In this document: piece after piece, positions 1 through 64,000 of the stretch
Layout of the letters: every line of letters starts with the position of its first letter
Position numbering within the stretch: the stretch's first letter is position 1
DNA from: Corynebacterium jeikeium
Lineage (GTDB): Bacteria > Actinomycetota > Actinomycetes > Mycobacteriales > Mycobacteriaceae
Assembly: GCF_028609885.1 (NCBI RefSeq)
Contig: NZ_CP063195.1
Span: 310,001-374,000 of the forward strand
DNA: 64,000 nucleotides
Reading direction: 5' to 3'
Made by a program: the position numbers and the translations under genes
The notes under the pieces: model-generated
The model's database searches: none
What the model was told of the DNA's origin: nothing
The model's input: only the letters and a program-made list of their open reading frames with translations

Positions 1-1
1 G

Positions 2-211
2 GAAGGCGAGGAGCTCGTCGAAAAGACCGTGCGCTACCGCACCGTCGGCGACATGAGCTGCACCGGCGCCGTCCTTTCCACCGCCACGACCATCGAGGAC
101 GTGATCGACGAAATCCGCCAATCCACCACCACCGAGCGCGGCGCCACCCGTGCCGACGACAAGCTCAGTGAGTCCTCCATGGAGGATCGCAAGAAGGAAG
201 GTTACTTCTGA
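2..211 (+). CDS. cysD: Sulfate adenylyltransferase subunit 2, C-terminal part
   Basis: The 3' end of cysD enters from the left edge; the start lies outside. CysD is the adenylylating subunit of ATP sulfurylase, making APS from ATP and sulfate in cytosolic sulfate assimilation, working with the GTPase CysN. The visible 69 residues carry the conserved CysD tail, with RYRTVGDMSCTGAV followed by TERGATRADDK and the terminal MEDRKKEGYF. The TGA stop overlaps the ATG of cysN by one base (TGATG), showing tight translational coupling of the two subunits. Family identification is by recognition of this tail. Confidence 0.95.
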   Translation, partial: EGEELVEKTVRYRTVGDMSCTGAVLSTATTIEDVIDEIRQSTTTERGATRADDKLSESSMEDRKKEGYF

Positions 212-1470
212 TGTCCACCAACCTGCCGACCCTCCGCCTGTGCACCGCCGGCTCCGTCGACGACGGCAAGTCCACCTTCGTGGGCCGCTTGCTGCACGAT
301 ACGAAGTCCATCCTGGCCGACCAGTATGAGTCCGTAGAGCGCGTTTCCAACGCCAAGGGCCTGGAGAACCCGGATCTGTCGCTTCTGGTCGATGGTCTGC
401 GTGCCGAGCGCGAACAGGGCATCACCATCGATGTGGCCTACCGTTACTTCGCCACCGACAAGCGCAGCTTCATCCTGGCCGACACCCCGGGGCACGTGCA
501 GTACACGCGCAACACCGTCACGGGCCTGTCCACCTCGGAGCTCGTCATTGTTCTGGTTGACGCCCGCAACGGCGTGATCGAGCAGACCCGTCGCCACCTG
601 ACCGTGGCTGCGATGATGAAGATCTCCCACGTTATCGTGGCCGTGAACAAGATCGACGCGGTCGATTTCAGCGAGCAGGTCTTCAATGATGTGAAGTCCG
701 ACGTGGATGCGCTGGTCTCCGAGCTGGGTCTGGCGCACGTCGACGTCATTCCGACCTCCGCGCTGCTGGGCGATAATGTCGTCGAACGCAGCCAGAACAC
801 CCCCTGGTACACGGGCCCGTCCGTGCTGGAGATCCTGGAGACCACCGAGCCGGCGAAGAACATCGCTGACGTGGAGCGCGGCCTGCGCTTCCCGATCCAG
901 ATCGTCATCCGCGACCACGCCACCGACCACCGTGGCTACGCAGGCCGCATCACCGCGGGCAAGGTGTCCGTCGGCGATAAGGTGCTGGCCGATGGCCGCG
1001 AGGCGATCATCGAGGGCATCGACGGCCCGGCAGGGGAGCAGCAGACCGCCACCCGCGGCGAGTCCGTCTCCCTGCGCCTGGACCGCGACATTGACCTGTC
1101 TCGCGGGGACATCATCGCCGCCTCCGACCTGCCGGAGCCTCAGCAGTCCTTCACTGCAACGGTCTTCCACCTGTCCGAGACCCCGGTGCGCCTGCGCAGC
1201 AATGTGCTGGTGCGTTACGGCACCGCGCTGGTGCGCGGCCGCGTGGATGAGGTCATCCGTCGCGTGGACATCTCCGGCCGCAACCGCAGCGAGGAGGAGA
1301 TCGCCCACGGTAGCGCCGACGAGCTGGCCCTCAACGACATCGCGGAGGTGCGCGTGACGGTGGCCGAGCCGCTGCCCGTCGAAACCTACCGCCGCGGCGG
1401 TCGCGTGGGTTCCCTGCTGCTGATCAACCCCGGTAGTGGCGACACCCTGACCGCAGGTCTGGTGAACTAA
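211..1470 (+). CDS. cysN: Sulfate adenylyltransferase subunit 1 (GTPase)
   Basis: GTP-hydrolysing partner of CysD, driving APS formation. The 419 residues show an EF-Tu-like GTPase: G1 loop GSVDDGKS at residues 14-21, switch region with EREQGITIDVAYR near 66-78, G3 DTPGH at 91-95 and G4 NKID at 146-149, followed by beta-barrel domains. The length fits CysN alone; there is no fused APS kinase (CysC) domain, consistent with an APS-reductase type pathway as in other corynebacteria. It overlaps cysD by one base and is followed one base later by the chelatase gene, so it belongs to one cys operon. Confidence 0.96.
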   Translation: MSTNLPTLRLCTAGSVDDGKSTFVGRLLHDTKSILADQYESVERVSNAKGLENPDLSLLVDGLRAEREQGITIDVAYRYFATDKRSFILADTPGHVQYTRNTVTGLSTSELVIVLVDARNGVIEQTRRHLTVAAMMKISHVIVAVNKIDAVDFSEQVFNDVKSDVDALVSELGLAHVDVIPTSALLGDNVVERSQNTPWYTGPSVLEILETTEPAKNIADVERGLRFPIQIVIRDHATDHRGYAGRITAGKVSVGDKVLADGREAIIEGIDGPAGEQQTATRGESVSLRLDRDIDLSRGDIIAASDLPEPQQSFTATVFHLSETPVRLRSNVLVRYGTALVRGRVDEVIRRVDISGRNRSEEEIAHGSADELALNDIAEVRVTVAEPLPVETYRRGGRVGSLLLINPGSGDTLTAGLVN

Positions 1471-1471
1471 C

Positions 1472-2200
1472 ATGACTCGGCCGGCACCCATCATCTGCTT
1501 GGCGCATGGATCCCGCCACCCGCAGGCGGACCAGGCGGTCTTCGAGATCGCCGAGCGCATTTCCGAAAGCACTGGGCTGCCGGCCTTCGCCGCCTTCCTG
1601 GACTTCCACCCCGCCACCCTCACGACGGTCGCCCACCGCGTTGTCGCGGCCGGCTACTCGGAGGCGGTAGTGGTTCCTTTGCTGTTCACGCAGGCTTTCC
1701 ACGCTCGCTTCGACGTTCCTGCCGCAATTGCTGAGGCCGTTGACTCTATTGACGCCACCTCGTCCGCCCGCCTGACCCTCCACCTCACTGATGGCTTGGG
1801 AACCGGTGCGGACATGGAGGAGCTGGTTGCCGACTTCACGGCCCAGTACCTCGCTGGCAGTAGTGCTGACAGCACTGACAAGCTCGCGCTGTACTCCGTG
1901 GGCTCCAGCCAGCCGGGTGCGAACGAGGCCGTCGCCGAGTTCGCCGGCCGCGTCGGCGCCCGCCTGAACATGCGCAGCACCCGCGCCTTCGTCGCCACCG
2001 GTAACAACCCGGGCTGCGACACGGAGGCGCTGCTGAAATTCGCAGATGAACGCACCGTCACCGTCCCGCTGTTCGTCAGCCCCGGCCTGCTATGGGACAA
2101 GGCCAAGATCCGAATGCCAAATGGCTGGAAGTGTACGCGCCACCTCGGTGACGCCGTAGCCCCAGTCGTCATCAACCGCGCCTGTCGCGCCCTGCAATAA
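1472..2200 (+). CDS. cysY: Sirohydrochlorin ferrochelatase-like protein (CbiX/SirB family)
   Basis: Predicted to insert iron into sirohydrochlorin to give siroheme, the cofactor of sulfite reductase. The N-terminus reads ICLAHGSRHPQADQAV, the CbiX/SirB signature with the metal-handling His, and a second half (NEAVAEFAGRVGARL onward) looks like the second of two related subdomains. At 242 residues it is the usual two-domain length. It starts one base after the cysN stop. By analogy with the C. glutamicum cysIXHDNYZ operon I call it cysY; the iron rather than cobalt specificity is inferred from context, not from residues. Confidence 0.85.
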   Translation: MTRPAPIICLAHGSRHPQADQAVFEIAERISESTGLPAFAAFLDFHPATLTTVAHRVVAAGYSEAVVVPLLFTQAFHARFDVPAAIAEAVDSIDATSSARLTLHLTDGLGTGADMEELVADFTAQYLAGSSADSTDKLALYSVGSSQPGANEAVAEFAGRVGARLNMRSTRAFVATGNNPGCDTEALLKFADERTVTVPLFVSPGLLWDKAKIRMPNGWKCTRHLGDAVAPVVINRACRALQ

Positions 2201-2269
2201 GCGCACTAGTCGCTCTAGCCCTTCTACCACTCACAGATAGCCCTCATAGACAGCAAGGACTAACCCCTC

Positions 2270-3283
2270 ATGAAGATCTTGATTTTTGCCCTCGTTGGCG
2301 TGGCCGCCCAGTTGGTCGACGGCGCACTGGGCATGGCATTCGGCATCACCGCAACCACCCTGTTGATTTTCTCCGGCCTGGGCCCCGCCCACGCCTCCGC
2401 CGCTATTCACTTGGCAGAAGTCGGTACCACGTTGTTCTCCGGCCTGTCTCACTGGCGACTGAAGAATGTCCACTGGCCGACCGTACTGGCTCTCGGCGTA
2501 CCGGGCGCGATCGGCGCATTCATGGGCGCCTACGTGCTCAGCAACCTTTCGACCAAGGCAGCCGAGCCGGTTGTGTCCACCCTCCTGGTGCTGCTCGGCT
2601 CCTACGTCCTAGTACGCAGTGTGGCCGTGCCGTGGAAAAAGAACGAAGATACCCAGCCGGTATCCACCACCCGCCGCTCCCGCTTCGGCCTGGCAGGGCT
2701 GGGCTTGGCCGGTGGTTTCCTGGATGCCTCCGGTGGCGGTGGCTGGGGGCCGGTTACAACCTCCACCCTCATGAGTGTGGGCAAGGCCGAGCCGCGTCGC
2801 ATCATCGGCACGGTGAACACTGCCGAGTTCCTGGTCGCAATCTCCGCCACCGCTGGCTTCGTTACCGGCATGGGGTCGGAACTGGCGGACAACTGGCAGC
2901 CAGTCGTCGGCCTGCTGGTCGGCGGCGCCATCGCCGCACCGATCGCCGCGTGGATCGTAACTATTATGAAGCCAGAAGTGCTTGGTGGAGTTGTCGGCGG
3001 CTTGCTGATGCTGCTGAACTCCAGCCGCCTGGTGAACTACTTCGGCTTCCTCGGCGTGGTCGCCGTCATCCTGATCGGCCTGGCCGTGATCGTCGCCCTC
3101 GTCGTCGTGCGCAAGCGCTCCCTGCTGGAACGCTCCCTGACCGGGGACGATGCACCGGAAGACTCCCAACAGGCCACCGCGGAAAGCGATGTGGAGGCCA
3201 CCTCGGGCCGGACAAGTGGGCGTCACTACGAAGGAGAGGGAACGAAGGTACAACAGCGCGAGAAAGAACGCGCCAGGGGGTAG
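2270..3283 (+). CDS. cysZ: TSUP-family sulfate/sulfite transporter
   Basis: Integral membrane protein of the TSUP (TauE/SafE) family, last gene of the cys operon and the probable sulfate importer. The 337 residues begin with a hydrophobic helix (LIFALVGVAAQLVDGALGMA) and hold the duplicated TSUP motifs GLGPAHASAAIH and, in the second half, GGFLDASGGGGWGPVTTSTL. About eight membrane segments are visible. The last 50 residues are a hydrophilic, charged tail unusual for the family core. A 69-base gap without an obvious terminator separates it from cysY. Substrate is inferred from the operon (CysZ of C. glutamicum). Confidence 0.87.
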   Translation: MKILIFALVGVAAQLVDGALGMAFGITATTLLIFSGLGPAHASAAIHLAEVGTTLFSGLSHWRLKNVHWPTVLALGVPGAIGAFMGAYVLSNLSTKAAEPVVSTLLVLLGSYVLVRSVAVPWKKNEDTQPVSTTRRSRFGLAGLGLAGGFLDASGGGGWGPVTTSTLMSVGKAEPRRIIGTVNTAEFLVAISATAGFVTGMGSELADNWQPVVGLLVGGAIAAPIAAWIVTIMKPEVLGGVVGGLLMLLNSSRLVNYFGFLGVVAVILIGLAVIVALVVVRKRSLLERSLTGDDAPEDSQQATAESDVEATSGRTSGRHYEGEGTKVQQREKERARG

Positions 3284-3336
3284 GACGAGGGCGAATCTTC
3301 CGTGTAGACCTCGCCACCTAGGGGCTGCCAAGGCAC

Positions 3337-3361
3337 AATGGAAGTGAACTGAAACTCCATT
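3337..3361. promoter_or_regulatory. Inverted repeat upstream of pta
   Basis: AATGGA (3337-3342) and TCCATT (3356-3361) form a 6-base inverted repeat with a 13-base spacer, ending directly before the GAGGAAGG ribosome-binding site (3362-3369) of pta. It could be a weak operator or leader hairpin that partly hides the ribosome-binding site. No match to a named corynebacterial operator was recognised. Confidence 0.3.
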
Positions 3362-3379
3362 GAGGAAGGTATGTGATCT

Positions 3380-4891
3380 GTGTCTATCGCGTCGTCTACT
3401 GCGTCCCGAGGAACTGGCACGAACGCCGTCATCTCACCGATAGCGAGCGCAGCCGCGCGCCGCTCTGACATCTTGGAGGCGCTGGGGGAGGCAGAGGCAG
3501 TCGACATCTTCGACACCATCCGCCCTTCCGCACCCGACTTTGCCGCTGCCCTCGACGCGGCCTACGGCGCTCAAGCCAGTGCCAGTGCCAGTGCAGGAGC
3601 TGGCGCCGTGCTGCTCGGCACCGGCGAGATCAACTTCGACTCGCGCCTCGCCGCCGCCGCGGGTGCCTCCCACTACCTGCTCGCGGGCAGCCCGGCGGAT
3701 GCCACGGCGCTGCAATTGGCCTCCGGGCAGCTCGTCCGCTCCGGCCGTAAGCCTGCCGGTATCTCTTTTATTGACGCCAACGCCTCCGCAGGTGCCGCCG
3801 CAGCGAACGCCGTCGAGGCGGAGGGGCAGGCGATTCGCCACATCGCGCTGGAAGGCATTGCGGAAGCAGCTGCCGGCACCAATGGGGAGAGCGCTGCTAA
3901 GGAGCCGGTGATTGGTCCGGAGCTTTTCGAGCGCAACCTGCTTATAAAGGCCCGCGAGAAGGATGCACACATCGTGCTGCCGGAAGGTGACGACGACCGC
4001 ATCCTCACCGCTGCTGACCAGCTGCTGCGCGCCAAGGTATGTCGGCTGACCATTCTGGGTAACCCGGACGAGATTGCCGGCCGTGCCAAGGAGCTGGGGT
4101 TGGACCTGTCCGGCGCCACGCTGACCGACCCGAGCGAAGACAACCAGTTGGAGGAGTTTGCCACCGAGTTCGCCGAGCTGCGCAAGCACAAGGGGATCAC
4201 GCTGGAGCAGGCGCGGGAGACGATGCAAGACATCAGCTACTACGCCACGATGATGGTCCACAAGGGCATCGCCGACGGCATGGTTTCTGGCGCGGCCCAC
4301 ACGACCGCACACACCATTAAGCCCTCGTTCCAGATCATCAAGACCGCACCGGGAGCGTCGGTGGTCAGCTCCATCTTCCTGATGGTCATGGATGGTGTGC
4401 TGTGGGCATTTGGCGACTGTGCCGTGAACCCGAACCCTACTTCCGACCAGCTGGCAGAGATCGCCGCCGTGTCCGCCAAAACCGCCGCGCAGTTCGGCAT
4501 TGAGCCAAAGGTAGCGATGCTGAGCTACTCCACCGGAACCTCCGGTGCAGGCGAGGACGTGGAGGCAGTCGCCGCCGCCGTGAAGAAGGCTCAGGAGGAC
4601 AACCCGGATCTGCCGCTGGATGGTCCGCTGCAGTTCGATGCCGCAGTGGTGGAATCCGTCGGCCAGAAGAAGCTGCCGGGCTCTGACGTGGCCGGGCAGG
4701 CAACCGTGTTCGTGTTCCCGGACCTGAACTGCGGAAACATTACCTACAAGGCGGTTCAGCGCACCGCCGACGCATTGGCTGTGGGGCCGATCCTGCAGGG
4801 GCTGAACAAGCCGGTGAATGACCTCTCGCGTGGCGCGACCGTGCCAGACATTGTAAACACCGTGGCGATTACGGCAATCCAGGCCAACTAG
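3380..4891 (+). CDS. pta: Phosphate acetyltransferase
   Basis: Converts acetyl-CoA and phosphate to acetyl phosphate and back; with AckA it forms the acetate activation/overflow pathway in the cytosol. The 503 residues contain a variable alanine-rich N-terminal region (about 1-185) and then the PTA/PTB catalytic domain: [55 protein letters not shown] and [15 protein letters not shown]. The GTG start at 3380 follows GAGGAAGG with a 10-base gap; the ATG at 3371 is followed at once by TGA and cannot be used. ackA follows after 95 bases, as in other actinobacteria. Confidence 0.95.
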
Positions 4892-4986
4892 CCGGAACGT
4901 CGGCGATCGAGGCGCGAACCACCCCGCCCCCGCTGGCCGAGCGGCAAAGGTGCCAACAGAAGAAGAGAAAAGAAGAGAGAAGAATC

Positions 4987-6198
4987 GTGACCAAGTACGT
5001 ACTCGTCCTTAATTCGGGCTCTAGCTCCATCAAATTCCAAGTCCTCGACCCGGAGGCAAACGCGACGGCGGACCCGTTTGTCTCCGGCATCGTCGAGAAG
5101 ATCGGCGAGAAGAAGGGGCACATCCAGATTCAGACTGAAACGTCGAAGATGGAAGACAATCGCCCTATCCTCAGTCACTCTGTTGGCCTAGAACGCGCCT
5201 TCGGCATGATGACGCTACTGGGCGTCGGTCCCCAAGACCTAGACCTGGTAGCAGCAGGGCACCGCGTGGTCCACGGTGGCGCGACGTTCACAGAGCCCGT
5301 GCTGATCGACGACGAGGTGATTGAGCAGCTCAAGGAGCTCATCCCGCTGGCGCCGCTGCACAACCCCGCCAACATCGACGGCATCGAGAACGCCCGCGCG
5401 CTGCTGGAACACGTTCCGCACGTGGCCGTGTTCGATACCGCGTTCTTCTCCACGCTGCCGGAACACGCTGCGAACTACGCCATCAAGAAGGACATCGCTG
5501 ACGAGTACAACATCCGCCGCTACGGCTTCCACGGCACCAGCCACGAGTACGTCTCTTCCAAGGTGCCGGACCTACTGGGCAAGCCCGCCGAGGAAATCAA
5601 CCAGATTACCCTGCACCTGGGCAACGGTGCCTCGGCCGCCGCGATTCGTGGCGGGGAGGCTGTAGATACGACGATGGGATTGACGCCACTAGCCGGTCTG
5701 GTGATGGGCACCCGTTCCGGCGACATTGATCCGGGCATTATTTTCCACCTGGCGCGCTCCGGCGGGATGACGGTGGATCAGGCGGATAAGCTGTTGAACC
5801 GCGAGTCCGGTCTGAAGGGTATGGCTGGCGTGAACGATTTCCGCGAGCTGAAAACCTTGATCGAGGACGGCGATGAAAATGCTCAGCTGGCCTACGACGT
5901 GTACATCCACGCGCTGCGTCGCTTCATTGGGTCTTACATGCTGATCCTCGGTGGCGTGGACGCGATTGTATTCACCGCAGGCGTGGGCGAGAATGCGGTG
6001 CAGGTGCGCCGCGATGCAATGGCTGACCTGCAGAACTTTGGCATTGAGATCGACGAGGCCCGGAATGAGAACTCTGAGGGTATTGTCGGCGCGCGAGAAA
6101 TCTCGACCGACGATTCCAAGGTGAAGGTTTACGTGGTTCCGACGAATGAGGAGCTGGCGATCGCGCGCCAGGCGACTGCGCTGGCCGAGCAGCAGTAG
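4987..6198 (+). CDS. ackA: Acetate kinase
   Basis: Transfers phosphate between acetyl phosphate and ADP, giving acetate and ATP, or the reverse during growth on acetate. The 403-residue protein has the family signatures in order: [13 protein letters not shown] at the N-terminus, [46 protein letters not shown] and a C-terminal FTAGVGENA. Length is typical. The start is GTG at 4987, preceded by a purine-rich stretch (about 4960-4984) that serves as ribosome-binding site. It is convergent with pknG across a 293-base spacer. Confidence 0.97.
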
Positions 6199-6262
6199 GG
6201 GGGGCTGCCTGGGCTAACCTTGGCCTGCTGGGGCGCTGGGATTTGGGTGTCCGCTGGGGCTG

Positions 6263-6388
6263 AAATGTCGTTAGAACGGGAATACGTTAATGCAGATAAT
6301 TTGCATTAATGTAAAAGTGCAGGTCAGGAGCTTGCGATTTGTGGAGACTGTATTTGCGGCTTCATGGATTCCCGCTCTAACGACATTT
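6263..6388. repeat. 126-bp element bounded by 21-bp inverted repeats
   Basis: The left arm (6263-6283, beginning AAATGTCGTTAGA) and right arm (6368-6388, ending CTAACGACATTT) are reverse complements over 21 bases with a single mismatch. The 84 bases between are AT-rich and contain a second inverted repeat, TTAATGCA (6287-6294) and TGCATTAA (6302-6309). It lies between the convergent ackA and pknG genes. The form resembles a small non-autonomous inverted-repeat element (MITE-like) or a very long hairpin. No flanking target duplication was recognised. Confidence 0.6.
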
Positions 6389-6428
6389 GCCGTTCAGGGG
6401 AGGGGCAAGTGCGGGGCGTGGCGTGGGA

Positions 6429-10097
<3,669 letters not shown>

Positions 10098-10098
<1 letters not shown>

Positions 10099-11552
10099 TA
10101 GAGGAACTCCTGCAGTCGGGGCCTAGTGCCGAAGAACACGCACAGTGCGGATAGAACCGTCAGAGCTAGCACGAGGTTGGTCACGTGCCCCGCGGCTGTG
10201 CGGCCTTCCACCAGGATGTCGCGCAGTTCGGCGCGGGTGCTGCTAATGAGCTCCTGCATTTCGTTGTCCACGACTGTGAAATCGGACGTATCCTCACCGG
10301 TGGTGAGCGGGTCATCCTTGCCGTCTCTGCCGTCACTGTCGGTCTTGTCTTTGCCGTCCTTGTTTTCTTCGGGGACCTTCGTATCCAAAGCCGCAGCCAG
10401 TGCCTCGGTGTAACGGCCATTCTTCAGCTCGGAAACCATCTTCGCGTGCGATTCATCCCACGAGCGCAGTGCTTCCCGGGCGGTATCGATGCGCTCGGGA
10501 TGGCTCACTTGGTTGCGCAGACCTTCTAGCTTGCTGTCGATGTCGGCCATGGAATCCGAGAACTCCTGCTGGCGGTCTTCGCCATAGTCGCGCTGAATCA
10601 GGCCCAGTGCTTCCTGGGTGCGCGACTGCTGCACAGAGATACGCACTGCCGTGAGCTGCTCGAGCGGTCGCACGGTCCCCTGAACGTTTTGGTTGCCCGC
10701 GTGCCATGTCAGGGCAGCGCTTAGTGACGCCCATACGAGGGCGAACAGCATAAGCCCAGTAGCCCCCACATATCCCAGGTTGAGGCGCCTATTGGTTAAT
10801 GCCGCGAGCCAGAATTGGGCGATCACCAGCATGATGATTGCCGCCACGATGCCGGAGAGCGGGAACCATAGGGGAGAGGAGAGCTTCGCTTGCTGAGTGG
10901 AGACCTCCTCCGAGGTGCGAGAGTAGAGCTCCTGGGCAGCTGGCAGCATGGTGTCCTGCATCAGCGTGGACGCCTGAGCCAGGTAGGAGGCGCCGACGGG
11001 GTTGCGCAGACGGTCGTGCGTCTGCGCGTTGGACATCAGCTTCAGATAGTCCGGCATGGAGTTCTGGATCTGCAGCACCAGTTCCATTTCCCGGGACTCG
11101 ATGTCATCGATGCCGCTGGTGGCGCGGATGATGGCCATCGAGGCGCTGGACATTGCCGCGTCGTAGTCCCGAGTGGCGGCGTTGGTGGTGGACTTGCGCA
11201 GGAAACTGGTGGTGGCCACCGAGTCGGCCACCGAAAGGGAATTGAAGAGTTCCTGGGCTGCATCCGATAACGGCTCGGTCCGGCTGACCAACGTGTTTAG
11301 TTGCGCCTGGCGGTTCTGCGAGCTGTAGACCATTGCCCCACCCGCAGCGAGGATGGCCAAGACCAGGATCGTTGAGACGATGGTGAGCAGACCGGGGGAG
11401 GTGGAGGCGAACTTGAAGAAACGGCGCGGTGCCTCGAGCGCCGGGTTCATTACCCCTTTGAACGAGATCCCCTTGAACGAGCTGCCACGACCGGTGGGGT
11501 GCTCTTCGCTGTCCATCCACCGGTCTGCCTCAAACGCAGTCACTGGGGGCAT
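10098..11552 (-). CDS. glnX: GlnX membrane signalling protein
   Basis: Transmembrane partner of GlnH that passes the extracellular amino-acid signal to PknG. Four hydrophobic segments are visible: one near the N-terminus (TIVSTILVLAILAAGGAMVY), two in the middle (GIVAAIIMLVIAQFW and GLMLFALVWASLSAAL) and one at the C-terminus (NLVLALTVLSALCVFFG), with two extracellular helical regions between. The reading frame is open up to 11594, but a TATACT box at 11561-11566 lies 8 bases before the ATG at 11552, which favours a leaderless start there (484 residues). A 48-base repeat-like KGISFKG/SSFKG patch near the N-terminus is a minor oddity. Confidence 0.85.
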
Positions 11553-11560
11553 AGCCATAA

Positions 11561-11566
11561 AGTATA
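11561..11566 (-). promoter_or_regulatory. -10 box of the glnX-glnH-pknG operon
   Basis: Read on the minus strand, TATACT lies 8 bases upstream of the ATG at 11552. This spacing puts transcription initiation at or next to the start codon, so the mRNA would be leaderless. No clear ribosome-binding site precedes the ATG, in agreement. Confidence 0.45.
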
Positions 11567-11634
11567 TACAGCCTAAGGAAACGTGTGCCCACAAAGTCTG
11601 CTTAAACTCCCCTTATTGTGGCAAACTAGAACGC

Positions 11635-12690
11635 ATGATTACGGTCAGTTCCCTAACCAAAGCCTATAAAGGCAACACGGTAGTCAACGATTTGAATTTT
11701 GAGGTCACTCCCGGAATCGTCACCGGGTTCCTAGGCCCCAACGGTGCCGGCAAGTCCACCACGATGCGAATGATCGTGGGGCTGGATGAGCCGACCAAGG
11801 GAACTGCCCGTATCGATGGCAAGGCGTATTCCGAGTACCAGCGCCCGCTGGAGAAGGTCGGCACGCTGCTGGACGCCAAGTGGGTTCACCCCAACCGCAG
11901 CGCCGCAGCGCACCTGCGGTGGGTCGCTGCTGCCAATGGCTTTTCCAAGAAGCGCGTTGATGAAGTCCTGGGCATCGTGGGCCTGAGCGATGTAGCGGGC
12001 CGCAAGGCCGGCAAGTTCTCTCTGGGTATGGGCCAGCGCCTAGGCCTGGCCTGTGCACTGCTGGGCGACCCGGAGGTGCTGATCCTAGACGAGCCTGTAA
12101 ACGGCCTGGACCCAGAGGGTATCCGCTGGGTGCGCGATTTCGTCCGCGCCCTGGCGCGGGAGGGGCGCACCGTGCTGATTAGCTCCCACCTGCTCAGTGA
12201 GATGGCACAGACCGCCGACCACCTGATCGTCATCGGTAAGGGGCGCCTGGTGGCAAACCAGAGCACCCACGAGTTCATCAAGTCCACTTCCGAGGTATCC
12301 ACCGTCGTGCGTACCGACCACATCGCGGAGATGAAGGCCGCGCTGACGGAGGAGTCGGTGGCGTTCCAGGAGGGTAAGGATCTGGATGGTCGCCCGACAC
12401 TCACCATCCCGCAGCAGGAAAGCGACTGGATTGGTGCCCTGGCCTACAGCTACGGCCTGCGCCTGCGCGAGCTGTCGGAGAAGCGTCCGAGCCTGGAGGA
12501 TGCATACCTGCGTATGACGCAGGAGCACGTGGAGTACCACGCCAGCGTGGAGCCCGAGAAAACCGAGGCAAGCAAAACTGAGCCTGCAGGTGGGCGTCAT
12601 AAAGAAAAAAGCGCACCAGAAAGCAGCGCTAAGGAAAACAGCGAGGCAACCGGCAACGCCGTGCGCGTGCAGAAGGAAGGGGACAAGTAA
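11635..12690 (+). CDS. ABC transporter ATP-binding protein (ABC-2/exporter type)
   Basis: ATPase subunit of an ABC exporter of the bacitracin-resistance/ABC-2 type. The 351 residues have Walker A GPNGAGKST, Q-loop region, signature FSLGMGQRLGLA, Walker B VLILDEPVNGLDPEG and the H-loop ISSHLLSEM. The tail past residue 300 is a long, highly charged Glu/Lys/Ala stretch, unusual for the family. The ATG at 11635 is chosen because it starts MITVSSLTKAYKGN, the normal beginning; upstream in-frame sequence overlaps glnX. The stop overlaps the permease ATG by one base. Substrate unknown. Confidence 0.92.
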   Translation: MITVSSLTKAYKGNTVVNDLNFEVTPGIVTGFLGPNGAGKSTTMRMIVGLDEPTKGTARIDGKAYSEYQRPLEKVGTLLDAKWVHPNRSAAAHLRWVAAANGFSKKRVDEVLGIVGLSDVAGRKAGKFSLGMGQRLGLACALLGDPEVLILDEPVNGLDPEGIRWVRDFVRALAREGRTVLISSHLLSEMAQTADHLIVIGKGRLVANQSTHEFIKSTSEVSTVVRTDHIAEMKAALTEESVAFQEGKDLDGRPTLTIPQQESDWIGALAYSYGLRLRELSEKRPSLEDAYLRMTQEHVEYHASVEPEKTEASKTEPAGGRHKEKSAPESSAKENSEATGNAVRVQKEGDK

Positions 12691-13502
12691 TGGTGAACCT
12701 GATCAAATCGGAGCTTATTAAGATCCGCAGCACCAAAGCCCTGTGGTGGACCTCCGGGCTGATTCTGTTCTTCTCGCTCGGCTTCGCGCTGCTAAACGGC
12801 GCCATGACCGGCTCGCTGCTGACCAGTGATGAAGCGAAGAAGGACCCAGAGCTTTACATGTCCGTCGCGGCGGGCATCGGTTCCGACATGGGACTTAGCG
12901 GCTTCCTTTCCTTCGGCATGATGATCGTGATGATCCAGGCCGTGATGCTGGTGACCACCGAATACGGCGCGAACACCAGCAAGACCACTCTTCTGGCGAC
13001 CCCGACGCGCTGGCAAGTTCCTATCGCAAAGTTTCTGGTCTACGGCGTGATCGCCTCGATCCTCGCATTGATCTCCAACGTTCTAGGAACGATTCTCGCC
13101 AGCTGGTCGCTCGGCTGGAAGCTGGAGGAGGAAGAGCTGCTGGGCAAGGTGGGCCTCGGCGCCGATGGTCTGTGGGAGCAGATCGGGCGCATCGAGCTTT
13201 ACCTGCTGCTAACCATCGCCGCTGCCATCGGCGTGGGCTACTTGGTGCGCAACACCGCCGGTGGCATCGCAATCATGCTGCTGTGGAACCTGGTGATCGA
13301 GGGCACGCTGGTGCAGCTGGTACCGAAGATTCGCGACTGGCTGCCACCGTACATGCCGTTCACCAACGCTGACGCCTACACCGGCATGCGGGATCTCGAC
13401 GGGGCGCCGTGGGGTCAGACCGGCTCAATCTTGTACTTCGCCGCCTGGTGTGTGGTGCTCTTCGTTGTTGGCCTAGTGACGCTGAAGAAGCGGGACGCCT
13501 AA
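12690..13502 (+). CDS. ABC-2 type transporter permease
   Basis: Membrane partner of the ATPase just upstream, translationally coupled through a TAATG overlap. The 270 residues begin VNLIKSELIKIRSTKALWW, the standard ABC-2 permease opening, and contain about six membrane helices, with FLSFGMMIVMIQAVMLVTTEYGANTSKTTLLATPTR holding the conserved region after the second helix. The pair probably exports a lipid, peptide or drug; nothing in the neighbourhood identifies it. An intrinsic terminator follows. Confidence 0.88.
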   Translation: MVNLIKSELIKIRSTKALWWTSGLILFFSLGFALLNGAMTGSLLTSDEAKKDPELYMSVAAGIGSDMGLSGFLSFGMMIVMIQAVMLVTTEYGANTSKTTLLATPTRWQVPIAKFLVYGVIASILALISNVLGTILASWSLGWKLEEEELLGKVGLGADGLWEQIGRIELYLLLTIAAAIGVGYLVRNTAGGIAIMLLWNLVIEGTLVQLVPKIRDWLPPYMPFTNADAYTGMRDLDGAPWGQTGSILYFAAWCVVLFVVGLVTLKKRDA

Positions 13503-13529
13503 CGCGCTTTTTCTTAGTGACGCCCCTTC

Positions 13530-13570
13530 GCCCCACCGGCTCTGAGATGCCAGGTGGGGCCTTTATTTTT
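13530..13570 (+). terminator. Intrinsic terminator after the ABC exporter operon
   Basis: GCCCCACC (13530-13537) pairs with GGTGGGGC (13553-13560), with additional GGC/GCC pairing inside, followed by CTTTATTTTT. It lies between the permease and the convergent MarR gene and may serve both. Confidence 0.85.
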
Positions 13571-13588
13571 GCGGGGACTTTTGGGGTG

Positions 13589-14131
13589 CTAGTCCGGGTT
13601 GCGCTGCAGGTCGTCGACGAGGGACTCCGCAGCTAGGGAAAGATTTCGCAGGGCGGGCACACCACGGCGTAGTTTAGCGATATCGCGCGCGTCCATCCGG
13701 TCTGTGGCCTTGGTGATGATGAGCGCCCACTCGTCGGTGATGGAGTTCATCATGTCCACGCCCTCATCCGTGAGGTAGAGATCCTGAGCGCGCTTGTCCT
13801 CTGGGTTGGCCTGCCGGCGGATCAGCCCGCCGTTGATGAGGCGGCGCACCGTCGCCGAGACGTTAGAGGCACGGAGGAAGCGCAGGCGTGCAACATCGGA
13901 AACACCGCAGCCCGGGTGCTGGGAAATAAACTGCAGGACCTCGATCTCCGATTGGGAGATTTCCAGCGACTGGTTGGGTCGCTCCATCAGGCGGCGGGTG
14001 GCGGAAAGAAAGTCATACACTGCCGTGGCAATCTCGGAGACGTCGATCTCCGGCAGAATTTCGGGTGCCTTACGGCCGCGTACCGGGGGATGGGAAGGCG
14101 TCTGTGGCGGCTTCTGGGGTGACGGGGTCAT
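13589..14131 (-). CDS. MarR-family transcriptional regulator
   Basis: A 180-residue winged-helix protein. After a Pro-rich N-terminal tail of about 30 residues it shows the MarR core: SQSEIEVLQFISQHPGCGVSDVARL, then the recognition helix region ASNVSATVRRLINGGLIRR and the wing NPEDKRAQDLYLTDEG. MarR proteins are dimeric repressors that often respond to phenolics or lipids. Its target is unknown; the neighbouring convergent ABC exporter is possible. A 14-base palindrome at 14198-14211 upstream of its start may be its own operator. Confidence 0.88.
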   Translation of the reverse strand: MTPSPQKPPQTPSHPPVRGRKAPEILPEIDVSEIATAVYDFLSATRRLMERPNQSLEISQSEIEVLQFISQHPGCGVSDVARLRFLRASNVSATVRRLINGGLIRRQANPEDKRAQDLYLTDEGVDMMNSITDEWALIITKATDRMDARDIAKLRRGVPALRNLSLAAESLVDDLQRNPD

Positions 14132-14197
14132 CGGGCGAAACTTTCTTTTTAGCGTGCGTATGTAAGTAACTTGTGATTCACCCTATATGACGGCAAA

Positions 14198-14211
14198 AGT
14201 GCTATTGCACT
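14198..14211. promoter_or_regulatory. Palindrome upstream of the MarR gene
   Basis: AGTGC-TATT-GCACT lies 67 bases upstream of the MarR start, between that gene and the end of cls. The size and position suit an autoregulatory MarR operator. Further upstream, GCGCAAACCT is repeated directly at 14238-14247 and 14260-14269. Confidence 0.35.
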
Positions 14212-14289
14212 AATCGGCGATAATGAAAACAATGAACGCGCAAACCTCGTGAAAACCTTGCGCAAACCTAGTGCTTTGCCGCAGCTTTC

Positions 14290-15801
14290 TTACTGCAGCG
14301 CACTCGTCAGGCGAGCCACGTTATCCACGTACTGCTTGTGCAGAGGCCGGGTGCTCCACTGTTCGGCGGTCAGCAGCGCGGAGCGCTCCCGGTAGTCGTC
14401 GGTCAGGGAGCGCAGGGCGTCCAGTAGCTCGCCCTTGCCGACCATCAGCGAAATCTCGTAGTTCAGGCCGAAGCTGCGCATATCCATGTTGGAGCTGCCC
14501 ATTACGGCTACCTCGCCGTCGGCAATGGCGAACTTAGAGTGCAGGACCTTCGGATAGGGGTACAGGTACATGTGCACTCCGGCCTTCAGTAGTTCCGAGT
14601 AGTAGGAGGCCTGTGCGTGGCCCACCATCGGCTGATCGGATTTCTCGGAGACATAGAGCTCCACCCGAACTCCCCGATAGCAGGCGGTGGTCACGGCCTC
14701 CATGAGGGACTCGTCGGGGATGAAGTAAGGGCTAATCAGCTTGAGGGTGTGCTTGGCGTGGTGGGCAATGGAGGTGAACAGGCGCAGGTTCGGCTCCGTG
14801 GTGAAGCCGGGCCCAGAGGGCACGATCTGCATGATGTCCGCACCTGTGTCTTCGTTGTTGGTATCCAGCCGCTGTTTGACGTCCGTTGGGTTGATGAGGT
14901 CCAGTTCCTCGTTTGTTTCGGTGTACCAGTCCACGGCGAATACTGAGTTGATGGTGGTGACGATCGGCCCGGTCAGTTCCGCCATCACGTCCACCCATTC
15001 GCGGCCGATCTTGTGGTTCTTCGCCTTCTGGTACGGGGCCTCAATCATGTTCTGCGAGCCCATGAAAGCCACCCGGCCGTCGACGACTACCAGCTTGCGG
15101 TGGTTGCGCAGATCGGGGCGGCGGAAGCGCCACTTGAAGGGTTGCAGGGGCAGCATGACCTGCCAGTCCACTCCCATGGCCTTCAGCTTCTTGCCCAGCT
15201 TTTTGTTGCCCTTGTACTTGTGCGCGCCGATGTGATCCCACAGCACGCGCACGGTCACTCCCCGTTGCGCTGCTCGTCCGAGCGCTTCGAAAAAGGGGTT
15301 GGTCGTATCGTCCCAGGCCATGATGTAAATTTCGACGTTCACGTAGTCTTCGGCCGAGTCCACTGCACGGGCCATCGCGGCAATAGATTCTTCGTAGTCC
15401 GAATGCAGGGCTTGCATGGTGCCGTTCACGGCGGGCAGTGCCGTGAGTTCCCGGTTGAGCCGCACCAAGGAACGCAGCTCGTCGCTGAGCTCGCTGCCCT
15501 CGGGAACGTCAGGCTCGTCAGCACTCATCGTGCGGATCAGCTCATTCGCCTGATTCTGAATGCGGTGGCGCCGTCGGTTGATCGCTGGGGATCCCATCAG
15601 CAGGAATAGGAAGATGCCGATAAAGGGGATCAGGAAGATGGCCAGCAGCCAGGCCATGGCGGACGTTGGGCGTCGTTCCTTAGGAACCCAGCCCAGCGCA
15701 AAGATTTTCAGCGCGTAGTCCAGAACAACCAGCGTGACCTGCCACCACTGCAGGTCGTCGGTGAACTCGCTAAACAGGCCGAGGAGGTCGGGGAAGGGCA
15801 T
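14290..15801 (-). CDS. cls: Cardiolipin synthase (phospholipase D family)
   Basis: Membrane-bound enzyme joining two phosphatidylglycerol molecules into cardiolipin. The 503 residues begin with two hydrophobic segments (TLVVLDYALKIFALGWV; AWLLAIFLIPFIGIFLFLLMG), then carry two HKD motifs: HRKLVVVDGRVAFMGSQN and HSKFAIADGEVAVMGSSN. This is the bacterial Cls length and layout. It follows xthA by 3 bases and ends the def-GNAT-xthA-cls operon. Corynebacteria usually make cardiolipin by a CDP-alcohol transferase, so this PLD-type enzyme could have a second role; that is inference. Confidence 0.92.
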   Translation of the reverse strand: MPFPDLLGLFSEFTDDLQWWQVTLVVLDYALKIFALGWVPKERRPTSAMAWLLAIFLIPFIGIFLFLLMGSPAINRRRHRIQNQANELIRTMSADEPDVPEGSELSDELRSLVRLNRELTALPAVNGTMQALHSDYEESIAAMARAVDSAEDYVNVEIYIMAWDDTTNPFFEALGRAAQRGVTVRVLWDHIGAHKYKGNKKLGKKLKAMGVDWQVMLPLQPFKWRFRRPDLRNHRKLVVVDGRVAFMGSQNMIEAPYQKAKNHKIGREWVDVMAELTGPIVTTINSVFAVDWYTETNEELDLINPTDVKQRLDTNNEDTGADIMQIVPSGPGFTTEPNLRLFTSIAHHAKHTLKLISPYFIPDESLMEAVTTACYRGVRVELYVSEKSDQPMVGHAQASYYSELLKAGVHMYLYPYPKVLHSKFAIADGEVAVMGSSNMDMRSFGLNYEISLMVGKGELLDALRSLTDDYRERSALLTAEQWSTRPLHKQYVDNVARLTSALQ

Positions 15802-15804
15802 AGC

Positions 15805-16605
15805 TTAGTCCTCGCCATCCACGTTGTAGTCCACGATCACTGGCGCGTGATCGGAGGCGCCCTTGCCCTTGCGCTCGTCGCGGTCCACACGTGCGGCGGT
15901 AGGCGTGATGCCGCGGGCATATTGCAGGTCAATGCGCATGCCTTCGCCCTTTTGGAATCGCATGGCCTGGTAATCCCAGTAGGTGTACTCGTCGGCGATC
16001 AGGTCCGTCGCAGCGGAGAGTCCCGCGTCCTCCAGAGCGCGCAGCCGAGCGCGCTCGTTGGGTGTCACGTGCGTGCGGCCGTCGAAGTAGCTGCGATCCC
16101 ACACGTCCTCGTCGCGCGGGGCGATGTTGTAGTCGCCGACCAGGCACAGCTTTTCACTGCTCTTTCTTTGGGACGCCCCTACGCCCGAACCCGCCGCATA
16201 CGCAGCGAGGGCGTCCAGCCACCGCAGCTTGTAGGAGTAGTGCGGGTCCGCGATCTCGCGGCCGTTTGGAACGTACAGGCTCCATACCTCCACGCCTCCG
16301 CAGATGGCGCCGATCGCGCGGGCCTCCAGAGCTTGTTCGGCGTCCAGATCCTTGTTGAATCCGGGCTGGCCGAAGTCGGTCTGGACGTCCGTAAGCCCCA
16401 CGCGCGACAGAATGGCCACGCCGTTGAAGCTGTGCAGCCCGAAGTGGGCCTGCTCGTAGCCTGTGTCAGTGAAGTCGGGGAACTGCTTGTCCGTGCATTT
16501 GGTCTCCTGCAAGCACAGCACGTCCACGTCGCTGCGCTGCAGAAACTCGCGCACCCGATCCTCACGGGTGCGTACGGAATTAATGTTCCAGGTCGCGATG
16601 CGCAT
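15805..16605 (-). CDS. xthA: Exodeoxyribonuclease III
   Basis: AP endonuclease / 3'-5' exonuclease of base-excision repair. The 266 residues open with MRIATWNINSVRTREDRV and carry LCLQETK (catalytic Glu), SLYVPNGRE, LVGDYNIAPRDEDVWD and the C-terminal SDHAPVIVDY with the catalytic Asp-His. All ExoIII signatures are present. It lies 11 bases after the GNAT stop and 3 bases before cls, within one minus-strand operon, a neighbourhood (def, GNAT, xthA) shared with mycobacteria. Confidence 0.95.
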   Translation of the reverse strand: MRIATWNINSVRTREDRVREFLQRSDVDVLCLQETKCTDKQFPDFTDTGYEQAHFGLHSFNGVAILSRVGLTDVQTDFGQPGFNKDLDAEQALEARAIGAICGGVEVWSLYVPNGREIADPHYSYKLRWLDALAAYAAGSGVGASQRKSSEKLCLVGDYNIAPRDEDVWDRSYFDGRTHVTPNERARLRALEDAGLSAATDLIADEYTYWDYQAMRFQKGEGMRIDLQYARGITPTAARVDRDERKGKGASDHAPVIVDYNVDGED

Positions 16606-16616
16606 GGTTAAGCATT

Positions 16617-17648
16617 CTAGCGCGTGCGCAGACTACGGCTGCGGTGGTGCTCACTGAATCCAAGCTTGTGGTACAGCGCTTTTCCAGCGGTGTTGGAATC
16701 GATAACGTCCAGGTAGGCGCGCTCGGCGCCGTTGTCCGCGCCCCAGCTGAGTAGGTGCTGGCACAGGAGGGTGCCCAGCCCGCGGCGGCGAAATTCCGGG
16801 GCGACCGCCACGGCGGAATAGCCCAGCCAGCCGTCAGTGATGGTGGCGCGGGTGATGGCCGCGAGTTGACCGTCGACCATGAGGCGGGCGAAGCCGAGCT
16901 GGCCGTCGATGCGGTGGCACAGCAGATCCAAGGCCTTTTTGGGCAGAGGTTGGCCGCGGAATTTGTACATGGACAACCAGTCGGCATCCGGGGTGTCGTC
17001 GACGGTCAGCTCGATCTGCGCGTCGGCCAAGGAGGGGGCCAGAGTTTGGCTTTCCGTCGGGGTGCCAAGCTCCTTGCTCATCACCAGAATCTCCGGACCG
17101 CGTACACCCGGCAGATGCTCGGCAGGGCGGCCGATTCGGTCGGGGATCATCAGCTGGCACGGCAGGTCGTGGGAGCGGTAGAACTCCTCCAGTTGCGCCA
17201 GCGGGACCTCCTGCAATCCGGCGCTTGGACCGATGGGTACGGCGGAGTTGCTGCGTTCGGTGATGCCATCGCCCGCGCGCGCCAGCCACCCGCCGATCAT
17301 CTGGTTATCGATGCCGGGGAAAGCTGCAGCCTTGGCGGCCTCGAGGGTCCGAATGTCGCTATTGCGTACTGGTTTCGCACTGAGGGTTTTTAGCACCACT
17401 ACATCCTCGTCGGCGATCACCACGTCTTCTACCTGCAGCGGATTTGTGCTGCGCAGTACGCCGATCGCGTCGGTGACGGCGCCGGTCGCGCCGTTGGAGG
17501 CGGCATCACTCGGCACACGGTAGCGCACGACCACTCGCGTGCCCGGGCGGATACTCACGGGGTCGGTGCGGCGGCTGATGGGGAAACCGAAGCCCTCCAC
17601 ATACCGCGCACCTGCGTGGGCGGCGGAGAACGTCGTGTCTTTATTCAT
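16617..17648 (-). CDS. GNAT-family N-acetyltransferase with N-terminal extra domain
   Basis: The C-terminal 140 residues are a GNAT acetyltransferase: [20 protein letters not shown] is the acetyl-CoA binding motif, followed by AERAYLDV and [14 protein letters not shown]. The first 90 residues ([28 protein letters not shown]) form a small beta-rich domain of the kind found in actinobacterial GNAT proteins next to def. Substrate unknown. The start overlaps the end of def by 8 bases, so it may act on N-termini after deformylation; that link is inferred from position only. Confidence 0.85.
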
Positions 17649-18222
17649 GCCCGAAAGGATCCTCGTCCACGCCGGGAGTCCAGGTGTTTCCGGCGTGGTC
17701 CCAGCCCTCGGCCTTGACAGCCTTCTTGGACTTGCGCTTCCACCGGCCGATCAGAGTGTCGATGTAAAGGAAGCCGTCCAGGTGGCCGACCTCGTGCTGC
17801 AGGCAGCGGGCGAAGAAGCCGGTGCCCTCGACGGTGACCTCCTCACCGTTTTCGTCCAGGCCGGTGACTCGCGCCCAGTCCGCGCGGCCGGTGGGGAAGG
17901 AGTAGCCGGGGACGGAGAGGCAGCCCTCCTCGTCTTCCTCTTCGTCCGGCATGGTCTCTGGGATCTCGCTGGTCTCCAGGACGGGGTTGATCACGCAGCC
18001 GCGGCGCATCTCGCCGCGCTCGGTATCGGGGCAGTCGTAGACGAAGAATCGTTTGTTCACGCCCACCTGGTTGGCTGCCAGTCCCACGCCGTTGGCAGCA
18101 GAGAGCGTTTCGTACATATCCGCGATCAGCGGGGCGAGGTCGGGAATCTCGCTGGGGTCCACCTTGGTGGTGGGGTTGTGCAGTACAGGGTCGCCACAGA
18201 TGACGATAGGCATGATGGTCAT
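17641..18222 (-). CDS. def: Peptide deformylase
   Basis: Removes the formyl group from the N-terminal methionine of new proteins. Conserved motifs appear in order: [19 protein letters not shown] with the metal Cys, and QHEVGHLDG with the HExxH metal site. An acidic insertion ([12 protein letters not shown]) precedes motif 2. The frame is open to 18273, but the ATG at 18222 ([15 protein letters not shown]) is chosen because a TAGACT box at 18230-18235 ends exactly 7 bases upstream, consistent with a leaderless start; a second ATG lies at 18213. First gene of a four-gene operon. Confidence 0.93.
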
Positions 18223-18229
18223 AACAGAC

Positions 18230-18239
18230 AGTCTAGAAT
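18230..18239. promoter_or_regulatory. Overlapping divergent -10 boxes for def and the DUF3263 gene
   Basis: TAGACT read on the minus strand (18230-18235) and TAGAAT on the plus strand (18234-18239) share two base pairs within the palindrome CTAGAATCTAG. Each ends 7 or 8 bases from its own ATG (18222 minus, 18248 plus), so both transcripts would be leaderless and the two promoters mutually exclusive. Confidence 0.6.
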
Positions 18240-18247
18240 CTAGTTCC

Positions 18248-18460
18248 ATGTTGTCAGACCGAGAGATCGCCATTTTGGAGTTCGAGCGCCGTTGGTGGCT
18301 GGATACTAGCGCGAAGAACGAGCATATTCGTGGCGAGTTTGGGGTTGATCCGGTCCGCTATTTTCAGCAGCTCAATCGTTTGATCGAGCGCCCAGAGGCG
18401 CTGGACTTCGACCCTGTTTTGGTGCGTATGTTGCTGCGTCGTAGAGATGAAGAGCTCTGA
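18248..18460 (+). CDS. DUF3263 family protein
   Basis: A 70-residue cytosolic protein, all helical in appearance, with the family opening [16 protein letters not shown] and the [14 protein letters not shown] core. DUF3263 proteins are actinobacterial, next to def and a LytR_C gene, and look like small DNA-binding helix-turn-helix proteins; the function is not known to me. The ATG at 18248 is the natural start: it lies 8 bases after a TAGAAT box and the family begins here. It is divergent from def with only 25 bases between start codons. Confidence 0.88.
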
Positions 18461-18511
18461 CGAAGAATAAGGCACAGCGCGTGTCAAGCTTGTTACTAAT
18501 GTTGCAGAAGT

Positions 18512-18517
18512 TAAAAT
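18512..18517 (+). promoter_or_regulatory. -10 box of the LytR_C gene
   Basis: TAAAAT ends 7 bases before the GTG at 18525, with TTGTTA at 18490-18495 as a possible -35 (16-base spacer). The arrangement predicts a leaderless transcript. Confidence 0.5.
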
Positions 18518-18524
18518 CTGTGGC

Positions 18525-19220
18525 GTGACTGAACCCAATCGACCACGCCATGCACTCGACGACGACACGGACAACGAGAACCTGGGCCTCCCGCTGCGCG
18601 GCCTGGCCATGATTCTGATTGCCGTAGCCGTTCTGCTGATCGGCTGGGGTGTATTCTCCCTGACCGGGAAGGATTCCGACGAGTCCTCTCAGGCCAGCCA
18701 GACCCAACAGGCCCAGCAGACCCAGGGGCAGCAAGGTCAGCAGCCTTCTGCTTCCAATGAACAAGACAAGGGCACGGCGATCGATGATGCCGAGCAACCG
18801 AAGCCGGAAGACGGGCGCGACACTCCGGAAGGTGATCGTACCGACGCTGGTCGCGAGGGTGACGCTGCAGCGGCGGAAGGTGGCGTCAAAAAAGAAGACA
18901 CCTACGTAGCCGTCCTCAACAACAGCCCCATCGCCGGGCTCGCCGGCGACGTTGCCAACAAGATGCGCGACCAGCAGTGGAACAAGACCGGTGTGGGTAA
19001 CCTACCGGACGAGTCTGGTGTCTTCCCGACGTCTGTAGTGCTCTACTCGAAGGGTAATGACGCCGAGCGTCAGCTGGCCGAGCAGCTCGCCAAGGACCTG
19101 GGGATCCAAGCACGCGAGCGTGACGAGGCTACCGACCGGGCCATCGAAGGCGTAGAGATGCTGGAGGGGGAGCGCCCCGCGGGTGTCGTTGTTGTGACAA
19201 CAAATGACATGCCCCGCTAA
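18525..19220 (+). CDS. LytR C-terminal domain membrane protein
   Basis: The 231 residues have a short cytosolic N-terminus, one membrane helix (AMILIAVAVLLIGWGVFSL, about 29-47), a long Gln/Glu/Asp-rich linker (about 50-125) and a C-terminal LytR_C domain (TYVAVLNNSPIAGLAGDVAN to VVVVTTND). LytR_C domains occur in envelope proteins and bind an unknown cell-wall ligand. The protein is therefore anchored in the membrane with its domain outside. The location beside DUF3263 and def matches the mycobacterial homologue region. Start GTG follows a -10 box by 7 bases. Confidence 0.85.
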   Translation: MTEPNRPRHALDDDTDNENLGLPLRGLAMILIAVAVLLIGWGVFSLTGKDSDESSQASQTQQAQQTQGQQGQQPSASNEQDKGTAIDDAEQPKPEDGRDTPEGDRTDAGREGDAAAAEGGVKKEDTYVAVLNNSPIAGLAGDVANKMRDQQWNKTGVGNLPDESGVFPTSVVLYSKGNDAERQLAEQLAKDLGIQARERDEATDRAIEGVEMLEGERPAGVVVVTTNDMPR

Positions 19221-19270
19221 AGTAAAAGCGTTCTTCTAACTTCTGTCTACATATCTTCTAAGGGGCCACA

Positions 19271-20449
19271 ATGGACTTCCCGGGTTCCGCACCTTCCGTC
19301 GGTATTGAGTGGGAAGTCGCGCTCGTCGACCCCGAAACCCGCGACCTGGTCCCACGCGCCGCTGAACTGATAGCGCGGATGGACGAGGTACACCCCGGCC
19401 ACAAGGTCGTCCGCGAATTCCTGGCCAACACCGTGGAAATGGTCTCCAGCGTGCACGACACGATCCCGGAGGCGGTCGAGGACCTGCACGTCCAGGCGAA
19501 GCAACTAATGGAATGCGCGGATGACATCGGCGTGAACCTGTTTTCTGCGGGCACGCATCCTTTCGCGCACTGGGGGGATCAGAAGCTCAGCGAAAAGGGC
19601 AGCTACCAGGAGATCATTGAGCGCACCCAGTACTGGGGGCGCCAGATGCTGATTTGGGGAATCCACGTGCACGTGGGGGTGGGCTCCAAGGAAAAAGTGT
19701 GGCCCATCATCAATGCGTTGATGACGCACTACCCGCACATCCTGGCCATGTCCGCCAGCTCGCCCGCCTGGGAAGGGCTGGATACCGGCTACTCCTCCAA
19801 CCGCACCCTGCTGTACCAGCAGCTGCCCACCGCGGGCATGCCTTACCAGTTTGAAAACTGGGAACAGTGGGAGGAGTTCAACCGGGATCAGGACCTATCG
19901 GGAGTGATTAACCACACCGGATCCATGCACTTCGACGTGCGCCCGACAAAGTACGGCACGGTGGAAACCCGTTTTGCGGACGCCACGATGGAGCTGTGGG
20001 AGCTTGCCGCCATCGCCGCCTATACCCACTGCCTAGTGGTGTACTTCGAGCGCCGCCTGGACGCCGGTCACGAGCTGCCGACCCTGCAGCCCTGGCATGT
20101 CGCGGAAAACAAGTGGCGCGCGGCCCGCTACGGCCTGGACGCACTGATTATTACCGACCGGGAGACCAACGAGGCGCTGGTCACGGACGAGCTGGACGCC
20201 TGGGTAGATAGGCTCGCTCCGCTGTCCGAGGAGCTGGGCTGTGCGGCAGAGCTGCAGGATGTGCGCAAACTGATTGCCCGTGGTGGGGATTACGCTCTGC
20301 AGCGCGCCGCGGCTCGCAAGCACGGCGCAGCACCGGAACCCGGCACCCGCACACGTGGAGACGATGGGGTAGAGGGCGGCTTCACGCAGCCGGAGGCGTG
20401 GATCGCCGCAGTGGACCTGACTGTCGATTCCCTGCGGAAGTCGCTGTAG
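19271..20449 (+). CDS. Carboxylate-amine ligase (GCS2 / YbdK family)
   Basis: A 392-residue member of the glutamate-cysteine ligase type 2 family. It has [20 protein letters not shown] at the N-terminus, [15 protein letters not shown], a central [21 protein letters not shown] and [16 protein letters not shown]. Such proteins form an amide between the gamma-carboxyl of glutamate and an amine; E. coli YbdK has weak gamma-glutamylcysteine synthetase activity. The same gene sits near groEL2 in mycobacteria. Corynebacteria use mycothiol, so glutathione synthesis is unlikely; the real amine is unknown. Confidence 0.85.
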
Positions 20450-20459
20450 CTTCGCGCTC

Positions 20460-21080
20460 CTAGAAGTGCAGGCGGGCAGCTGCGTTGCACAGGGCGTTAG
20501 CGATGGAGGTATCGCGGTCCGCGCCGAAGCCAACTGCCCACACGCGCTTGGACTTGTGTACCGCGTAGATGAAGGTAACGGTGGCCTCGAAGATGTCGTA
20601 CTGGTGGAACTCCACGACCTCCACGGGGAAGCCGTGGTCGGCCAGGATCTCCGTCATGGCAGAGGAAGCACCCATTGCGGTGATCTCCACACGGGTGGAC
20701 TGCCCATCGGCGCGCAGGCCGCTGACCTGCATGTCGAAGTCGTGGCGCCCCAACGAACGGCGAGTTGCCTTCAGGTAATCCACGCGGATCGCGCCGGGGG
20801 CATAGGTGCGGATGAACTTTTTCCACTCCATGCCGCGTGCTTCCTGGCGCATGCCCACTGGCAGGCGCTGGCCAAAGCGGGCGCGGAAAGGATCCTCTGC
20901 GAAGGTGCGGGTGCGCTGGCGGCGCTTCTCAATGCGGGTGTGCGCCGGCTCGCTGTAGGTCTTCGCGGTGGATCGGCGACCGCTGGGGAGCGGGGTGTAT
21001 ACAGGCGCGTCTAGATTCAGGTCCTGGTCCGAGCTGGCGAAGCGGATCAAGGTTGTGGTGTTCGTAGAGGAAACGTTCAT
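20460..21080 (-). CDS. Stand-alone LeuA-type regulatory (dimerisation) domain protein
   Basis: No catalytic TIM barrel is present. Residues about 110-206 match the C-terminal allosteric domain of 2-isopropylmalate synthase: STRVEITAMGASSAMTEIL, FPVEVVEFHQYDIFEATVT and VWAVGFGADRDTSIANAL, where leucine binds in LeuA. The N-terminal 100 residues are basic and include a strip (RRSTAKTYSEPAHTRIEKRR) of unclear fold. It might sense leucine or a related acid, or pair with a LeuA/CimA enzyme encoded elsewhere. A strong hairpin lies in the leader (21118-21142). Identification rests on motif resemblance. Confidence 0.7.
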   Translation of the reverse strand: MNVSSTNTTTLIRFASSDQDLNLDAPVYTPLPSGRRSTAKTYSEPAHTRIEKRRQRTRTFAEDPFRARFGQRLPVGMRQEARGMEWKKFIRTYAPGAIRVDYLKATRRSLGRHDFDMQVSGLRADGQSTRVEITAMGASSAMTEILADHGFPVEVVEFHQYDIFEATVTFIYAVHKSKRVWAVGFGADRDTSIANALCNAAARLHF

Positions 21081-21117
21081 GGTGACTCGATTTTCTGGAA
21101 CAAGATCTAGTTGGCTG

Positions 21118-21142
21118 TAGGCACCCGCCGAACGGGTGCCTA
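21118..21142 (-). other. Leader hairpin of the LeuA-domain gene
   Basis: TAGGCACCCG and CGGGTGCCTA form a perfect 10-bp stem with a 5-base loop, 37 bases upstream of the start codon. In the direction of the gene the T-run lies before the stem, not after it, so it is not a simple terminator. A leader or attenuator role is possible. A second partial copy, GGTACCC, lies just upstream. Confidence 0.5.
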
Positions 21143-21219
21143 AAAAATATTGGGTACCTATATAAAGTACTGCTAGTTAGATAATGTAATCCGTCTCACT
21201 CTGAGAATCAAACTGTTGC

Positions 21220-22665
21220 TTATTTCTCATTATGTGAGATTTTGGGCGCCTGGCTGTGCGCCTCGGCGGTGCGCAACAGGAACAGTAGCTCTGCCGTCGC
21301 GATGGCCTCGATCTCATCCGGATCTACGGATTCGTCCGCGGAGTGGATGGCGCACTTCGGCTCCTCGATGCCGTATAGCGCGAGCTCCGCCTGCGGGTAC
21401 GCACCCAGCAGCTTGTTCGTTAGTGGGATTGACCCGCCGGAGGCGACCTCCATTGTCTCCTTGCCGTACACCTCGCCCAGCGCCTCGCCGAGCCGCTGCA
21501 GTGCCGGGCCGGAGGTATCCGCCTGGAATGCCTCTGCCAAGGAGCCGCGTTCGATCTCCACTAGTGCGTTTGTCTTCTGGCTTTCCAGGTGCTTGACCAG
21601 CAGATCCTGGCACTCCTGCGGCTCGCGTCCCGGCGGTACTCGCAGGCTCACCACGGCCGCGGCGGTCGCGGGCACGGAGTTCACCGAGTCCGCCACCGAC
21701 AGCGCATCCAGGCCTGTGATCGTAATCGATGGGTTCATCACCGTCAGGTCGTTCGGCTGCCATTCGCCGGCTCCGTATAGCTCCACGCCGTCGGTTACTC
21801 CGGCGTTGTCGCGGAATTCCTGTTCTGTTGGTCCGACGCCACCCCAGCGCTCCTTGGGCTCCAACCCCGGGACGGCCACTAGGCCGTTTTCGTCATGGAG
21901 AGTGGAAAGGAGTTGCACTAGCTCAACCAGGGCATCCGGTGCCGAGCCACCGAACTGGCCGGAGTGCATCGGCTGCGCCAACGTGCGGGTGCGCACCGTG
22001 ACCGGCGCGGAGCCGCGCAGCGCGGTGCACAGGCTCGGCTCACCCAGGGCGTCATTGCCGGAGTCGGCAATAAGGAAGGTGTCGGCCGCGAAGAGCTCCG
22101 GCTTTTCGGCTAGCAGGTCCTCCAGGCCATATCCGCCGCGTTCCTCCGAGCCTTCGACGACGATCCGGATGCCGAGGTTCTTGGCGGCGGGGAAGTGGGC
22201 GTCCGAAAGGATAGAAAGAGCACGCAGCACAGCAACGTGCATGGCGACGTGACCCTTGCAGTCGGCGGTACCGCGGCCGTACCAGCGGCCATCGCGTTCG
22301 GTAAGGGTCCAGGGGTCATTGGTCCACGCCTCGATGTCGCCGGCGGGCTGCACATCGAAGTGGGAGTACAGAAGGATGGTTGGGTAGCCCTCAGCGGGCT
22401 CGCGCAGACCGATGACGGAGGTGGAGCCGTCGGTGGTGACGTGACCTTCGACGGGGATGCCCACGCTGGTGAATGCGTCGATGACCCACTGCGCGGCAGC
22501 GGCATTGGCATCTTCCAGGCCCGGGGTGGAGTGGACCGACTCGAAGGAGACCAGGGTGGTGAGGTCTTCCTTCAGTTGTGGCATCTGCTCCGCGATGGCG
22601 GCGCGGGCTAGGTCTAGCTGTGAGGTGTTGGATTCACGGTTGGATTCACTGTTGGTATCGCTCAT
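21220..22665 (-). CDS. M20 family dipeptidase/metallopeptidase
   Basis: Zinc peptidase of the M20A/F type, cleaving dipeptides or N-acyl amino acids in the cytosol. Of 481 residues, His102 and Asp104 lie in LLYSHFDVQPAGD, the bridging Asp135 in GRGTADCKGH, the catalytic Glu pair near 174-175 in EGSEERGGYG, then ADSGN and a C-terminal HSADESVD with the last His ligand. Length is normal for dipeptidases of this family. No signal peptide. It is transcribed toward the LeuA-domain gene, 139 bases apart. Substrate unknown. Confidence 0.9.
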   Translation of the reverse strand: MSDTNSESNRESNTSQLDLARAAIAEQMPQLKEDLTTLVSFESVHSTPGLEDANAAAAQWVIDAFTSVGIPVEGHVTTDGSTSVIGLREPAEGYPTILLYSHFDVQPAGDIEAWTNDPWTLTERDGRWYGRGTADCKGHVAMHVAVLRALSILSDAHFPAAKNLGIRIVVEGSEERGGYGLEDLLAEKPELFAADTFLIADSGNDALGEPSLCTALRGSAPVTVRTRTLAQPMHSGQFGGSAPDALVELVQLLSTLHDENGLVAVPGLEPKERWGGVGPTEQEFRDNAGVTDGVELYGAGEWQPNDLTVMNPSITITGLDALSVADSVNSVPATAAAVVSLRVPPGREPQECQDLLVKHLESQKTNALVEIERGSLAEAFQADTSGPALQRLGEALGEVYGKETMEVASGGSIPLTNKLLGAYPQAELALYGIEEPKCAIHSADESVDPDEIEAIATAELLFLLRTAEAHSQAPKISHNEK

Positions 22666-22725
22666 AGCTAACTACTGTAGCGATCGGACGAGACAGCCGA
22701 TATAGCCGATATGCATGCACGGCAC

Positions 22726-22752
22726 CTTGCAGTCGATGGGGGAGAGTGCTAA
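22726..22752. promoter_or_regulatory. CIRCE-like HrcA operator 1 upstream of groEL2
   Basis: The right arm GAGTGCTAA (22744-22752) is a perfect match to the CIRCE consensus; the left arm at 22726-22734 (CTTGCAGTC) matches 6 of 9 positions, with the canonical 9-base spacer. CIRCE is the binding site of the heat-shock repressor HrcA. Confidence 0.6.
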
Positions 22753-22760
22753 AAACGGGA

Positions 22761-22787
22761 TTAGCACTTGAACTAAGGGAGTGCCAG
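22761..22787. promoter_or_regulatory. CIRCE-like HrcA operator 2 upstream of groEL2
   Basis: TTAGCACTT (22761-22769), 9-base spacer, GAGTGCCAG (22779-22787). Left arm matches the TTAGCACTC consensus at 8 of 9 and right arm GAGTGCTAA at 7 of 9. With operator 1 it gives two tandem HrcA sites, 120-180 bases before the groEL2 start. Confidence 0.75.
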
Positions 22788-22810
22788 AAAATAACCGTCA
22801 GATGAAGTGA

Positions 22811-22838
22811 GGGTGAATGTCGCGACATTCATTCACCC
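22811..22838. promoter_or_regulatory. Palindrome and alternative stem in the groEL2 leader
   Basis: TGAATGTCGCGACATTCA (22814-22831) is a perfect 18-bp palindrome. In addition GGGTGAAT (22811-22818) can pair with ATTCACCC (22831-22838) around a 12-base loop. The element sits downstream of the CIRCE sites and 69 bases before the start codon. It may be a second operator or an RNA hairpin; no known regulator was recognised. Confidence 0.45.
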
Positions 22839-22858
22839 GTGCCGTCGCGGGCGCTTGA

Positions 22859-24550
<1,692 letters not shown>

Positions 24551-24618
24551 GTCCCGTGTGAAACAACTAAAAATAGCCTAGTTTTCCTAGAGTTAACCTA
24601 GGTGGATTTGCTGTAAAA

Positions 24619-24705
24619 ACAACCCCTGAGCTGGAGCTTTACCAAATCGTTACCCCCTGGTGGGGGTGGATTTAAAGAAGGCCTCGCCCAGGGGTTGTGG
24701 CTTTT
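24619..24705 (+). other. Nested inverted repeats after groEL2
   Basis: ACAACCCCTG (24619-24628) and CAGGGGTTGT (24689-24698) are perfect reverse complements, enclosing ACCCCC-TGGT-GGGGGT (about 24651-24666). CTTTTC follows the outer arm. This could be a groEL2 terminator or a structured region between groEL2 and the porin gene. Just before it CCTAG is repeated at 24577, 24586 and 24597. Confidence 0.45.
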
Positions 24706-24740
24706 CGCAGATCCGCTACTCTATTCTCAGACGGCCTAGA

Positions 24741-24790
24741 GGGGGCGTCACTACCACAAAAGTTTTGGGCCCAGGGAACCTGGCGCCCCC
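24741..24790 (+). other. Structured 5' leader of the small porin gene
   Basis: GGGGGCG (24741-24747) can pair with CGCCCCC (24784-24790), and immediately inside CCAGG (24771-24775) pairs with CCTGG (24779-24783) around GAA. The stem ends 10 bases before the AGAGGAGA ribosome-binding site. Such leaders stabilise highly expressed mRNAs; a role here is inference. Confidence 0.45.
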
Positions 24791-24812
24791 GATCTCTTAA
24801 GAGGAGAACACA

Positions 24813-24935
24813 ATGATCGATCAGATTACCGAGATCTTCGGCCAGCTGGGCACCTTCCTGGGCGGCTTCGGCAACATCTTCAAGGGTCTGAAGGACGTTA
24901 TCGAGACCATCGTTAAGTGGACCGCTGCTAAGTAA
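24813..24935 (+). CDS. porA: Small cell-wall channel protein (PorA-like, 40 aa)
   Basis: Forty residues, MIDQITEIFGQLGTFLGGFG then NIFKGLKDVIETIVKWTAAK, with no signal peptide. Hydrophobic residues recur every 3-4 positions, giving an amphipathic helix, as in the mycomembrane channel peptides of corynebacteria. Length and position between groEL2 and ppk2 match PorA of C. jeikeium, described as a 40-residue homo-oligomeric anion-selective channel (recalled literature). A strong ribosome-binding site (AGAGGAGA, 24800-24807), structured leader and terminator mark a real, highly expressed gene. It contains no serine. No PorH-like second ORF was found beside it. Confidence 0.88.
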   Translation: MIDQITEIFGQLGTFLGGFGNIFKGLKDVIETIVKWTAAK

Positions 24936-24952
24936 GCTTCCGCTTAAAAGTT

Positions 24953-24980
24953 AAAACCCCGGCTTCGGCCGGGGTTTTTT
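24953..24980 (+). terminator. Intrinsic terminator after porA
   Basis: AACCCCGGC and GCCGGGGTT form a GC-rich stem with a TTCG-type loop, followed at once by a T-run (24975-24980). It ends the monocistronic porA transcript before ppk2. Confidence 0.92.
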
Positions 24981-25032
24981 CATGCTCTTCCTACCCCGTA
25001 TGGTTCCGGCACATCTGTATAGCCGGACTAAA

Positions 25033-25053
25033 AGCACTAGAATGGAAAGTGCT
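25033..25053. promoter_or_regulatory. AGCACT/AGTGCT inverted repeat over the ppk2 promoter
   Basis: AGCACT (25033-25038) and AGTGCT (25048-25053) are the CIRCE half-site cores, but separated by 9 bases where CIRCE has 11. A possible -10 hexamer, TAGAAT (25038-25043), lies inside. It could be a degenerate HrcA site or another operator. Confidence 0.3.
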
Positions 25054-25095
25054 AATAGAGTTTTAGAATCTTCAGGCGAAGGAGAACCCAGGCAC

Positions 25096-25986
25096 ATGGC
25101 CGAAGAAGAATTCCACATGGTTGATCTTGCCGCTACCGAGGGCTACTTGGTGGACGACTCGGATGAAGACGATCCGGTACTGATCACTCCGGACGGCCAT
25201 CGGGTTGATACCTGGCGCGACCAGTACCCTTACGACGAGCGCATGAGCCGTGAAGAGTACGAGACCACCAAGCGCGCCCTGCAGATTGAGCTGCTGAAGT
25301 TCCAGAACTGGACCAAGGACACGGGCCAGAAGCACATTATTATTTTCGAGGGCCGTGACGCCGCCGGTAAGGGCGGCACCATCAAGCGCTTCAACGAGCA
25401 CCTGAACCCCCGTGGTGCCCGCACCGTGGCCCTGGAGAAGCCTTCCGAGCGCGAGTCGACCTCCTGGTACTTCCAGCGCTACGTCCAGCACTTCCCGTGC
25501 GGCGGCGAGATCGTCTTCTTCGACCGCTCCTGGTACAACCGCTCCGGCGTGGAGCGCGTGATGGGCTTCTGCACCAACGACCAGCACGCAGAGTTCCTGC
25601 GTGAGGTTCCGATGCTGGAGAACATGATTATGGGCTCGGGCATTTCCCTGACGAAGCTCTGGTTCTCCGTCACCCAGAAGGAGCAGCGCACCCGCTTTGC
25701 CATCCGCCAGGTGGACCCGGTCCGCCAGTGGAAGCTCTCTCCGATGGATCTGGCCTCCCTGGACAAGTGGGATGACTACACCCGCGCCAAGGAGGAGCAG
25801 TTCCGCTACACGGACACCAACGAGTCCCCGTGGATCACCATTAAGTCCAACGACAAGAAGCGCGCCCGCATCAACGCGATGCGCTACGTCCTGTCGAAGT
25901 TCGAGTACGCAGACAAGGACCATGAGGTCGTCGGCGAGCCGGATCCGAAGATCGTCAAGCGCGGCCGCGACCAGATCGGCGACTAA
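25096..25986 (+). CDS. ppk2: Polyphosphate kinase 2
   Basis: PPK2-type enzyme that transfers phosphate between polyphosphate and nucleoside diphosphates. The 296 residues have Walker A FEGRDAAGKGGTIKRF (GRDAAGKGG at 86-94), the lid region KPSERESTSWYFQRY and Walker B EIVFFDRSWYNRSGVE, then WFSVTQKEQRTRFAIR. The ATG at 25096 is used because AAGGAG lies about 11 bases upstream and the N-terminus MAEEEFHMVDL fits; a longer in-frame reading would run back into the porA terminator. In C. glutamicum homologues make GTP or ATP from polyP. Confidence 0.94.
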   Translation: MAEEEFHMVDLAATEGYLVDDSDEDDPVLITPDGHRVDTWRDQYPYDERMSREEYETTKRALQIELLKFQNWTKDTGQKHIIIFEGRDAAGKGGTIKRFNEHLNPRGARTVALEKPSERESTSWYFQRYVQHFPCGGEIVFFDRSWYNRSGVERVMGFCTNDQHAEFLREVPMLENMIMGSGISLTKLWFSVTQKEQRTRFAIRQVDPVRQWKLSPMDLASLDKWDDYTRAKEEQFRYTDTNESPWITIKSNDKKRARINAMRYVLSKFEYADKDHEVVGEPDPKIVKRGRDQIGD

Positions 25987-26013
25987 TACTGACTAGCCAG
26001 CGACCGCTGTTTT

Positions 26014-26062
26014 CGCCCATCGGTTGAAACCCTACGCAGAGGTTCAGCCGGTGGGCGTTCTT
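26014..26062. terminator. Bidirectional terminator between ppk2 and gabD
   Basis: CGCCCATCGGTTGAA and the facing TTCAGCCGGTGGGCG pair over most positions between the convergent genes, followed by TTCTTGTT on the plus strand and preceded by AAAA-complement bases for the other strand. Confidence 0.65.
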
Positions 26063-26070
26063 GTTGCGCG

Positions 26071-27573
26071 CTAGAACGATGTTCCTCGAGGCATGCCGAT
26101 GTAGCGGGTATCCATGTAGTCGTGGATACCCTCTGCTCCGCCCTCGCGGCCCATTCCGGATTGTTTTAGCCCGCCAAACGGTGCAGCTGCGTTGGAAATT
26201 ACTCCTACGTTCAAGCCCATCATGCCGGCCTCGAGGCGGTCATTGAAGTCAAGGGCTAGCGCCATGTTCTGTGTGTACAGGTACGAGGCCAGGCCATATT
26301 CCGTCGAGTTGGCCATGTCTAGTGCCTCTTCTACCGTTCGGAACGTCGTGATGGGTGCGACGGGGCCGAAGATCTCCTCACGATAAACCCGGGCATCTGC
26401 CGGTACATCGATGAGCACGGTCGGCTCGTAGAAGTAGCCTGGCCCATCAACCACCTTGCCACCGCAAAGCACCTTTGCGCCGGACTCGACTGCGTCATCA
26501 ACTAGGGCGGCCACGCGCTCGCGGGCGTCCTTAGAAATCAAGGGACCGCAGGTTGATTCAGGGTCAAGGCCGTTGGCGCATTTCAGTTCCTTGAATCGTG
26601 CGGCGAGCCGCTGGCTGAATTCTGCGGCGAGTGATTCGTGCACCAAGAAACGATTGGCGGCGGTGCAGGCCTCACCCATGTTCCGCATCTTGGCATCAAC
26701 TGCGCCTTGGACGGCAGCATCCAGATCCGCATCCTCGAGCACGATGAAGGGTGCATTCCCACCAAGCTCCATGGAGGTGCGCAAAACGTTATCTGCGGCA
26801 GCTCGCAGGAGGTGGCGGCCAACCTGGGTCGAGCCGGTGAAGGAGATCTTGCGAGTGCGAGGGTCCTGCATGATCGTGTCCGAGACGGCAGGGGCATTCA
26901 GGCTCGGAATGATGTTCACGACACCATCTGGCAAGCCCGCTTCGCACAGTAGTTGTCCCAGGCGCAGGGAAGTCAGCGGGGTAGCTTCAGATGGCTTGAG
27001 GACGGCGGTGCAACCGGCGGCCAACGCAGGGGCGAGCTTGCGGGTGGCCATGGCTAGGGGGAAATTCCAGGGGGTCACCAAGTAAGCGGGGCCGATGGGG
27101 CGGTGGCTGACGATGATACGTAGCTTCCCCTCGGGGCTGTCCGTGTAGTGGCCGTCGAGGTGGGCTGCTTGCTCGGCGAACCAACGGAAGAATTCCGCGC
27201 CGTAAGTCACTTCGGTGTAGGACTCGGAAAGGGGCTTGCCCATTTCCAACGTCATGAGTGTGGCCAGCTCGTCCGCGTGTTCGTGAATGAGGTTGAACGT
27301 GCGCAGCAAGATGTTTGCACGCTGCCGCGCGGGCGTCTCGGCCCAGGCCTGCTGGGCAGTGCAGGCGGCGTCTAGAGCCGCCGCTGCATCTTCCGCTGTG
27401 GCGGATGCAATGGTAGCAATCACGGTGCCGGTCGCGGGGTTTTCCACTTCGAAAGTAGCGCCATTAGACGCGGGCCTTTCTATGCCATCGATGTAAAGAT
27501 TGGTCGAGGTCAGAGCCAGAATTTCTTCGGTGGTTTGGCTGTCATCGCCCATAGGCAGGTCGGTATTTGTCAT
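26071..27573 (-). CDS. gabD: Succinate-semialdehyde dehydrogenase
   Basis: NAD(P)-dependent aldehyde dehydrogenase of the GabD type, oxidising succinate semialdehyde to succinate. The 500 residues have the cofactor and active-site motifs LVTPWNFPLAMATRKLAPAL, FTGSTQVGRHLL, MELGGNAPFIV with the general-base Glu and MGEACTAANRFLVH with the nucleophilic Cys, and a C-terminal PFGGLKQSGMGREGG. The start ATG follows AAGGAG by 11 bases. GABA or 4-hydroxybutyrate genes are not adjacent, so substrate is by family. It borders the low-GC island on its left. Confidence 0.87.
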   Translation of the reverse strand: MTNTDLPMGDDSQTTEEILALTSTNLYIDGIERPASNGATFEVENPATGTVIATIASATAEDAAAALDAACTAQQAWAETPARQRANILLRTFNLIHEHADELATLMTLEMGKPLSESYTEVTYGAEFFRWFAEQAAHLDGHYTDSPEGKLRIIVSHRPIGPAYLVTPWNFPLAMATRKLAPALAAGCTAVLKPSEATPLTSLRLGQLLCEAGLPDGVVNIIPSLNAPAVSDTIMQDPRTRKISFTGSTQVGRHLLRAAADNVLRTSMELGGNAPFIVLEDADLDAAVQGAVDAKMRNMGEACTAANRFLVHESLAAEFSQRLAARFKELKCANGLDPESTCGPLISKDARERVAALVDDAVESGAKVLCGGKVVDGPGYFYEPTVLIDVPADARVYREEIFGPVAPITTFRTVEEALDMANSTEYGLASYLYTQNMALALDFNDRLEAGMMGLNVGVISNAAAPFGGLKQSGMGREGGAEGIHDYMDTRYIGMPRGTSF

Positions 27574-27679
27574 TTTTGCACAACTCCTTAGATGAACTGG
27601 GTAACGCTGTTTGTTTAGTGTTGTCTAGATCACTAGATTCAGCACTATAGCCTGCGCTATTAGTTGAGGAAAGGAAGCG

Positions 27680-28753
27680 ATGATGGCTACAGCAGCAAAC
27701 ATAGCGGAACCTGGAAACCGTGGAAATAAAGCGGACACTTTAGAGGTTTCTACGCCACGGCAAGGCGAGGCTGCACGCCGCGCTCCTCTGGGGCCAGATT
27801 CACTTATGTGGAAGTACGGTGCGGATTCTCGTATTCACCTCCTGCGTGGTTACACGGGAATTCTGCAGAATATGCACCCAGCTATTGGTCAGTCTTTGCT
27901 CGACCACTCGAAGTTCTTTGAGGAGCCGTTCGCACGCCTGGAGCGCTCCACTCCACAGATCATCGAATCCATTTACGTTGACGACGAGGACCCACTGCAG
28001 GAGCGTATTCGCGATTACCACGTAGACATTCAGGGCAAGCTGCGAGATGGGACTCGCTACCACTCGTTGAAGCCAGACACCTTCTGGTGGGCACATGCCA
28101 CCTTCGTCTACCGCGTAATCCGCACCCAGGATTTGTTCGGAAAACCTTTTACTGCCGAAGAGCGCGATCAGATCGTCCGTGAAGGTGTTACGTGGTGGGA
28201 TCGATACAAGATGTCCAACCGACCGGTCATCGACAACTACGACGATCTAGTGACCTATATCGAAGAGATGACTAAGTCGGTGCTTGAGCGCAACGATACG
28301 GTTGACTTTGCTCTACGCACGGCACGAGTCGAGCCGGTGAAGGCTCCTGATGGGGTATCCCCTCGAGTCTGGAAGGTCATCTGGAAGCCGATCATGCGTA
28401 GCCTGGTCTGGTTGACGATCGGAACTCTAGAGCAGTCGCAGCGTGACATCCTGCAAGTCGGCTGGTCCGAAAAGGATGAAAATCGGTTTACTCGCTTGTG
28501 TAACCTCATCCGCAAGATTCACCCGAAGCTGAGTGCTAACGCGCGCTTCATGAACCCAGGCCGTGACTTCATGGATTACCACGGCATGCTTGGTGAGAAG
28601 CGCCAGAAGAAGGCCACTGAACACTGGGACGAGCGGGTTTCCACGGCTACGCGCTCCAAGACCAACCCAAAGGATGAATCTGAGAATTCCGAGCCCTTGG
28701 CTTCGGAAACGATGTCGATCAAGGAGCGCCGGGCGGCAGGTTGCCCGTTCTAA
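27680..28753 (+). CDS. DUF2236 (MpaB/Lcp-type) oxygenase, copy 1
   Basis: The 357 residues belong to DUF2236, the family of the fungal oxygenase MpaB and the rubber oxygenase Lcp, both of which cleave prenyl double bonds. The core motif is IRDYHVDIQGKLRDGTRYHS then WWAHATFVYRV, with the conserved Arg, His and second His expected to lie at the cofactor. No signal peptide or strong membrane helix is seen. It starts at ATG 27680 (27683 also possible) after AGGAAAGGAAG. The aldehyde dehydrogenase gene follows in the same direction, suggesting oxidation of the aldehyde product. Substrate unknown. Confidence 0.8.
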   Translation: MMATAANIAEPGNRGNKADTLEVSTPRQGEAARRAPLGPDSLMWKYGADSRIHLLRGYTGILQNMHPAIGQSLLDHSKFFEEPFARLERSTPQIIESIYVDDEDPLQERIRDYHVDIQGKLRDGTRYHSLKPDTFWWAHATFVYRVIRTQDLFGKPFTAEERDQIVREGVTWWDRYKMSNRPVIDNYDDLVTYIEEMTKSVLERNDTVDFALRTARVEPVKAPDGVSPRVWKVIWKPIMRSLVWLTIGTLEQSQRDILQVGWSEKDENRFTRLCNLIRKIHPKLSANARFMNPGRDFMDYHGMLGEKRQKKATEHWDERVSTATRSKTNPKDESENSEPLASETMSIKERRAAGCPF

Positions 28754-28770
28754 AACAGACAACTTTGTGC

Positions 28771-28800
28771 GACCCGGACGGATCTAACATCCGCCGGGTC
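28771..28800 (+). terminator. GC-rich hairpin between the DUF2236 and aldehyde dehydrogenase genes
   Basis: GACCCGG-a-CGGAT (28771-28783) pairs with ATCCG-CCGGGTC (28789-28800), a 12-bp stem with one bulge. Only CCTTTACG follows, so termination may be partial. Confidence 0.5.
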
Positions 28801-28867
28801 ATGGCCTTTACGTCCATTAAGCGGCGAACAATTTTCTATTTGAACCCATGAAAGTGGAGATTTTCAC

Positions 28868-30448
28868 ATGCATACGCGTTTTCCATTTGGTCCGATTCCG
28901 AAACGGCTTCACGAGAACTTGCTCAATCTGACCACTAACACCAAGGGGCCGGGCGTACACGAGGCCGAACGTCAGGAAATCACCAATACCTTTAGTGGTG
29001 AGGTAATTGGGTCAGTGCTTTTGGGTGCAGAGGAAGATGTTACCCGCGCATTTGATCTTGCTCGTGCTGCTCAAAGGCGCTGGGCGGAGACCCCTTTTTC
29101 TCAGCGGCAGGAGATCTTCCGTGATTTTCACGATCGGGTTTATAAAAACCGCGAGCTGATGATGGATATTGTCCAGATGGAGACTGGAAAGAATCGTCTC
29201 TCTGCGTTGGACGAAGTACTGGATGTGCTGTCGAATGCCAGGTACTACGCCAATAAAATGCCGGATCTAATGTCCGAAAAGAAACGCCCTGGTGCTCTGC
29301 CTGGTTTTACTCGTACCGTTCAGCAACAGGTTCCAAAGGGCGTGGTTGGGCAAATTACTCCATGGAACTACCCATTGGCTCTGGGGGTATCTGACGCTAT
29401 AGCGGCGCTGCTTGCTGGTAATGGTGTGGTTGCAAAGCCAGATTCCAGTACCCCGTTCTCTATGTTGATCGCGGTCTTGTTCCTCTACGAATCGGGGCTC
29501 CCGCGGGACCTCTTCCAGGTTGTTACTGGTTCTGGCCGGATTGTCGGTTCTGCAATTGCCGATCACTGTGATTACTTGATGTTCACCGGATCTACGGCGA
29601 CCGGAAAGATTCTTGGACGCCAGGTTGGTGAGCGCCTCGTAGGCTACTCGGCCGAGCTCGGGGGCAAGAATCCGCTGATTGTTACCAATGACGCCAACCT
29701 CGATGTTGTCGAGCGTGAATTGCCCAGTGCGTGCTTTTCGAACTCCGGGCAACTGTGTGTCTCTATTGAACGCATTTACGTTGAAGAGGGAGTTTACGAC
29801 GAAGTTGTCAGGCGGTTCCAGCGTGCTGTGAGCAAAATGAAGATCGGCGCTGGCGACGCCTGGGATATCGACATGGGGTCTCTCATCAACGAGACGCAGT
29901 TCAATACGGTCAACAAATTCGTGGATGAAGCCCGTGCCGCCGGTGCAAAGGTCTTGTGTGGTGGAAAGCCGCGCCCTGATTTAGGCCCTTACTTCTATGA
30001 ACCGACTGTGCTTGTTGACGTGCCCGAAGGCACGCCTGTGCTCACCGAAGAAGTATTCGGCCCTGTCGTGTTTATTCAAAAGGTCTCTTCCACAGAAGAA
30101 GCTATCCAGAAGGCTAACGACACTTCCTATGGTTTGAACGCATCGGTGTTCGCGGAATCGGGTACGGGAAGAAAGGTTGCTTCGCGTCTCCTAGCTGGCG
30201 GCGTCGGAATCAATGACGGATACGCGGCCACCTGGGCGAGCGTCGCGGTTCCTCTCGGCGGTATGAAGCAGTCCGGTATGGCACGTAGGCACGGCCCAGA
30301 AGGTTTGCTGAAGTACACGGAGACTCGCAACGTGGCTGAACAGCGACTGCTGTCTATGCGTGGGCCTAAGAACGCTCCACGAAAGCTCTACGCCAACCTG
30401 ATGGCGAACGCGCTGCAGATGGGGAAGAAGCTTCGCTTTCTTCCTTAG
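28868..30448 (+). CDS. Aldehyde dehydrogenase family protein
   Basis: The 526 residues contain QITPWNYPLALGVSDAIAAL, FTGSTATGKILG, SAELGGKNPLIVTND with the general-base Glu and FSNSGQLCVSIERIY with the nucleophilic Cys, so it should be active. It is most like the NADP succinate-semialdehyde dehydrogenase branch, with an extended basic C-terminus (about 35 residues after the usual end) that may associate with membrane. Its place between two DUF2236 oxygenase genes suggests it oxidises the aldehydes they release. Codon use is more AT-rich than core genes here. Confidence 0.88.
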   Translation: MHTRFPFGPIPKRLHENLLNLTTNTKGPGVHEAERQEITNTFSGEVIGSVLLGAEEDVTRAFDLARAAQRRWAETPFSQRQEIFRDFHDRVYKNRELMMDIVQMETGKNRLSALDEVLDVLSNARYYANKMPDLMSEKKRPGALPGFTRTVQQQVPKGVVGQITPWNYPLALGVSDAIAALLAGNGVVAKPDSSTPFSMLIAVLFLYESGLPRDLFQVVTGSGRIVGSAIADHCDYLMFTGSTATGKILGRQVGERLVGYSAELGGKNPLIVTNDANLDVVERELPSACFSNSGQLCVSIERIYVEEGVYDEVVRRFQRAVSKMKIGAGDAWDIDMGSLINETQFNTVNKFVDEARAAGAKVLCGGKPRPDLGPYFYEPTVLVDVPEGTPVLTEEVFGPVVFIQKVSSTEEAIQKANDTSYGLNASVFAESGTGRKVASRLLAGGVGINDGYAATWASVAVPLGGMKQSGMARRHGPEGLLKYTETRNVAEQRLLSMRGPKNAPRKLYANLMANALQMGKKLRFLP

Positions 30449-30469
30449 TAACCCACGGGGGTTGGAAAA

Positions 30470-30519
30470 AGCGCCTATTGCGTGACGGGTATGTCGGTAC
30501 CTTTAACGGGATAGGCGCT
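30470..30519. other. Inverted repeat after the aldehyde dehydrogenase gene
   Basis: AGCGCCTAT (30470-30478) and ATAGGCGCT (30511-30519) are perfect reverse complements with a 32-base spacer holding GGTACC. No T-run follows. It may act as a weak terminator or as an mRNA end structure. Confidence 0.4.
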
Positions 30520-30555
30520 CAAGAGTATCTGGGGAAGAAGGAGAGGACGAGAGAA

Positions 30556-30597
30556 GAAAACCCTGTCCCACCTCGGATTTGAGGGGCAGAACAGGGG
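30556..30597 (-). terminator. Terminator of the minus-strand DUF2236 operon
   Basis: On the minus strand CCCTGT...CCCCTC pairs with GAGG...ACAGGG around a short loop, followed by TTTTCTTCTC. It lies just past the stop codon at 30613. Confidence 0.7.
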
Positions 30598-30612
30598 TGG
30601 GGGAACGGCTCT

Positions 30613-31515
30613 TTAGCGGCCAGCGTTAGTGAAGGCACGGTCGGCAATTCCGACCATGCGGAGCTTGCGTGGCAACCGGTTAAAAGTGTGCCGAATGGTG
30701 GTGTACAAGAGCTTGAAACGGCGCTGATCCTTAGCGGTCCATTCCCAGCCAATGACGTTTCGCATATGCTCCGGCATCAGACCGTTGTTCACCCACACAA
30801 GGAACCTCGCTACGTAAGGGGCGAGCGGGCGCCAAATGAAGTTTGGGACAGCCGGGGTGGGCCTAGGGATATCCAATCGGCGAAGAATACGAGAGCGCTC
30901 CACGGTTTCTGTCTTGGACAGCTTTTCTGTGATGTACTCGTTCATGTACGCCTCGTACTCCTTGTAGGAGGTAGGAGCGTCAGCCGGCTCAGCTACACCG
31001 TAGTAGGAGTACCAGGTGCGCGTCTCTTGGAATAGCTGTTCCTTTTCTTCGTCGTTCAGAGGATCCATGAAGGTCCCCGCGAGGGCGAAAGGCATTGCAG
31101 CGAAGGTAGCGTGCGCCCAGTAGTAGTTGTCGGGACTTAGCGAATGCCAGCGAGACCCGTCATCGTGAACTCCCTTTACGTCATGGTGGTAGTCACGAAT
31201 CATGTGTCCAACTTCTTCGCCTTCATACACCGTGCGGATGATCGGAAATGCTGACCGGATTAGGCGGGCAACCTCGTTGTCGAAGAAGTTCGATTGGCGA
31301 ACAAGTGCGGTACTGATGTCACGTTGGGTCGCTTGGAAGGTAGCGGCATAAAGCGCTACGAACATCGAACGCCAGTCACCAAAACGCTGCCACAGGATAG
31401 AGTCCGGTCCGAGCGGGGGAAGATCTTTAGGGGCGGTGTCCGGGTTGGGAAGAAACTCCGGATTGATCTTCGAGTGGGATTGAATGTTGTTGGAGTGGGA
31501 CTGCTTAATGGTCAT
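30613..31515 (-). CDS. DUF2236 (MpaB/Lcp-type) oxygenase, copy 2
   Basis: Second DUF2236 protein of the island, 300 residues. Its core, MIRDYHHDVKGVHDDGSRWHSLS then YYWAHATFAAM, keeps the same Arg, His and His positions as copy 1, but overall similarity is moderate, so it is a paralogue and not a recent duplicate. The N-terminus has a short repeated SHSN/SHSK strip and no signal peptide. Last gene of the minus-strand operon DUF6230-DUF6114-FAD-DUF2236, 45 bases after the FAD gene. Two different oxygenases may act on successive or distinct bonds. Confidence 0.78.
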   Translation of the reverse strand: MTIKQSHSNNIQSHSKINPEFLPNPDTAPKDLPPLGPDSILWQRFGDWRSMFVALYAATFQATQRDISTALVRQSNFFDNEVARLIRSAFPIIRTVYEGEEVGHMIRDYHHDVKGVHDDGSRWHSLSPDNYYWAHATFAAMPFALAGTFMDPLNDEEKEQLFQETRTWYSYYGVAEPADAPTSYKEYEAYMNEYITEKLSKTETVERSRILRRLDIPRPTPAVPNFIWRPLAPYVARFLVWVNNGLMPEHMRNVIGWEWTAKDQRRFKLLYTTIRHTFNRLPRKLRMVGIADRAFTNAGR

Positions 31516-31560
31516 TGGTATCTCCTTTGGCTGTGGGGTTGGGGTGTATTCCCGACGGCG

Positions 31561-32388
31561 TTATTTCGCTGGGGCAGTGCGATTGTGTTCCGATGTCTGC
31601 TTCTTCTTCGGTTGCTTTCCCTTGTCCTCAGGGAAAATGAACTCGTGGTTCCCCTGGTTGAAAGCGCCCAAGCTCGCAATGAATGAACGCCAAGTATTGG
31701 GTGTTGCCGTCCACATCGATTTGTTGATGAAGAGAGCTGCCGGGCCGATAACCTCGAGTTGTCGCACATAGTCTTGGCAGTGGTTGGCCTTTGCTTCGAC
31801 CAGGTCTAAGGGGCGGGCGAAGAATCGCGGTTGCGGTGGCTCCGGACCGTCAATGACAAGGATGTTTGGAACACCAATTGGTTCCACCCCAAGGTGATGA
31901 TGTGTGTCGTTCAAATCAATGTCGTAACCTTTGCCGGTCGTTACATTCTCGATAGTGCCGGTGCCGTTGGCTACGATGACGACGTCCGCTGTGTAGGTTT
32001 GGCCTTCATCGTCTTTTACGTTCCACTGGGAATCAGAGTTGTCGAAGGCGATTGCCGTAATGCGTGTGTTCAAGTACACCGTGTAATCGCCGTCAGTGAG
32101 CGCCGCAGCGATGTGCTGACAAGCTTCTTCGGCGTTTGGGTTCCGAACCTTGGTATGACGGAGATTGTTCTTTCGGAACCCGAAACCGCGCGGTGGAGTG
32201 GCTGGGTGTGACCCAGCGTAACGCCCGCCGAGCCTGTCCTTCTCGTCGAACAGAAGCACCTTAAATCCAATGAGCGCGCATTCTGCAGCTGCGGCGACTC
32301 CAGCTGCGCCTCCGCCAACGACAGCGACGGTAGGGAGGCGATAGGTACTCTTGCCGTTTGGGGCATTTCCAAAGTTGTATTTTTCCAT
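31561..32388 (-). CDS. Short FAD/NAD(P)-binding oxidoreductase-like protein
   Basis: The N-terminus carries a dinucleotide fold: VAVVGGGAAGVAAAAECALIG, then DEKDRLGGRYAG, and a later ADVVIVANGTG, as in flavoprotein monooxygenases and amine oxidases. At 275 residues it is well short of those families (usually 400-500), and I see no second GxGxxG for NADPH. It may be a minimal FAD protein working with the oxygenases next to it, or a shortened Baeyer-Villiger-type enzyme. The C-terminus is Lys/Gln-rich. It sits 40 bases after the DUF6114 gene and 45 before DUF2236 copy 2. Confidence 0.72.
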   Translation of the reverse strand: MEKYNFGNAPNGKSTYRLPTVAVVGGGAAGVAAAAECALIGFKVLLFDEKDRLGGRYAGSHPATPPRGFGFRKNNLRHTKVRNPNAEEACQHIAAALTDGDYTVYLNTRITAIAFDNSDSQWNVKDDEGQTYTADVVIVANGTGTIENVTTGKGYDIDLNDTHHHLGVEPIGVPNILVIDGPEPPQPRFFARPLDLVEAKANHCQDYVRQLEVIGPAALFINKSMWTATPNTWRSFIASLGAFNQGNHEFIFPEDKGKQPKKKQTSEHNRTAPAK

Positions 32389-32428
32389 AGTCCCAGTTCC
32401 TTTCTAGGAAATCGATTTTCTGTCTTTC

Positions 32429-33727
32429 TTATTGGAAGGCGCGTAGGGAAACTTTCGGCGCTTCAAGGCGTTGGGCTCGCACCCCGTAGGCATCCATCTT
32501 CACGTCTCGTAGGGAGACGAACTGGAGAACCTCGTCAGGAACTAGTGCTTTAGTGAAGCCAAGTCGTTCTAACTGTGGGATCGCGTCTCGTAGGTTTCCC
32601 TGGGCGTCGATGGTTACGGGAATAGTTGGTACACCAGCAACCGTTGGCGTGGCCGTCAGCGCGCGAGTTCTAATGACTACAGGGTCGCCTTGGAGAATGG
32701 ACCTTTTTCCTGGCGAAGAACTCAAAGTTGCCAATTGCTGGCCTTCGCCGAAATCGAGCTTGATGTTATTAACGACTACGGAGTTACCACTCAACTCGAT
32801 CATGTTTTCTGGACCAGTAGGAGTCTGGACGGAAATGAACTTCACCTGTACATTGCCGTTGATGGTCACTTCATCAGCGGTGACCGGCTGAGTTCTGCCT
32901 GCCAGTGCCACGTTATTCAGCTCCGATCGCGCTTTTGTGACGAGTGGTGCCTTGGCTGTTGGAGTTTTAGGTGCCGACGGAGTATGCCGAGGCGGCGCTG
33001 GCGTGGAAAGCTCGGGCTGGGAAGCCTTCGAGGGCATGGTAGGGGGGACTGGCGGCTCTGGTATCTGAAACGGCGGGCTCGGCAAAGCAGGAAGCGGTGG
33101 CAACGGGGCCGCCTCAGCGGCTGAGGCCGGACGAGTAGCGACGCCACCAATGCTGGCCGCCACTGTGAAGACGAGAACGAGAATAGCGGTGGTACAGCGT
33201 GCCCCAGCACTATCGTCAAATGGGGAGGCGGCGTCTTGTGTTTCTACGTCTTGTATGCCGTCTTTTTGGGCTTTCTTCCGGGCTTTCCTGTCCTTTTTCT
33301 CGCGCTTCTTTAGGTTTATTTGTTTCACTCGAGGATGGTCGGCAGACTCCCATCCAAGGGCGGTAGCCCCACCGACAATGGCGAGCAAGGTGCCAATGAT
33401 GAACCCGCCGAAGTTTGAAGCTGGAAGCGCGACAACACCGAAGATGATTGAGAGGACGCCTAAGTAGGGCGCTGTGGCTGGCTTCAACCATGTACCAATC
33501 CCGAACATGATGAGGCAAGCGCCGAGAGTGAGGGTGGATACTCCGGAGATAGTGGAGATAACAACCAGCAGATCAAGAATCTTCAAAGAAAGATATGCCG
33601 GTACAAGGATCACTACTCCGGCGCAGATCATCAGCAGACCAGGGATGAAAGGTCGTTCGGAACGCCAACCTTTGAATTTGGAGGTCTTCTTGGAGGGCTC
33701 GGCTCCAGGATTAGCCTCCGCACTCAT
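32429..33727 (-). CDS. DUF6114-type membrane protein with long exported C-terminal region
   Basis: Residues about 25-130 hold four hydrophobic helices (FIPGLLMICAGVVILVPAYL, LDLLVVISTISGV, YLGVLSIIFGVVALP, FGGFIIGTLLAIVGG), resembling DUF6114. A highly basic cytosolic loop (KKREKKDRKARKKAQKDG) follows, then a further helix (TAILVLVFTVAASIGG), a Pro/Ala-rich spacer (about 205-262) and a predicted beta-rich domain to residue 432. Start overlaps the DUF6230 gene by 17 bases. Function unknown; the Pro-rich arm suggests reach across the cell wall. Confidence 0.7.
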   Translation of the reverse strand: MSAEANPGAEPSKKTSKFKGWRSERPFIPGLLMICAGVVILVPAYLSLKILDLLVVISTISGVSTLTLGACLIMFGIGTWLKPATAPYLGVLSIIFGVVALPASNFGGFIIGTLLAIVGGATALGWESADHPRVKQINLKKREKKDRKARKKAQKDGIQDVETQDAASPFDDSAGARCTTAILVLVFTVAASIGGVATRPASAAEAAPLPPLPALPSPPFQIPEPPVPPTMPSKASQPELSTPAPPRHTPSAPKTPTAKAPLVTKARSELNNVALAGRTQPVTADEVTINGNVQVKFISVQTPTGPENMIELSGNSVVVNNIKLDFGEGQQLATLSSSPGKRSILQGDPVVIRTRALTATPTVAGVPTIPVTIDAQGNLRDAIPQLERLGFTKALVPDEVLQFVSLRDVKMDAYGVRAQRLEAPKVSLRAFQ

Positions 33728-34298
33728 TGTGTTCTCCTTCCTTCACGTCGGCGTGCAGATTTTTCACTGAAAGCTTGCTTGCAGAAACGGAAGTTGCGGT
33801 GATGTGCTCAGCTTGGATGCTGGTGGACTTCGTAACGAGTCCCCACGCGCCGGATGGAGCGGCTGGATTAGCTTTGTGTACATCTGCCCCGAGAACGACA
33901 TCGTCCACAGCCAGATCTGCGTCGAGGTCCTTCGCGCCTACCACGAGATGCTTGGCATCTACGGTATTTTGACCCGGTGATTTTAGAGTGAAAGTGATCG
34001 GGCCAATCTTTGGCACATTGCCAACCTTGGCGGAAATGCAAAGATCGGAGGCTTTGGCTGTATCGAAGGTAAGTCGAGCGACCGCCTCTTCCTTTTTGTC
34101 CTCTCCCATATTTTCTTTATCAACAAACAAGTTGAAATCCTTACCCTGGACATCGCCGATTGCAATGTCGAAAAGGGTTCCGGAGAGTGCAAGGTTGGCG
34201 GAGACTCCTCCTTGGGCTAGTGCGACACCAGCGCCGGCGCTAGCCACCAGCCCGACTGCTAGCGCGATGGATGTTTTCCATGGGTTAATCCGACCCAT
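33711..34298 (-). CDS. DUF6230-like exported protein
   Basis: A 195-residue protein with an N-terminal signal or anchor (TSIALAVGLVASAGAGVALAQ) and then a repetitive beta-type pattern (ANLALSGTLFDIAIGDVQGKDF to SIQAEHITATSVSASKLSV). In streptomycetes DUF6230 and DUF6114 genes are neighbours, as here; no function is known to me. A single Cys occurs mid-protein and one near the end. GGAGGAG precedes the ATG. First gene of the minus-strand operon, divergent from the PucR-type regulator. Confidence 0.72.
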   Translation of the reverse strand: MGRINPWKTSIALAVGLVASAGAGVALAQGGVSANLALSGTLFDIAIGDVQGKDFNLFVDKENMGEDKKEEAVARLTFDTAKASDLCISAKVGNVPKIGPITFTLKSPGQNTVDAKHLVVGAKDLDADLAVDDVVLGADVHKANPAAPSGAWGLVTKSTSIQAEHITATSVSASKLSVKNLHADVKEGEHNECGG

Positions 34299-34383
34299 TC
34301 GTCTCCTCCTCTGATTGTGACATATAGGTCCAGGGCTTCACCGACTGCTGAAATGCGTTTTTGCTGCAATCGGTTTTGCAACG

Positions 34384-34399
34384 CTCATCCCGGGATGAG
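34384..34399. promoter_or_regulatory. 16-bp perfect palindrome in the divergent DUF6230/PucR promoter region
   Basis: CTCATCCCGGGATGAG is fully symmetric and lies about 85 bases upstream of the DUF6230 start and 172 upstream of the regulator start. It is a strong candidate operator for the divergent PucR-type regulator. Confidence 0.55.
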
Positions 34400-34413
34400 A
34401 GCTGTATCACACA

Positions 34414-34484
34414 CGATTTTGGCTTATGCTACATACATAGCTGACCAGTTCGAAGCTGGTTATGGCGATTTTGGCTAAAATGCT
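34414..34484. promoter_or_regulatory. Direct repeats flanking a second inverted repeat, same promoter region
   Basis: CGATTTTGGCT occurs at 34414-34424 and 34466-34476, 52 bases apart, each followed within 2-4 bases by ATGCT or AATGCT. Between them ACCAG (34444-34448), TTCGAA and CTGGT (34456-34460) form a near-palindrome. The spacing of about five helical turns would allow cooperative or looped binding. Confidence 0.45.
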
Positions 34485-34571
34485 TTAGTTCAGTCCGGTT
34501 TTCGGCCGGAATGGCTAATGGGTGGGCTGGTTAGATTGAGTACACCCAGGAACTACTACAAAGGTGCCGGA

Positions 34572-35864
34572 ATGGACGAGTTGATAAGGAAGCGGTTCGC
34601 TCAAGAGCTTGGTCGATCCAGTGAATACTTGGCCGAACGAGTTTATGAGGAAGTAAGTAGGGACCTTCCCGGCCTCGTAAACCCCGCTTTCGAGGAGGCT
34701 TTTCGGGCAAGCTCACTGACCAACGTCGCCTTATTTAGCGAATATGTCTTAAGCAATGGCGATCGCCGCACCGTGCGGGTGGGGCAGACCTTGCGCAATC
34801 TCGTTAGAGATTTTGTCGTGCGCGGACGTACCTTGTCCGCACTTTTGATGTTGTTTCATCGAGGGCACAACGCTTTGGAATCCGGGCTTTTGAACGTCCT
34901 GAATCGCATAATCTCAGACTTGGATACCCCCGACGTTATCCAAACTGTTGCGGATCTGCGGTTACTATCTAACGGCTACGCGGCTCTACGTACTGATCAG
35001 TTGGCTGCGATGTTTGCGGAGGAAAGTTCGCGTCTGCAAGTTCCGGGGGATCCCGGGCTGTTACAGGCAGTGAAGCGTGTACTCAGTGACCAATCGGATC
35101 AAGCGATGGTTGAAGGGATTGGGGACTATGCATTGGATGCACCCCACGTGGCATTCCTAATGTGGAAGACCCAGGGGAGTGCGGATAAAGGTGATGTCCT
35201 TAAAGAAGGCGCCTTAGTCTTGCCCCAACTACTTGGTGCCACGCAACGTCCTCTGATGGTTTTTAACTCAGTAAATACTCTGTGGGGTTGGTTTGCCCCG
35301 CAAGCGTCGCAGCCTGGAGATGCTAAGCAGATCGGCAACGCCAGGGCGCACCCTTCCGGCAAACAAGGCTTCAACCAGGATGGGGCGCTGCAGGGCAAAT
35401 TTCCGGACAACGTCAATATTGCGATTGGCCCCGCGATGTACGGCGTTGAAGGGTTTCGCAAAAGTCACGCCATCGCGAAGAAACTCCGTCGCGTGATGGA
35501 GCTAAGCAATGATGAGCCGGAAGCTCGCCAGCTGATCACCACGGCCATGCCCGGAGCCCTTTCCGCAGCCGCTTTCGTAGATCGACTGCCCGCGGCGCGA
35601 GAAATCGTGGAACTCTCACTCGGAGAGTTAGCCACAGACGACAAAAATTCGGAAACAATCCGCGCTACCGCAAGGATATTTCTTTCGCACAGTATAGCCG
35701 GTACTGCTACAGAATTGTCTGTGCACCGTAACACGGTGAAATACCGCCTCGAGAAGTTCCGTGCAGTCGTGGGTGAGGCGGGGGAAATGGACGCGGATGT
35801 CCGGTTAGCTCTGGAGCTGGCGTATTGGCTGGGCGGAGAGGTTCTCGCCCGCAAAACCCGGTAG
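34572..35864 (+). CDS. PucR/CdaR-type transcriptional regulator
   Basis: The C-terminus (ETIRATARIFLSHSIAGTATELSVHRNTVKYRLEKF) is the PucR helix-turn-helix, in which a long recognition helix follows HRNTVKYRL. The middle region (about 170-310) fits the GGDEF-like domain of the family, and the N-terminal 150 residues are helical and may bind a ligand. The ATG at 34572 gives the natural start (MDELIRKRFAQEL); an upstream in-frame ATG lacks a ribosome-binding site. It is divergent from the DUF6230 operon and the obvious regulator of the island. PucR proteins usually activate in response to a catabolic substrate. Confidence 0.85.
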   Translation: MDELIRKRFAQELGRSSEYLAERVYEEVSRDLPGLVNPAFEEAFRASSLTNVALFSEYVLSNGDRRTVRVGQTLRNLVRDFVVRGRTLSALLMLFHRGHNALESGLLNVLNRIISDLDTPDVIQTVADLRLLSNGYAALRTDQLAAMFAEESSRLQVPGDPGLLQAVKRVLSDQSDQAMVEGIGDYALDAPHVAFLMWKTQGSADKGDVLKEGALVLPQLLGATQRPLMVFNSVNTLWGWFAPQASQPGDAKQIGNARAHPSGKQGFNQDGALQGKFPDNVNIAIGPAMYGVEGFRKSHAIAKKLRRVMELSNDEPEARQLITTAMPGALSAAAFVDRLPAAREIVELSLGELATDDKNSETIRATARIFLSHSIAGTATELSVHRNTVKYRLEKFRAVVGEAGEMDADVRLALELAYWLGGEVLARKTR

Positions 35865-35890
35865 CTCAAGTCGGACACCGGGTTCGCAAA

Positions 35891-38800
35891 CTAACCTTCC
35901 ACGATCTCGATCGGGTTGCCTTGCCACCTTGTCGCGGCTGGAACATGGTCGCCGCGCATTACTAGTGACGCCGGGCCGACTGTCGCCGCCTGTTCGATCG
36001 CTGCGGCGGGCAGGGCCACGCTGTGGGGGCCCATCGTCGCGCCGTCACCCAGGGTGACGGTATCCAGGCTCATCACGCGGTCCTGGAACAGGTGCGTCTG
36101 CACCACACAACCCGGGCCCACGCTGGCACCCCGGCCAATGCTGACCAGGTCCGCCTCCGGCAGCCAATAGGAATCCAACCAAGCGCCCCGGCCAATCTTC
36201 GCGCCCAGCGCGCGCAAGAACATGTTCAGGCTGCCAGTGCCCATTGTGTGCGCCAGGAACCAGGGGCCGGCCACGGTCTCCACGAACTGATCCTGCAGTT
36301 CGTTGAGCCACACGAAGGCCGACCATAATTCGTGCTCGCCCGGCTTGATGCGCTGCACGCACAGCCACTTCATCAGTACCGTCACCGCCGCAGCCACGAA
36401 CCCAGCGCCGACCAGAACCAGGCCGGAAACCGCGAAGGTCTGCCAGATGCCCTGGTTTACCAGCATCCACTGCAGCGCCAGTACCACACCTGCGGCAATC
36501 GCGGCGGAGGTCATCGGGGCGAGCAAGCGGAGGGTCTCTACGATGCCGCGGGCCACCTTCAGGCCGAAGCCCGGGTTGTAGGTACGGGACTCGCCGCCGG
36601 CCTCCACAGCCACGCGGCGCAGGCGCTCCGGTGGGGAGCCTAGCCAGTTGCTGCCGGACTTCGTTTTCTCTGGGGTGGAGGAGAGCACGGCCACCAGAGA
36701 GTTCTTCTTAAGTGTGCGATCCGGACCGGCGATACCGGAGTTACCGAGGAAGGAACGCTTACCCACCTTCGTGTTACCGGTAAGCATCCAGCCGCCACCG
36801 CCGAGCTCGTAGCCGCCGACCATCGTGTCGTCTGCCAGGAACGCGCCCTCGCGCACCTCGGCGAAGCGCGGCACCATCACCGCCGTGGAGATTTCCGCAT
36901 CCTTGCCTACCTTTGCCCCCAGACTGCGGAACCACAGCGGGGTGAGCTGTGCCGCGTACATCGGGAACAGTTGAGTACGGGCGCTATCCATCAGGCGCTC
37001 GACAGCCCAGACGCGCCAGCCGCTGAGGCTGCGCACAGCCACCACTCCCGGTTTCAGACCTGCGGACAGCAGACGAACGGACAGCCACGTCAGTGCTGCG
37101 TATGTTGCGAATGCCACCAGGCCACCGACTGCGGCGATGGGAAGTGCTAGCAAGGGGGCGTCAACAGGAACGAGCCACAGCACAAACGCCGCAGCGACGA
37201 ACAGAGCCACTAGGGGCAGGAACGACATCGCGATGGCACTCAGTGCGTAGAGCCAGAACCACATGGTACGGCGCGGTGCGGCCTGCTGCGGGAAACGATT
37301 GCGGGCCTTGCCGACCTTCACCGCAGGCGAGCCCGCCCACTGGGAACCGGCCTTGACTTTCTTGGCTCCCGTGACGGCCGAACCGGGCTCGATGTGAGCG
37401 CGGGCGCCGATGCGGGCACCGGGGAACAGGGTGGAGCGGGCGCCGACGGAGGCATCCTTGCCGACCTCGATGCGCCCGACATGCAGCACGTCGCCCTCCA
37501 GCCAGTAGCCGGAAAGATCCACCTCCTGCTCGATGGAGCAGTGCTTGCCCAGAGTGAGCAGGCCAGTGACGGGCGGCAGGGTGTGCATCTGCGCGCCCTT
37601 GCCGACCTTCGCGCCCAGCCAACGGGCATAGGTGGTGATCCACGCGGCACCGGAGACATCGCGCGCGCCGGAGGAATCCGCCACGCGCTCCGCAGCCCAA
37701 ATGCGCAGGTGAACAGAGCCGCCGCGCTTATAGTCGCCCTCGCTGATACCCGCCGTAATCAGGCGGATCAACAGCGCGGACAGTGGCAGGCGGCCCAGCG
37801 GGGTGGCGAAGACGATCACCGCGGCGATGACCACGGCCCAAGGCACGTCGACCACCCACGGCAGGTCGCCTGCCCACGAGGAACCGTGGAACAGGATCGC
37901 GTTGAACACCAGGATCCAGGTGACCCACTGCGCGCCCGCGAGGGTGAGCGCCGGAACCTGGATCAGGGCTTGCGCAAGGCGGGTGCCGATGCCCACCGGC
38001 TTGGCGGGCTTGACGTCCTTGGCCTGTGCGGCCTGGCCGGAGCCCGTGCCGCCGGTCTTTTCGCGCAGAGAGTCGATGTGCTCGGCCAGTGCACCCAGGC
38101 GGGAGTGATCGTAGAGATCACGCACGCTGACGGTCGGAACCTCTTGGCGCACGCGGCTGATCAACGTAGCAGCGCCCAGGGAGGTGCCGCCGAGGTTGAA
38201 GAAATCCGCATCCGGGCTGGTCACTGCCGTACCGAGCGCGTCGGCGAACAGCCCCGCCAACCACTGCTGGGTCGGGTTGTCGAACTCCGCGTGGCCGCTG
38301 GAAGGCAGCGGCCACGGCAGGGCCTTCTTGTCCACTTTGCCGGAGGTTGTTACCGGCAACTCGTCCAGCGCGCACAGGCGCGGAACCATGGCAGCGGGCA
38401 TTGAGTCGCGCAGCTGGTCCAGCGCTTGCTGCTGGTCGAAATCCTCGACGCTACCCTCGGTGGAGACGTAACCTACCAGCACCTTGTCCCCGCCGCCGGT
38501 GGTCTGCACCACGACGGTGGAGCTGCGCACTCCGGGGAGGGCGGACAGCGCGGCGTCTACCTCGCCGAGTTCGATTCGACGCCCACCGATCTTCACCTGG
38601 TCGTCGATACGACCGACGAAGTACAGGCCGTCTTCCTCGAGGCGCACATGGTCACCAGAACGGTAGGCGCGCTCCCAGCCGAGCTCCGGCATAGGCGCGA
38701 ACTTCTCCGCATCCTTCTCTGGATCCAGGTAGCGGGCCAGGCCGACGCCACCGATGATCAGCTCGCCGGTCTCGCCCCAGCTCACCGGCTGGTTGTTTTC

Positions 38801-39790
38801 GTTAACGACTGCCAGATCCCAGCCACGCAGGGGAGTGCCAATTGAAACCGGGCGAACCCCATCCATGGTGGTACCGCAGGCCACGACGGTGGCCTCGGTA
38901 GGACCGTAGGTGTTCCACAGCTCGCGGGAATCGGTAGCCAGGCGGGCAGCTAGCTCTGGCGGGCAGGCCTCGCCGCCGAAGATCAGCAGACGCACGGCAT
39001 CCAGGGCCTCATCGGGCCAGAGACCGGCCAGGGTCGGCACAGTGGAAACTGCCGTGACGCTGCGGGAAACCAGCCAAGGCCCTAGGTCCACGCCGGAGCG
39101 CACCAGGGCGCGCGGGGCGGGCACTAGGCAGGCGCCGTGGCGCCAAGCCAGCCACATCTCCTCACAGGAAGCGTCGAAGGCCACGGACAGGCCGGCCAGC
39201 ACGCGGTCACCCGGAGCCAGTGGTTCCTCCTGCAGGAACATCTCTGCCTCCGCGTCCACGAAGGCAGCCGCGTTGCGGTGGGTGACCGCCACGCCCTTCG
39301 GCTTGCCGGTGGAACCGGAGGTGAAAATGATCCACGCATCAGTTTCCAAGTCCGGGCCGAACGATTTAGTGGCGGCTGCCCCAGTATCTGCCTGCAGCTT
39401 TTCGTCGACCAGCTGCAGCCCGTCGGCGCCGTAAATTGCGGCCACGTTCGCCTCGCCGAAGACGAGGGAAGCTCGTTCTTCGGGGTCGTCGGCGTCAACA
39501 GGTACATAGGCAGCACCGACGGCCAAGGTGGACAGAATAGCGATGTAGAGTGAGCGATCGCCGCTGGGCATGCGAATGCCGATGCGGTCGCCGCGCCCGA
39601 GGCCACGGCTATGCAGCCACTCGGCGGTTTCGTCGATCTCGTCGAGCAGCTCGGAATAAGTAATAACCCCCTTGCCGTCGTCGATGGCGGGGGCTTCAGG
39701 GCACGTCGAAGCCGTCGCACGCACAATATCGATGAGCGTGCGAGGCTCCGGTGCCTCGTGGGAGCGGAGGTACCGGGAAGGAATCTGCAC
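35891..39790 (-). CDS. Single-module NRPS-like membrane synthetase (A-T-membrane-LbH; Pls-like)
   Basis: Of 1299 residues, about 1-500 are an adenylation domain (IIFTSGSTGKPKGVAVTH, NTYGPTEATV, YRSGDHVRL, GGRRIELGEVDAAL, PVTTSGKVDKKALP) and about 505-580 a carrier domain with the phosphopantetheine serine in FFNLGGTSLGAATLI. The rest alternates membrane helices with left-handed beta-helix acyltransferase-like repeats (GKDASVGARSTLFPGARIGA and similar). This layout is that of epsilon-poly-lysine synthetase-like proteins, which polymerise one amino acid without a condensation domain. No thioesterase is present. GTG start 7 bases after the MarR stop, so the two are probably co-transcribed. Amino-acid substrate cannot be read by eye. 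Confidence 0.85.
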   Translation of the reverse strand: MQIPSRYLRSHEAPEPRTLIDIVRATASTCPEAPAIDDGKGVITYSELLDEIDETAEWLHSRGLGRGDRIGIRMPSGDRSLYIAILSTLAVGAAYVPVDADDPEERASLVFGEANVAAIYGADGLQLVDEKLQADTGAAATKSFGPDLETDAWIIFTSGSTGKPKGVAVTHRNAAAFVDAEAEMFLQEEPLAPGDRVLAGLSVAFDASCEEMWLAWRHGACLVPAPRALVRSGVDLGPWLVSRSVTAVSTVPTLAGLWPDEALDAVRLLIFGGEACPPELAARLATDSRELWNTYGPTEATVVACGTTMDGVRPVSIGTPLRGWDLAVVNENNQPVSWGETGELIIGGVGLARYLDPEKDAEKFAPMPELGWERAYRSGDHVRLEEDGLYFVGRIDDQVKIGGRRIELGEVDAALSALPGVRSSTVVVQTTGGGDKVLVGYVSTEGSVEDFDQQQALDQLRDSMPAAMVPRLCALDELPVTTSGKVDKKALPWPLPSSGHAEFDNPTQQWLAGLFADALGTAVTSPDADFFNLGGTSLGAATLISRVRQEVPTVSVRDLYDHSRLGALAEHIDSLREKTGGTGSGQAAQAKDVKPAKPVGIGTRLAQALIQVPALTLAGAQWVTWILVFNAILFHGSSWAGDLPWVVDVPWAVVIAAVIVFATPLGRLPLSALLIRLITAGISEGDYKRGGSVHLRIWAAERVADSSGARDVSGAAWITTYARWLGAKVGKGAQMHTLPPVTGLLTLGKHCSIEQEVDLSGYWLEGDVLHVGRIEVGKDASVGARSTLFPGARIGARAHIEPGSAVTGAKKVKAGSQWAGSPAVKVGKARNRFPQQAAPRRTMWFWLYALSAIAMSFLPLVALFVAAAFVLWLVPVDAPLLALPIAAVGGLVAFATYAALTWLSVRLLSAGLKPGVVAVRSLSGWRVWAVERLMDSARTQLFPMYAAQLTPLWFRSLGAKVGKDAEISTAVMVPRFAEVREGAFLADDTMVGGYELGGGGWMLTGNTKVGKRSFLGNSGIAGPDRTLKKNSLVAVLSSTPEKTKSGSNWLGSPPERLRRVAVEAGGESRTYNPGFGLKVARGIVETLRLLAPMTSAAIAAGVVLALQWMLVNQGIWQTFAVSGLVLVGAGFVAAAVTVLMKWLCVQRIKPGEHELWSAFVWLNELQDQFVETVAGPWFLAHTMGTGSLNMFLRALGAKIGRGAWLDSYWLPEADLVSIGRGASVGPGCVVQTHLFQDRVMSLDTVTLGDGATMGPHSVALPAAAIEQAATVGPASLVMRGDHVPAATRWQGNPIEIVEG

Positions 39791-39797
39791 TTTTGGC

Positions 39798-40244
39798 CTA
39801 GGCCTCCTCGGTAGAGATGATGGCCTTGGCCAGCTTGCTCAAGTGCTTAAGCTGCTTGGAAGTGGATTCGTCCAGCGCCTTATCTTCCGCAGAAGCGACC
39901 AGAGGGGAGAGATTGTTGTAGGTCTTAGTGCCCTTCTTGGTCACCGAGATGATCTGGCGGCGACGATCCTTCGGGTCCTTAACCCTCTTAGCGAGGGAGC
40001 GCTTTTCCAGGGAGTCAACCAGGCGAACCATGTCGGAGCGATCCACTCCGAGAATTTCGCCTAGCGTGGCCTGGCTTGCTGCATCGCCATCGACGAGGCA
40101 CGCAAGAACCCAGAATTCGCGCAGGTTGAAGCCCTCTTCCGCGAGCGCGGTCTCTACGAAGTCGCGGGTGCGGCGGCGTAGACGCTCAAGCTGGAATGAG
40201 GGCGAAGACAACAAGTCAGCGGGTAGCGGCGTGTTTTCGGACAT
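39798..40244 (-). CDS. MarR-family regulator upstream of the NRPS-like gene
   Basis: A 148-residue winged-helix protein: LREFWVLACLVDGDAASQATLGEILGVDRSDMVRLVDSLEKRSLAKR then DPKDRRRQIISVTKKG, the MarR recognition helix and wing. The ATG at 40244 lies 6 bases after a TATATT box, consistent with a leaderless start; in-frame sequence further upstream runs into the rhodanese gene and is not family-like. It precedes the NRPS-like gene by 7 bases and probably controls both. Confidence 0.88.
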   Translation of the reverse strand: MSENTPLPADLLSSPSFQLERLRRRTRDFVETALAEEGFNLREFWVLACLVDGDAASQATLGEILGVDRSDMVRLVDSLEKRSLAKRVKDPKDRRRQIISVTKKGTKTYNNLSPLVASAEDKALDESTSKQLKHLSKLAKAIISTEEA

Positions 40245-40276
40245 GCCATAAATATAACGCTGACTATGGGGCTTGT

Positions 40277-40588
40277 CTAATTGTGGGGCTGCCCCACGAT
40301 AGGTAGTCCGGCGTCTCGCCAACCGGCCGTGCCATTGGCAACGTTGATCGCGTCGATGCCGTTCTGCTCCAGCCACTGGCAGGCGCGTGCGGAGCGGCCG
40401 CCGGACAGGCAGATCAGGTAAATATCCTCATTCAGATCCAGCTCGCCGTAGCGAGCCTGCAGCTCGGAGAGTGGCAGGTTGGTCGCACCTTCGGCGTGCC
40501 ACTGGTTGTATTCATCCACCTCACGGATGTCGATTAGCTGGGCGCCAGCAGGAACATCAGTGGGCTGTACCGTTTCGAATTCACTCAT
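40277..40588 (-). CDS. Rhodanese-like domain protein
   Basis: A 103-residue single rhodanese domain: QLIDIREVDEYNQWHAEGATNLPLSEL at the start and the active loop LICLSGGRSARACQWL with the catalytic Cys in CLSGGRS. Such proteins carry persulfide sulfur in the cytosol. The ATG at 40588 gives the standard N-terminus. It lies 32 bases upstream of the MarR start in the same direction but that gene has its own promoter box. Confidence 0.92.
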   Translation of the reverse strand: MSEFETVQPTDVPAGAQLIDIREVDEYNQWHAEGATNLPLSELQARYGELDLNEDIYLICLSGGRSARACQWLEQNGIDAINVANGTAGWRDAGLPIVGQPHN

Positions 40589-40638
40589 GGCGCCCCATTG
40601 TAGGCAAGGCGGCAAAGATGGGCAGCCAGCGAGGTGGC

Positions 40639-40713
40639 GTTGGTTGGCATGGCGTTGGTTGGCCTGGCGTTGGATAACACGGAGTTAAATAACGTGGAGT
40701 TAAATGGGGAGGG
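40639..40713. repeat. Five degenerate copies of a 15-bp tandem repeat
   Basis: Units start at 40639, 40654, 40669, 40684 and 40699, changing gradually from GTTGGTTGGCATGGC to GTTAAATAACGTGGA. It lies in the divergent spacer between the rhodanese and P-type ATPase genes, immediately before the latter. Confidence 0.55.
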
Positions 40714-40743
40714 GGCACCCCGGCGACAATCGTCGGCCCGTCT

Positions 40744-43206
40744 ATGCAGGAGGTTGAATTGGCGCACGCCAGCGAGCAAGCCAGCGCCGAAGAGCAGGCA
40801 GACCTTTCGCGGGGTCTCACGGCTGCCGAAGTAGAGGAGCGCACGCAGCGTGGCGAGGTGAACGTGCAGCGCCGGGGAACCGGCCGGAGCGTGGCGCAGA
40901 TTCTGCGCGCCAACATCTTCACCCGTGTCAATGCCATCCTCGGCGTGCTGTGCGCGATCGTTCTGTCTACCGGTTCGGTGATCAACGCAGCCTTCGGCTT
41001 GCTCATCATTGCCAACTCCGCAGTCGGTGTGATCCAGGAGCTGCGCGCGAAGAAGACCCTCGACAAGCTGCGCATCGTCGGCGAATCGGAACCCAGCGTC
41101 ATCCGCGATGGCGAAGAAAGAACCATCCCGCAGCACGAGGTTGTCCTCGGGGACATCATTAAGCTGCGTAGCGGGGACGAGGTTGTGGTGGATGGCACGG
41201 TGGTGGCTGGCTCGCTGCGCGTCGATGAGTCTCAGCTGACCGGTGAGGCCGATGCCGTGAGCAAGGGCGAGGGCGACGAGATCCTCTCTGGGGCCTTCGT
41301 CAATGAAGGCTCCGCAGTCTTCCGCGCAGACAAGGTCGGCGACGAGGCCTATGCCGCACGTCTGGCCTCGCAGGCCAGCGAGTTCTCGCTGACCGACTCC
41401 GTGCTTATGAACGGAATCAACAGCATCCTCAAGGTCATCACCTGGCTTCTTATCCCGACCGGCATTCTTACGATCTGGACCCAGCTGGTCCGCTCCGATA
41501 CGGGTCTGCGGGAATCCATCCTTTCCATGGCCGCGGCGATCGTCCCGATGGTGCCGGAGGGGCTGGTACTCATGACCTCCATCGCCTTCGCCGCGGGCGT
41601 GATCCGCCTCGGCAAGTACAAAGCCCTGGTCAACGAGCTTGTCGCCATCGAAGGGCTCGCTCGCGTGGATACGGTGTGTACCGACAAGACCGGCACCCTC
41701 ACCACCAATGAGATGGAGCTGGATTCCATCGTTGCTGCCGACGGCAGCCCTGCTGACGGTAGCCCCGCCGACGGTCGAGATGCTAACGAAACCTGGGCAC
41801 GCAACCTCGCCTCCATGCTGAACGCCCAGGACAACCTGAACGACACCGCCCGTTCCATCGTGGCCGGACTGCGCGAGCGCGGCGTGGAACCCGACCAGTG
41901 GCAGGGCCACGAGATTCCCTTTAACTCGCGCTACAAGTTCTCCGGGTTCGCCTGCTCTGACGCCACGGCCTGGATCATGGGCGCCCCCGACGTACTTCTG
42001 CGGGAAGGCGGCCGCGCCGCAGAAACGGCCAAACAGCTGGGCGATCAGGGACTGCGCATCCTCGTGTTCGGCAAGCTCGAAGGCACCGACGGGGAGGCCT
42101 GGTCCAACACGGAGGATCTCAGCATGGATTCCGCCCCGCAACTGACCGAGCCGGTGCTGGTGGTGCTCCGCCAGCAACTGCGCACTGATGCCCGGGAAAC
42201 GCTTGCATACTTCGACGAGCAGAACGTAGACATCAAGGTAATCTCCGGCGATAACTCGGATTCCGTGGCGGCGGTCGCGCGCAAGGCGACCGACCGGGAG
42301 CTCGTGGCGGTGGACGCCCGCACGCTCAGCGGCCTGGACGACGACGCATTCGATGCCGAGATCAAACGCGGAAACGTGTTCGGGCGCGTCAGTCCTGAAC
42401 AGAAACAGCAGATGGTGGAATCTCTGCACCGCCAACACCGCACGGTGGCTATGACCGGCGACGGGGTCAACGACGTGTTGGCGCTGAAAAAGGCGGACAT
42501 TGGCGTGGCCATGGGGTCGGGCGCACCCGCAACGCGCAGCGTGGCGCAGCTAGTGCTGCTGACGAATAAGTTCTCTGCGCTGCCGCGTGTGGTAGCTGAG
42601 GGGCGCCGGGTGATCGGCAACATCGAGCGCGTGGCGCATCTATTCCTGACGAAGACGGTGTACTCGGTGGTGCTGGCGTTGGTGGTGGCGGTGCTGGGGA
42701 TCTCTTTCCCCTTCCAGCCGATTCACGTGACGATCACCGGCTGGTTCACTATCGGCATTCCAGCGTTCATACTTTCGCTGGCCCCGAACACGGAACGACC
42801 GCGGGACGGTTTTGTCAGGCGCGTGCTGTCGTTGGCAATTCCCTCCGGCGTGCTTATCGGTGGCATCTGCGTGACGTTGTGGATCGTCATTTACCCCGGT
42901 GCGGAGGTGCCGGAAATTCAGCGGCAACAGGCTGGTACTGCCGTGCTGCTGGCGCTGATCGTCATGGGTTTGTGGGTGCTGGGTATTGTGGCGCGACCGC
43001 TGAATTGGTGGAAGGTAATTCTGCTGGCCGGCTGCGTGGGCGGCTACCTGGTGATCTTCCTGGCGCCGCCGCTACGCGAATTGTTGATTCTGCAGACGGG
43101 CAACCTCAAGCTGATGCTTACAGGGTTGGCCGTGGGTGCGGGCGGGGCTGTGCTCATTGAGGTTGCGCACCAGGTCGCCGCCCGTCGGCAAGCGGCTGTG
43201 CGCTAG
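40744..43206 (+). CDS. P-type cation-transporting ATPase (CtpE-like)
   Basis: The 820 residues contain the A-domain SQLTGEADAVSKG (TGE), the phosphorylation site DKTGT at Asp314, GDGVNDVLALKKADIG and about ten membrane helices. The helix-4 sequence MVPEGLVLMTSIAFAAG matches CtpE, for which calcium uptake is reported in mycobacteria. A micro-repeat (ADGSPADGSPADG) interrupts the N-domain at about 336-350. The start is uncertain: the ATG at 40744 has no ribosome-binding site, while AGGAGG at 40748-40753 lies 5 bases before an in-frame TTG at 40759, which may be the true start. Confidence 0.9.
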   Translation: MQEVELAHASEQASAEEQADLSRGLTAAEVEERTQRGEVNVQRRGTGRSVAQILRANIFTRVNAILGVLCAIVLSTGSVINAAFGLLIIANSAVGVIQELRAKKTLDKLRIVGESEPSVIRDGEERTIPQHEVVLGDIIKLRSGDEVVVDGTVVAGSLRVDESQLTGEADAVSKGEGDEILSGAFVNEGSAVFRADKVGDEAYAARLASQASEFSLTDSVLMNGINSILKVITWLLIPTGILTIWTQLVRSDTGLRESILSMAAAIVPMVPEGLVLMTSIAFAAGVIRLGKYKALVNELVAIEGLARVDTVCTDKTGTLTTNEMELDSIVAADGSPADGSPADGRDANETWARNLASMLNAQDNLNDTARSIVAGLRERGVEPDQWQGHEIPFNSRYKFSGFACSDATAWIMGAPDVLLREGGRAAETAKQLGDQGLRILVFGKLEGTDGEAWSNTEDLSMDSAPQLTEPVLVVLRQQLRTDARETLAYFDEQNVDIKVISGDNSDSVAAVARKATDRELVAVDARTLSGLDDDAFDAEIKRGNVFGRVSPEQKQQMVESLHRQHRTVAMTGDGVNDVLALKKADIGVAMGSGAPATRSVAQLVLLTNKFSALPRVVAEGRRVIGNIERVAHLFLTKTVYSVVLALVVAVLGISFPFQPIHVTITGWFTIGIPAFILSLAPNTERPRDGFVRRVLSLAIPSGVLIGGICVTLWIVIYPGAEVPEIQRQQAGTAVLLALIVMGLWVLGIVARPLNWWKVILLAGCVGGYLVIFLAPPLRELLILQTGNLKLMLTGLAVGAGGAVLIEVAHQVAARRQAAVR

Positions 43207-43232
43207 CCCTAGCTCGCCGGAGCTAGTGGGCG

Positions 43233-43715
43233 CTAGCCCTTGTAGCGCTCGATGGCCTCGTCGAGGATCTTCACAGCTTCCTCGGCGTTACCCCAACCGG
43301 AGCCGTTGACTTCCTTGCCTGGCTCCAGGTCCTTGTAGTGGACGAAGAAGTGTTCAATCTCGTTCTTGGTGAACTGGTCGATGTCCTCGATGTCCTGGAA
43401 CTGCTCGAAACGAACGTCGTCCAGCACGCACAGCAGCTTGTCGTCGCCGCCAGCCTCGTCGGTCATCTTGAACACGCCAACCGGGCGGGCCTTAACAACC
43501 ACGCCGGGGAAAACCGGCTCCGGCAGGATCACCAGTGCGTCCAGCGGGTCGCCGTCTTCGCCCAGGGTGTGGTCGATGAAGCCGTAGTCGGCGGGGTACG
43601 CCATCGGAGTGAACAGGTAGCGGTCGAGGTAGACCTTGCCAGTCTCGTGGTCGACCTCGTACTTGTTGCGGGAGCCCTTCGGGATTTCAATGGTTACTTC
43701 GATTTTTTTGCTCAT
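43233..43715 (-). CDS. ppa: Inorganic pyrophosphatase
   Basis: Family I soluble pyrophosphatase, hydrolysing PPi from biosynthetic reactions. The 160 residues have [39 protein letters not shown] (metal aspartates in DGDPLDAL) and [14 protein letters not shown]. Length is typical. The ATG at 43715 ([13 protein letters not shown]) is preferred over an ATG 9 bases upstream. It is divergent from dacB with 38 bases between, the same arrangement as in mycobacteria. Confidence 0.97.
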
Positions 43716-43749
43716 GGGCACCATTCTAACTGAGTGCCTTTTTTTCGGC

Positions 43750-43755
43750 TAGGGT
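43750..43755 (+). promoter_or_regulatory. -10 box of dacB
   Basis: TAGGGT ends 7 bases before a GTG at 43763, in frame with the GTG at 43754. The spacing favours 43763 as a leaderless start, giving a protein three residues shorter than annotated. Confidence 0.45.
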
Positions 43756-45097
43756 GAAACGAGTGAGTGAGCAGAAGTCCCTGAAAGTATGGCTGTGGAG
43801 CATCCTCGCCTTCGTGGTCGTTGTTGCGGTCGTGGTGGGGGCTGCTGTGATGTGGTCGCTAAACGGACGCTATGAGGTGCAAGCCGCAGAGCCGTTGGCG
43901 GAACCCTCCCCGGTGATGCTTCCGCCCGAAGGGGACGTGCCGGACGTGCAGGCCGCAGTTCAGCGCGCAGCAGCGGATCCGGCATTGGGCGTGCTGTCTG
44001 CCTCCGTCACCGATGTCGAGACTGGCGAGGTGCTGTGGGCGAAGGATGAGAACCGGAAGCTCACCCCGGCCTCTTCCACCAAGCTGTACACGGCCGCCGC
44101 CGCGATCCTGGCGCTGGACGAAGATAGCCGTTGGTCTACGGATCTATTGCAGGATCCCGACGATCCAGGTCGGTTGATCCTGCGTAGCGATGGCGATGTT
44201 TCGCTGTCCCGCGATGGCGATGGCTTCTTTACCGATGCTGCCTCGGTGGCTGAGCTCGCTGCGAAAGCGAAGAAGAAGCTGGGCGGCCAGGCGGTCACCT
44301 CCATCGTTGTGGATAACTCGGTCCGCTCCGGAGATCTTTTTAACAAGACCTGGGATAGTGCAGACATCGACGGTGGCAACGTCGCCAACCTGGATGCTGT
44401 CATGCTCGACGCCGGTCGCCTCAACCCTTATAAGTCCGATTCCGCCCGCTCTCACAACCCCGGCGAGGATGTGGGGCGCGCTCTCGCTGATGCGCTCGGC
44501 GCGGATGCGGAGGTCACTGTTGCTAAGGAAGTGACGCCCAGTCTCAGCGACCAAGATCCCATCGCAAGTGTCCAATCTGCGCCGCTGAACGTGCGCCTGC
44601 GCGACATGCTGGTGCACAGCGACAACATCATGGCCGAGGCCATTGGCCGAGAGATTGCGAAGTCCCAGGGCGAGCCGCATACCTTCGAGGGCGCCACGAG
44701 CGCGACCCTCGACGTGCTGAAGGAGCACGGGATCGATACCAAGGACGCAACGCTCTTTGATAACTCCGGCATGAGCGAGAAGAACCGCCTAACTGCCCAC
44801 GAACTAGACGGGGTGCTCTCCAACAAGGAGGTGCGCGACATCCTGGATATGCTGCCGGTCGCCAGCGTGGAGGGCACGCTGGAGGCGCGCTATGGTTCCG
44901 GCTCTGGTTCGGAAGACTCCGCCGGTTGGGTGCGCGCCAAGACCGGCACCCTCTCCGGTGTGAATGCCCTGGCCGGGACGGTTATGACGGATTCGGGGCG
45001 GGCGCTGACGTTTGCGTTCCTCTCCAATGAGTCCGACCCCAACTCCGCCCGTCCGGCGCTGGACAGGCTGGCGAACGCGGTGCGCTCAGCCAAGTAA
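43754..45097 (+). CDS. dacB: D-alanyl-D-alanine carboxypeptidase / PBP4-type endopeptidase
   Basis: Class C penicillin-binding protein trimming peptidoglycan peptides outside the membrane. A signal anchor (LWSILAFVVVVAVVVGAAVMW) is followed by the three active-site motifs: SxxK as SSTK with Ser107, SxN in VHSDNIMAE and KTGT in RAKTGTLSG. The 447 residues are normal for the S13 family in actinobacteria. Two GTG starts are possible (43754, 43763). tilS follows after 3 bases, so dacB-tilS are co-transcribed. Confidence 0.94.
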   Translation: MKRVSEQKSLKVWLWSILAFVVVVAVVVGAAVMWSLNGRYEVQAAEPLAEPSPVMLPPEGDVPDVQAAVQRAAADPALGVLSASVTDVETGEVLWAKDENRKLTPASSTKLYTAAAAILALDEDSRWSTDLLQDPDDPGRLILRSDGDVSLSRDGDGFFTDAASVAELAAKAKKKLGGQAVTSIVVDNSVRSGDLFNKTWDSADIDGGNVANLDAVMLDAGRLNPYKSDSARSHNPGEDVGRALADALGADAEVTVAKEVTPSLSDQDPIASVQSAPLNVRLRDMLVHSDNIMAEAIGREIAKSQGEPHTFEGATSATLDVLKEHGIDTKDATLFDNSGMSEKNRLTAHELDGVLSNKEVRDILDMLPVASVEGTLEARYGSGSGSEDSAGWVRAKTGTLSGVNALAGTVMTDSGRALTFAFLSNESDPNSARPALDRLANAVRSAK

Positions 45098-45100
45098 GCC

Positions 45101-46156
45101 ATGAGTGTGCAGTCCCAGATCCGGGCCTGGCTGCGAGAGCTGGAAACCGGGGAAGCCACCGGAACTAGCCGAACTGGCGAAAACCGCCGAGCGGCTACCA
45201 CACGCGCGGAACAGGTTCGCGCCGGGGTGGCAGTGGGGCTCTCCGGCGGGGCGGATTCTCTGGCGTTGGTGCACGGCCTATTGCGCTGCGGGGTGAAAGT
45301 GCATGCGGTAGTGGTGGACCATCAGCTACAGGAGGCCTCCGCGCAGGTGGCGCGGCAGGCCGCCGAAACCGCGATGTCCCTCGGGGCGAGCGCGGAGATC
45401 CGCACCGTCGAAGTGGAAGGCCTGGGGGAGGGGCCGGCGCGCCAGGCGCGCTACCAAGCCCTGGGTACGGCAGCCGCCGGGCGGCCCCTCCTGGTAGCCC
45501 ACACAGCGGATGACGATGCGGAAGGGTTGCTCATCGGGCTGGTCCGAGGCTCCGGGGCGGAAGCCATCGCCGGGATGCGGTCCGTTCACACTGACCACGC
45601 GGCCGTGGACGCAGGGGCCGCGTGGCTCGGCCGCCCGCTGCTGAACTGCACCCGCGCGGAGACGGAGGCCGAATGCCGCGCTGCTGGCCTTAACTGGTGG
45701 GAGGATCCGCACAACTCCAGCGATGCCTACCTGCGTAGTCGCATCCGCACCCGCGTGCTGCCTTATCTACAGGATGCACTCGGGGAGCACATCGGTGCGA
45801 ACATGGCTCGCACGGCACGGATGCTCCGTGAAGACGTCGAGCTACTCGACGAGCTCGCTAGACGGGAACTCCAGGCGGCGGAGGAGGGGGCGTCATTAAA
45901 CTGCACCGAATTACAACAACAGCCAGCTGCACTTCGGCGCAGGGTTTTCAAACAATGGCTGGCAGACAAAACCGGACCGCTCACGAGCGCGCACCTCAAT
46001 GCGATAGACGCGCTGGTCATCGCATGGAAGGGGCAGGGAGGGGCGGCGGTTCCGTGGCCACAGAGTCCACCTACACCCGGCCAGCAACGGCGCACCCACA
46101 GGCTCGTCGTGCAACGCCGCGATGGGTACCTACAGTTAGCGACTGTTCCCAGGTAG
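45101..46156 (+). CDS. tilS: tRNA(Ile)-lysidine synthetase
   Basis: ATP-dependent enzyme that modifies the wobble C of tRNA-Ile(CAU) to lysidine. The PP-loop is at residues 48-53, GLSGGADSLALVHGL, followed by VVDHQLQ, HTADDDAEGLLIGLVRGSG and NWWEDPHNSSDAYLRSRIR. The 351 residues include an N-terminal extension of about 40 residues with low-complexity Thr/Arg/Gly. It sits between dacB and hpt as in other Corynebacteriales. Confidence 0.94.
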   Translation: MSVQSQIRAWLRELETGEATGTSRTGENRRAATTRAEQVRAGVAVGLSGGADSLALVHGLLRCGVKVHAVVVDHQLQEASAQVARQAAETAMSLGASAEIRTVEVEGLGEGPARQARYQALGTAAAGRPLLVAHTADDDAEGLLIGLVRGSGAEAIAGMRSVHTDHAAVDAGAAWLGRPLLNCTRAETEAECRAAGLNWWEDPHNSSDAYLRSRIRTRVLPYLQDALGEHIGANMARTARMLREDVELLDELARRELQAAEEGASLNCTELQQQPAALRRRVFKQWLADKTGPLTSAHLNAIDALVIAWKGQGGAAVPWPQSPPTPGQQRRTHRLVVQRRDGYLQLATVPR

Positions 46157-46237
46157 CAGCTGCGCGCTAGAATGCCAGGCAGGCATTAAAACGGTGAAGC
46201 CAAAACTGCGAAACAAACGAGGAAAACGAGGTCTGCG

Positions 46238-46819
46238 ATGCACAGCGAGAAGAACTTCAATGTCCCGGAGAACCCTTATGGCGACGATCTGGAAAGTATC
46301 CTCATCGACGAGGAAACGCTGCACGCCCGCATCAACGAGCTGGCCAAGGCCACCGCTGATCGATTCCGCGACGAGGAAGACGACCTCATCTTGATCTGCG
46401 TGCTGAAGGGCGCGGTGTTCTTTATCACCGACTTCGCACGGGCGATCGACATCCCGACGCAGCTGGAGTTCATGGCCGTGAGCTCCTATGGAAACTCCAC
46501 CAGCTCTTCCGGTGTGGTGCGCATCTTGAAGGACCTGGACCGCGACATTGAGGGCCGCAATGTGGTAATCGTCGAGGACATCATCGACTCCGGCCTGACC
46601 CTTTCTTGGCTGCTGAAGAACCTGCGCAACCGCAACCCTAAGTCCCTGTCCGTCGTTACGCTGTTGCGCAAGCCGGAGGCACAGAAGGTGCAGATTGATC
46701 TGGCCGAGGTCGGCTTTGACATCCCCAACGAGTTCGTTGTGGGCTATGGCCTGGACTTTGCCGAACGCTACCGCGACCTGCCCTATGTGGGCACCCTGCA
46801 CCCGCGCGTTTACCAGTAA
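46238..46819 (+). CDS. hpt: Hypoxanthine phosphoribosyltransferase
   Basis: Purine salvage enzyme converting hypoxanthine or guanine plus PRPP to IMP or GMP. The 193 residues show [34 protein letters not shown] (flexible loop) and the PRPP motif [20 protein letters not shown]-terminal [15 protein letters not shown] is also typical. It lies between tilS and ftsH with 80-base gaps on each side, the conserved order. Confidence 0.96.
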
Positions 46820-46898
46820 AGCGCTGGCCCCAATCCAATAAGCTCCAAATGGCAGCGCTGTTCGCACGGCATTTAGAACCAACAACACTCTAGGAAAT

Positions 46899-49289
46899 AT
46901 GGAAAAGAAGAAGGTACTGAGGATCGCGGGCATTGTCGCTGTGATCCTCATCGCGATCTATGCGTTCGGTGTTTTAACTGATGACGCCCGCGGCTACGAC
47001 GAGGTCGAGACTTCGGTAGCCCTGAAGCAGCTGGAAGACAAGAACGTCAAGGAAGCTCAGATCAACGATCGTGAGCAGCAAGTCCAGCTGAAGCTGAAGG
47101 ACTCTATCGAGGTCGAAGGCAAGGAGGGCATCGAGCAGGTCATCGCGAAGTACCCCGGCCGGGCGGCGCCAGAGATCTTCGACGCGGTAAAGAAATCCGA
47201 GGCGGAGAAGTACAACACCAAGGTCACCGAGGATAGCTTCCTGGGCAGCCTGCTGGTGATGCTGCTGCCGATGCTGCTGATCTTCGGCCTGCTGATGTTC
47301 ATGCTGTCCCGTATGCAGGGCGGCAGCGGCATGGGCGCCTTCGGCTTTGGTAAGTCCACTGCCAAGCAGCTGAATAAGGACAACCCGGACACGACCTTCG
47401 ACGACGTCGCCGGTGCCGACGAGGCTGTGGAGGAGCTGGACGAGATCCGCGACTTCCTGACCGACCCGAGCCGCTACGAGGCGCTGGGGGCGAAGATCCC
47501 GCGCGGCGTGCTGCTGTACGGCCCGCCCGGTACGGGTAAGACGCTGCTGGCGCGCGCAGTGGCCGGCGAGGCAGGCGTGCCCTTCTTCACCATCTCCGGT
47601 TCCGACTTCGTAGAGATGTTCGTCGGTGTGGGTGCGTCTCGCGTGCGCGACCTGTTTAAGCAGGCGAAGGAGAATTCGCCGTGCATCATCTTCGTCGACG
47701 AGATCGACGCGGTCGGCCGTCAGCGTGGCGCCGGCATGGGCGGCGGCCACGACGAGCGTGAGCAGACCCTGAACCAGCTGCTGGTGGAAATGGACGGCTT
47801 CGGCGACCGCGACGGAGTGATCCTGATGGCCGCCACCAACCGTCCGGACATCCTGGACCCGGCGCTGCTACGCCCGGGCCGCTTCGACCGCCAGATCCCG
47901 GTGACCAACCCGGACCTTGCGGGCCGTGAGCAGATCCTGAATGTACACGCGAAGAACAAGCCGTTGGCCAAGGACGTGGACCTGAAGTCGTTGGCCAAGC
48001 GAACCGCGGGCATGTCCGGTGCGGACCTGGAGAACGTTCTCAACGAGGCCGCCTTGCTGACCGCTCGCGTGGACGGCAACGTGATTACCGCCGACGCGCT
48101 GGAAGAAGCCACCGACCGCGTGGTGGGTGGACCGCGCCGCAGCTCGAAGATCATTTCCGAGCACGAGAAGAAGGTCACTGCCTACCACGAGGGCGGCCAC
48201 ACGCTGGCTGCCTGGGCGATGAAGGACATCGACCGCGTCTACAAGGTGACGATCCTGGCTCGCGGCCGCACCGGTGGCCACGCCATGACCGCACCCGAGG
48301 ACGACAAGGGCATGTACAACCGTTCCGAGCTGTTCGCCCGCCTGGTCTTTGCCATGGGTGGCCGTGCAGCGGAGGAGCTTGTTTTCGGCAACCCGACCAC
48401 CGGCGCTTCTGCGGATATTGAGATGGCCACGAACATCGCCCGCGCGATGGTGGTGGAATACGGAATGAGCCCTGTTGTGGGTGCCGTGAAGTACGGCCAG
48501 GACGACGGCGACCCGTTTGTCGGGCGCGGCGGCCAGGGCGGCAACCAGCCGTCCCAGAACGTGGCTAACCAGATCGACGAGCAGGTGCGCATGCTGATGA
48601 ACAAGGCCCAGCAGGTGGCCTACGATGTGCTGCGCGAGAACCGGGACTACCTGGATACCCTGGCTTCCAAGCTGTTGGAGAAGGAGACTCTGCGCCGCCC
48701 GGACCTGGAGGCCATCTTCGAGGGCATCGATACCCGCGAGGTCTCGGACATCTTCCCGATGCAGGATCTGGACCGTCCGTGCGACCACCGCGAGCCGGTG
48801 AAGACGCCAGTCGAGTTGGCCCGCGAGCGTGGAGAGGAGCCGCCGGAGAAGACCAACTTCTTCTCCGCTGCTCGTCGTGCACGCATGGAAAAGCGCAAGG
48901 CGCAAAACGAGCAGCGTCAGGCCGAGCGCTTGCAGCAGGGACAGCAGCAGTTCCCGCAGACCCAGCAGACCCAGCAGACACAGCAGACCCAGCAGACCCA
49001 GCACGGTCAGCAGGGTCCAATGGGGCAGGGCACTGCCCGTCCGGTGCCGCCGGAAGAGGAGCGTGGCTTCCGCCTGCCAGACAATGAGCAGCCGGATCAC
49101 CAGCCGGAGAAGCCCGCGCAGCAGAAGCAAGCTGTGCAGCCCGAGCAGCAGCGTCCGCAAGACTCACAGGAATCGCAGGTGAGTTACCGTCGCGGCGAGA
49201 TGCCGGAGCAGACGTTCCCTTGGGATAAGCACAATGGTGGCTACAACGGCAATGAGTCCGGTGGCCAGCACAGGCAGGAAGACAACTAG
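46899..49289 (+). CDS. ftsH: ATP-dependent zinc metalloprotease FtsH
   Basis: Membrane-anchored AAA+ protease degrading misfolded or regulatory proteins. Of 796 residues, two helices at about 9-24 and 114-136 flank an external loop; then Walker A GPPGTGKT (208-215), Walker [10 protein letters not shown], the second region of homology [19 protein letters not shown] and the zinc site HEGGH at 430-434. The C-terminal 160 residues are Gln/Pro-rich and contain a TQQ run made by DNA repeats near 48955-49005. The stop overlaps the GTG of folE by one base, coupling the protease to the folate genes. Confidence 0.97.
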
Positions 49290-49885
49290 TGAATAACCCA
49301 CAGCAGCCGCTCGACCCTGGTTCCTTCGACCAGGAGCGCGCAGAGGCGGCCATCCGCGAACTCCTTTTCGCCATTGGCGAGGACCCCGACCGCGAGGGTC
49401 TGCAGGAAACTCCGGCCCGCGTGGCCCGCGCCTACCGTGAGACGTGCGCCGGGCTATACGAGGACCCGACGGAGGTTCTCAACAAGACCTTCAGCGAGGA
49501 TCACCGCGAGCTGGTGCTCGTGCGTGACATCACCTTCTACTCCATGTGTGAGCACCACCTGGTGCCCTTCTTCGGCAAGGCGCACATTGGATACATCCCC
49601 GGCGAATCCGGCAAGGTCACAGGACTGTCCAAGCTGGCCCGCCTGATCGACGGTCTCGCGAAGCGCCCGCAGGTCCAGGAACGCCTGACTTCGCAGGTTG
49701 CCGATGCGTTAGTCGAGAAGCTGGACCCCTCCGCAGTGATCGTTGTTCTGGAGGCCGAGCACCTGTGCATGGCCATGCGCGGTATCCGCAAGCCCGGTGC
49801 CAACACGGTGACCTCCGCGGTCCGCGGCGGATTCCAGAAGAACGCGGCCTCCCGCGCAGAGGCAATGGCGCTGATTCGGCCGTGA
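49289..49885 (+). CDS. folE: GTP cyclohydrolase I
   Basis: First step of folate synthesis, GTP to dihydroneopterin triphosphate. The 198 residues contain the zinc and active-site motifs [31 protein letters not shown] and [20 protein letters not shown] start overlapping the ftsH stop (TAGTG). Its stop overlaps folP by one base. Begins a compact folE-folP-folB-folK run. Confidence 0.97.
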
Positions 49886-50790
49886 TGGGCTCTGCTGTGA
49901 CTGGCACCAACGCGAACGACCCCCAGCGCACCCTCGTGATGGGCATCCTCAACGTCACCGAGGATTCCTTCTCCGACGGCGGGGATTACCCAGACACCGC
50001 GGCCGCGCTGGCACACGCCGAGGCGATGGTCGCTGACGGTGCGGACATCATCGACGTCGGCGGGGATTCCACCAGCCCGGGCGCCACTCGCGTTGCCCCG
50101 GAGGTCGAGGCCGCCCGCGTCACCCCCGTCATCGAGGAGCTATCCCGCCGGGGAATCGCCACCAGCATCGACACGATGCGGGCATCCACGGCGCGGGCCG
50201 CCTGGAAAGCGGGCGTCACCTACCTCAACGACGTCTCCGGCGGCCTGGCGGACCCCGACATGCTTCCGCTGGCCGCGGAATCCGGCCTGCCGATCATTCT
50301 GATGCACTGGAACAAGGGAAACGCCGCGGACTTCGCCGGAGCTGAGGGCTACCACGACCACGGCGAGGACATCGTCGGCCACGTCATCGGTTGGCTCGAG
50401 CAGAGGATCGAAGCGGCGGAGGCGGTAGGCGTCACAAAGAAACAGATCTACCTGGACCCCGGCATCGGGTTCGCGAAGACTCCGCAGGAAAACTGGCAGC
50501 TCCTCGGAGCGACCGAACGGCTGGTGCAGATGGGATATCCGGTGCTGGTGGGGGCCTCGCGCAAGCGCTTCCTCACCGCGCTGCGCCCCGCGAGCGACGG
50601 CAACCCCGGCACCCCGGAATCGGCGGACGATGCGACGGCGGCCACCTCCGCGCTGGCGGCGGCAGTTGGCGCATGGGCCGTCCGGGTGCATAAAGTAGCC
50701 CCGACACGGGCTGCAGTGGACGTCGCACACGCAATGGCCACCGGATGCGGCCCCGACATCGACGAGCAATGGAGGGCGCGACGTGGCTGA
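49885..50790 (+). CDS. folP: Dihydropteroate synthase
   Basis: Joins p-aminobenzoate to dihydropterin pyrophosphate; the target of sulfonamides. The 301 residues hold MGILNVTEDSFSDGG, GADIIDVGGDSTSPGA, YLNDVSGG, YLDPGIGFAKT and GASRKRFL, all expected pterin and phosphate contacts. The ATG at 49885 overlaps the folE stop (TGATG) and gives the family start; an upstream frame extension lies inside folE. Stop overlaps folB by 8 bases. Confidence 0.96.
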   Translation: MGSAVTGTNANDPQRTLVMGILNVTEDSFSDGGDYPDTAAALAHAEAMVADGADIIDVGGDSTSPGATRVAPEVEAARVTPVIEELSRRGIATSIDTMRASTARAAWKAGVTYLNDVSGGLADPDMLPLAAESGLPIILMHWNKGNAADFAGAEGYHDHGEDIVGHVIGWLEQRIEAAEAVGVTKKQIYLDPGIGFAKTPQENWQLLGATERLVQMGYPVLVGASRKRFLTALRPASDGNPGTPESADDATAATSALAAAVGAWAVRVHKVAPTRAAVDVAHAMATGCGPDIDEQWRARRG

Positions 50791-51148
50791 CCGCATCGAG
50801 CTCATTGGCGTGGAGGCTTTCGGCCACCACGGCGTGTTTTCGGACGAAAAGAACACCGGCCAAAAGTTTATCGTGGACATGGTGGTGTGGACGGACTTCC
50901 GCGCCGCGGCGGATTCGGACTCGGTGGAAGACACGATCAACTACGTGCAGCTGGCCGACATCGCGGTGAACGCGGTCGAGGTGCAGGAGGGCCACGACCT
51001 GATCGAAACCCTGGCCTCGAACATCGCCGATCAGATTGCGGAGCTGGGCGGGGTGTACGCGGTGGAGGTCACGGTGCATAAGCCGCAAGCGCCGATCGCC
51101 CACCCGTTCGCCGACGTGCGGGTGGTGGCGCGGAGGTCCAAGCGATGA
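50783..51148 (+). CDS. folB: Dihydroneopterin aldolase
   Basis: Converts dihydroneopterin to 6-hydroxymethyl-dihydropterin and glycolaldehyde. The 121 residues start IELIGVEAFGHHGVFSDEKNTGQKF, the FolB signature with the pterin-binding region, and continue NYVQLADIAVNAVE and HDLIETLASNIA. GTG start, overlapping folP by 8 bases and folK by 4. Confidence 0.95.
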   Translation: MADRIELIGVEAFGHHGVFSDEKNTGQKFIVDMVVWTDFRAAADSDSVEDTINYVQLADIAVNAVEVQEGHDLIETLASNIADQIAELGGVYAVEVTVHKPQAPIAHPFADVRVVARRSKR

Positions 51149-51708
51149 TCACCGCCTTCTTGGGGATCGGCTCGAACATGCCCGGCGACGTGGGTAGCCC
51201 CACCGCGCAGATCGAACGCGCCTACGAGCTGCTGGCGATGCACCCGGACATCGAGATTGTGGAGAAGTCGCGGATCTTCGTCACCCCGCCGTGGGGTGGG
51301 GTGGAGCAGCAGGAGTTCCGCAACTCCGTGGTGGCCGTGCGCACGTCGCTGGACCCGCTCGCGCTGCTGCACCACTGCCAATTTGCCGAGGCCGTCGCGG
51401 GGCGGGAGCGCGAGGTCCGGTGGGGCCCGCGCACCGTCGATGTGGACATTCTTTTTTGTTTTGACGCCCAGTCCCAGCCCCTGCAGTCCCAGGGAAAGTG
51501 GGGGTTTGAGCTGGTTATTCCGCACCCCTACGCCCACGAGCGGGCGTTTGTGCTGGTACCGCTGAGTGACCTGCAGCTGGCCCGGGAACCCTGGTGTACC
51601 TTGGGCGGGCGAGGCATCCTGGAGTGGTTGGAAGATGTTGATCCGGCCGAGCGGGAGGCTATCGTCCCGGCGGATCGATCCGAACTATCGGACCCTGGCG
51701 AGAACTAA
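51145..51708 (+). CDS. folK: 2-amino-4-hydroxy-6-hydroxymethyldihydropteridine pyrophosphokinase
   Basis: Activates hydroxymethyl-dihydropterin with ATP for FolP. The 187 residues have FLGIGSNMPGD at the start, then REREVRWGPRTVDVDILF with the metal-binding Asp pair (DVDIL) and IPHPYAHERAFVLVPL. ATG overlaps the folB stop (ATGA). Length slightly above average because of an acidic C-terminus. Ends the folate cluster; DUF3180 follows after 24 bases. Confidence 0.96.
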   Translation: MITAFLGIGSNMPGDVGSPTAQIERAYELLAMHPDIEIVEKSRIFVTPPWGGVEQQEFRNSVVAVRTSLDPLALLHHCQFAEAVAGREREVRWGPRTVDVDILFCFDAQSQPLQSQGKWGFELVIPHPYAHERAFVLVPLSDLQLAREPWCTLGGRGILEWLEDVDPAEREAIVPADRSELSDPGEN

Positions 51709-51732
51709 AGACGAGGGATAAAGAGGCAGCAC

Positions 51733-52227
51733 ATGAGCCCGCTGAAGCGCACGAAGATCTCCACGCTGGCTGTCGTGGCGATCGTGTGCGCCCTCATCGC
51801 CTGGGTCAGCACGCTGAGTTTCTATGGAAGCTTCCCGCCAATTAAGACCACCGGCTCCGTGCTGCTGTGGATCTTCGCAATCGTGTGCGCCGTGGCGGGC
51901 TGGATGATCCGCAAGCGCATCGGCAGCAGCAGCGGGGTGGGGATGGATCGCACACAGATGCAGCCGACGACGGTGGTTCAGTGGCTGGCGCTCGGCCAGG
52001 CCACGGCGTGGGCCGGGTCGGTGTTCCTGGGAGTGTTCGTCGGGGTGGGACTTTATGTTCTGCCGAACGCGGGGCATCTTATGGCCGCGGAGGCCGATGT
52101 GCCGGGCGTGATCGCCGGGGCTCTGGGGGCTTTGGCAGCCGTAGTGGCCGGGGTTTGGCTGGAACGCAGCTGCGAAGCGCCACCGCCGGATGCGCCATTA
52201 ACGCCCAACGGGCTCGACGTTGGGTAG
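51733..52227 (+). CDS. DUF3180 membrane protein
   Basis: A 164-residue protein with four membrane helices (TLAVVAIVCALIAWVSTL, SVLLWIFAIVCAVAGWMI, ATAWAGSVFLGVFVGVGLYVL, GVIAGALGALAAVVAGVWLE). DUF3180 is an actinobacterial family always found after folK; its function is unknown to me. Its stop codon TAG lies within the TAGTGT box that probably serves the next gene. Confidence 0.88.
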   Translation: MSPLKRTKISTLAVVAIVCALIAWVSTLSFYGSFPPIKTTGSVLLWIFAIVCAVAGWMIRKRIGSSSGVGMDRTQMQPTTVVQWLALGQATAWAGSVFLGVFVGVGLYVLPNAGHLMAAEADVPGVIAGALGALAAVVAGVWLERSCEAPPPDAPLTPNGLDVG

Positions 52228-52230
52228 TGT
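52225..52230 (+). promoter_or_regulatory. -10 box of the DUF6779 gene
   Basis: TAGTGT ends 7 bases before the ATG at 52238 and overlaps the DUF3180 stop codon. It predicts an additional leaderless transcript inside the operon. Confidence 0.4.
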
Positions 52231-52237
52231 GTTGTCC

Positions 52238-53329
52238 ATGAGCTTCCAGCAGTCTCCTAAGCCACAACAGTCTCACCAGCCGCAGTCGCAGCCCTTCGAT
52301 GGGCACCAGTCCCCGGAATCCCTGGGATACGATGACGACTCCGCCCGTCAGGGCTCCAACTTCCAGGGCTCCGACTTCCAGGGATCTTCTGTGGTTTCCA
52401 ACGAGCCTTCGGGACTCTCTCGCTTCCTGATGTTTGGCCTGGTGGTCCTGGCGCTGCTGGCCAGCGTGCTGATGCTGTTCATGGATTCCGATGGCTGGTT
52501 GAAGGTGGCCCTTATTGCTGCCCTCTGGGCTGCCTTCTTCGGCGTGGTGTTGGTGCTGCGATACTCGGGTGCTTTGAAGCTGGCGCGCGAGCAGGCCGAG
52601 AACCAGGAGAGCTACTTCCAGTCGCAGTTGGAGCACGAGCGCGCACAGCTGGAAAAGCGCGAGGCTGCGACGCAGGCAAAGTACGCGGCGGAGGCCAAGA
52701 AGTCCCAGGACCAGCGGGATAAGCACCTGGCGGAGCTGCGTGCGGAGCTGGCTCACATGCGTAAGCAGCTCTCGGAGCTGACCGGCGAGGACTTCGACGA
52801 GGGCGAGCAGCGTGCGGTGCGCGCGACCGCAGAGCGAGTTCGCGAGTTGGGGCACAGCACCGGCGAGCAAACGCCTCAAGCCGCAGGACGCCCGGCGGGC
52901 CAGCAGGAGGCGCAGCCGCACAAGGCACAGCACCGCAGTAAGCCGAAGTTCAACACCGGCACTTTCGCTGCGGTGAACTGGACCGGCCAGGATTCCGAGG
53001 AGACCTCCCAGCTGCCGCTGGTCGTGGACACCACCGCGATGGACGAGGCCAAGCGCGCTAAGGCCGCAGGGTCCAAGGTTGCCCAGCCGAAGCCCGCGCA
53101 GAAGCGCCGCGCCCAGATGCCGAGCGCGGAGGCCGTTCGCCCCGGCCGTGCCCGTGCCGGCGCCGCCCAGGAAGCTGGCGCCCAGGAAGCTGACGCGAAG
53201 CAGGCTGAGCAGGCAAAGGAGCAGGCTGGGTCGACGGGAACCACCCACGGTCGCCGTCGCGCAGACGAGGTAGAAAACGGCCTCACGGTCGCAGAGCTGA
53301 TGCAGCGCTTCAAGAATCGAGAGAAGTAA
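52238..53329 (+). CDS. DUF6779-type membrane protein with coiled coil
   Basis: The 363 residues begin with a Gln/Pro/Ser-rich tail, then two membrane helices (LMFGLVVLALLASVLMLFM, VALIAALWAAFFGVVLVL), a long charged coiled coil (about 115-190, EQAENQESYFQSQLEHERAQ onward) and an Ala/Gln/Lys-rich C-terminus ending in VAELMQRFKNREK. The conserved location after DUF3180 matches the mycobacterial gene order. The ATG at 52238 suits the -10 spacing. Function unknown; the coiled coil suggests a scaffold role. Confidence 0.82.
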   Translation: MSFQQSPKPQQSHQPQSQPFDGHQSPESLGYDDDSARQGSNFQGSDFQGSSVVSNEPSGLSRFLMFGLVVLALLASVLMLFMDSDGWLKVALIAALWAAFFGVVLVLRYSGALKLAREQAENQESYFQSQLEHERAQLEKREAATQAKYAAEAKKSQDQRDKHLAELRAELAHMRKQLSELTGEDFDEGEQRAVRATAERVRELGHSTGEQTPQAAGRPAGQQEAQPHKAQHRSKPKFNTGTFAAVNWTGQDSEETSQLPLVVDTTAMDEAKRAKAAGSKVAQPKPAQKRRAQMPSAEAVRPGRARAGAAQEAGAQEADAKQAEQAKEQAGSTGTTHGRRRADEVENGLTVAELMQRFKNREK

Positions 53330-53338
53330 CAACCACCT

Positions 53339-54244
53339 GTGACAGGCCCGGAAACTAACTCGGACATTCAACAGCCACGCCTCTCTGTCGGCATCATCTC
53401 CGCCGGGAAAGTAGGCGTGGCTCTGGCGGAGGCCTTCGCACGCGCCGGTCACCACGTGCATGGCATCTATGCACATTCGGCACGTTCGGAAGAGTTGGCG
53501 TCCCAAAGAATCCCGAACATCCCCCGCATCAACCTAGACAGCACCGCCCATGCCGCGCTCGTGGTGCTGGCGGTGCCGGATCCGAAGCTTCCCGAAGTCG
53601 TAGAAGAAGTTGCGCAGCACACGCGCGATGGGCAGATCGTGGCGCACGTCTCCGGGGCGTTTGGTTGTGAGATCCTGCAGCCGATCACTGATACCGGCGC
53701 GCTGCCGCTGGCCCTGCACCCGGCGATGACCTTCACCGGAACCCCCGTCGATAGCGAGCGGCTTGACGGCTGCGCATGGGGGGTGACCAGCGATTCCGAG
53801 GTCGGTGATGTGGTCGCGCAAACACTCGTGGCCAGCCTGGGAGGGGTCCCCGTTGCCATCCCCGAACACCACCGGGCGGCCTATCACGCGGCGATGGCGC
53901 ACGCGGCCAACCACCTGGTGACCCTTCTTACGGACGCCCAAGAGATCCTGGACCGCGTGATGGAAGCGCCAGGGGAGAGCCCCGACAGTGCCCTGCTGCT
54001 GCGCCGCATCGCCCACGCCGCGGTGGATAACGCGCTGGAAAAGCGGATGGACGGGCTGACCGGTCCGGTGGCCCGTGACGACGCAGAGGCCGTGATGCGC
54101 CATCGCGCAGCGCTGCGGGAGCTGGGGGACGGGACAGATTCAGCCGAGGAAGGTCCAGCCGAGGCCGCCTACACCGCGATGGCTCGCCGCACCGCACTTA
54201 AAGCGGGGGCTATTGAGGTCGAAAGACTGCTGGATCTAGAGTAA
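53339..54244 (+). CDS. Rossmann-fold protein with DUF2520 domain
   Basis: The 301 residues start with an NAD(P)-binding fold (LSVGIISAGKVGVALAEAFARAGH) and end with a helical DUF2520 domain (HRAAYHAAMAHAANHLVTLL). The order resembles ketopantoate reductase and 6-phosphogluconate dehydrogenase-like proteins. Because panC follows after 5 bases, a redox step in pantothenate synthesis (ketopantoate reduction) is a reasonable guess but not shown. GTG start, 9 bases after the DUF6779 stop. Confidence 0.87.
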   Translation: MTGPETNSDIQQPRLSVGIISAGKVGVALAEAFARAGHHVHGIYAHSARSEELASQRIPNIPRINLDSTAHAALVVLAVPDPKLPEVVEEVAQHTRDGQIVAHVSGAFGCEILQPITDTGALPLALHPAMTFTGTPVDSERLDGCAWGVTSDSEVGDVVAQTLVASLGGVPVAIPEHHRAAYHAAMAHAANHLVTLLTDAQEILDRVMEAPGESPDSALLLRRIAHAAVDNALEKRMDGLTGPVARDDAEAVMRHRAALRELGDGTDSAEEGPAEAAYTAMARRTALKAGAIEVERLLDLE

Positions 54245-54249
54245 GAGCC

Positions 54250-55170
54250 ATGACGTTCACACCTGGCCAAGCAGAGGTTTTCACCGAAATCGAGAAGATC
54301 GGGCAGCTCACCCGCGCCATGCGCAAGGCAGGCCGCCCCGTGGCGCTGGTGCCCACGATGGGCGCGCTGCACGAGGGGCACCTCTCACTGGTGCAGGCCG
54401 CCCAGCAGATACCGGGCGCACTGGTTGTGGTCAGCATTTTCGTGAACCCCCTGCAGTTCGCCGAGGGGGAGGACCTGGATGCCTACCCCCGCACCCTCGA
54501 CGAGGACGTCGCGAAGCTAAAGGCCGCGGGCGTGGACGCGGTATTCGCCCCCAGCCCCCGCGAGATGTACCCCAACGGGCCGCGCACGACGATCCACCCG
54601 GGCGAGGCCGGACGGATCCTGGAGGGAGCCCACCGCCCGACCCACTTCGCGGGCGTGCTGACGGTCGTGAACAAGCTCTTCACCATCACGCATTGCGACC
54701 ATGCCTTCTTCGGTGAAAAGGATTACCAGCAGCTGTTGCTGATCCAGCAGATGGTCACGGATCTGAATATGGAGGTGCAGGTCCACGGCGTGCCGATCGT
54801 GCGCGAGGCCGATGGCCTGGCGAAATCCTCCCGCAACGTTTACCTCTCCGACGAAGAGCGCGAGCTCGCCCTCACCCTGTCCGCCGCCCTAACCGCCGGC
54901 GCTTTCGTGGCCGAGCAGGGGCCTGCGGCGGTTCTGCAGACTGCCGGATCTATTTTGGACGCCGCCTCGGGCGTGGAAGTCGACTATCTTGAGCTGCGCG
55001 GTACGGACCTTTCCGATACCCCGGAGGACGGCGAAGCCCGCCTGCTGGTGGCGGCGCGCGTTGGGACCACGCGCCTGATCGACAATGTGGGCGTGCCGCT
55101 GGGGACAGGCTTTAAAGGTCTGGACGAAGGCGGCGAAGGCAGTGCACCCGCCGAAAACGCAGGTGAGTAG
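54250..55170 (+). CDS. panC: Pantothenate synthetase
   Basis: Condenses pantoate and beta-alanine with ATP. The 306 residues show VPTMGALHEGHLSLV with the HxGH-type ATP site, ISIFVNPLQF-like VVSIFVNPLQFAEGED, FFGEKDYQQLLLIQQM and the KMSKS-like VREADGLAKSSRNVYLS. It follows the DUF2520 gene by 5 bases. The beta-alanine supplier panD is not next to it but 5.8 kb downstream, beyond the galactose block. Confidence 0.96.
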   Translation: MTFTPGQAEVFTEIEKIGQLTRAMRKAGRPVALVPTMGALHEGHLSLVQAAQQIPGALVVVSIFVNPLQFAEGEDLDAYPRTLDEDVAKLKAAGVDAVFAPSPREMYPNGPRTTIHPGEAGRILEGAHRPTHFAGVLTVVNKLFTITHCDHAFFGEKDYQQLLLIQQMVTDLNMEVQVHGVPIVREADGLAKSSRNVYLSDEERELALTLSAALTAGAFVAEQGPAAVLQTAGSILDAASGVEVDYLELRGTDLSDTPEDGEARLLVAARVGTTRLIDNVGVPLGTGFKGLDEGGEGSAPAENAGE

Positions 55171-55174
55171 AACA

Positions 55175-56143
55175 ATGAGCGACGAGCTAGACAACCTGAA
55201 GCGACACTCGCACCCCTTCGTGGACATCTCCGCAGGGGAGTACCGCGCCAGCATCTCCACCTTCGGCGGCGGGCTGCGCAGCCTGGAATACTCCGGCAAG
55301 CCGCTGGTGGTTTCTTACCCTGAGGGCGCCTACCCGCCGCTGTCCTCCGGCATCATCTTGGCACCGTGGCCGAACCGAACCGCCGACGGGGTCTTCGCCC
55401 ACGATGGTGTGCTGCACCGCCTGGACATTACCGAGCCGGCCCGCGCCACCGCGATCCACGGGTTTGTGGGCCAGATGGCCTGGCACGTCGCTGACAAAGC
55501 CGAGGATTTCGTGGCGCTGGAGCTATCCACAGGCCTGCGTCAGGGGTGGCCGTGGCCGCTACGCATGCGGGTGACGTGGTCCCTCGACGCGAAGGAAGGA
55601 TTGCGTGCCTCCTTCGACGTCCGCAACGAGGCCGATGCTTCCTGCCCCTTCGGACTGGGCTGGCACCCATACCTGAGCGCCCTGGGAGCCCCGCTTGATG
55701 ATTGCGTGTTGCACCTGCCTGTCGGCACGAACTTGCCTCTGGATTCCGTGCGTAACCTGCCCGCCGGCCCGGAGTTCCCAGCTCGCCGGGTGCTACCAGA
55801 TGTAGAAGTCGGCCAGCGCATGGCCGGGGTGTGGCTGGATCACTGCTTTGGTGAGATCAGCGCGCAGGAGGAGACGCTGGCGGAGGCGCGACTGTTAAAC
55901 CCTGACGGCGAGGGCGTGCGTCTATGGGTAGGCGAGGGCTTCAATTGGTTCCAGGTGTTCACTGCCGACCCGGCCCGCCGCGAGGGCTACCCCGGCGTGG
56001 GGCGGGCCCTAGCCGTCGAGCCGATGACGTGCCCGCCGGATGCTCTACGCTCCGGTAGGGACCTCATTCGCCTGAATGCGGGTGAAGAGCGCAGCTTCGA
56101 GTGTGGAATTTCTCTTGCTTCGAGTGAGGGCGTCACAACTTAG
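55175..56143 (+). CDS. Aldose 1-epimerase family protein
   Basis: Interconverts alpha and beta anomers of a sugar, here presumably galactose given galT and galK downstream. The 322 residues have the beta-sandwich markers YPPLSSGIILAPWPNRTADGVF (conserved Arg), ATAIHGFVGQMAW with the catalytic His, FGLGWHPYLSA with the second His and RALAVEPMTCPPDA with the catalytic Glu. The ATG at 55175 is 4 bases after the panC stop, so it joins the pan operon physically. A longer in-frame reading would overlap panC. Confidence 0.87.
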   Translation: MSDELDNLKRHSHPFVDISAGEYRASISTFGGGLRSLEYSGKPLVVSYPEGAYPPLSSGIILAPWPNRTADGVFAHDGVLHRLDITEPARATAIHGFVGQMAWHVADKAEDFVALELSTGLRQGWPWPLRMRVTWSLDAKEGLRASFDVRNEADASCPFGLGWHPYLSALGAPLDDCVLHLPVGTNLPLDSVRNLPAGPEFPARRVLPDVEVGQRMAGVWLDHCFGEISAQEETLAEARLLNPDGEGVRLWVGEGFNWFQVFTADPARREGYPGVGRALAVEPMTCPPDALRSGRDLIRLNAGEERSFECGISLASSEGVTT

Positions 56144-56271
56144 AAGAAGTACGTCTGAGAATAGAAAAAAATTTCCGTTAGTGCACGCCGCGGCGTTAGA
56201 ATTGAAACGCATTAAAAGCCAATAGTTCTCGTCGCTGGTAGTTGAAAAATAAGACGATTGGCACCTGGGAC

Positions 56272-56287
56272 GGGAACATGACGTTCC
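56272..56287. promoter_or_regulatory. Inverted repeat upstream of the sodium symporter
   Basis: GGAAC-ATGAC-GTTCC lies directly before the GGAGG ribosome-binding site of the symporter gene, in a 159-base AT-richer spacer that likely carries its promoter. It might be an operator or leader hairpin controlling translation. Confidence 0.35.
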
Positions 56288-56302
56288 TGGAGGTTCGCAG
56301 CT

Positions 56303-57958
56303 ATGACAGCTGAAGGACTACGCCTGGACGCAAGCTGGGTAGACTACGCGCTGGTCGCCCTATACTTCGCGTTCGTCCTGGGCATCGGTTGGGCCGCAAA
56401 GTCCAAAGTGTCCAGCTCAATCGACTTCTTCCTCTCCGGCCGCTCGCTACCCGCATGGGTGACGGGCCTGGCCTTCATCTCCGCCAACCTGGGCGCCGTA
56501 GAAATCGTGGGCCACTCGGCCAACGGCGTGCAGTATGGCTTCGAAACCATGCACTATTTCTGGATCGGCGCGATCCCAGCAATGGTGTTCCTCGGCATCG
56601 TGATGATGCCCTTCTACTACGGTTCTAAGGTGCGTTCCGTGCCGGAGTTCATGCTCCGCCGCTTCGGCAAGGGCGCACACCTGGTCAACGGCCTCTCCTT
56701 CGCCGTAGCCCAGCTGCTGATTGCCGGCGTGAACCTGCTGCTGTTGGCCAAGGTGGTTAACTCCCTGCTCGGCTGGCCGCTGTGGGTCACGCTGGTGGTG
56801 GCCGCGGCAATCGTGCTGTCGTACATCACCCTCGGTGGCCTTTCCGCCGCCATTTACAACGAGGTGCTGCAGTTCTTCGTGATCATCGCGGCCCTGCTGC
56901 CGCTGACGATGATTGGCCTGCACCAAGTCGGCGGCTGGTCCGGCCTGCAGGAGAAGGTCGCGGACCCGTCGCACTTCCACACCTGGCCGGGTACTGAAAT
57001 CTCGGGCTTCGACAATCCGATCGTCTCCGCCATCGGCCTGGTCTTCGGCCTGGGCTTCGTGCTGTCCTTCGGTTACTGGACCACCAACTTCGTGGAGGTG
57101 CAGCGCTCCATGGCAGCCGATTCGCTGTCGTCTGCACGCAAGACCCCGATCATCGGTGCGTTCCCGAAGATGTTCATCCCGTTCCTGGTGGTCATCCCGG
57201 GCATGGTTGCAGGTGCAACCGTCACCCCGATCATGGATGGTTCTGCCGAGCCGAACGACGCGATCTTGTACCTGATGCGTGACCTGCTGCCGAACGGCCT
57301 GCTGGGCGTGGCTATCGCAGGTCTGCTGGCCGCGTTCATGGCCGGCATGGCGGCTAACATTTCCGCCTTCAACACCGTGTTCTCCTACGACATTTGGGAG
57401 TCCTACATCGTCAAGGATCGCGACGACGAGTACTACCTCAAGGTCGGCCGTATCGCGACCGTCGGCGCCACCGTCATTGCCGTGTTCACCGCCCTGCTGG
57501 CCTCCAACTTCGGCAACATCATGGACTACCTGCAGACGCTGTTCGGCTTCTTCAACGCGCCGCTGTTCGCCACCTTCATCCTGGGTATGTTCTGGAAGCG
57601 CATGACGCCCACCGCAGGTTGGGTGGGCCTCGTTTCCGGTACGGGTGTGGCAATCGTCTACTGGGCTGTGGCCACCTTCGGCAGCACCGACGCAACCTTC
57701 TTCAACCTGCCGGGTCAGGGTACGGCCTTCGTTGCCGCCTCCCTGGCGTTCGTCACGGACATCATCGTCTCCGTCCTGGTCTCCCTGGTCACCGAGCCGA
57801 AGCCGGACGAGGAGCTGGTGGGCTTCGTCAAGTCCGTCACCCCGAAGGAAAACCTCACGGACGCCGCCGAGGCCACCCTGCCGTGGTACCGCCGCACCGT
57901 CCCGCTGGGCATCCTCTGTCTGGCAATGGTGCTCGTCCTCAACATCGTGTTCGCCTAA
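56303..57958 (+). CDS. Sodium:solute symporter (SSS family), probable galactose importer
   Basis: A 551-residue membrane protein with about 13-14 helices. Family marks include VDYALVALYFAFVLGIGWAA, DFFLSGRSLPAWVTGLAFIS, FGYWTTNFVEVQR and AAFMAGMAANISAFNTVFSYDIW, the SSS signature region. It is nearest in pattern to SglT-type sugar symporters. The substrate is inferred from its neighbours: aldose epimerase upstream and galT-galK downstream. Start ATG follows GGAGG with a 10-base gap. Confidence 0.9.
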   Translation: MTAEGLRLDASWVDYALVALYFAFVLGIGWAAKSKVSSSIDFFLSGRSLPAWVTGLAFISANLGAVEIVGHSANGVQYGFETMHYFWIGAIPAMVFLGIVMMPFYYGSKVRSVPEFMLRRFGKGAHLVNGLSFAVAQLLIAGVNLLLLAKVVNSLLGWPLWVTLVVAAAIVLSYITLGGLSAAIYNEVLQFFVIIAALLPLTMIGLHQVGGWSGLQEKVADPSHFHTWPGTEISGFDNPIVSAIGLVFGLGFVLSFGYWTTNFVEVQRSMAADSLSSARKTPIIGAFPKMFIPFLVVIPGMVAGATVTPIMDGSAEPNDAILYLMRDLLPNGLLGVAIAGLLAAFMAGMAANISAFNTVFSYDIWESYIVKDRDDEYYLKVGRIATVGATVIAVFTALLASNFGNIMDYLQTLFGFFNAPLFATFILGMFWKRMTPTAGWVGLVSGTGVAIVYWAVATFGSTDATFFNLPGQGTAFVAASLAFVTDIIVSVLVSLVTEPKPDEELVGFVKSVTPKENLTDAAEATLPWYRRTVPLGILCLAMVLVLNIVFA

Positions 57959-57995
57959 GAGCGCTTAAACTTTCAGAAAGGAGTGAACGGACACA

Positions 57996-58334
57996 ATGGC
58001 TAACAACACGGCTAAGAACACGGCTAAGAAAACCAAGCGTTCCCACATGGCCGGTGCTTTCGACATCCGCAACGTCATCGGCTCCCTCATGGGGCTGTAC
58101 GGACTTGTGCTTTTGATCAGTTACTTCCTGCTGGACCCGGGCATGGATGTGACCACCGGCGAGCCGAAGAACGAAACGTATAACCTGGTCTGCGGGCTTG
58201 CCATGGTCGTCGTGGCGGCGGTCTTCTTCCTGTGGACCAAGCTGGATCCGATCAAGATTGACGAAACAGTTGAAACTGCCGAGTCTGCAGATCCCGCCGA
58301 CTCCGCCGACTCACCGGCCTCGCAATCTAAGTAA
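57996..58334 (+). CDS. Small two-helix membrane protein co-encoded with the symporter
   Basis: The 112 residues have a basic Asn/Lys/Thr N-terminus, two hydrophobic helices (VIGSLMGLYGLVLLISYFLL and LVCGLAMVVVAAVFFLWTKL) and an acidic Ser/Asp/Ala C-terminus. It starts 37 bases after the symporter with AAAGGAGTG as ribosome-binding site and is followed by a strong terminator, so both form a transcription unit. It may be an accessory or stability subunit of the symporter; family unknown to me. Confidence 0.85.
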   Translation: MANNTAKNTAKKTKRSHMAGAFDIRNVIGSLMGLYGLVLLISYFLLDPGMDVTTGEPKNETYNLVCGLAMVVVAAVFFLWTKLDPIKIDETVETAESADPADSADSPASQSK

Positions 58335-58341
58335 CCACACT

Positions 58342-58372
58342 TGCCCGCCCCACCTGGAGGCGGGCATTTTTA
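58342..58372 (+). terminator. Intrinsic terminator after the symporter unit
   Basis: GCCCGCC (58343-58349) and GGCGGGC (58359-58365) form a 7-bp GC stem followed by ATTTTTAA. It separates the symporter unit from galT. Confidence 0.9.
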
Positions 58373-58409
58373 AACTAAGCACCATCCCCACCCAAGGACC
58401 TTTTAGGAA

Positions 58410-59561
58410 GTGATCCACGCTGTGCAGCACGAATTTAAAGTAACCCGAACCACGCTGGCGGACGGCCGCGAGCTGCTGTACTTCGACGACGAACCGGCTT
58501 ATGTTGTGGGGGAGAAACAGCGCGAGCTGCACGATTCCCGCGACCTGCCGCAGGCCACCACGGAATCCGAGATGCGCCAGGATCCCCTGACGGGCCAGTG
58601 GTACGTCTACGCTGCGCACCGCATGAACCGCACGTTCATGCCCCCGGCCAACGAGAACCCACTGGCTCCCACCAAGCCCGGCGAGCTGCCCACCGAGGTG
58701 CCCGCCGACGACTACGACGTGGTGGTCTTCGAGAACCGCTTCCCGTCCCTGTCGGTCCACATGGAGGTGTCGGAGGACTTCGCCACCAACGTCGACGGCC
58801 AGGAGCTATTTCCCCGCAAGCCCGCCATCGGCCGCTGCGAGGTCGTGTGCTTCACCCCGGACGTGAACTCCTCGTTTAGGGATCTGCCATACGAACGCGC
58901 CCGCACGGTCGTTGAGGCCTGGGCGCACCGCACCGCCGAGCTTTCCGCCATTGAGGGCATTCGCTACGTTTTCCCCTTCGAAAACCGCGGTAAGGAGATC
59001 GGCGTGACCCTGCAGCACCCGCACGGCCAGATCTACTCTTATCCTTTCGTCCCACCGCGCGCCGCCGAGGTGGCTGCACGCGCTCGGGCGTTTAGGGAGC
59101 AAACCGGAAAGGATCTTTTTGACGCCACCTTGTCCGCCGAAAAGGCATCCGGCACCCGCGTACTCTTGGCCGGTGAGCACTTCACGGCCTATGTTCCGGC
59201 GGCAGCGAAGTGGCCGGTGGAGGTCATCCTCATGGCTAACCGGGCGGTCCCGGATTTCGCGGCGCTGAGTGACGAGGAGAAGGACGAGCTGACCCGCTTC
59301 TACCTAGATCTGCTGGGCCGCATGGATCGCTTCTTCGAGGGCGTGGAGCGCACCCCCTACATCGCCGCCTGGAACCAGGCGCCGGTGGGGGAGGACCGGG
59401 AGAACGGTCGCCTGTACTTGCAGCTGTATTCGATGATGCGCTCCCCAGGCCGCATGAAGTTCTTGGCCGGTAGCGAGTCGGGCCAGGAGGCCTGGATCTC
59501 CGACACCACCCCGGAGAGGATCGCGGAGCGCTTCCGGGAGGTCGCCGACAATGCCAACTAA
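58410..59561 (+). CDS. galT: Galactose-1-phosphate uridylyltransferase
   Basis: Second enzyme of the Leloir pathway, exchanging UDP between glucose-1-P and galactose-1-P. The 383 residues show MRQDPLTGQWYVYAAHRMNRTF, FENRFPSL and the catalytic HPHGQIYSYP, with the nucleophilic His at about position 205. GTG start at 58410, 7 bases after AGGA; a second GTG at 58422 is possible. The stop overlaps galK by 11 bases. Confidence 0.95.
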   Translation: MIHAVQHEFKVTRTTLADGRELLYFDDEPAYVVGEKQRELHDSRDLPQATTESEMRQDPLTGQWYVYAAHRMNRTFMPPANENPLAPTKPGELPTEVPADDYDVVVFENRFPSLSVHMEVSEDFATNVDGQELFPRKPAIGRCEVVCFTPDVNSSFRDLPYERARTVVEAWAHRTAELSAIEGIRYVFPFENRGKEIGVTLQHPHGQIYSYPFVPPRAAEVAARARAFREQTGKDLFDATLSAEKASGTRVLLAGEHFTAYVPAAAKWPVEVILMANRAVPDFAALSDEEKDELTRFYLDLLGRMDRFFEGVERTPYIAAWNQAPVGEDRENGRLYLQLYSMMRSPGRMKFLAGSESGQEAWISDTTPERIAERFREVADNAN

Positions 59562-60825
59562 CGAAACCCCAACTAACCAAACCAACGCAGCACAAAACGC
59601 CGCTACTCGACACTGGCTGCAGACCCGCTCCGAGGAGCAGGGCACTGCCGACGCACAGTCCCTGTTCCAGCAGGTCTACGGCTACGAACCGGCGGGCGTG
59701 TGGTCCGCGCCGGGGCGCGTGAACCTGATCGGCGAACACGTCGACTACGCCGATGGCATCAGCCTGCCCTTCGCGCTTTCCCAGCGCACCTACGTGGCAG
59801 CCGCCAAGAACGACGATGGCGTGTACCGCGTGGCCTCCCGCTTCGGCGACCCCGCGGAGGTTGTCCACTTTGAGATTCCCGTCGCCGAGGTCGGCCCCGG
59901 TAACCCCGCCAACTGGGCGGGGTACGCCGTCGGCGCCATCTGGGCCGCTACCGAGGCTGGTCTGATGCCCGCCGGAGGACTGGACCTCGCCATCGAGTCC
60001 GACGTTCCCGTCGGCGCGGGGCTCTCCAGTTCCGCTGCACTGGAATGCTCGGCGGCCCTCGCGGCCTTCGACCTATACGGCGGCGCGCACCTCGATGATG
60101 CGGCTCGCAACGGGCTCATGGGGGCGTCCATAAGAGCAGAGAACGAGGTAGTCGGCGCCTCGACGGGCGGGCTTGACCAGCGTATTTCGCTGTTCGGCCA
60201 GGCTGGCCACGCGCTGGCCATCGACTTCGCCGAAGACAGTGCCACCCAGGTGCCTTTCGACATCGCGGCGCGGGGGCTGGCGATCCTCATCATGAATACG
60301 AATGCCCCGCACCAGCTGAACGATGGGCAATACGCTGCGCGGCGCGCCGTGATCGACGGGGTGACCGCCGACCTGGGCGTCAGCAGCCTGCGCTTCGCCG
60401 AGGAGGCCGAGGACGCCTCCGTGGGCTGGGCCAAGTCCAACGACATGGATCCGGTGGTGGTGGCCGCCCGCGTGCGCCACGTGGTCAGCGAGATCGACCG
60501 CACGGCCGAGGCGATCCGCCAGGTCAGTGCCGGGGACATGGAGGCCTTCGGACGGTCGATGCAGGGCAGCCACGCCTCCCTGCGCGATGACTACGAGGTC
60601 ACCGTTCCGGAGCTGGATACTGCTGTGGACGTTGCGATGGCCGAGGGCGCGCTGGGTGCCCGCATGACCGGTGGCGGCTTCGGCGGCTCCGCGATTGCGC
60701 TGCTGCGCGAGGATCAGGTGGAGGCCACGGCCGCAGCGGTGGCCAGGGCCTTCGCGGAGAAGGGATTCAACGAGCCCGAGTTCGTGGTCGCCCTGCCGAG
60801 CGACGGCGCGCACCGGAACGCTTAA
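59551..60825 (+). CDS. galK: Galactokinase
   Basis: Phosphorylates galactose at C1. The GHMP-kinase motifs are all present in 424 residues: APGRVNLIGEHVDYADG (substrate), PVGAGLSSSAALE (ATP) and GARMTGGGFGGSAI. An N-terminal extension of about 20 Asn/Thr-rich residues precedes the core. It overlaps galT by 11 bases. No galE is in the window, so UDP-galactose epimerase must be elsewhere for the pathway to run. Confidence 0.96.
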   Translation: MPTNETPTNQTNAAQNAATRHWLQTRSEEQGTADAQSLFQQVYGYEPAGVWSAPGRVNLIGEHVDYADGISLPFALSQRTYVAAAKNDDGVYRVASRFGDPAEVVHFEIPVAEVGPGNPANWAGYAVGAIWAATEAGLMPAGGLDLAIESDVPVGAGLSSSAALECSAALAAFDLYGGAHLDDAARNGLMGASIRAENEVVGASTGGLDQRISLFGQAGHALAIDFAEDSATQVPFDIAARGLAILIMNTNAPHQLNDGQYAARRAVIDGVTADLGVSSLRFAEEAEDASVGWAKSNDMDPVVVAARVRHVVSEIDRTAEAIRQVSAGDMEAFGRSMQGSHASLRDDYEVTVPELDTAVDVAMAEGALGARMTGGGFGGSAIALLREDQVEATAAAVARAFAEKGFNEPEFVVALPSDGAHRNA

Positions 60826-60908
60826 GCGGCTAACTTTGAGCAACGCTTGCGCGCTGCCTGGGCGCCGAGCAAAGTAACAGCTAAATAGCTTATTTGGTTA
60901 GCCCCGAG

Positions 60909-60914
60909 TAAGGT
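60909..60914 (+). promoter_or_regulatory. -10 box of panD
   Basis: TAAGGT ends 8 bases before the GTG at 60923. panD therefore likely has its own leaderless transcript, separate from galTK. Confidence 0.4.
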
Positions 60915-60922
60915 GTTCACCC

Positions 60923-61339
60923 GTGTTGCGAACCATGCTGAAATCAAAGATCCACCGTGCAACGGTCACTCAGGCCGACCTGCACTACGTCGGCTCGTGC
61001 ACCATCGACGCTGATCTGATGGAAGCTGCCGACATCCTCGAAGGCGAGCAGATCGATATCGTCGATATTGATAACGGCAATCGCCTGACGACCTACGCCA
61101 TCACCGGCGACCGGGGCACCGGCGTGATCGGCATCAACGGTGCCGCCGCGCGTCTGATCAGCCCCGGCGACCTCGTCATCATCATCGGCTACGCCCAGTA
61201 CAGCGAGGAAGACCTGAAGAACTACGCCTCGCGCGTGGTCTTCGTGGACGAAAACAACAAGCAGGTGGAGCTCGGCGGAGATCCGGCCCACGTGCCGGAC
61301 GGCTCGGGGCTAAAGAACCCGCGCCACCCGGAGGCCTAG
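60923..61339 (+). CDS. panD: Aspartate 1-decarboxylase
   Basis: Makes beta-alanine for PanC. The proenzyme self-cleaves between Gly24 and Ser25 in HYVGSCTID to form the pyruvoyl cofactor. The 138 residues also contain the family strip [38 protein letters not shown] and VIIIGYAQ. Its stop overlaps the convergent lipoprotein gene by 4 bases. It is separated from panC by the galactose block. Confidence 0.97.
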
Positions 61340-62547
61340 CTGATCTCGTAGTTCCCGTCGTCGTTGCGCTCTACGTGGATGCGCCATAGCGGGATTCCTT
61401 CTTTCTTTAGAGCTTCTTTAGTCGCCGAGAGCGTCTTCAGACCGGTAACTACGAAGTCGGTGTTGCCGAATCGTAGGCCAACCTCCGAGCAGTAACGCTG
61501 GCTGCCTTTGCCTTCATCGGACAAGGCTTGCAGAGTGCCTTCCGCCCTCAACACCTCGAACTCACCGTTGGGAGCCTGTACGCCGATCTCGGTCGGCGGA
61601 ATGATCGGTGCCCTGTCCTCGTAGTCATACTCCACCTCGACACAGAGCTTGCTGTAGTCCCGCGGATTGTCGATGAGGATCTCAGAGTCCTTCAGTTTCA
61701 TCTCCACCTTGCCGATTCCCACCTCTTCAGTGGTCGACTCGTCCTTGCCCTTGGCCTTGTCGCGGGCTTCGCGGAAGCTATCGTCCACGAGATCCATCTC
61801 GACGCGATCACCGATCTCCAGCGGACCGTCAGCTTCGCCGATGTTCGCTTCCTTGCCTTCGAGCTCCTGGTAGCGGTTTGCCAGGTTTGTCAATGAACGC
61901 AGCAGGGGTTTGACGGAATCACAGGTGAAGGTGGAGATAACCTCCGCGTATTCCAGTGGAGTGCCCTCCGGGCCGGCAAGCACGCACATATCTTGCATCT
62001 CGATGGATTGCCACCCCTTAAGGCCCTCATCGGATAGATCGTTCCATTCGGCATCGTTGGGGGCCATGTTGTCGAGGTTGGAGCCGTGCTTAGTGGCGGA
62101 TAGTCCGGCATAAATCGACGTATCTTTGAGCTCTTCTGGCTGGTCGCCGCTTACCTGTGGCATTACATAACCAGAACAAGTCTCCTCGTTGACGTAAACA
62201 TCGGCCGAATCTAGCGGAATCATCTTCGCGCCATCCACGTAGGCGCTGTCGTAAAACTTCTGGTCCAGCTTGCAGTCGCTGAACTTGCCATCGGCGAAGA
62301 TCTCTCGCAGCTGGTCGTCGCTGATCTCCGTGGAAACCTCCGAGTAGCTGCTCGGAGCTGGTTGACCCTTGTCGCCACCGGAGTCGCCGTTCTGGCCCCC
62401 GTAGGAGATCTCTTCACTGGCGCCCTCCGGGCGCTGGAAAGCAGAGCAGCTGGCGGTGAAAGTCAAAGCTCCCGCAGCTAGACAGGCTGTCAGAGCGCGG
62501 GCGTAAGCACGAGCATGGCTGCGGGTAGTGGGGCGTGAAGAAGACAT
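61336..62547 (-). CDS. Hypothetical lipoprotein
   Basis: The 403 residues begin with a signal and lipobox FTASC (lipidated Cys34) followed by a Gly/Ser/Asp-rich linker, giving an exported, membrane-anchored protein. The mature part is acidic, with several Cys residues ([31 protein letters not shown]) that could form disulfides. No family was recognised. It lies in the space where other Corynebacteriales have coaX between panD and lysS. Its own gene faces panD and is divergent from lysS. Confidence 0.8.
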
Positions 62548-62635
62548 GTCGAGTGCTTCCTTTATTTTCTGGTTGTGACTATTTCCGGTTATGGCTGGTG
62601 AAACTAATTGACTGGTAGAAGTTACCTAGGAGTAA

Positions 62636-62661
62636 GGGGAACAAAACGTCTTATGTTCCCT
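62636..62661. promoter_or_regulatory. Inverted repeat in the lipoprotein/lysS divergent spacer
   Basis: GGGAACA (62637-62643) and TGTTCCC (62654-62660) pair across 10 bases, mid-way between the divergent genes. It may be an operator for either. Not matched to a known site. Confidence 0.35.
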
Positions 62662-62721
62662 AAAGCTAACACCCTCGGGCGACCTGCATGCCTCAATCGA
62701 TTACCTGTCCGCCCCATGCGC

Positions 62722-62727
62722 TAGGCT
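62722..62727 (+). promoter_or_regulatory. -10 box of lysS
   Basis: TAGGCT ends 8 bases before the GTG at 62736, again consistent with a leaderless start. No ribosome-binding site precedes the GTG. Confidence 0.4.
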
Positions 62728-62735
62728 TTGTAAGC

Positions 62736-64000
62736 GTGACTGACGCAGCAAATACCCCCGCACAAGACCTGCCCGAACAGCTACGCATCCGCCGTGAAAA
62801 GCGGCAGCGCATCCTCGAATCCGGCAAGGACGCTTACCCGGTAGAGGTGCCACGCACCCACTCCCTGGCCGAGGTGCGCGCAAAGTGGGCAGTGAAGAAG
62901 ACTGACGGTGAAGCTGAAGAGCAGCCGGTTGAGGCAGAGGGCGTCACTTACCTCGCCGCAGGCGACGAAACCCAGGACGTAGTGAGCGTGACCGGGCGCC
63001 TGATCTTCATGCGCAACACCGGCAAGCTGTGCTTCGCCACCCTGCAGGATGGCGACGGGACGCAGCTGCAGGCCATGCTTTCTCTGGCGGAGGTCGGCGA
63101 GGACGCACTCGCGGCCTGGAAGGCCGACGTGGATCTCGGCGACTTCATCGGTGTGACCGGTCGCGTGATCGCTTCCCGCCGCGGCGAGCTATCCGTCATG
63201 GCCAGCGAGTGGGTCATGGCTGCCAAGGCCCTGCGCCCGCTGCCCGTGGCGTTCGCAGAAATGAACGAAGAAACCCGCGTGCGTCAGCGCTACAACGACC
63301 TGATCGTGCGCGAGGAGGCCCGCAAGAATGCAATGACGCGCGTGAAGGTCATCCGCGCGCTGCGCGACTACATGGAGGGCGAGGGCTTCGTAGAGATCGA
63401 AACCCCAATGCTGCAGACTCTGCACGGTGGCGCGGCGGCTCGACCGTTCGTCACGCACTCCAACGCGCTGGACATCGACCTGTACCTGCGAATCGCGCCG
63501 GAGCTGTTCCTGAAGCGCGCCGTGGTGGGCGGCATCGACCGCGTCTTCGAGATCAACCGCAACTTCCGTAACGAGGGCGTGGACAAGTCCCACTCCCCGG
63601 AGTTCGCAATGCTGGAGACCTACGCTGCATGGGGCGACTACGACGACTGCGCCCGCACCACTCGCGAATCCATCCAGTACATCGTGGACCAGCTGACCAA
63701 GGGCACCGACCTGGAGGGCACCGGCAAGGTGCGCCTCGCCGACGGCACCGAGTTCGACTTCGGCGGGGAGTGGAAGGAAATCGAGATGTACCCCTCGCTG
63801 AACGAGGCGCTTGCGCGCAAGTACCCCGGCCAGCCAGAGGTGACGATCGACTCCACCGTTGAGGAACTGCAGAAAATCGCCAAGGTCATCGGCCTGGACG
63901 TTCCCGCGAAGGGCGGCTGGGGTCACGGCAAGCTGGTGGAGGAGATCTGGGAGGTCCTGTGCGAGGATCAGCTGGAAGGCCCCATCTTCGTGCGTAACTT
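62736..64000 (+). CDS. lysS: Lysyl-tRNA synthetase, N-terminal part
   Basis: Class II synthetase charging tRNA-Lys; the gene runs off the right edge, leaving about 421 residues. They start [20 protein letters not shown], then the OB-fold anticodon domain ([20 protein letters not shown], about 85-180), motif 1 ([20 protein letters not shown]) and motif 2 ([20 protein letters not shown]). Motif 3 lies beyond the window. The frame has no stop from 62736 to 64000. GTG start is set by the TAGGCT box and the N-terminus of homologues. Confidence 0.95.

Follow-up and report, generated by a model that had tools for sequence, protein, structure and literature searches.

A candidate oxidative gene cluster joining predicted DUF2236 haem oxygenases to a compact flavoprotein and a DUF6230–DUF6114 pair in Corynebacterium

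Introduction

Do the genes of a G+C-poor block in a Corynebacterium genome, among them two candidate haem oxygenases of the MpaB/Lcp type, act together, and if so, on what compound? Alkene-cleaving haem oxygenases of this type are a recent discovery and, to our knowledge, few of them have a known biological setting. The block gives one candidate of this kind a genomic setting that is conserved across some members of a common genus. A description of the cluster was not found among the titles and abstract openings listed by searches of open-licence papers. The original prediction, made for a 64-kb window (the whole stretch of DNA analysed), was an accessory oxidative island, and here we follow it up computationally.

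Results

The seven genes with named domains, in two facing groups with a divergent gap, were all confirmed (Table 1). The predicted span, 27574–35880, is real, but its left edge was drawn too short, as the segment absent from relatives runs from 25989 to 35890. The low G+C content relative to the flanks likewise held: the four 60-base counts quoted for it (29, 33, 31 and 47) were reproduced exactly, and the G+C of 27574–35880 is 0.542, against a minimum of 0.611 among 92 overlapping windows of the same size taken from the rest of the 64-kb window, with both flanks joined end to end. Mean GC3 was 0.608 for the eight block genes and 0.792 for 23 hand-picked flank genes (Mann–Whitney p 2.5e-7). 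The codon-use distance of the block genes was 0.117, versus at most 0.061 across 2000 random eight-gene draws from the same 23 genes; the block thus deviates in codon use from the flank genes, and the codon profile identical to core genes that would have spoken against an island was not found. The left aldehyde dehydrogenase gene, with a G+C of 0.602, lies above the other seven block genes.

Table 1. Features of the block (positions in the window).
Feature	Position	Strand	Details
Whole block	25989..35890	.	9,902 bp, eight genes; between PPK2 gene and AMP-binding/PCP/hexapeptide gene
Aldehyde dehydrogenase, succinate-semialdehyde-dehydrogenase-like	26071..27573	-	500 aa; Pfam Aldedh 554 bits
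Divergent spacer, left aldehyde dehydrogenase/DUF2236-1	27574..27679	.	sequence
DUF2236-1, MpaB/Lcp-type haem oxygenase candidate	27680..28753	+	357 aa; PF09995 E 4.5e-48
GabD2-type aldehyde dehydrogenase (ALDH)	28868..30448	+	526 aa; NF006916 748 bits, cut-off 521
DUF2236-2, MpaB/Lcp-type haem oxygenase candidate	30613..31515	-	300 aa; PF09995 E 1.5e-51
Compact flavoprotein, one FAD Rossmann motif	31561..32388	-	275 aa; Pfam Rossmann families
DUF6114 protein	32429..33727	-	432 aa; PF19609 E 3.4e-27
DUF6230 protein	33711..34298	-	195 aa; PF19741 E 6.1e-24
Divergent control region DUF6230/PucR	34299..34517	.	16-bp perfect palindrome CTCATCCCGGGATGAG at 34384-34399
PucR-type transcriptional regulator	34518..35864	+	448 aa; HTH_30 and GGDEF_2 over cut-off

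Of 200 sampled relatives, the five nearest lack the block and have its flanking genes only 0–90 bp apart; the block was therefore likely acquired horizontally. The alternative is that these five relatives lost the block rather than that this genome gained it. Two marks of a genomic island, the short spacer in near relatives and deviant composition, are present. The border mark (an integrase, transposase or tRNA) is absent: no integrase or transposase was found among the eight block genes, the PPK2 gene or the right-hand neighbour, and no tRNA in the 64-kb window.

Both DUF2236 proteins are predicted to be haem b oxygenases. They score 165 and 176 bits against PF09995 (MPAB_Lcp_cat, DUF2236; cut-off 23) and, contrary to the possibility that both had lost their cofactor residues, each retains the haem-ligand histidine and the arginine of the active site. 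H198, the proximal haem histidine of LcpK30, and R164 correspond to H110 and R84 of DUF2236-2 and to H114 and R86 of DUF2236-1; the histidine is invariant in 13/13 sequences, and the R164 register was set by reading the R-x-x-K-T motif by eye in protein L208, which, judged by its motifs alone, appears to be an Lcp. DUF2236-2 also has R87, S88 and R107, and DUF2236-1 has R89, S90 and a C-terminal GCPF. In both proteins the distal lysine of Lcp (Lys167) is replaced by arginine and Thr168 by serine; according to PMC5522427, Lys167 is conserved in only 59% of Lcps.

The predicted fold of DUF2236-2 is an Lcp-like globin fold, and its best matches were two solved C=C-cleaving enzymes, Lcp (in two states) and trans-anethole oxygenase (TAO). 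Foldseek ranked Lcp top (E 0.13, probability 0.97, and E 0.51, probability 0.96), with no match to the DUF2236-2 model at E <0.001. The TAO class was reportedly described by Purwani et al. 2024 (cited in PMC12724181). Neither Lcp nor TAO was retrieved when the PDB was searched by sequence using DUF2236-2, the DUF2236-2 profile or another DUF2236 protein (L190); the TAO structure 8s1j, which reportedly comes from that work, was left unmatched by DUF2236-2 in the profile search at E values up to 10.

DUF2236-2 shares its predicted fold, the proximal histidine and the active-site arginine with Lcp (LcpK30; 5o1l/5o1m), and an aldehyde dehydrogenase follow-up step, known for Lcp in Nocardia, would be a further likeness to the block. 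An Lcp paired with a flavoprotein of its own is not known to us. LcpK30 works outside the cell, on polyisoprene (PMC5522427), whereas the block proteins, of 300 and 357 aa, lack a hydrophobic leader; hydropathy gave neither of them a hydrophobic signal or membrane segment, and export of the Lcp type is not indicated. Like the block proteins, the MpaB-family TAO of P. putida (348 aa) and the nitrile rubber oxygenase Nro1 (323 aa) are small DUF2236-type proteins, and Nro1 is reported to have a b-type haem spectrum and to give aldehyde/ketone products; unlike for the block, neither a partner flavoprotein nor an envelope module is mentioned for them in the available part of the source (PMC12724181).

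The compact flavoprotein has its FAD Rossmann motif, GxGxxG, at residue 25. Residues ~1–145 match enzymes of class B, namely cyclohexanone and phenylacetone monooxygenases, with E 2e-7 to 3e-6 and an hhalign probability of 96%, the CHMO match (E 2.1e-7) covering profile positions 13–142; the likeness to these flavin monooxygenases (FMO/Baeyer-Villiger) lies in the FAD-binding N-terminal half of the compact flavoprotein. Class B monooxygenases are known to require a second domain, which binds NADPH. Their fingerprint, which we take to be FxGxxxHxxx(W/D), occurred in 3/3 full-length comparators and in 0/14 compact flavoproteins. A second GxGxxx stretch was seen in only two of the 14, near the C-end, and in none at the class B position. 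The compact proteins measure 252–302 aa, against 537–648 aa for three class B comparators. By sequence, the flavoprotein resembles the FAD domain of class B monooxygenases and is itself devoid of the NADPH domain.

Conserved co-occurrence in other genomes, on which the original prediction depended, was found within the genus. DUF2236-2 is present in 18 of 201 Corynebacterium genomes (this genome counted), and in each of them DUF6230, DUF6114 and the flavoprotein lie no more than 10 kb away. DUF2236-1 is also present in 17 of the 18, and the GabD2-type aldehyde dehydrogenase is absent from the locus in two. A strong flavoprotein match was obtained in 18/201 genomes, exactly the DUF2236-2 set, so that the flavoprotein adjoins the oxygenase in every genome with a strong match to either. 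Gene order and orientation vary among these genomes, the cluster occupies more than one chromosomal setting, and in one genome (G151) the set is decaying. Among the best 80 of 586 DUF2236-2 matches in named genomes, ten were in Corynebacterium, all with the six-gene set; several of these are the same genomes as in the 201-genome sample. A DUF6230 scan of the named genomes gave no match, and a plasmid search returned seven records, all below 60% identity. The sequence of this genome forms a long branch in both trees.

The co-occurrence across Actinobacteria that had been proposed was not found. Two scans located DUF6230 in 67 distinct genomes outside Corynebacterium (49 and 20, with two in common), of which 40 were hand-picked to give one locus each, of 15.8–19.5 kb. 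A custom profile found DUF6114 at 40/40 of these loci; that for DUF6230 found 36/40, missing L220, L221, L235 and L241, though Pfam placed DUF6230 there. Neither a DUF2236 gene nor the compact flavoprotein occurred at any of the 40: three weak flavoprotein-profile matches were ORFs of 537–648 aa, and the two that were scanned were both FMO-like. Clustering of the neighbouring ORFs gave no hint of function. Conversely, neither DUF6230 nor DUF6114 occurred at 70 non-Corynebacterium DUF2236 loci within the best 80 of 586 matches, and the three flavoprotein-profile matches there were all long ORFs (494–580 aa). We therefore rejected a link between DUF2236 and DUF6230/DUF6114 across Actinobacteria; since none of the 40 outside loci has a DUF2236 neighbour, such an association appears, at the loci examined, to be confined to Corynebacterium.

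The DUF6230–DUF6114 pair itself is a general actinobacterial module, made up in other Actinomycetes of the same two neighbouring genes. In the block the two genes overlap by 17 bp, and both profiles score over cut-off. DUF6114 has an N-terminal membrane bundle, a further hydrophobic helix (173–200), a Pro-rich linker and a C-terminal domain; this extra domain is part of one protein here and a separate gene in several relatives. DUF6230 has a single N-terminal hydrophobic segment and is predicted to be all-beta (model pLDDT 70); a fold search with its model gave no match. Because the pair is a general module, the proposed binding or import of lipid by it is a guess, and since DUF6230 is found in 75/201 Corynebacterium genomes and DUF2236-2 in only 18, the pair need not serve the pathway.

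The palindrome CTCATCCCGGGATGAG was considered as a PucR operator and dropped, as it is absent from the counterpart regions of all four relatives compared (C. pelargi, MSK297, G015 and C. terpenotabidum). The spacer at 27574–27679 and its C. pelargi counterpart have overlapping 11-mers in common, 13 bases in total.

The left aldehyde dehydrogenase scores 549 bits against TIGR01780, below the 646 cut-off, and C. pelargi has the same gene in the same place, 64% identical. The GabD2-type enzyme lies far above the cut-off for GabD2-type succinic semialdehyde dehydrogenase (NF006916), retains the catalytic motifs (ELGG at 263, GQLC at 294) and adjoins the oxygenase; a second copy elsewhere in the genome is 56% identical. 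Its family, named after succinic semialdehyde, is present in 150/201 Corynebacterium genomes and is thus not specific to the oxygenases.

Discussion

We lean towards an acquired catabolic island, in which two predicted haem oxygenases would cut a hydrophobic compound at a C=C bond and aldehyde dehydrogenases would oxidize the products; the substrate is probably an isoprenoid or unsaturated lipid. Both DUF2236 proteins would bind haem b and cleave the double bond into carbonyl fragments, which the linked aldehyde dehydrogenases would convert to acids. The two oxygenases might take successive double bonds in sequence, or act on different substrates. The flavoprotein may give electrons or reduced flavin to DUF2236-2, DUF6230 and DUF6114 may form an envelope complex that handles the hydrophobic substrate, and the PucR-type protein may turn on the DUF6230–DUF6114–flavoprotein–DUF2236-2 run when substrate is present.

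The substrates might instead be isoprenoids of the cell itself, from its envelope or its quinones (a menaquinone side chain, a polyprenyl carrier or a carotenoid), which the oxygenases would remodel as an adaptation and not for catabolism, with DUF6230/DUF6114 located in the envelope. Lacking a hydrophobic signal or membrane segment, both DUF2236 proteins would meet an intracellular substrate, and the general occurrence of the DUF6230–DUF6114 pair (40/40 loci) also suits such a role. However, a set so patchy (18/201) and decaying in G151 is unlike a housekeeping envelope function, and a PucR-type regulator with aldehyde dehydrogenases would fit inducible catabolism; we regard remodelling as unlikely. 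An aromatic alkene of the phenylpropene type, as for TAO, would yield aromatic aldehydes for both aldehyde dehydrogenases to oxidize, but the block holds no aromatic-ring gene and a phenylpropene supply is not obvious for a host-associated species, which makes this substrate a still poorer prospect.

It is very unlikely that the flavoprotein is a Baeyer-Villiger-type oxidizer of the cleavage ketone rather than an electron donor: its N-terminal match to class B monooxygenases is what such an enzyme would have, but the fingerprint is missing in 14/14 and the second Rossmann motif from its class B position. Equally hard to credit is a loose neighbourhood, in which unrelated oxygenases lie by chance near an old GabD2 gene and the general DUF6230/DUF6114 pair. 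The aldehyde dehydrogenase and the pair are each widespread without DUF2236, and genomes differ in the order and orientation of the genes; yet wherever DUF2236-2 occurs (18/18 genomes), DUF6230, DUF6114 and the flavoprotein are no more than 10 kb away, in more than one chromosomal setting, and genes that stay together through relocation argue for a joint function.

Two questions become open to testing: the reductant of these haem enzymes, and the genes behind squalene cleavage in C. terpenotabidum, a species reported to cleave squalene to geranylacetone. A more specific version, which we hold only as an outside chance, is a new kind of C=C-cleaving system, an MpaB-type haem oxygenase that depends on its own stripped flavoprotein, a class B FAD domain from which the NADPH domain would have been lost, and harvests squalene or other isoprenoids through a DUF6114–DUF6230 conduit; if true, that system would supply the genes for this cleavage. 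C. terpenotabidum has the four-gene core (DUF2236-2, flavoprotein, DUF6114 and DUF6230). It also has a third, different DUF2236 protein, which could equally well be the squalene cleaver.

Layout and origin of the block

Where its nearest relatives have a short spacer, the window carries 9,902 bp of DNA that begins 2 bases past the PPK2 stop codon. The original observation of lower GC than in the flanks was borne out; G+C and GC3 are 0.553 and 0.608 in the block genes, versus 0.638 and 0.792 in 23 flank genes.

Layout of the window and the block (window row in genome coordinates, other rows in window coordinates)
Feature	Coordinates	Strand	Remark
Window	310001-374000		single-contig genome, 2,524,840 bp
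Block	25989-35890		eight genes
Left aldehyde dehydrogenase gene		-	block
DUF2236-1 + GabD2-type aldehyde dehydrogenase (ALDH)	27680-28753 (DUF2236-1)	+	block
DUF6230-DUF6114-flavoprotein-DUF2236-2 four-gene run	31561-32388 (flavoprotein); 30613-31515 (DUF2236-2)	-	gaps -17, 40, 45 bp
PucR-type gene		+	divergent from DUF6230

We ranked relatedness by FtsH identity in a sample of 201 genomes, the window's own and 200 drawn from Corynebacterium (FtsH match in 199 of the 201). The five nearest (G078, G125, G126, G075 and G133) were 93-98% identical, the next 81%. The block's two flanking genes, PPK2 and AMP-binding/PCP/hexapeptide, adjoin each other in every one of the five, separated by 88, 90, 89 and 89 bp, respectively, in the first four and touching in G133; they lie ~170 bp apart in a more distant relative (G010). 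PF09995, the DUF2236 family, had no match in these five genomes, and matched in 40 of the 201. The simplest reading is that the block was gained by the window's lineage, while its loss from the five nearest relatives could also have left them with the empty site.

C. pelargi (G007) carries the same eight genes in identical order and orientation, at 38-76% identity, which is too low for C. pelargi itself to be the donor. In the tree, the window DUF2236-1, on a long branch, forms a group (support 100/99) with its counterparts in C. pelargi, MSK297 (G109), G151 and G015, and the loci of all four include a PucR gene. In G151 (L096 1406-5293) the cluster adjoins a 58% homologue of the window's AMP-binding/PCP/hexapeptide gene (window 35891-39790), which lies at the DUF2236-1 end of the cluster there and at the PucR end in the window; homologous flanks were possibly a transfer route.

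Occurrence in Corynebacterium

Across the 201 genomes, matches were found to DUF6230 in 75, to ALDH in 150 (E up to 1e-120) and to the flavoprotein profile in 19 (E up to 1e-10), one of them weak (G172, 42 bits). Loci were fetched, and their genes typed by best blastp match, for every genome with PF09995 above 160 bits plus the decayed G151; 13 further genomes had weaker PF09995 matches only. DUF2236-2 was thus typed in 18 genomes (G000, 6, 7, 15, 25, 38, 49, 69, 73, 103, 104, 109, 127, 151, 152, 158, 177 and 195). The predicted co-occurrence of the genes held within Corynebacterium, where the flavoprotein, DUF6114 and DUF6230 lie within 10 kb of DUF2236-2 in 18/18 genomes, but not outside it, where the DUF6230-DUF6114 pair is general and was oxygenase-free in the 40 loci examined. 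DUF2236-1 is at the DUF2236-2 locus in 17/18 genomes (interrupted by a stop in G015; the C. terpenotabidum, G127, copy is elsewhere, at 94548), ALDH in 16/18 and the PucR gene in 6/18.

Six genomes (G009, 16, 59, 77, 129 and 189) have DUF2236-1 without DUF2236-2; of these, five lack any DUF6230 match and only a broken copy is present in the sixth, G077 (77% complete). Neither DUF2236-2 nor the flavoprotein was found in this incomplete G077 genome (L091). In G151 (L096) the flavoprotein, DUF2236-2, DUF6230 and PucR genes are split or stop-bearing. The cluster is decaying in both genomes. Strong PF09995 matches in G154, G165 and G174 belong to other DUF2236 types (23-31% identity).

The cluster occupies more than one chromosomal place. 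It adjoins pnp in at least seven loci, several also with dapA, thyX or dapB, and stands beside ABC transporter genes in the group made up of C. kefirresidentii, L083, L090 and L107; in the last three, genes for an Fe-S protein and a Na+/H+ exchanger border its opposite side. At the ABC-transporter-side place, DUF6230 and DUF6114 alone remain in L072-L074 and L081. An AMP-dependent ligase, DUF3556, a CrtI/CrtO-like flavoprotein and a PucR gene adjoin the core in C. terpenotabidum (L095 8614-14702).

Candidate oxygenases, flavoprotein and DUF6230-DUF6114 pair

An R-x-x-[KR]-[TS] motif precedes the His by 26-28 residues in 22/22 DUF2236-1 and 16/16 DUF2236-2 proteins, in a register read from the pattern. 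The row for latex clearing protein (Lcp, L208) is shifted at R164 in the alignment, and we set the register by eye from this shared pattern, an approach that a passage of the nitrile rubber oxygenase (Nro1) report also describes for R68/K71/R72 (PMC12724181). The fold comparison covers a haem-free model of DUF2236-2, for which Foldseek E-values were weak (0.13 and 0.51), and the VIA comparison was confined to structures in Foldseek's list. DUF2236-1 ends in G-C-P-x in 17/22 genus sequences (window 28742-28753), and another DUF2236 type (L190, L191) begins with MSCP. P0064, on a 2,069-bp contig, joins a DUF2236-2-type N-half to a C-half with a DUF2236-1-like end, and is either a natural recombinant or an assembly error.

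The flavoprotein gene immediately precedes DUF2236-2 in the same orientation, at most 45 bp away or overlapping, in 17/17 undecayed genomes (the distance values 78 and 140 are overlaps due to an early start codon). One stop falls within the flavoprotein-matched stretch in G025, G038, G109 and G158, where open frames are still 252-264 aa. Over residues 1 to ~145 the flavoprotein matches class B monooxygenases in their FAD domain, and an N-terminal GxGxxG is present in 14/14 flavoproteins; the C-terminal half gave only a 20-residue match to class B proteins, which was not significant. Unlike class B monooxygenases, the flavoprotein is 252-302 aa, about half their length, and the fingerprint found in 3/3 full-length comparators occurs in 0/14 flavoproteins. 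We infer that it may donate electrons to the predicted haem oxygenase, a role that would fit the need for flavin and NAD(P)H reported for trans-anethole oxygenase in a passage of PMC3774712.

By analogy, an isoprenoid is a candidate substrate of the DUF2236 proteins. It is favoured because Lcp and MpaB act on prenyl double bonds, according to passages of PMC5522427 and PMC12724181, and because the core occurs in C. terpenotabidum. The link between the core and squalene is not firm, since it is based on a single species, which also has another, third DUF2236 protein. If an internal double bond of squalene were cleaved, geranylacetone would be the expected ketone-side product.

DUF6230 and DUF6114 both contain hydrophobic segments, which suggests that they are membrane-anchored or exported; at a guess, they might form a lipid conduit. 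The window DUF6114 extends through a Pro-rich linker into an additional C-terminal domain, which is encoded by a separate gene in several relatives. The window's genome (G000:C1) has three DUF6230 loci (165465-165917, 343720-344184 and 2469868-2470326), each with DUF6114; at the first, separate genes encode the membrane part of DUF6114 and its C-terminal domain. In a Nocardioidaceae MAG (L149 9946-12423), a DUF2236 gene lies ~90 bp ahead of a GabD2-like ALDH gene, their products being 38% and 44% identical to those of the window.
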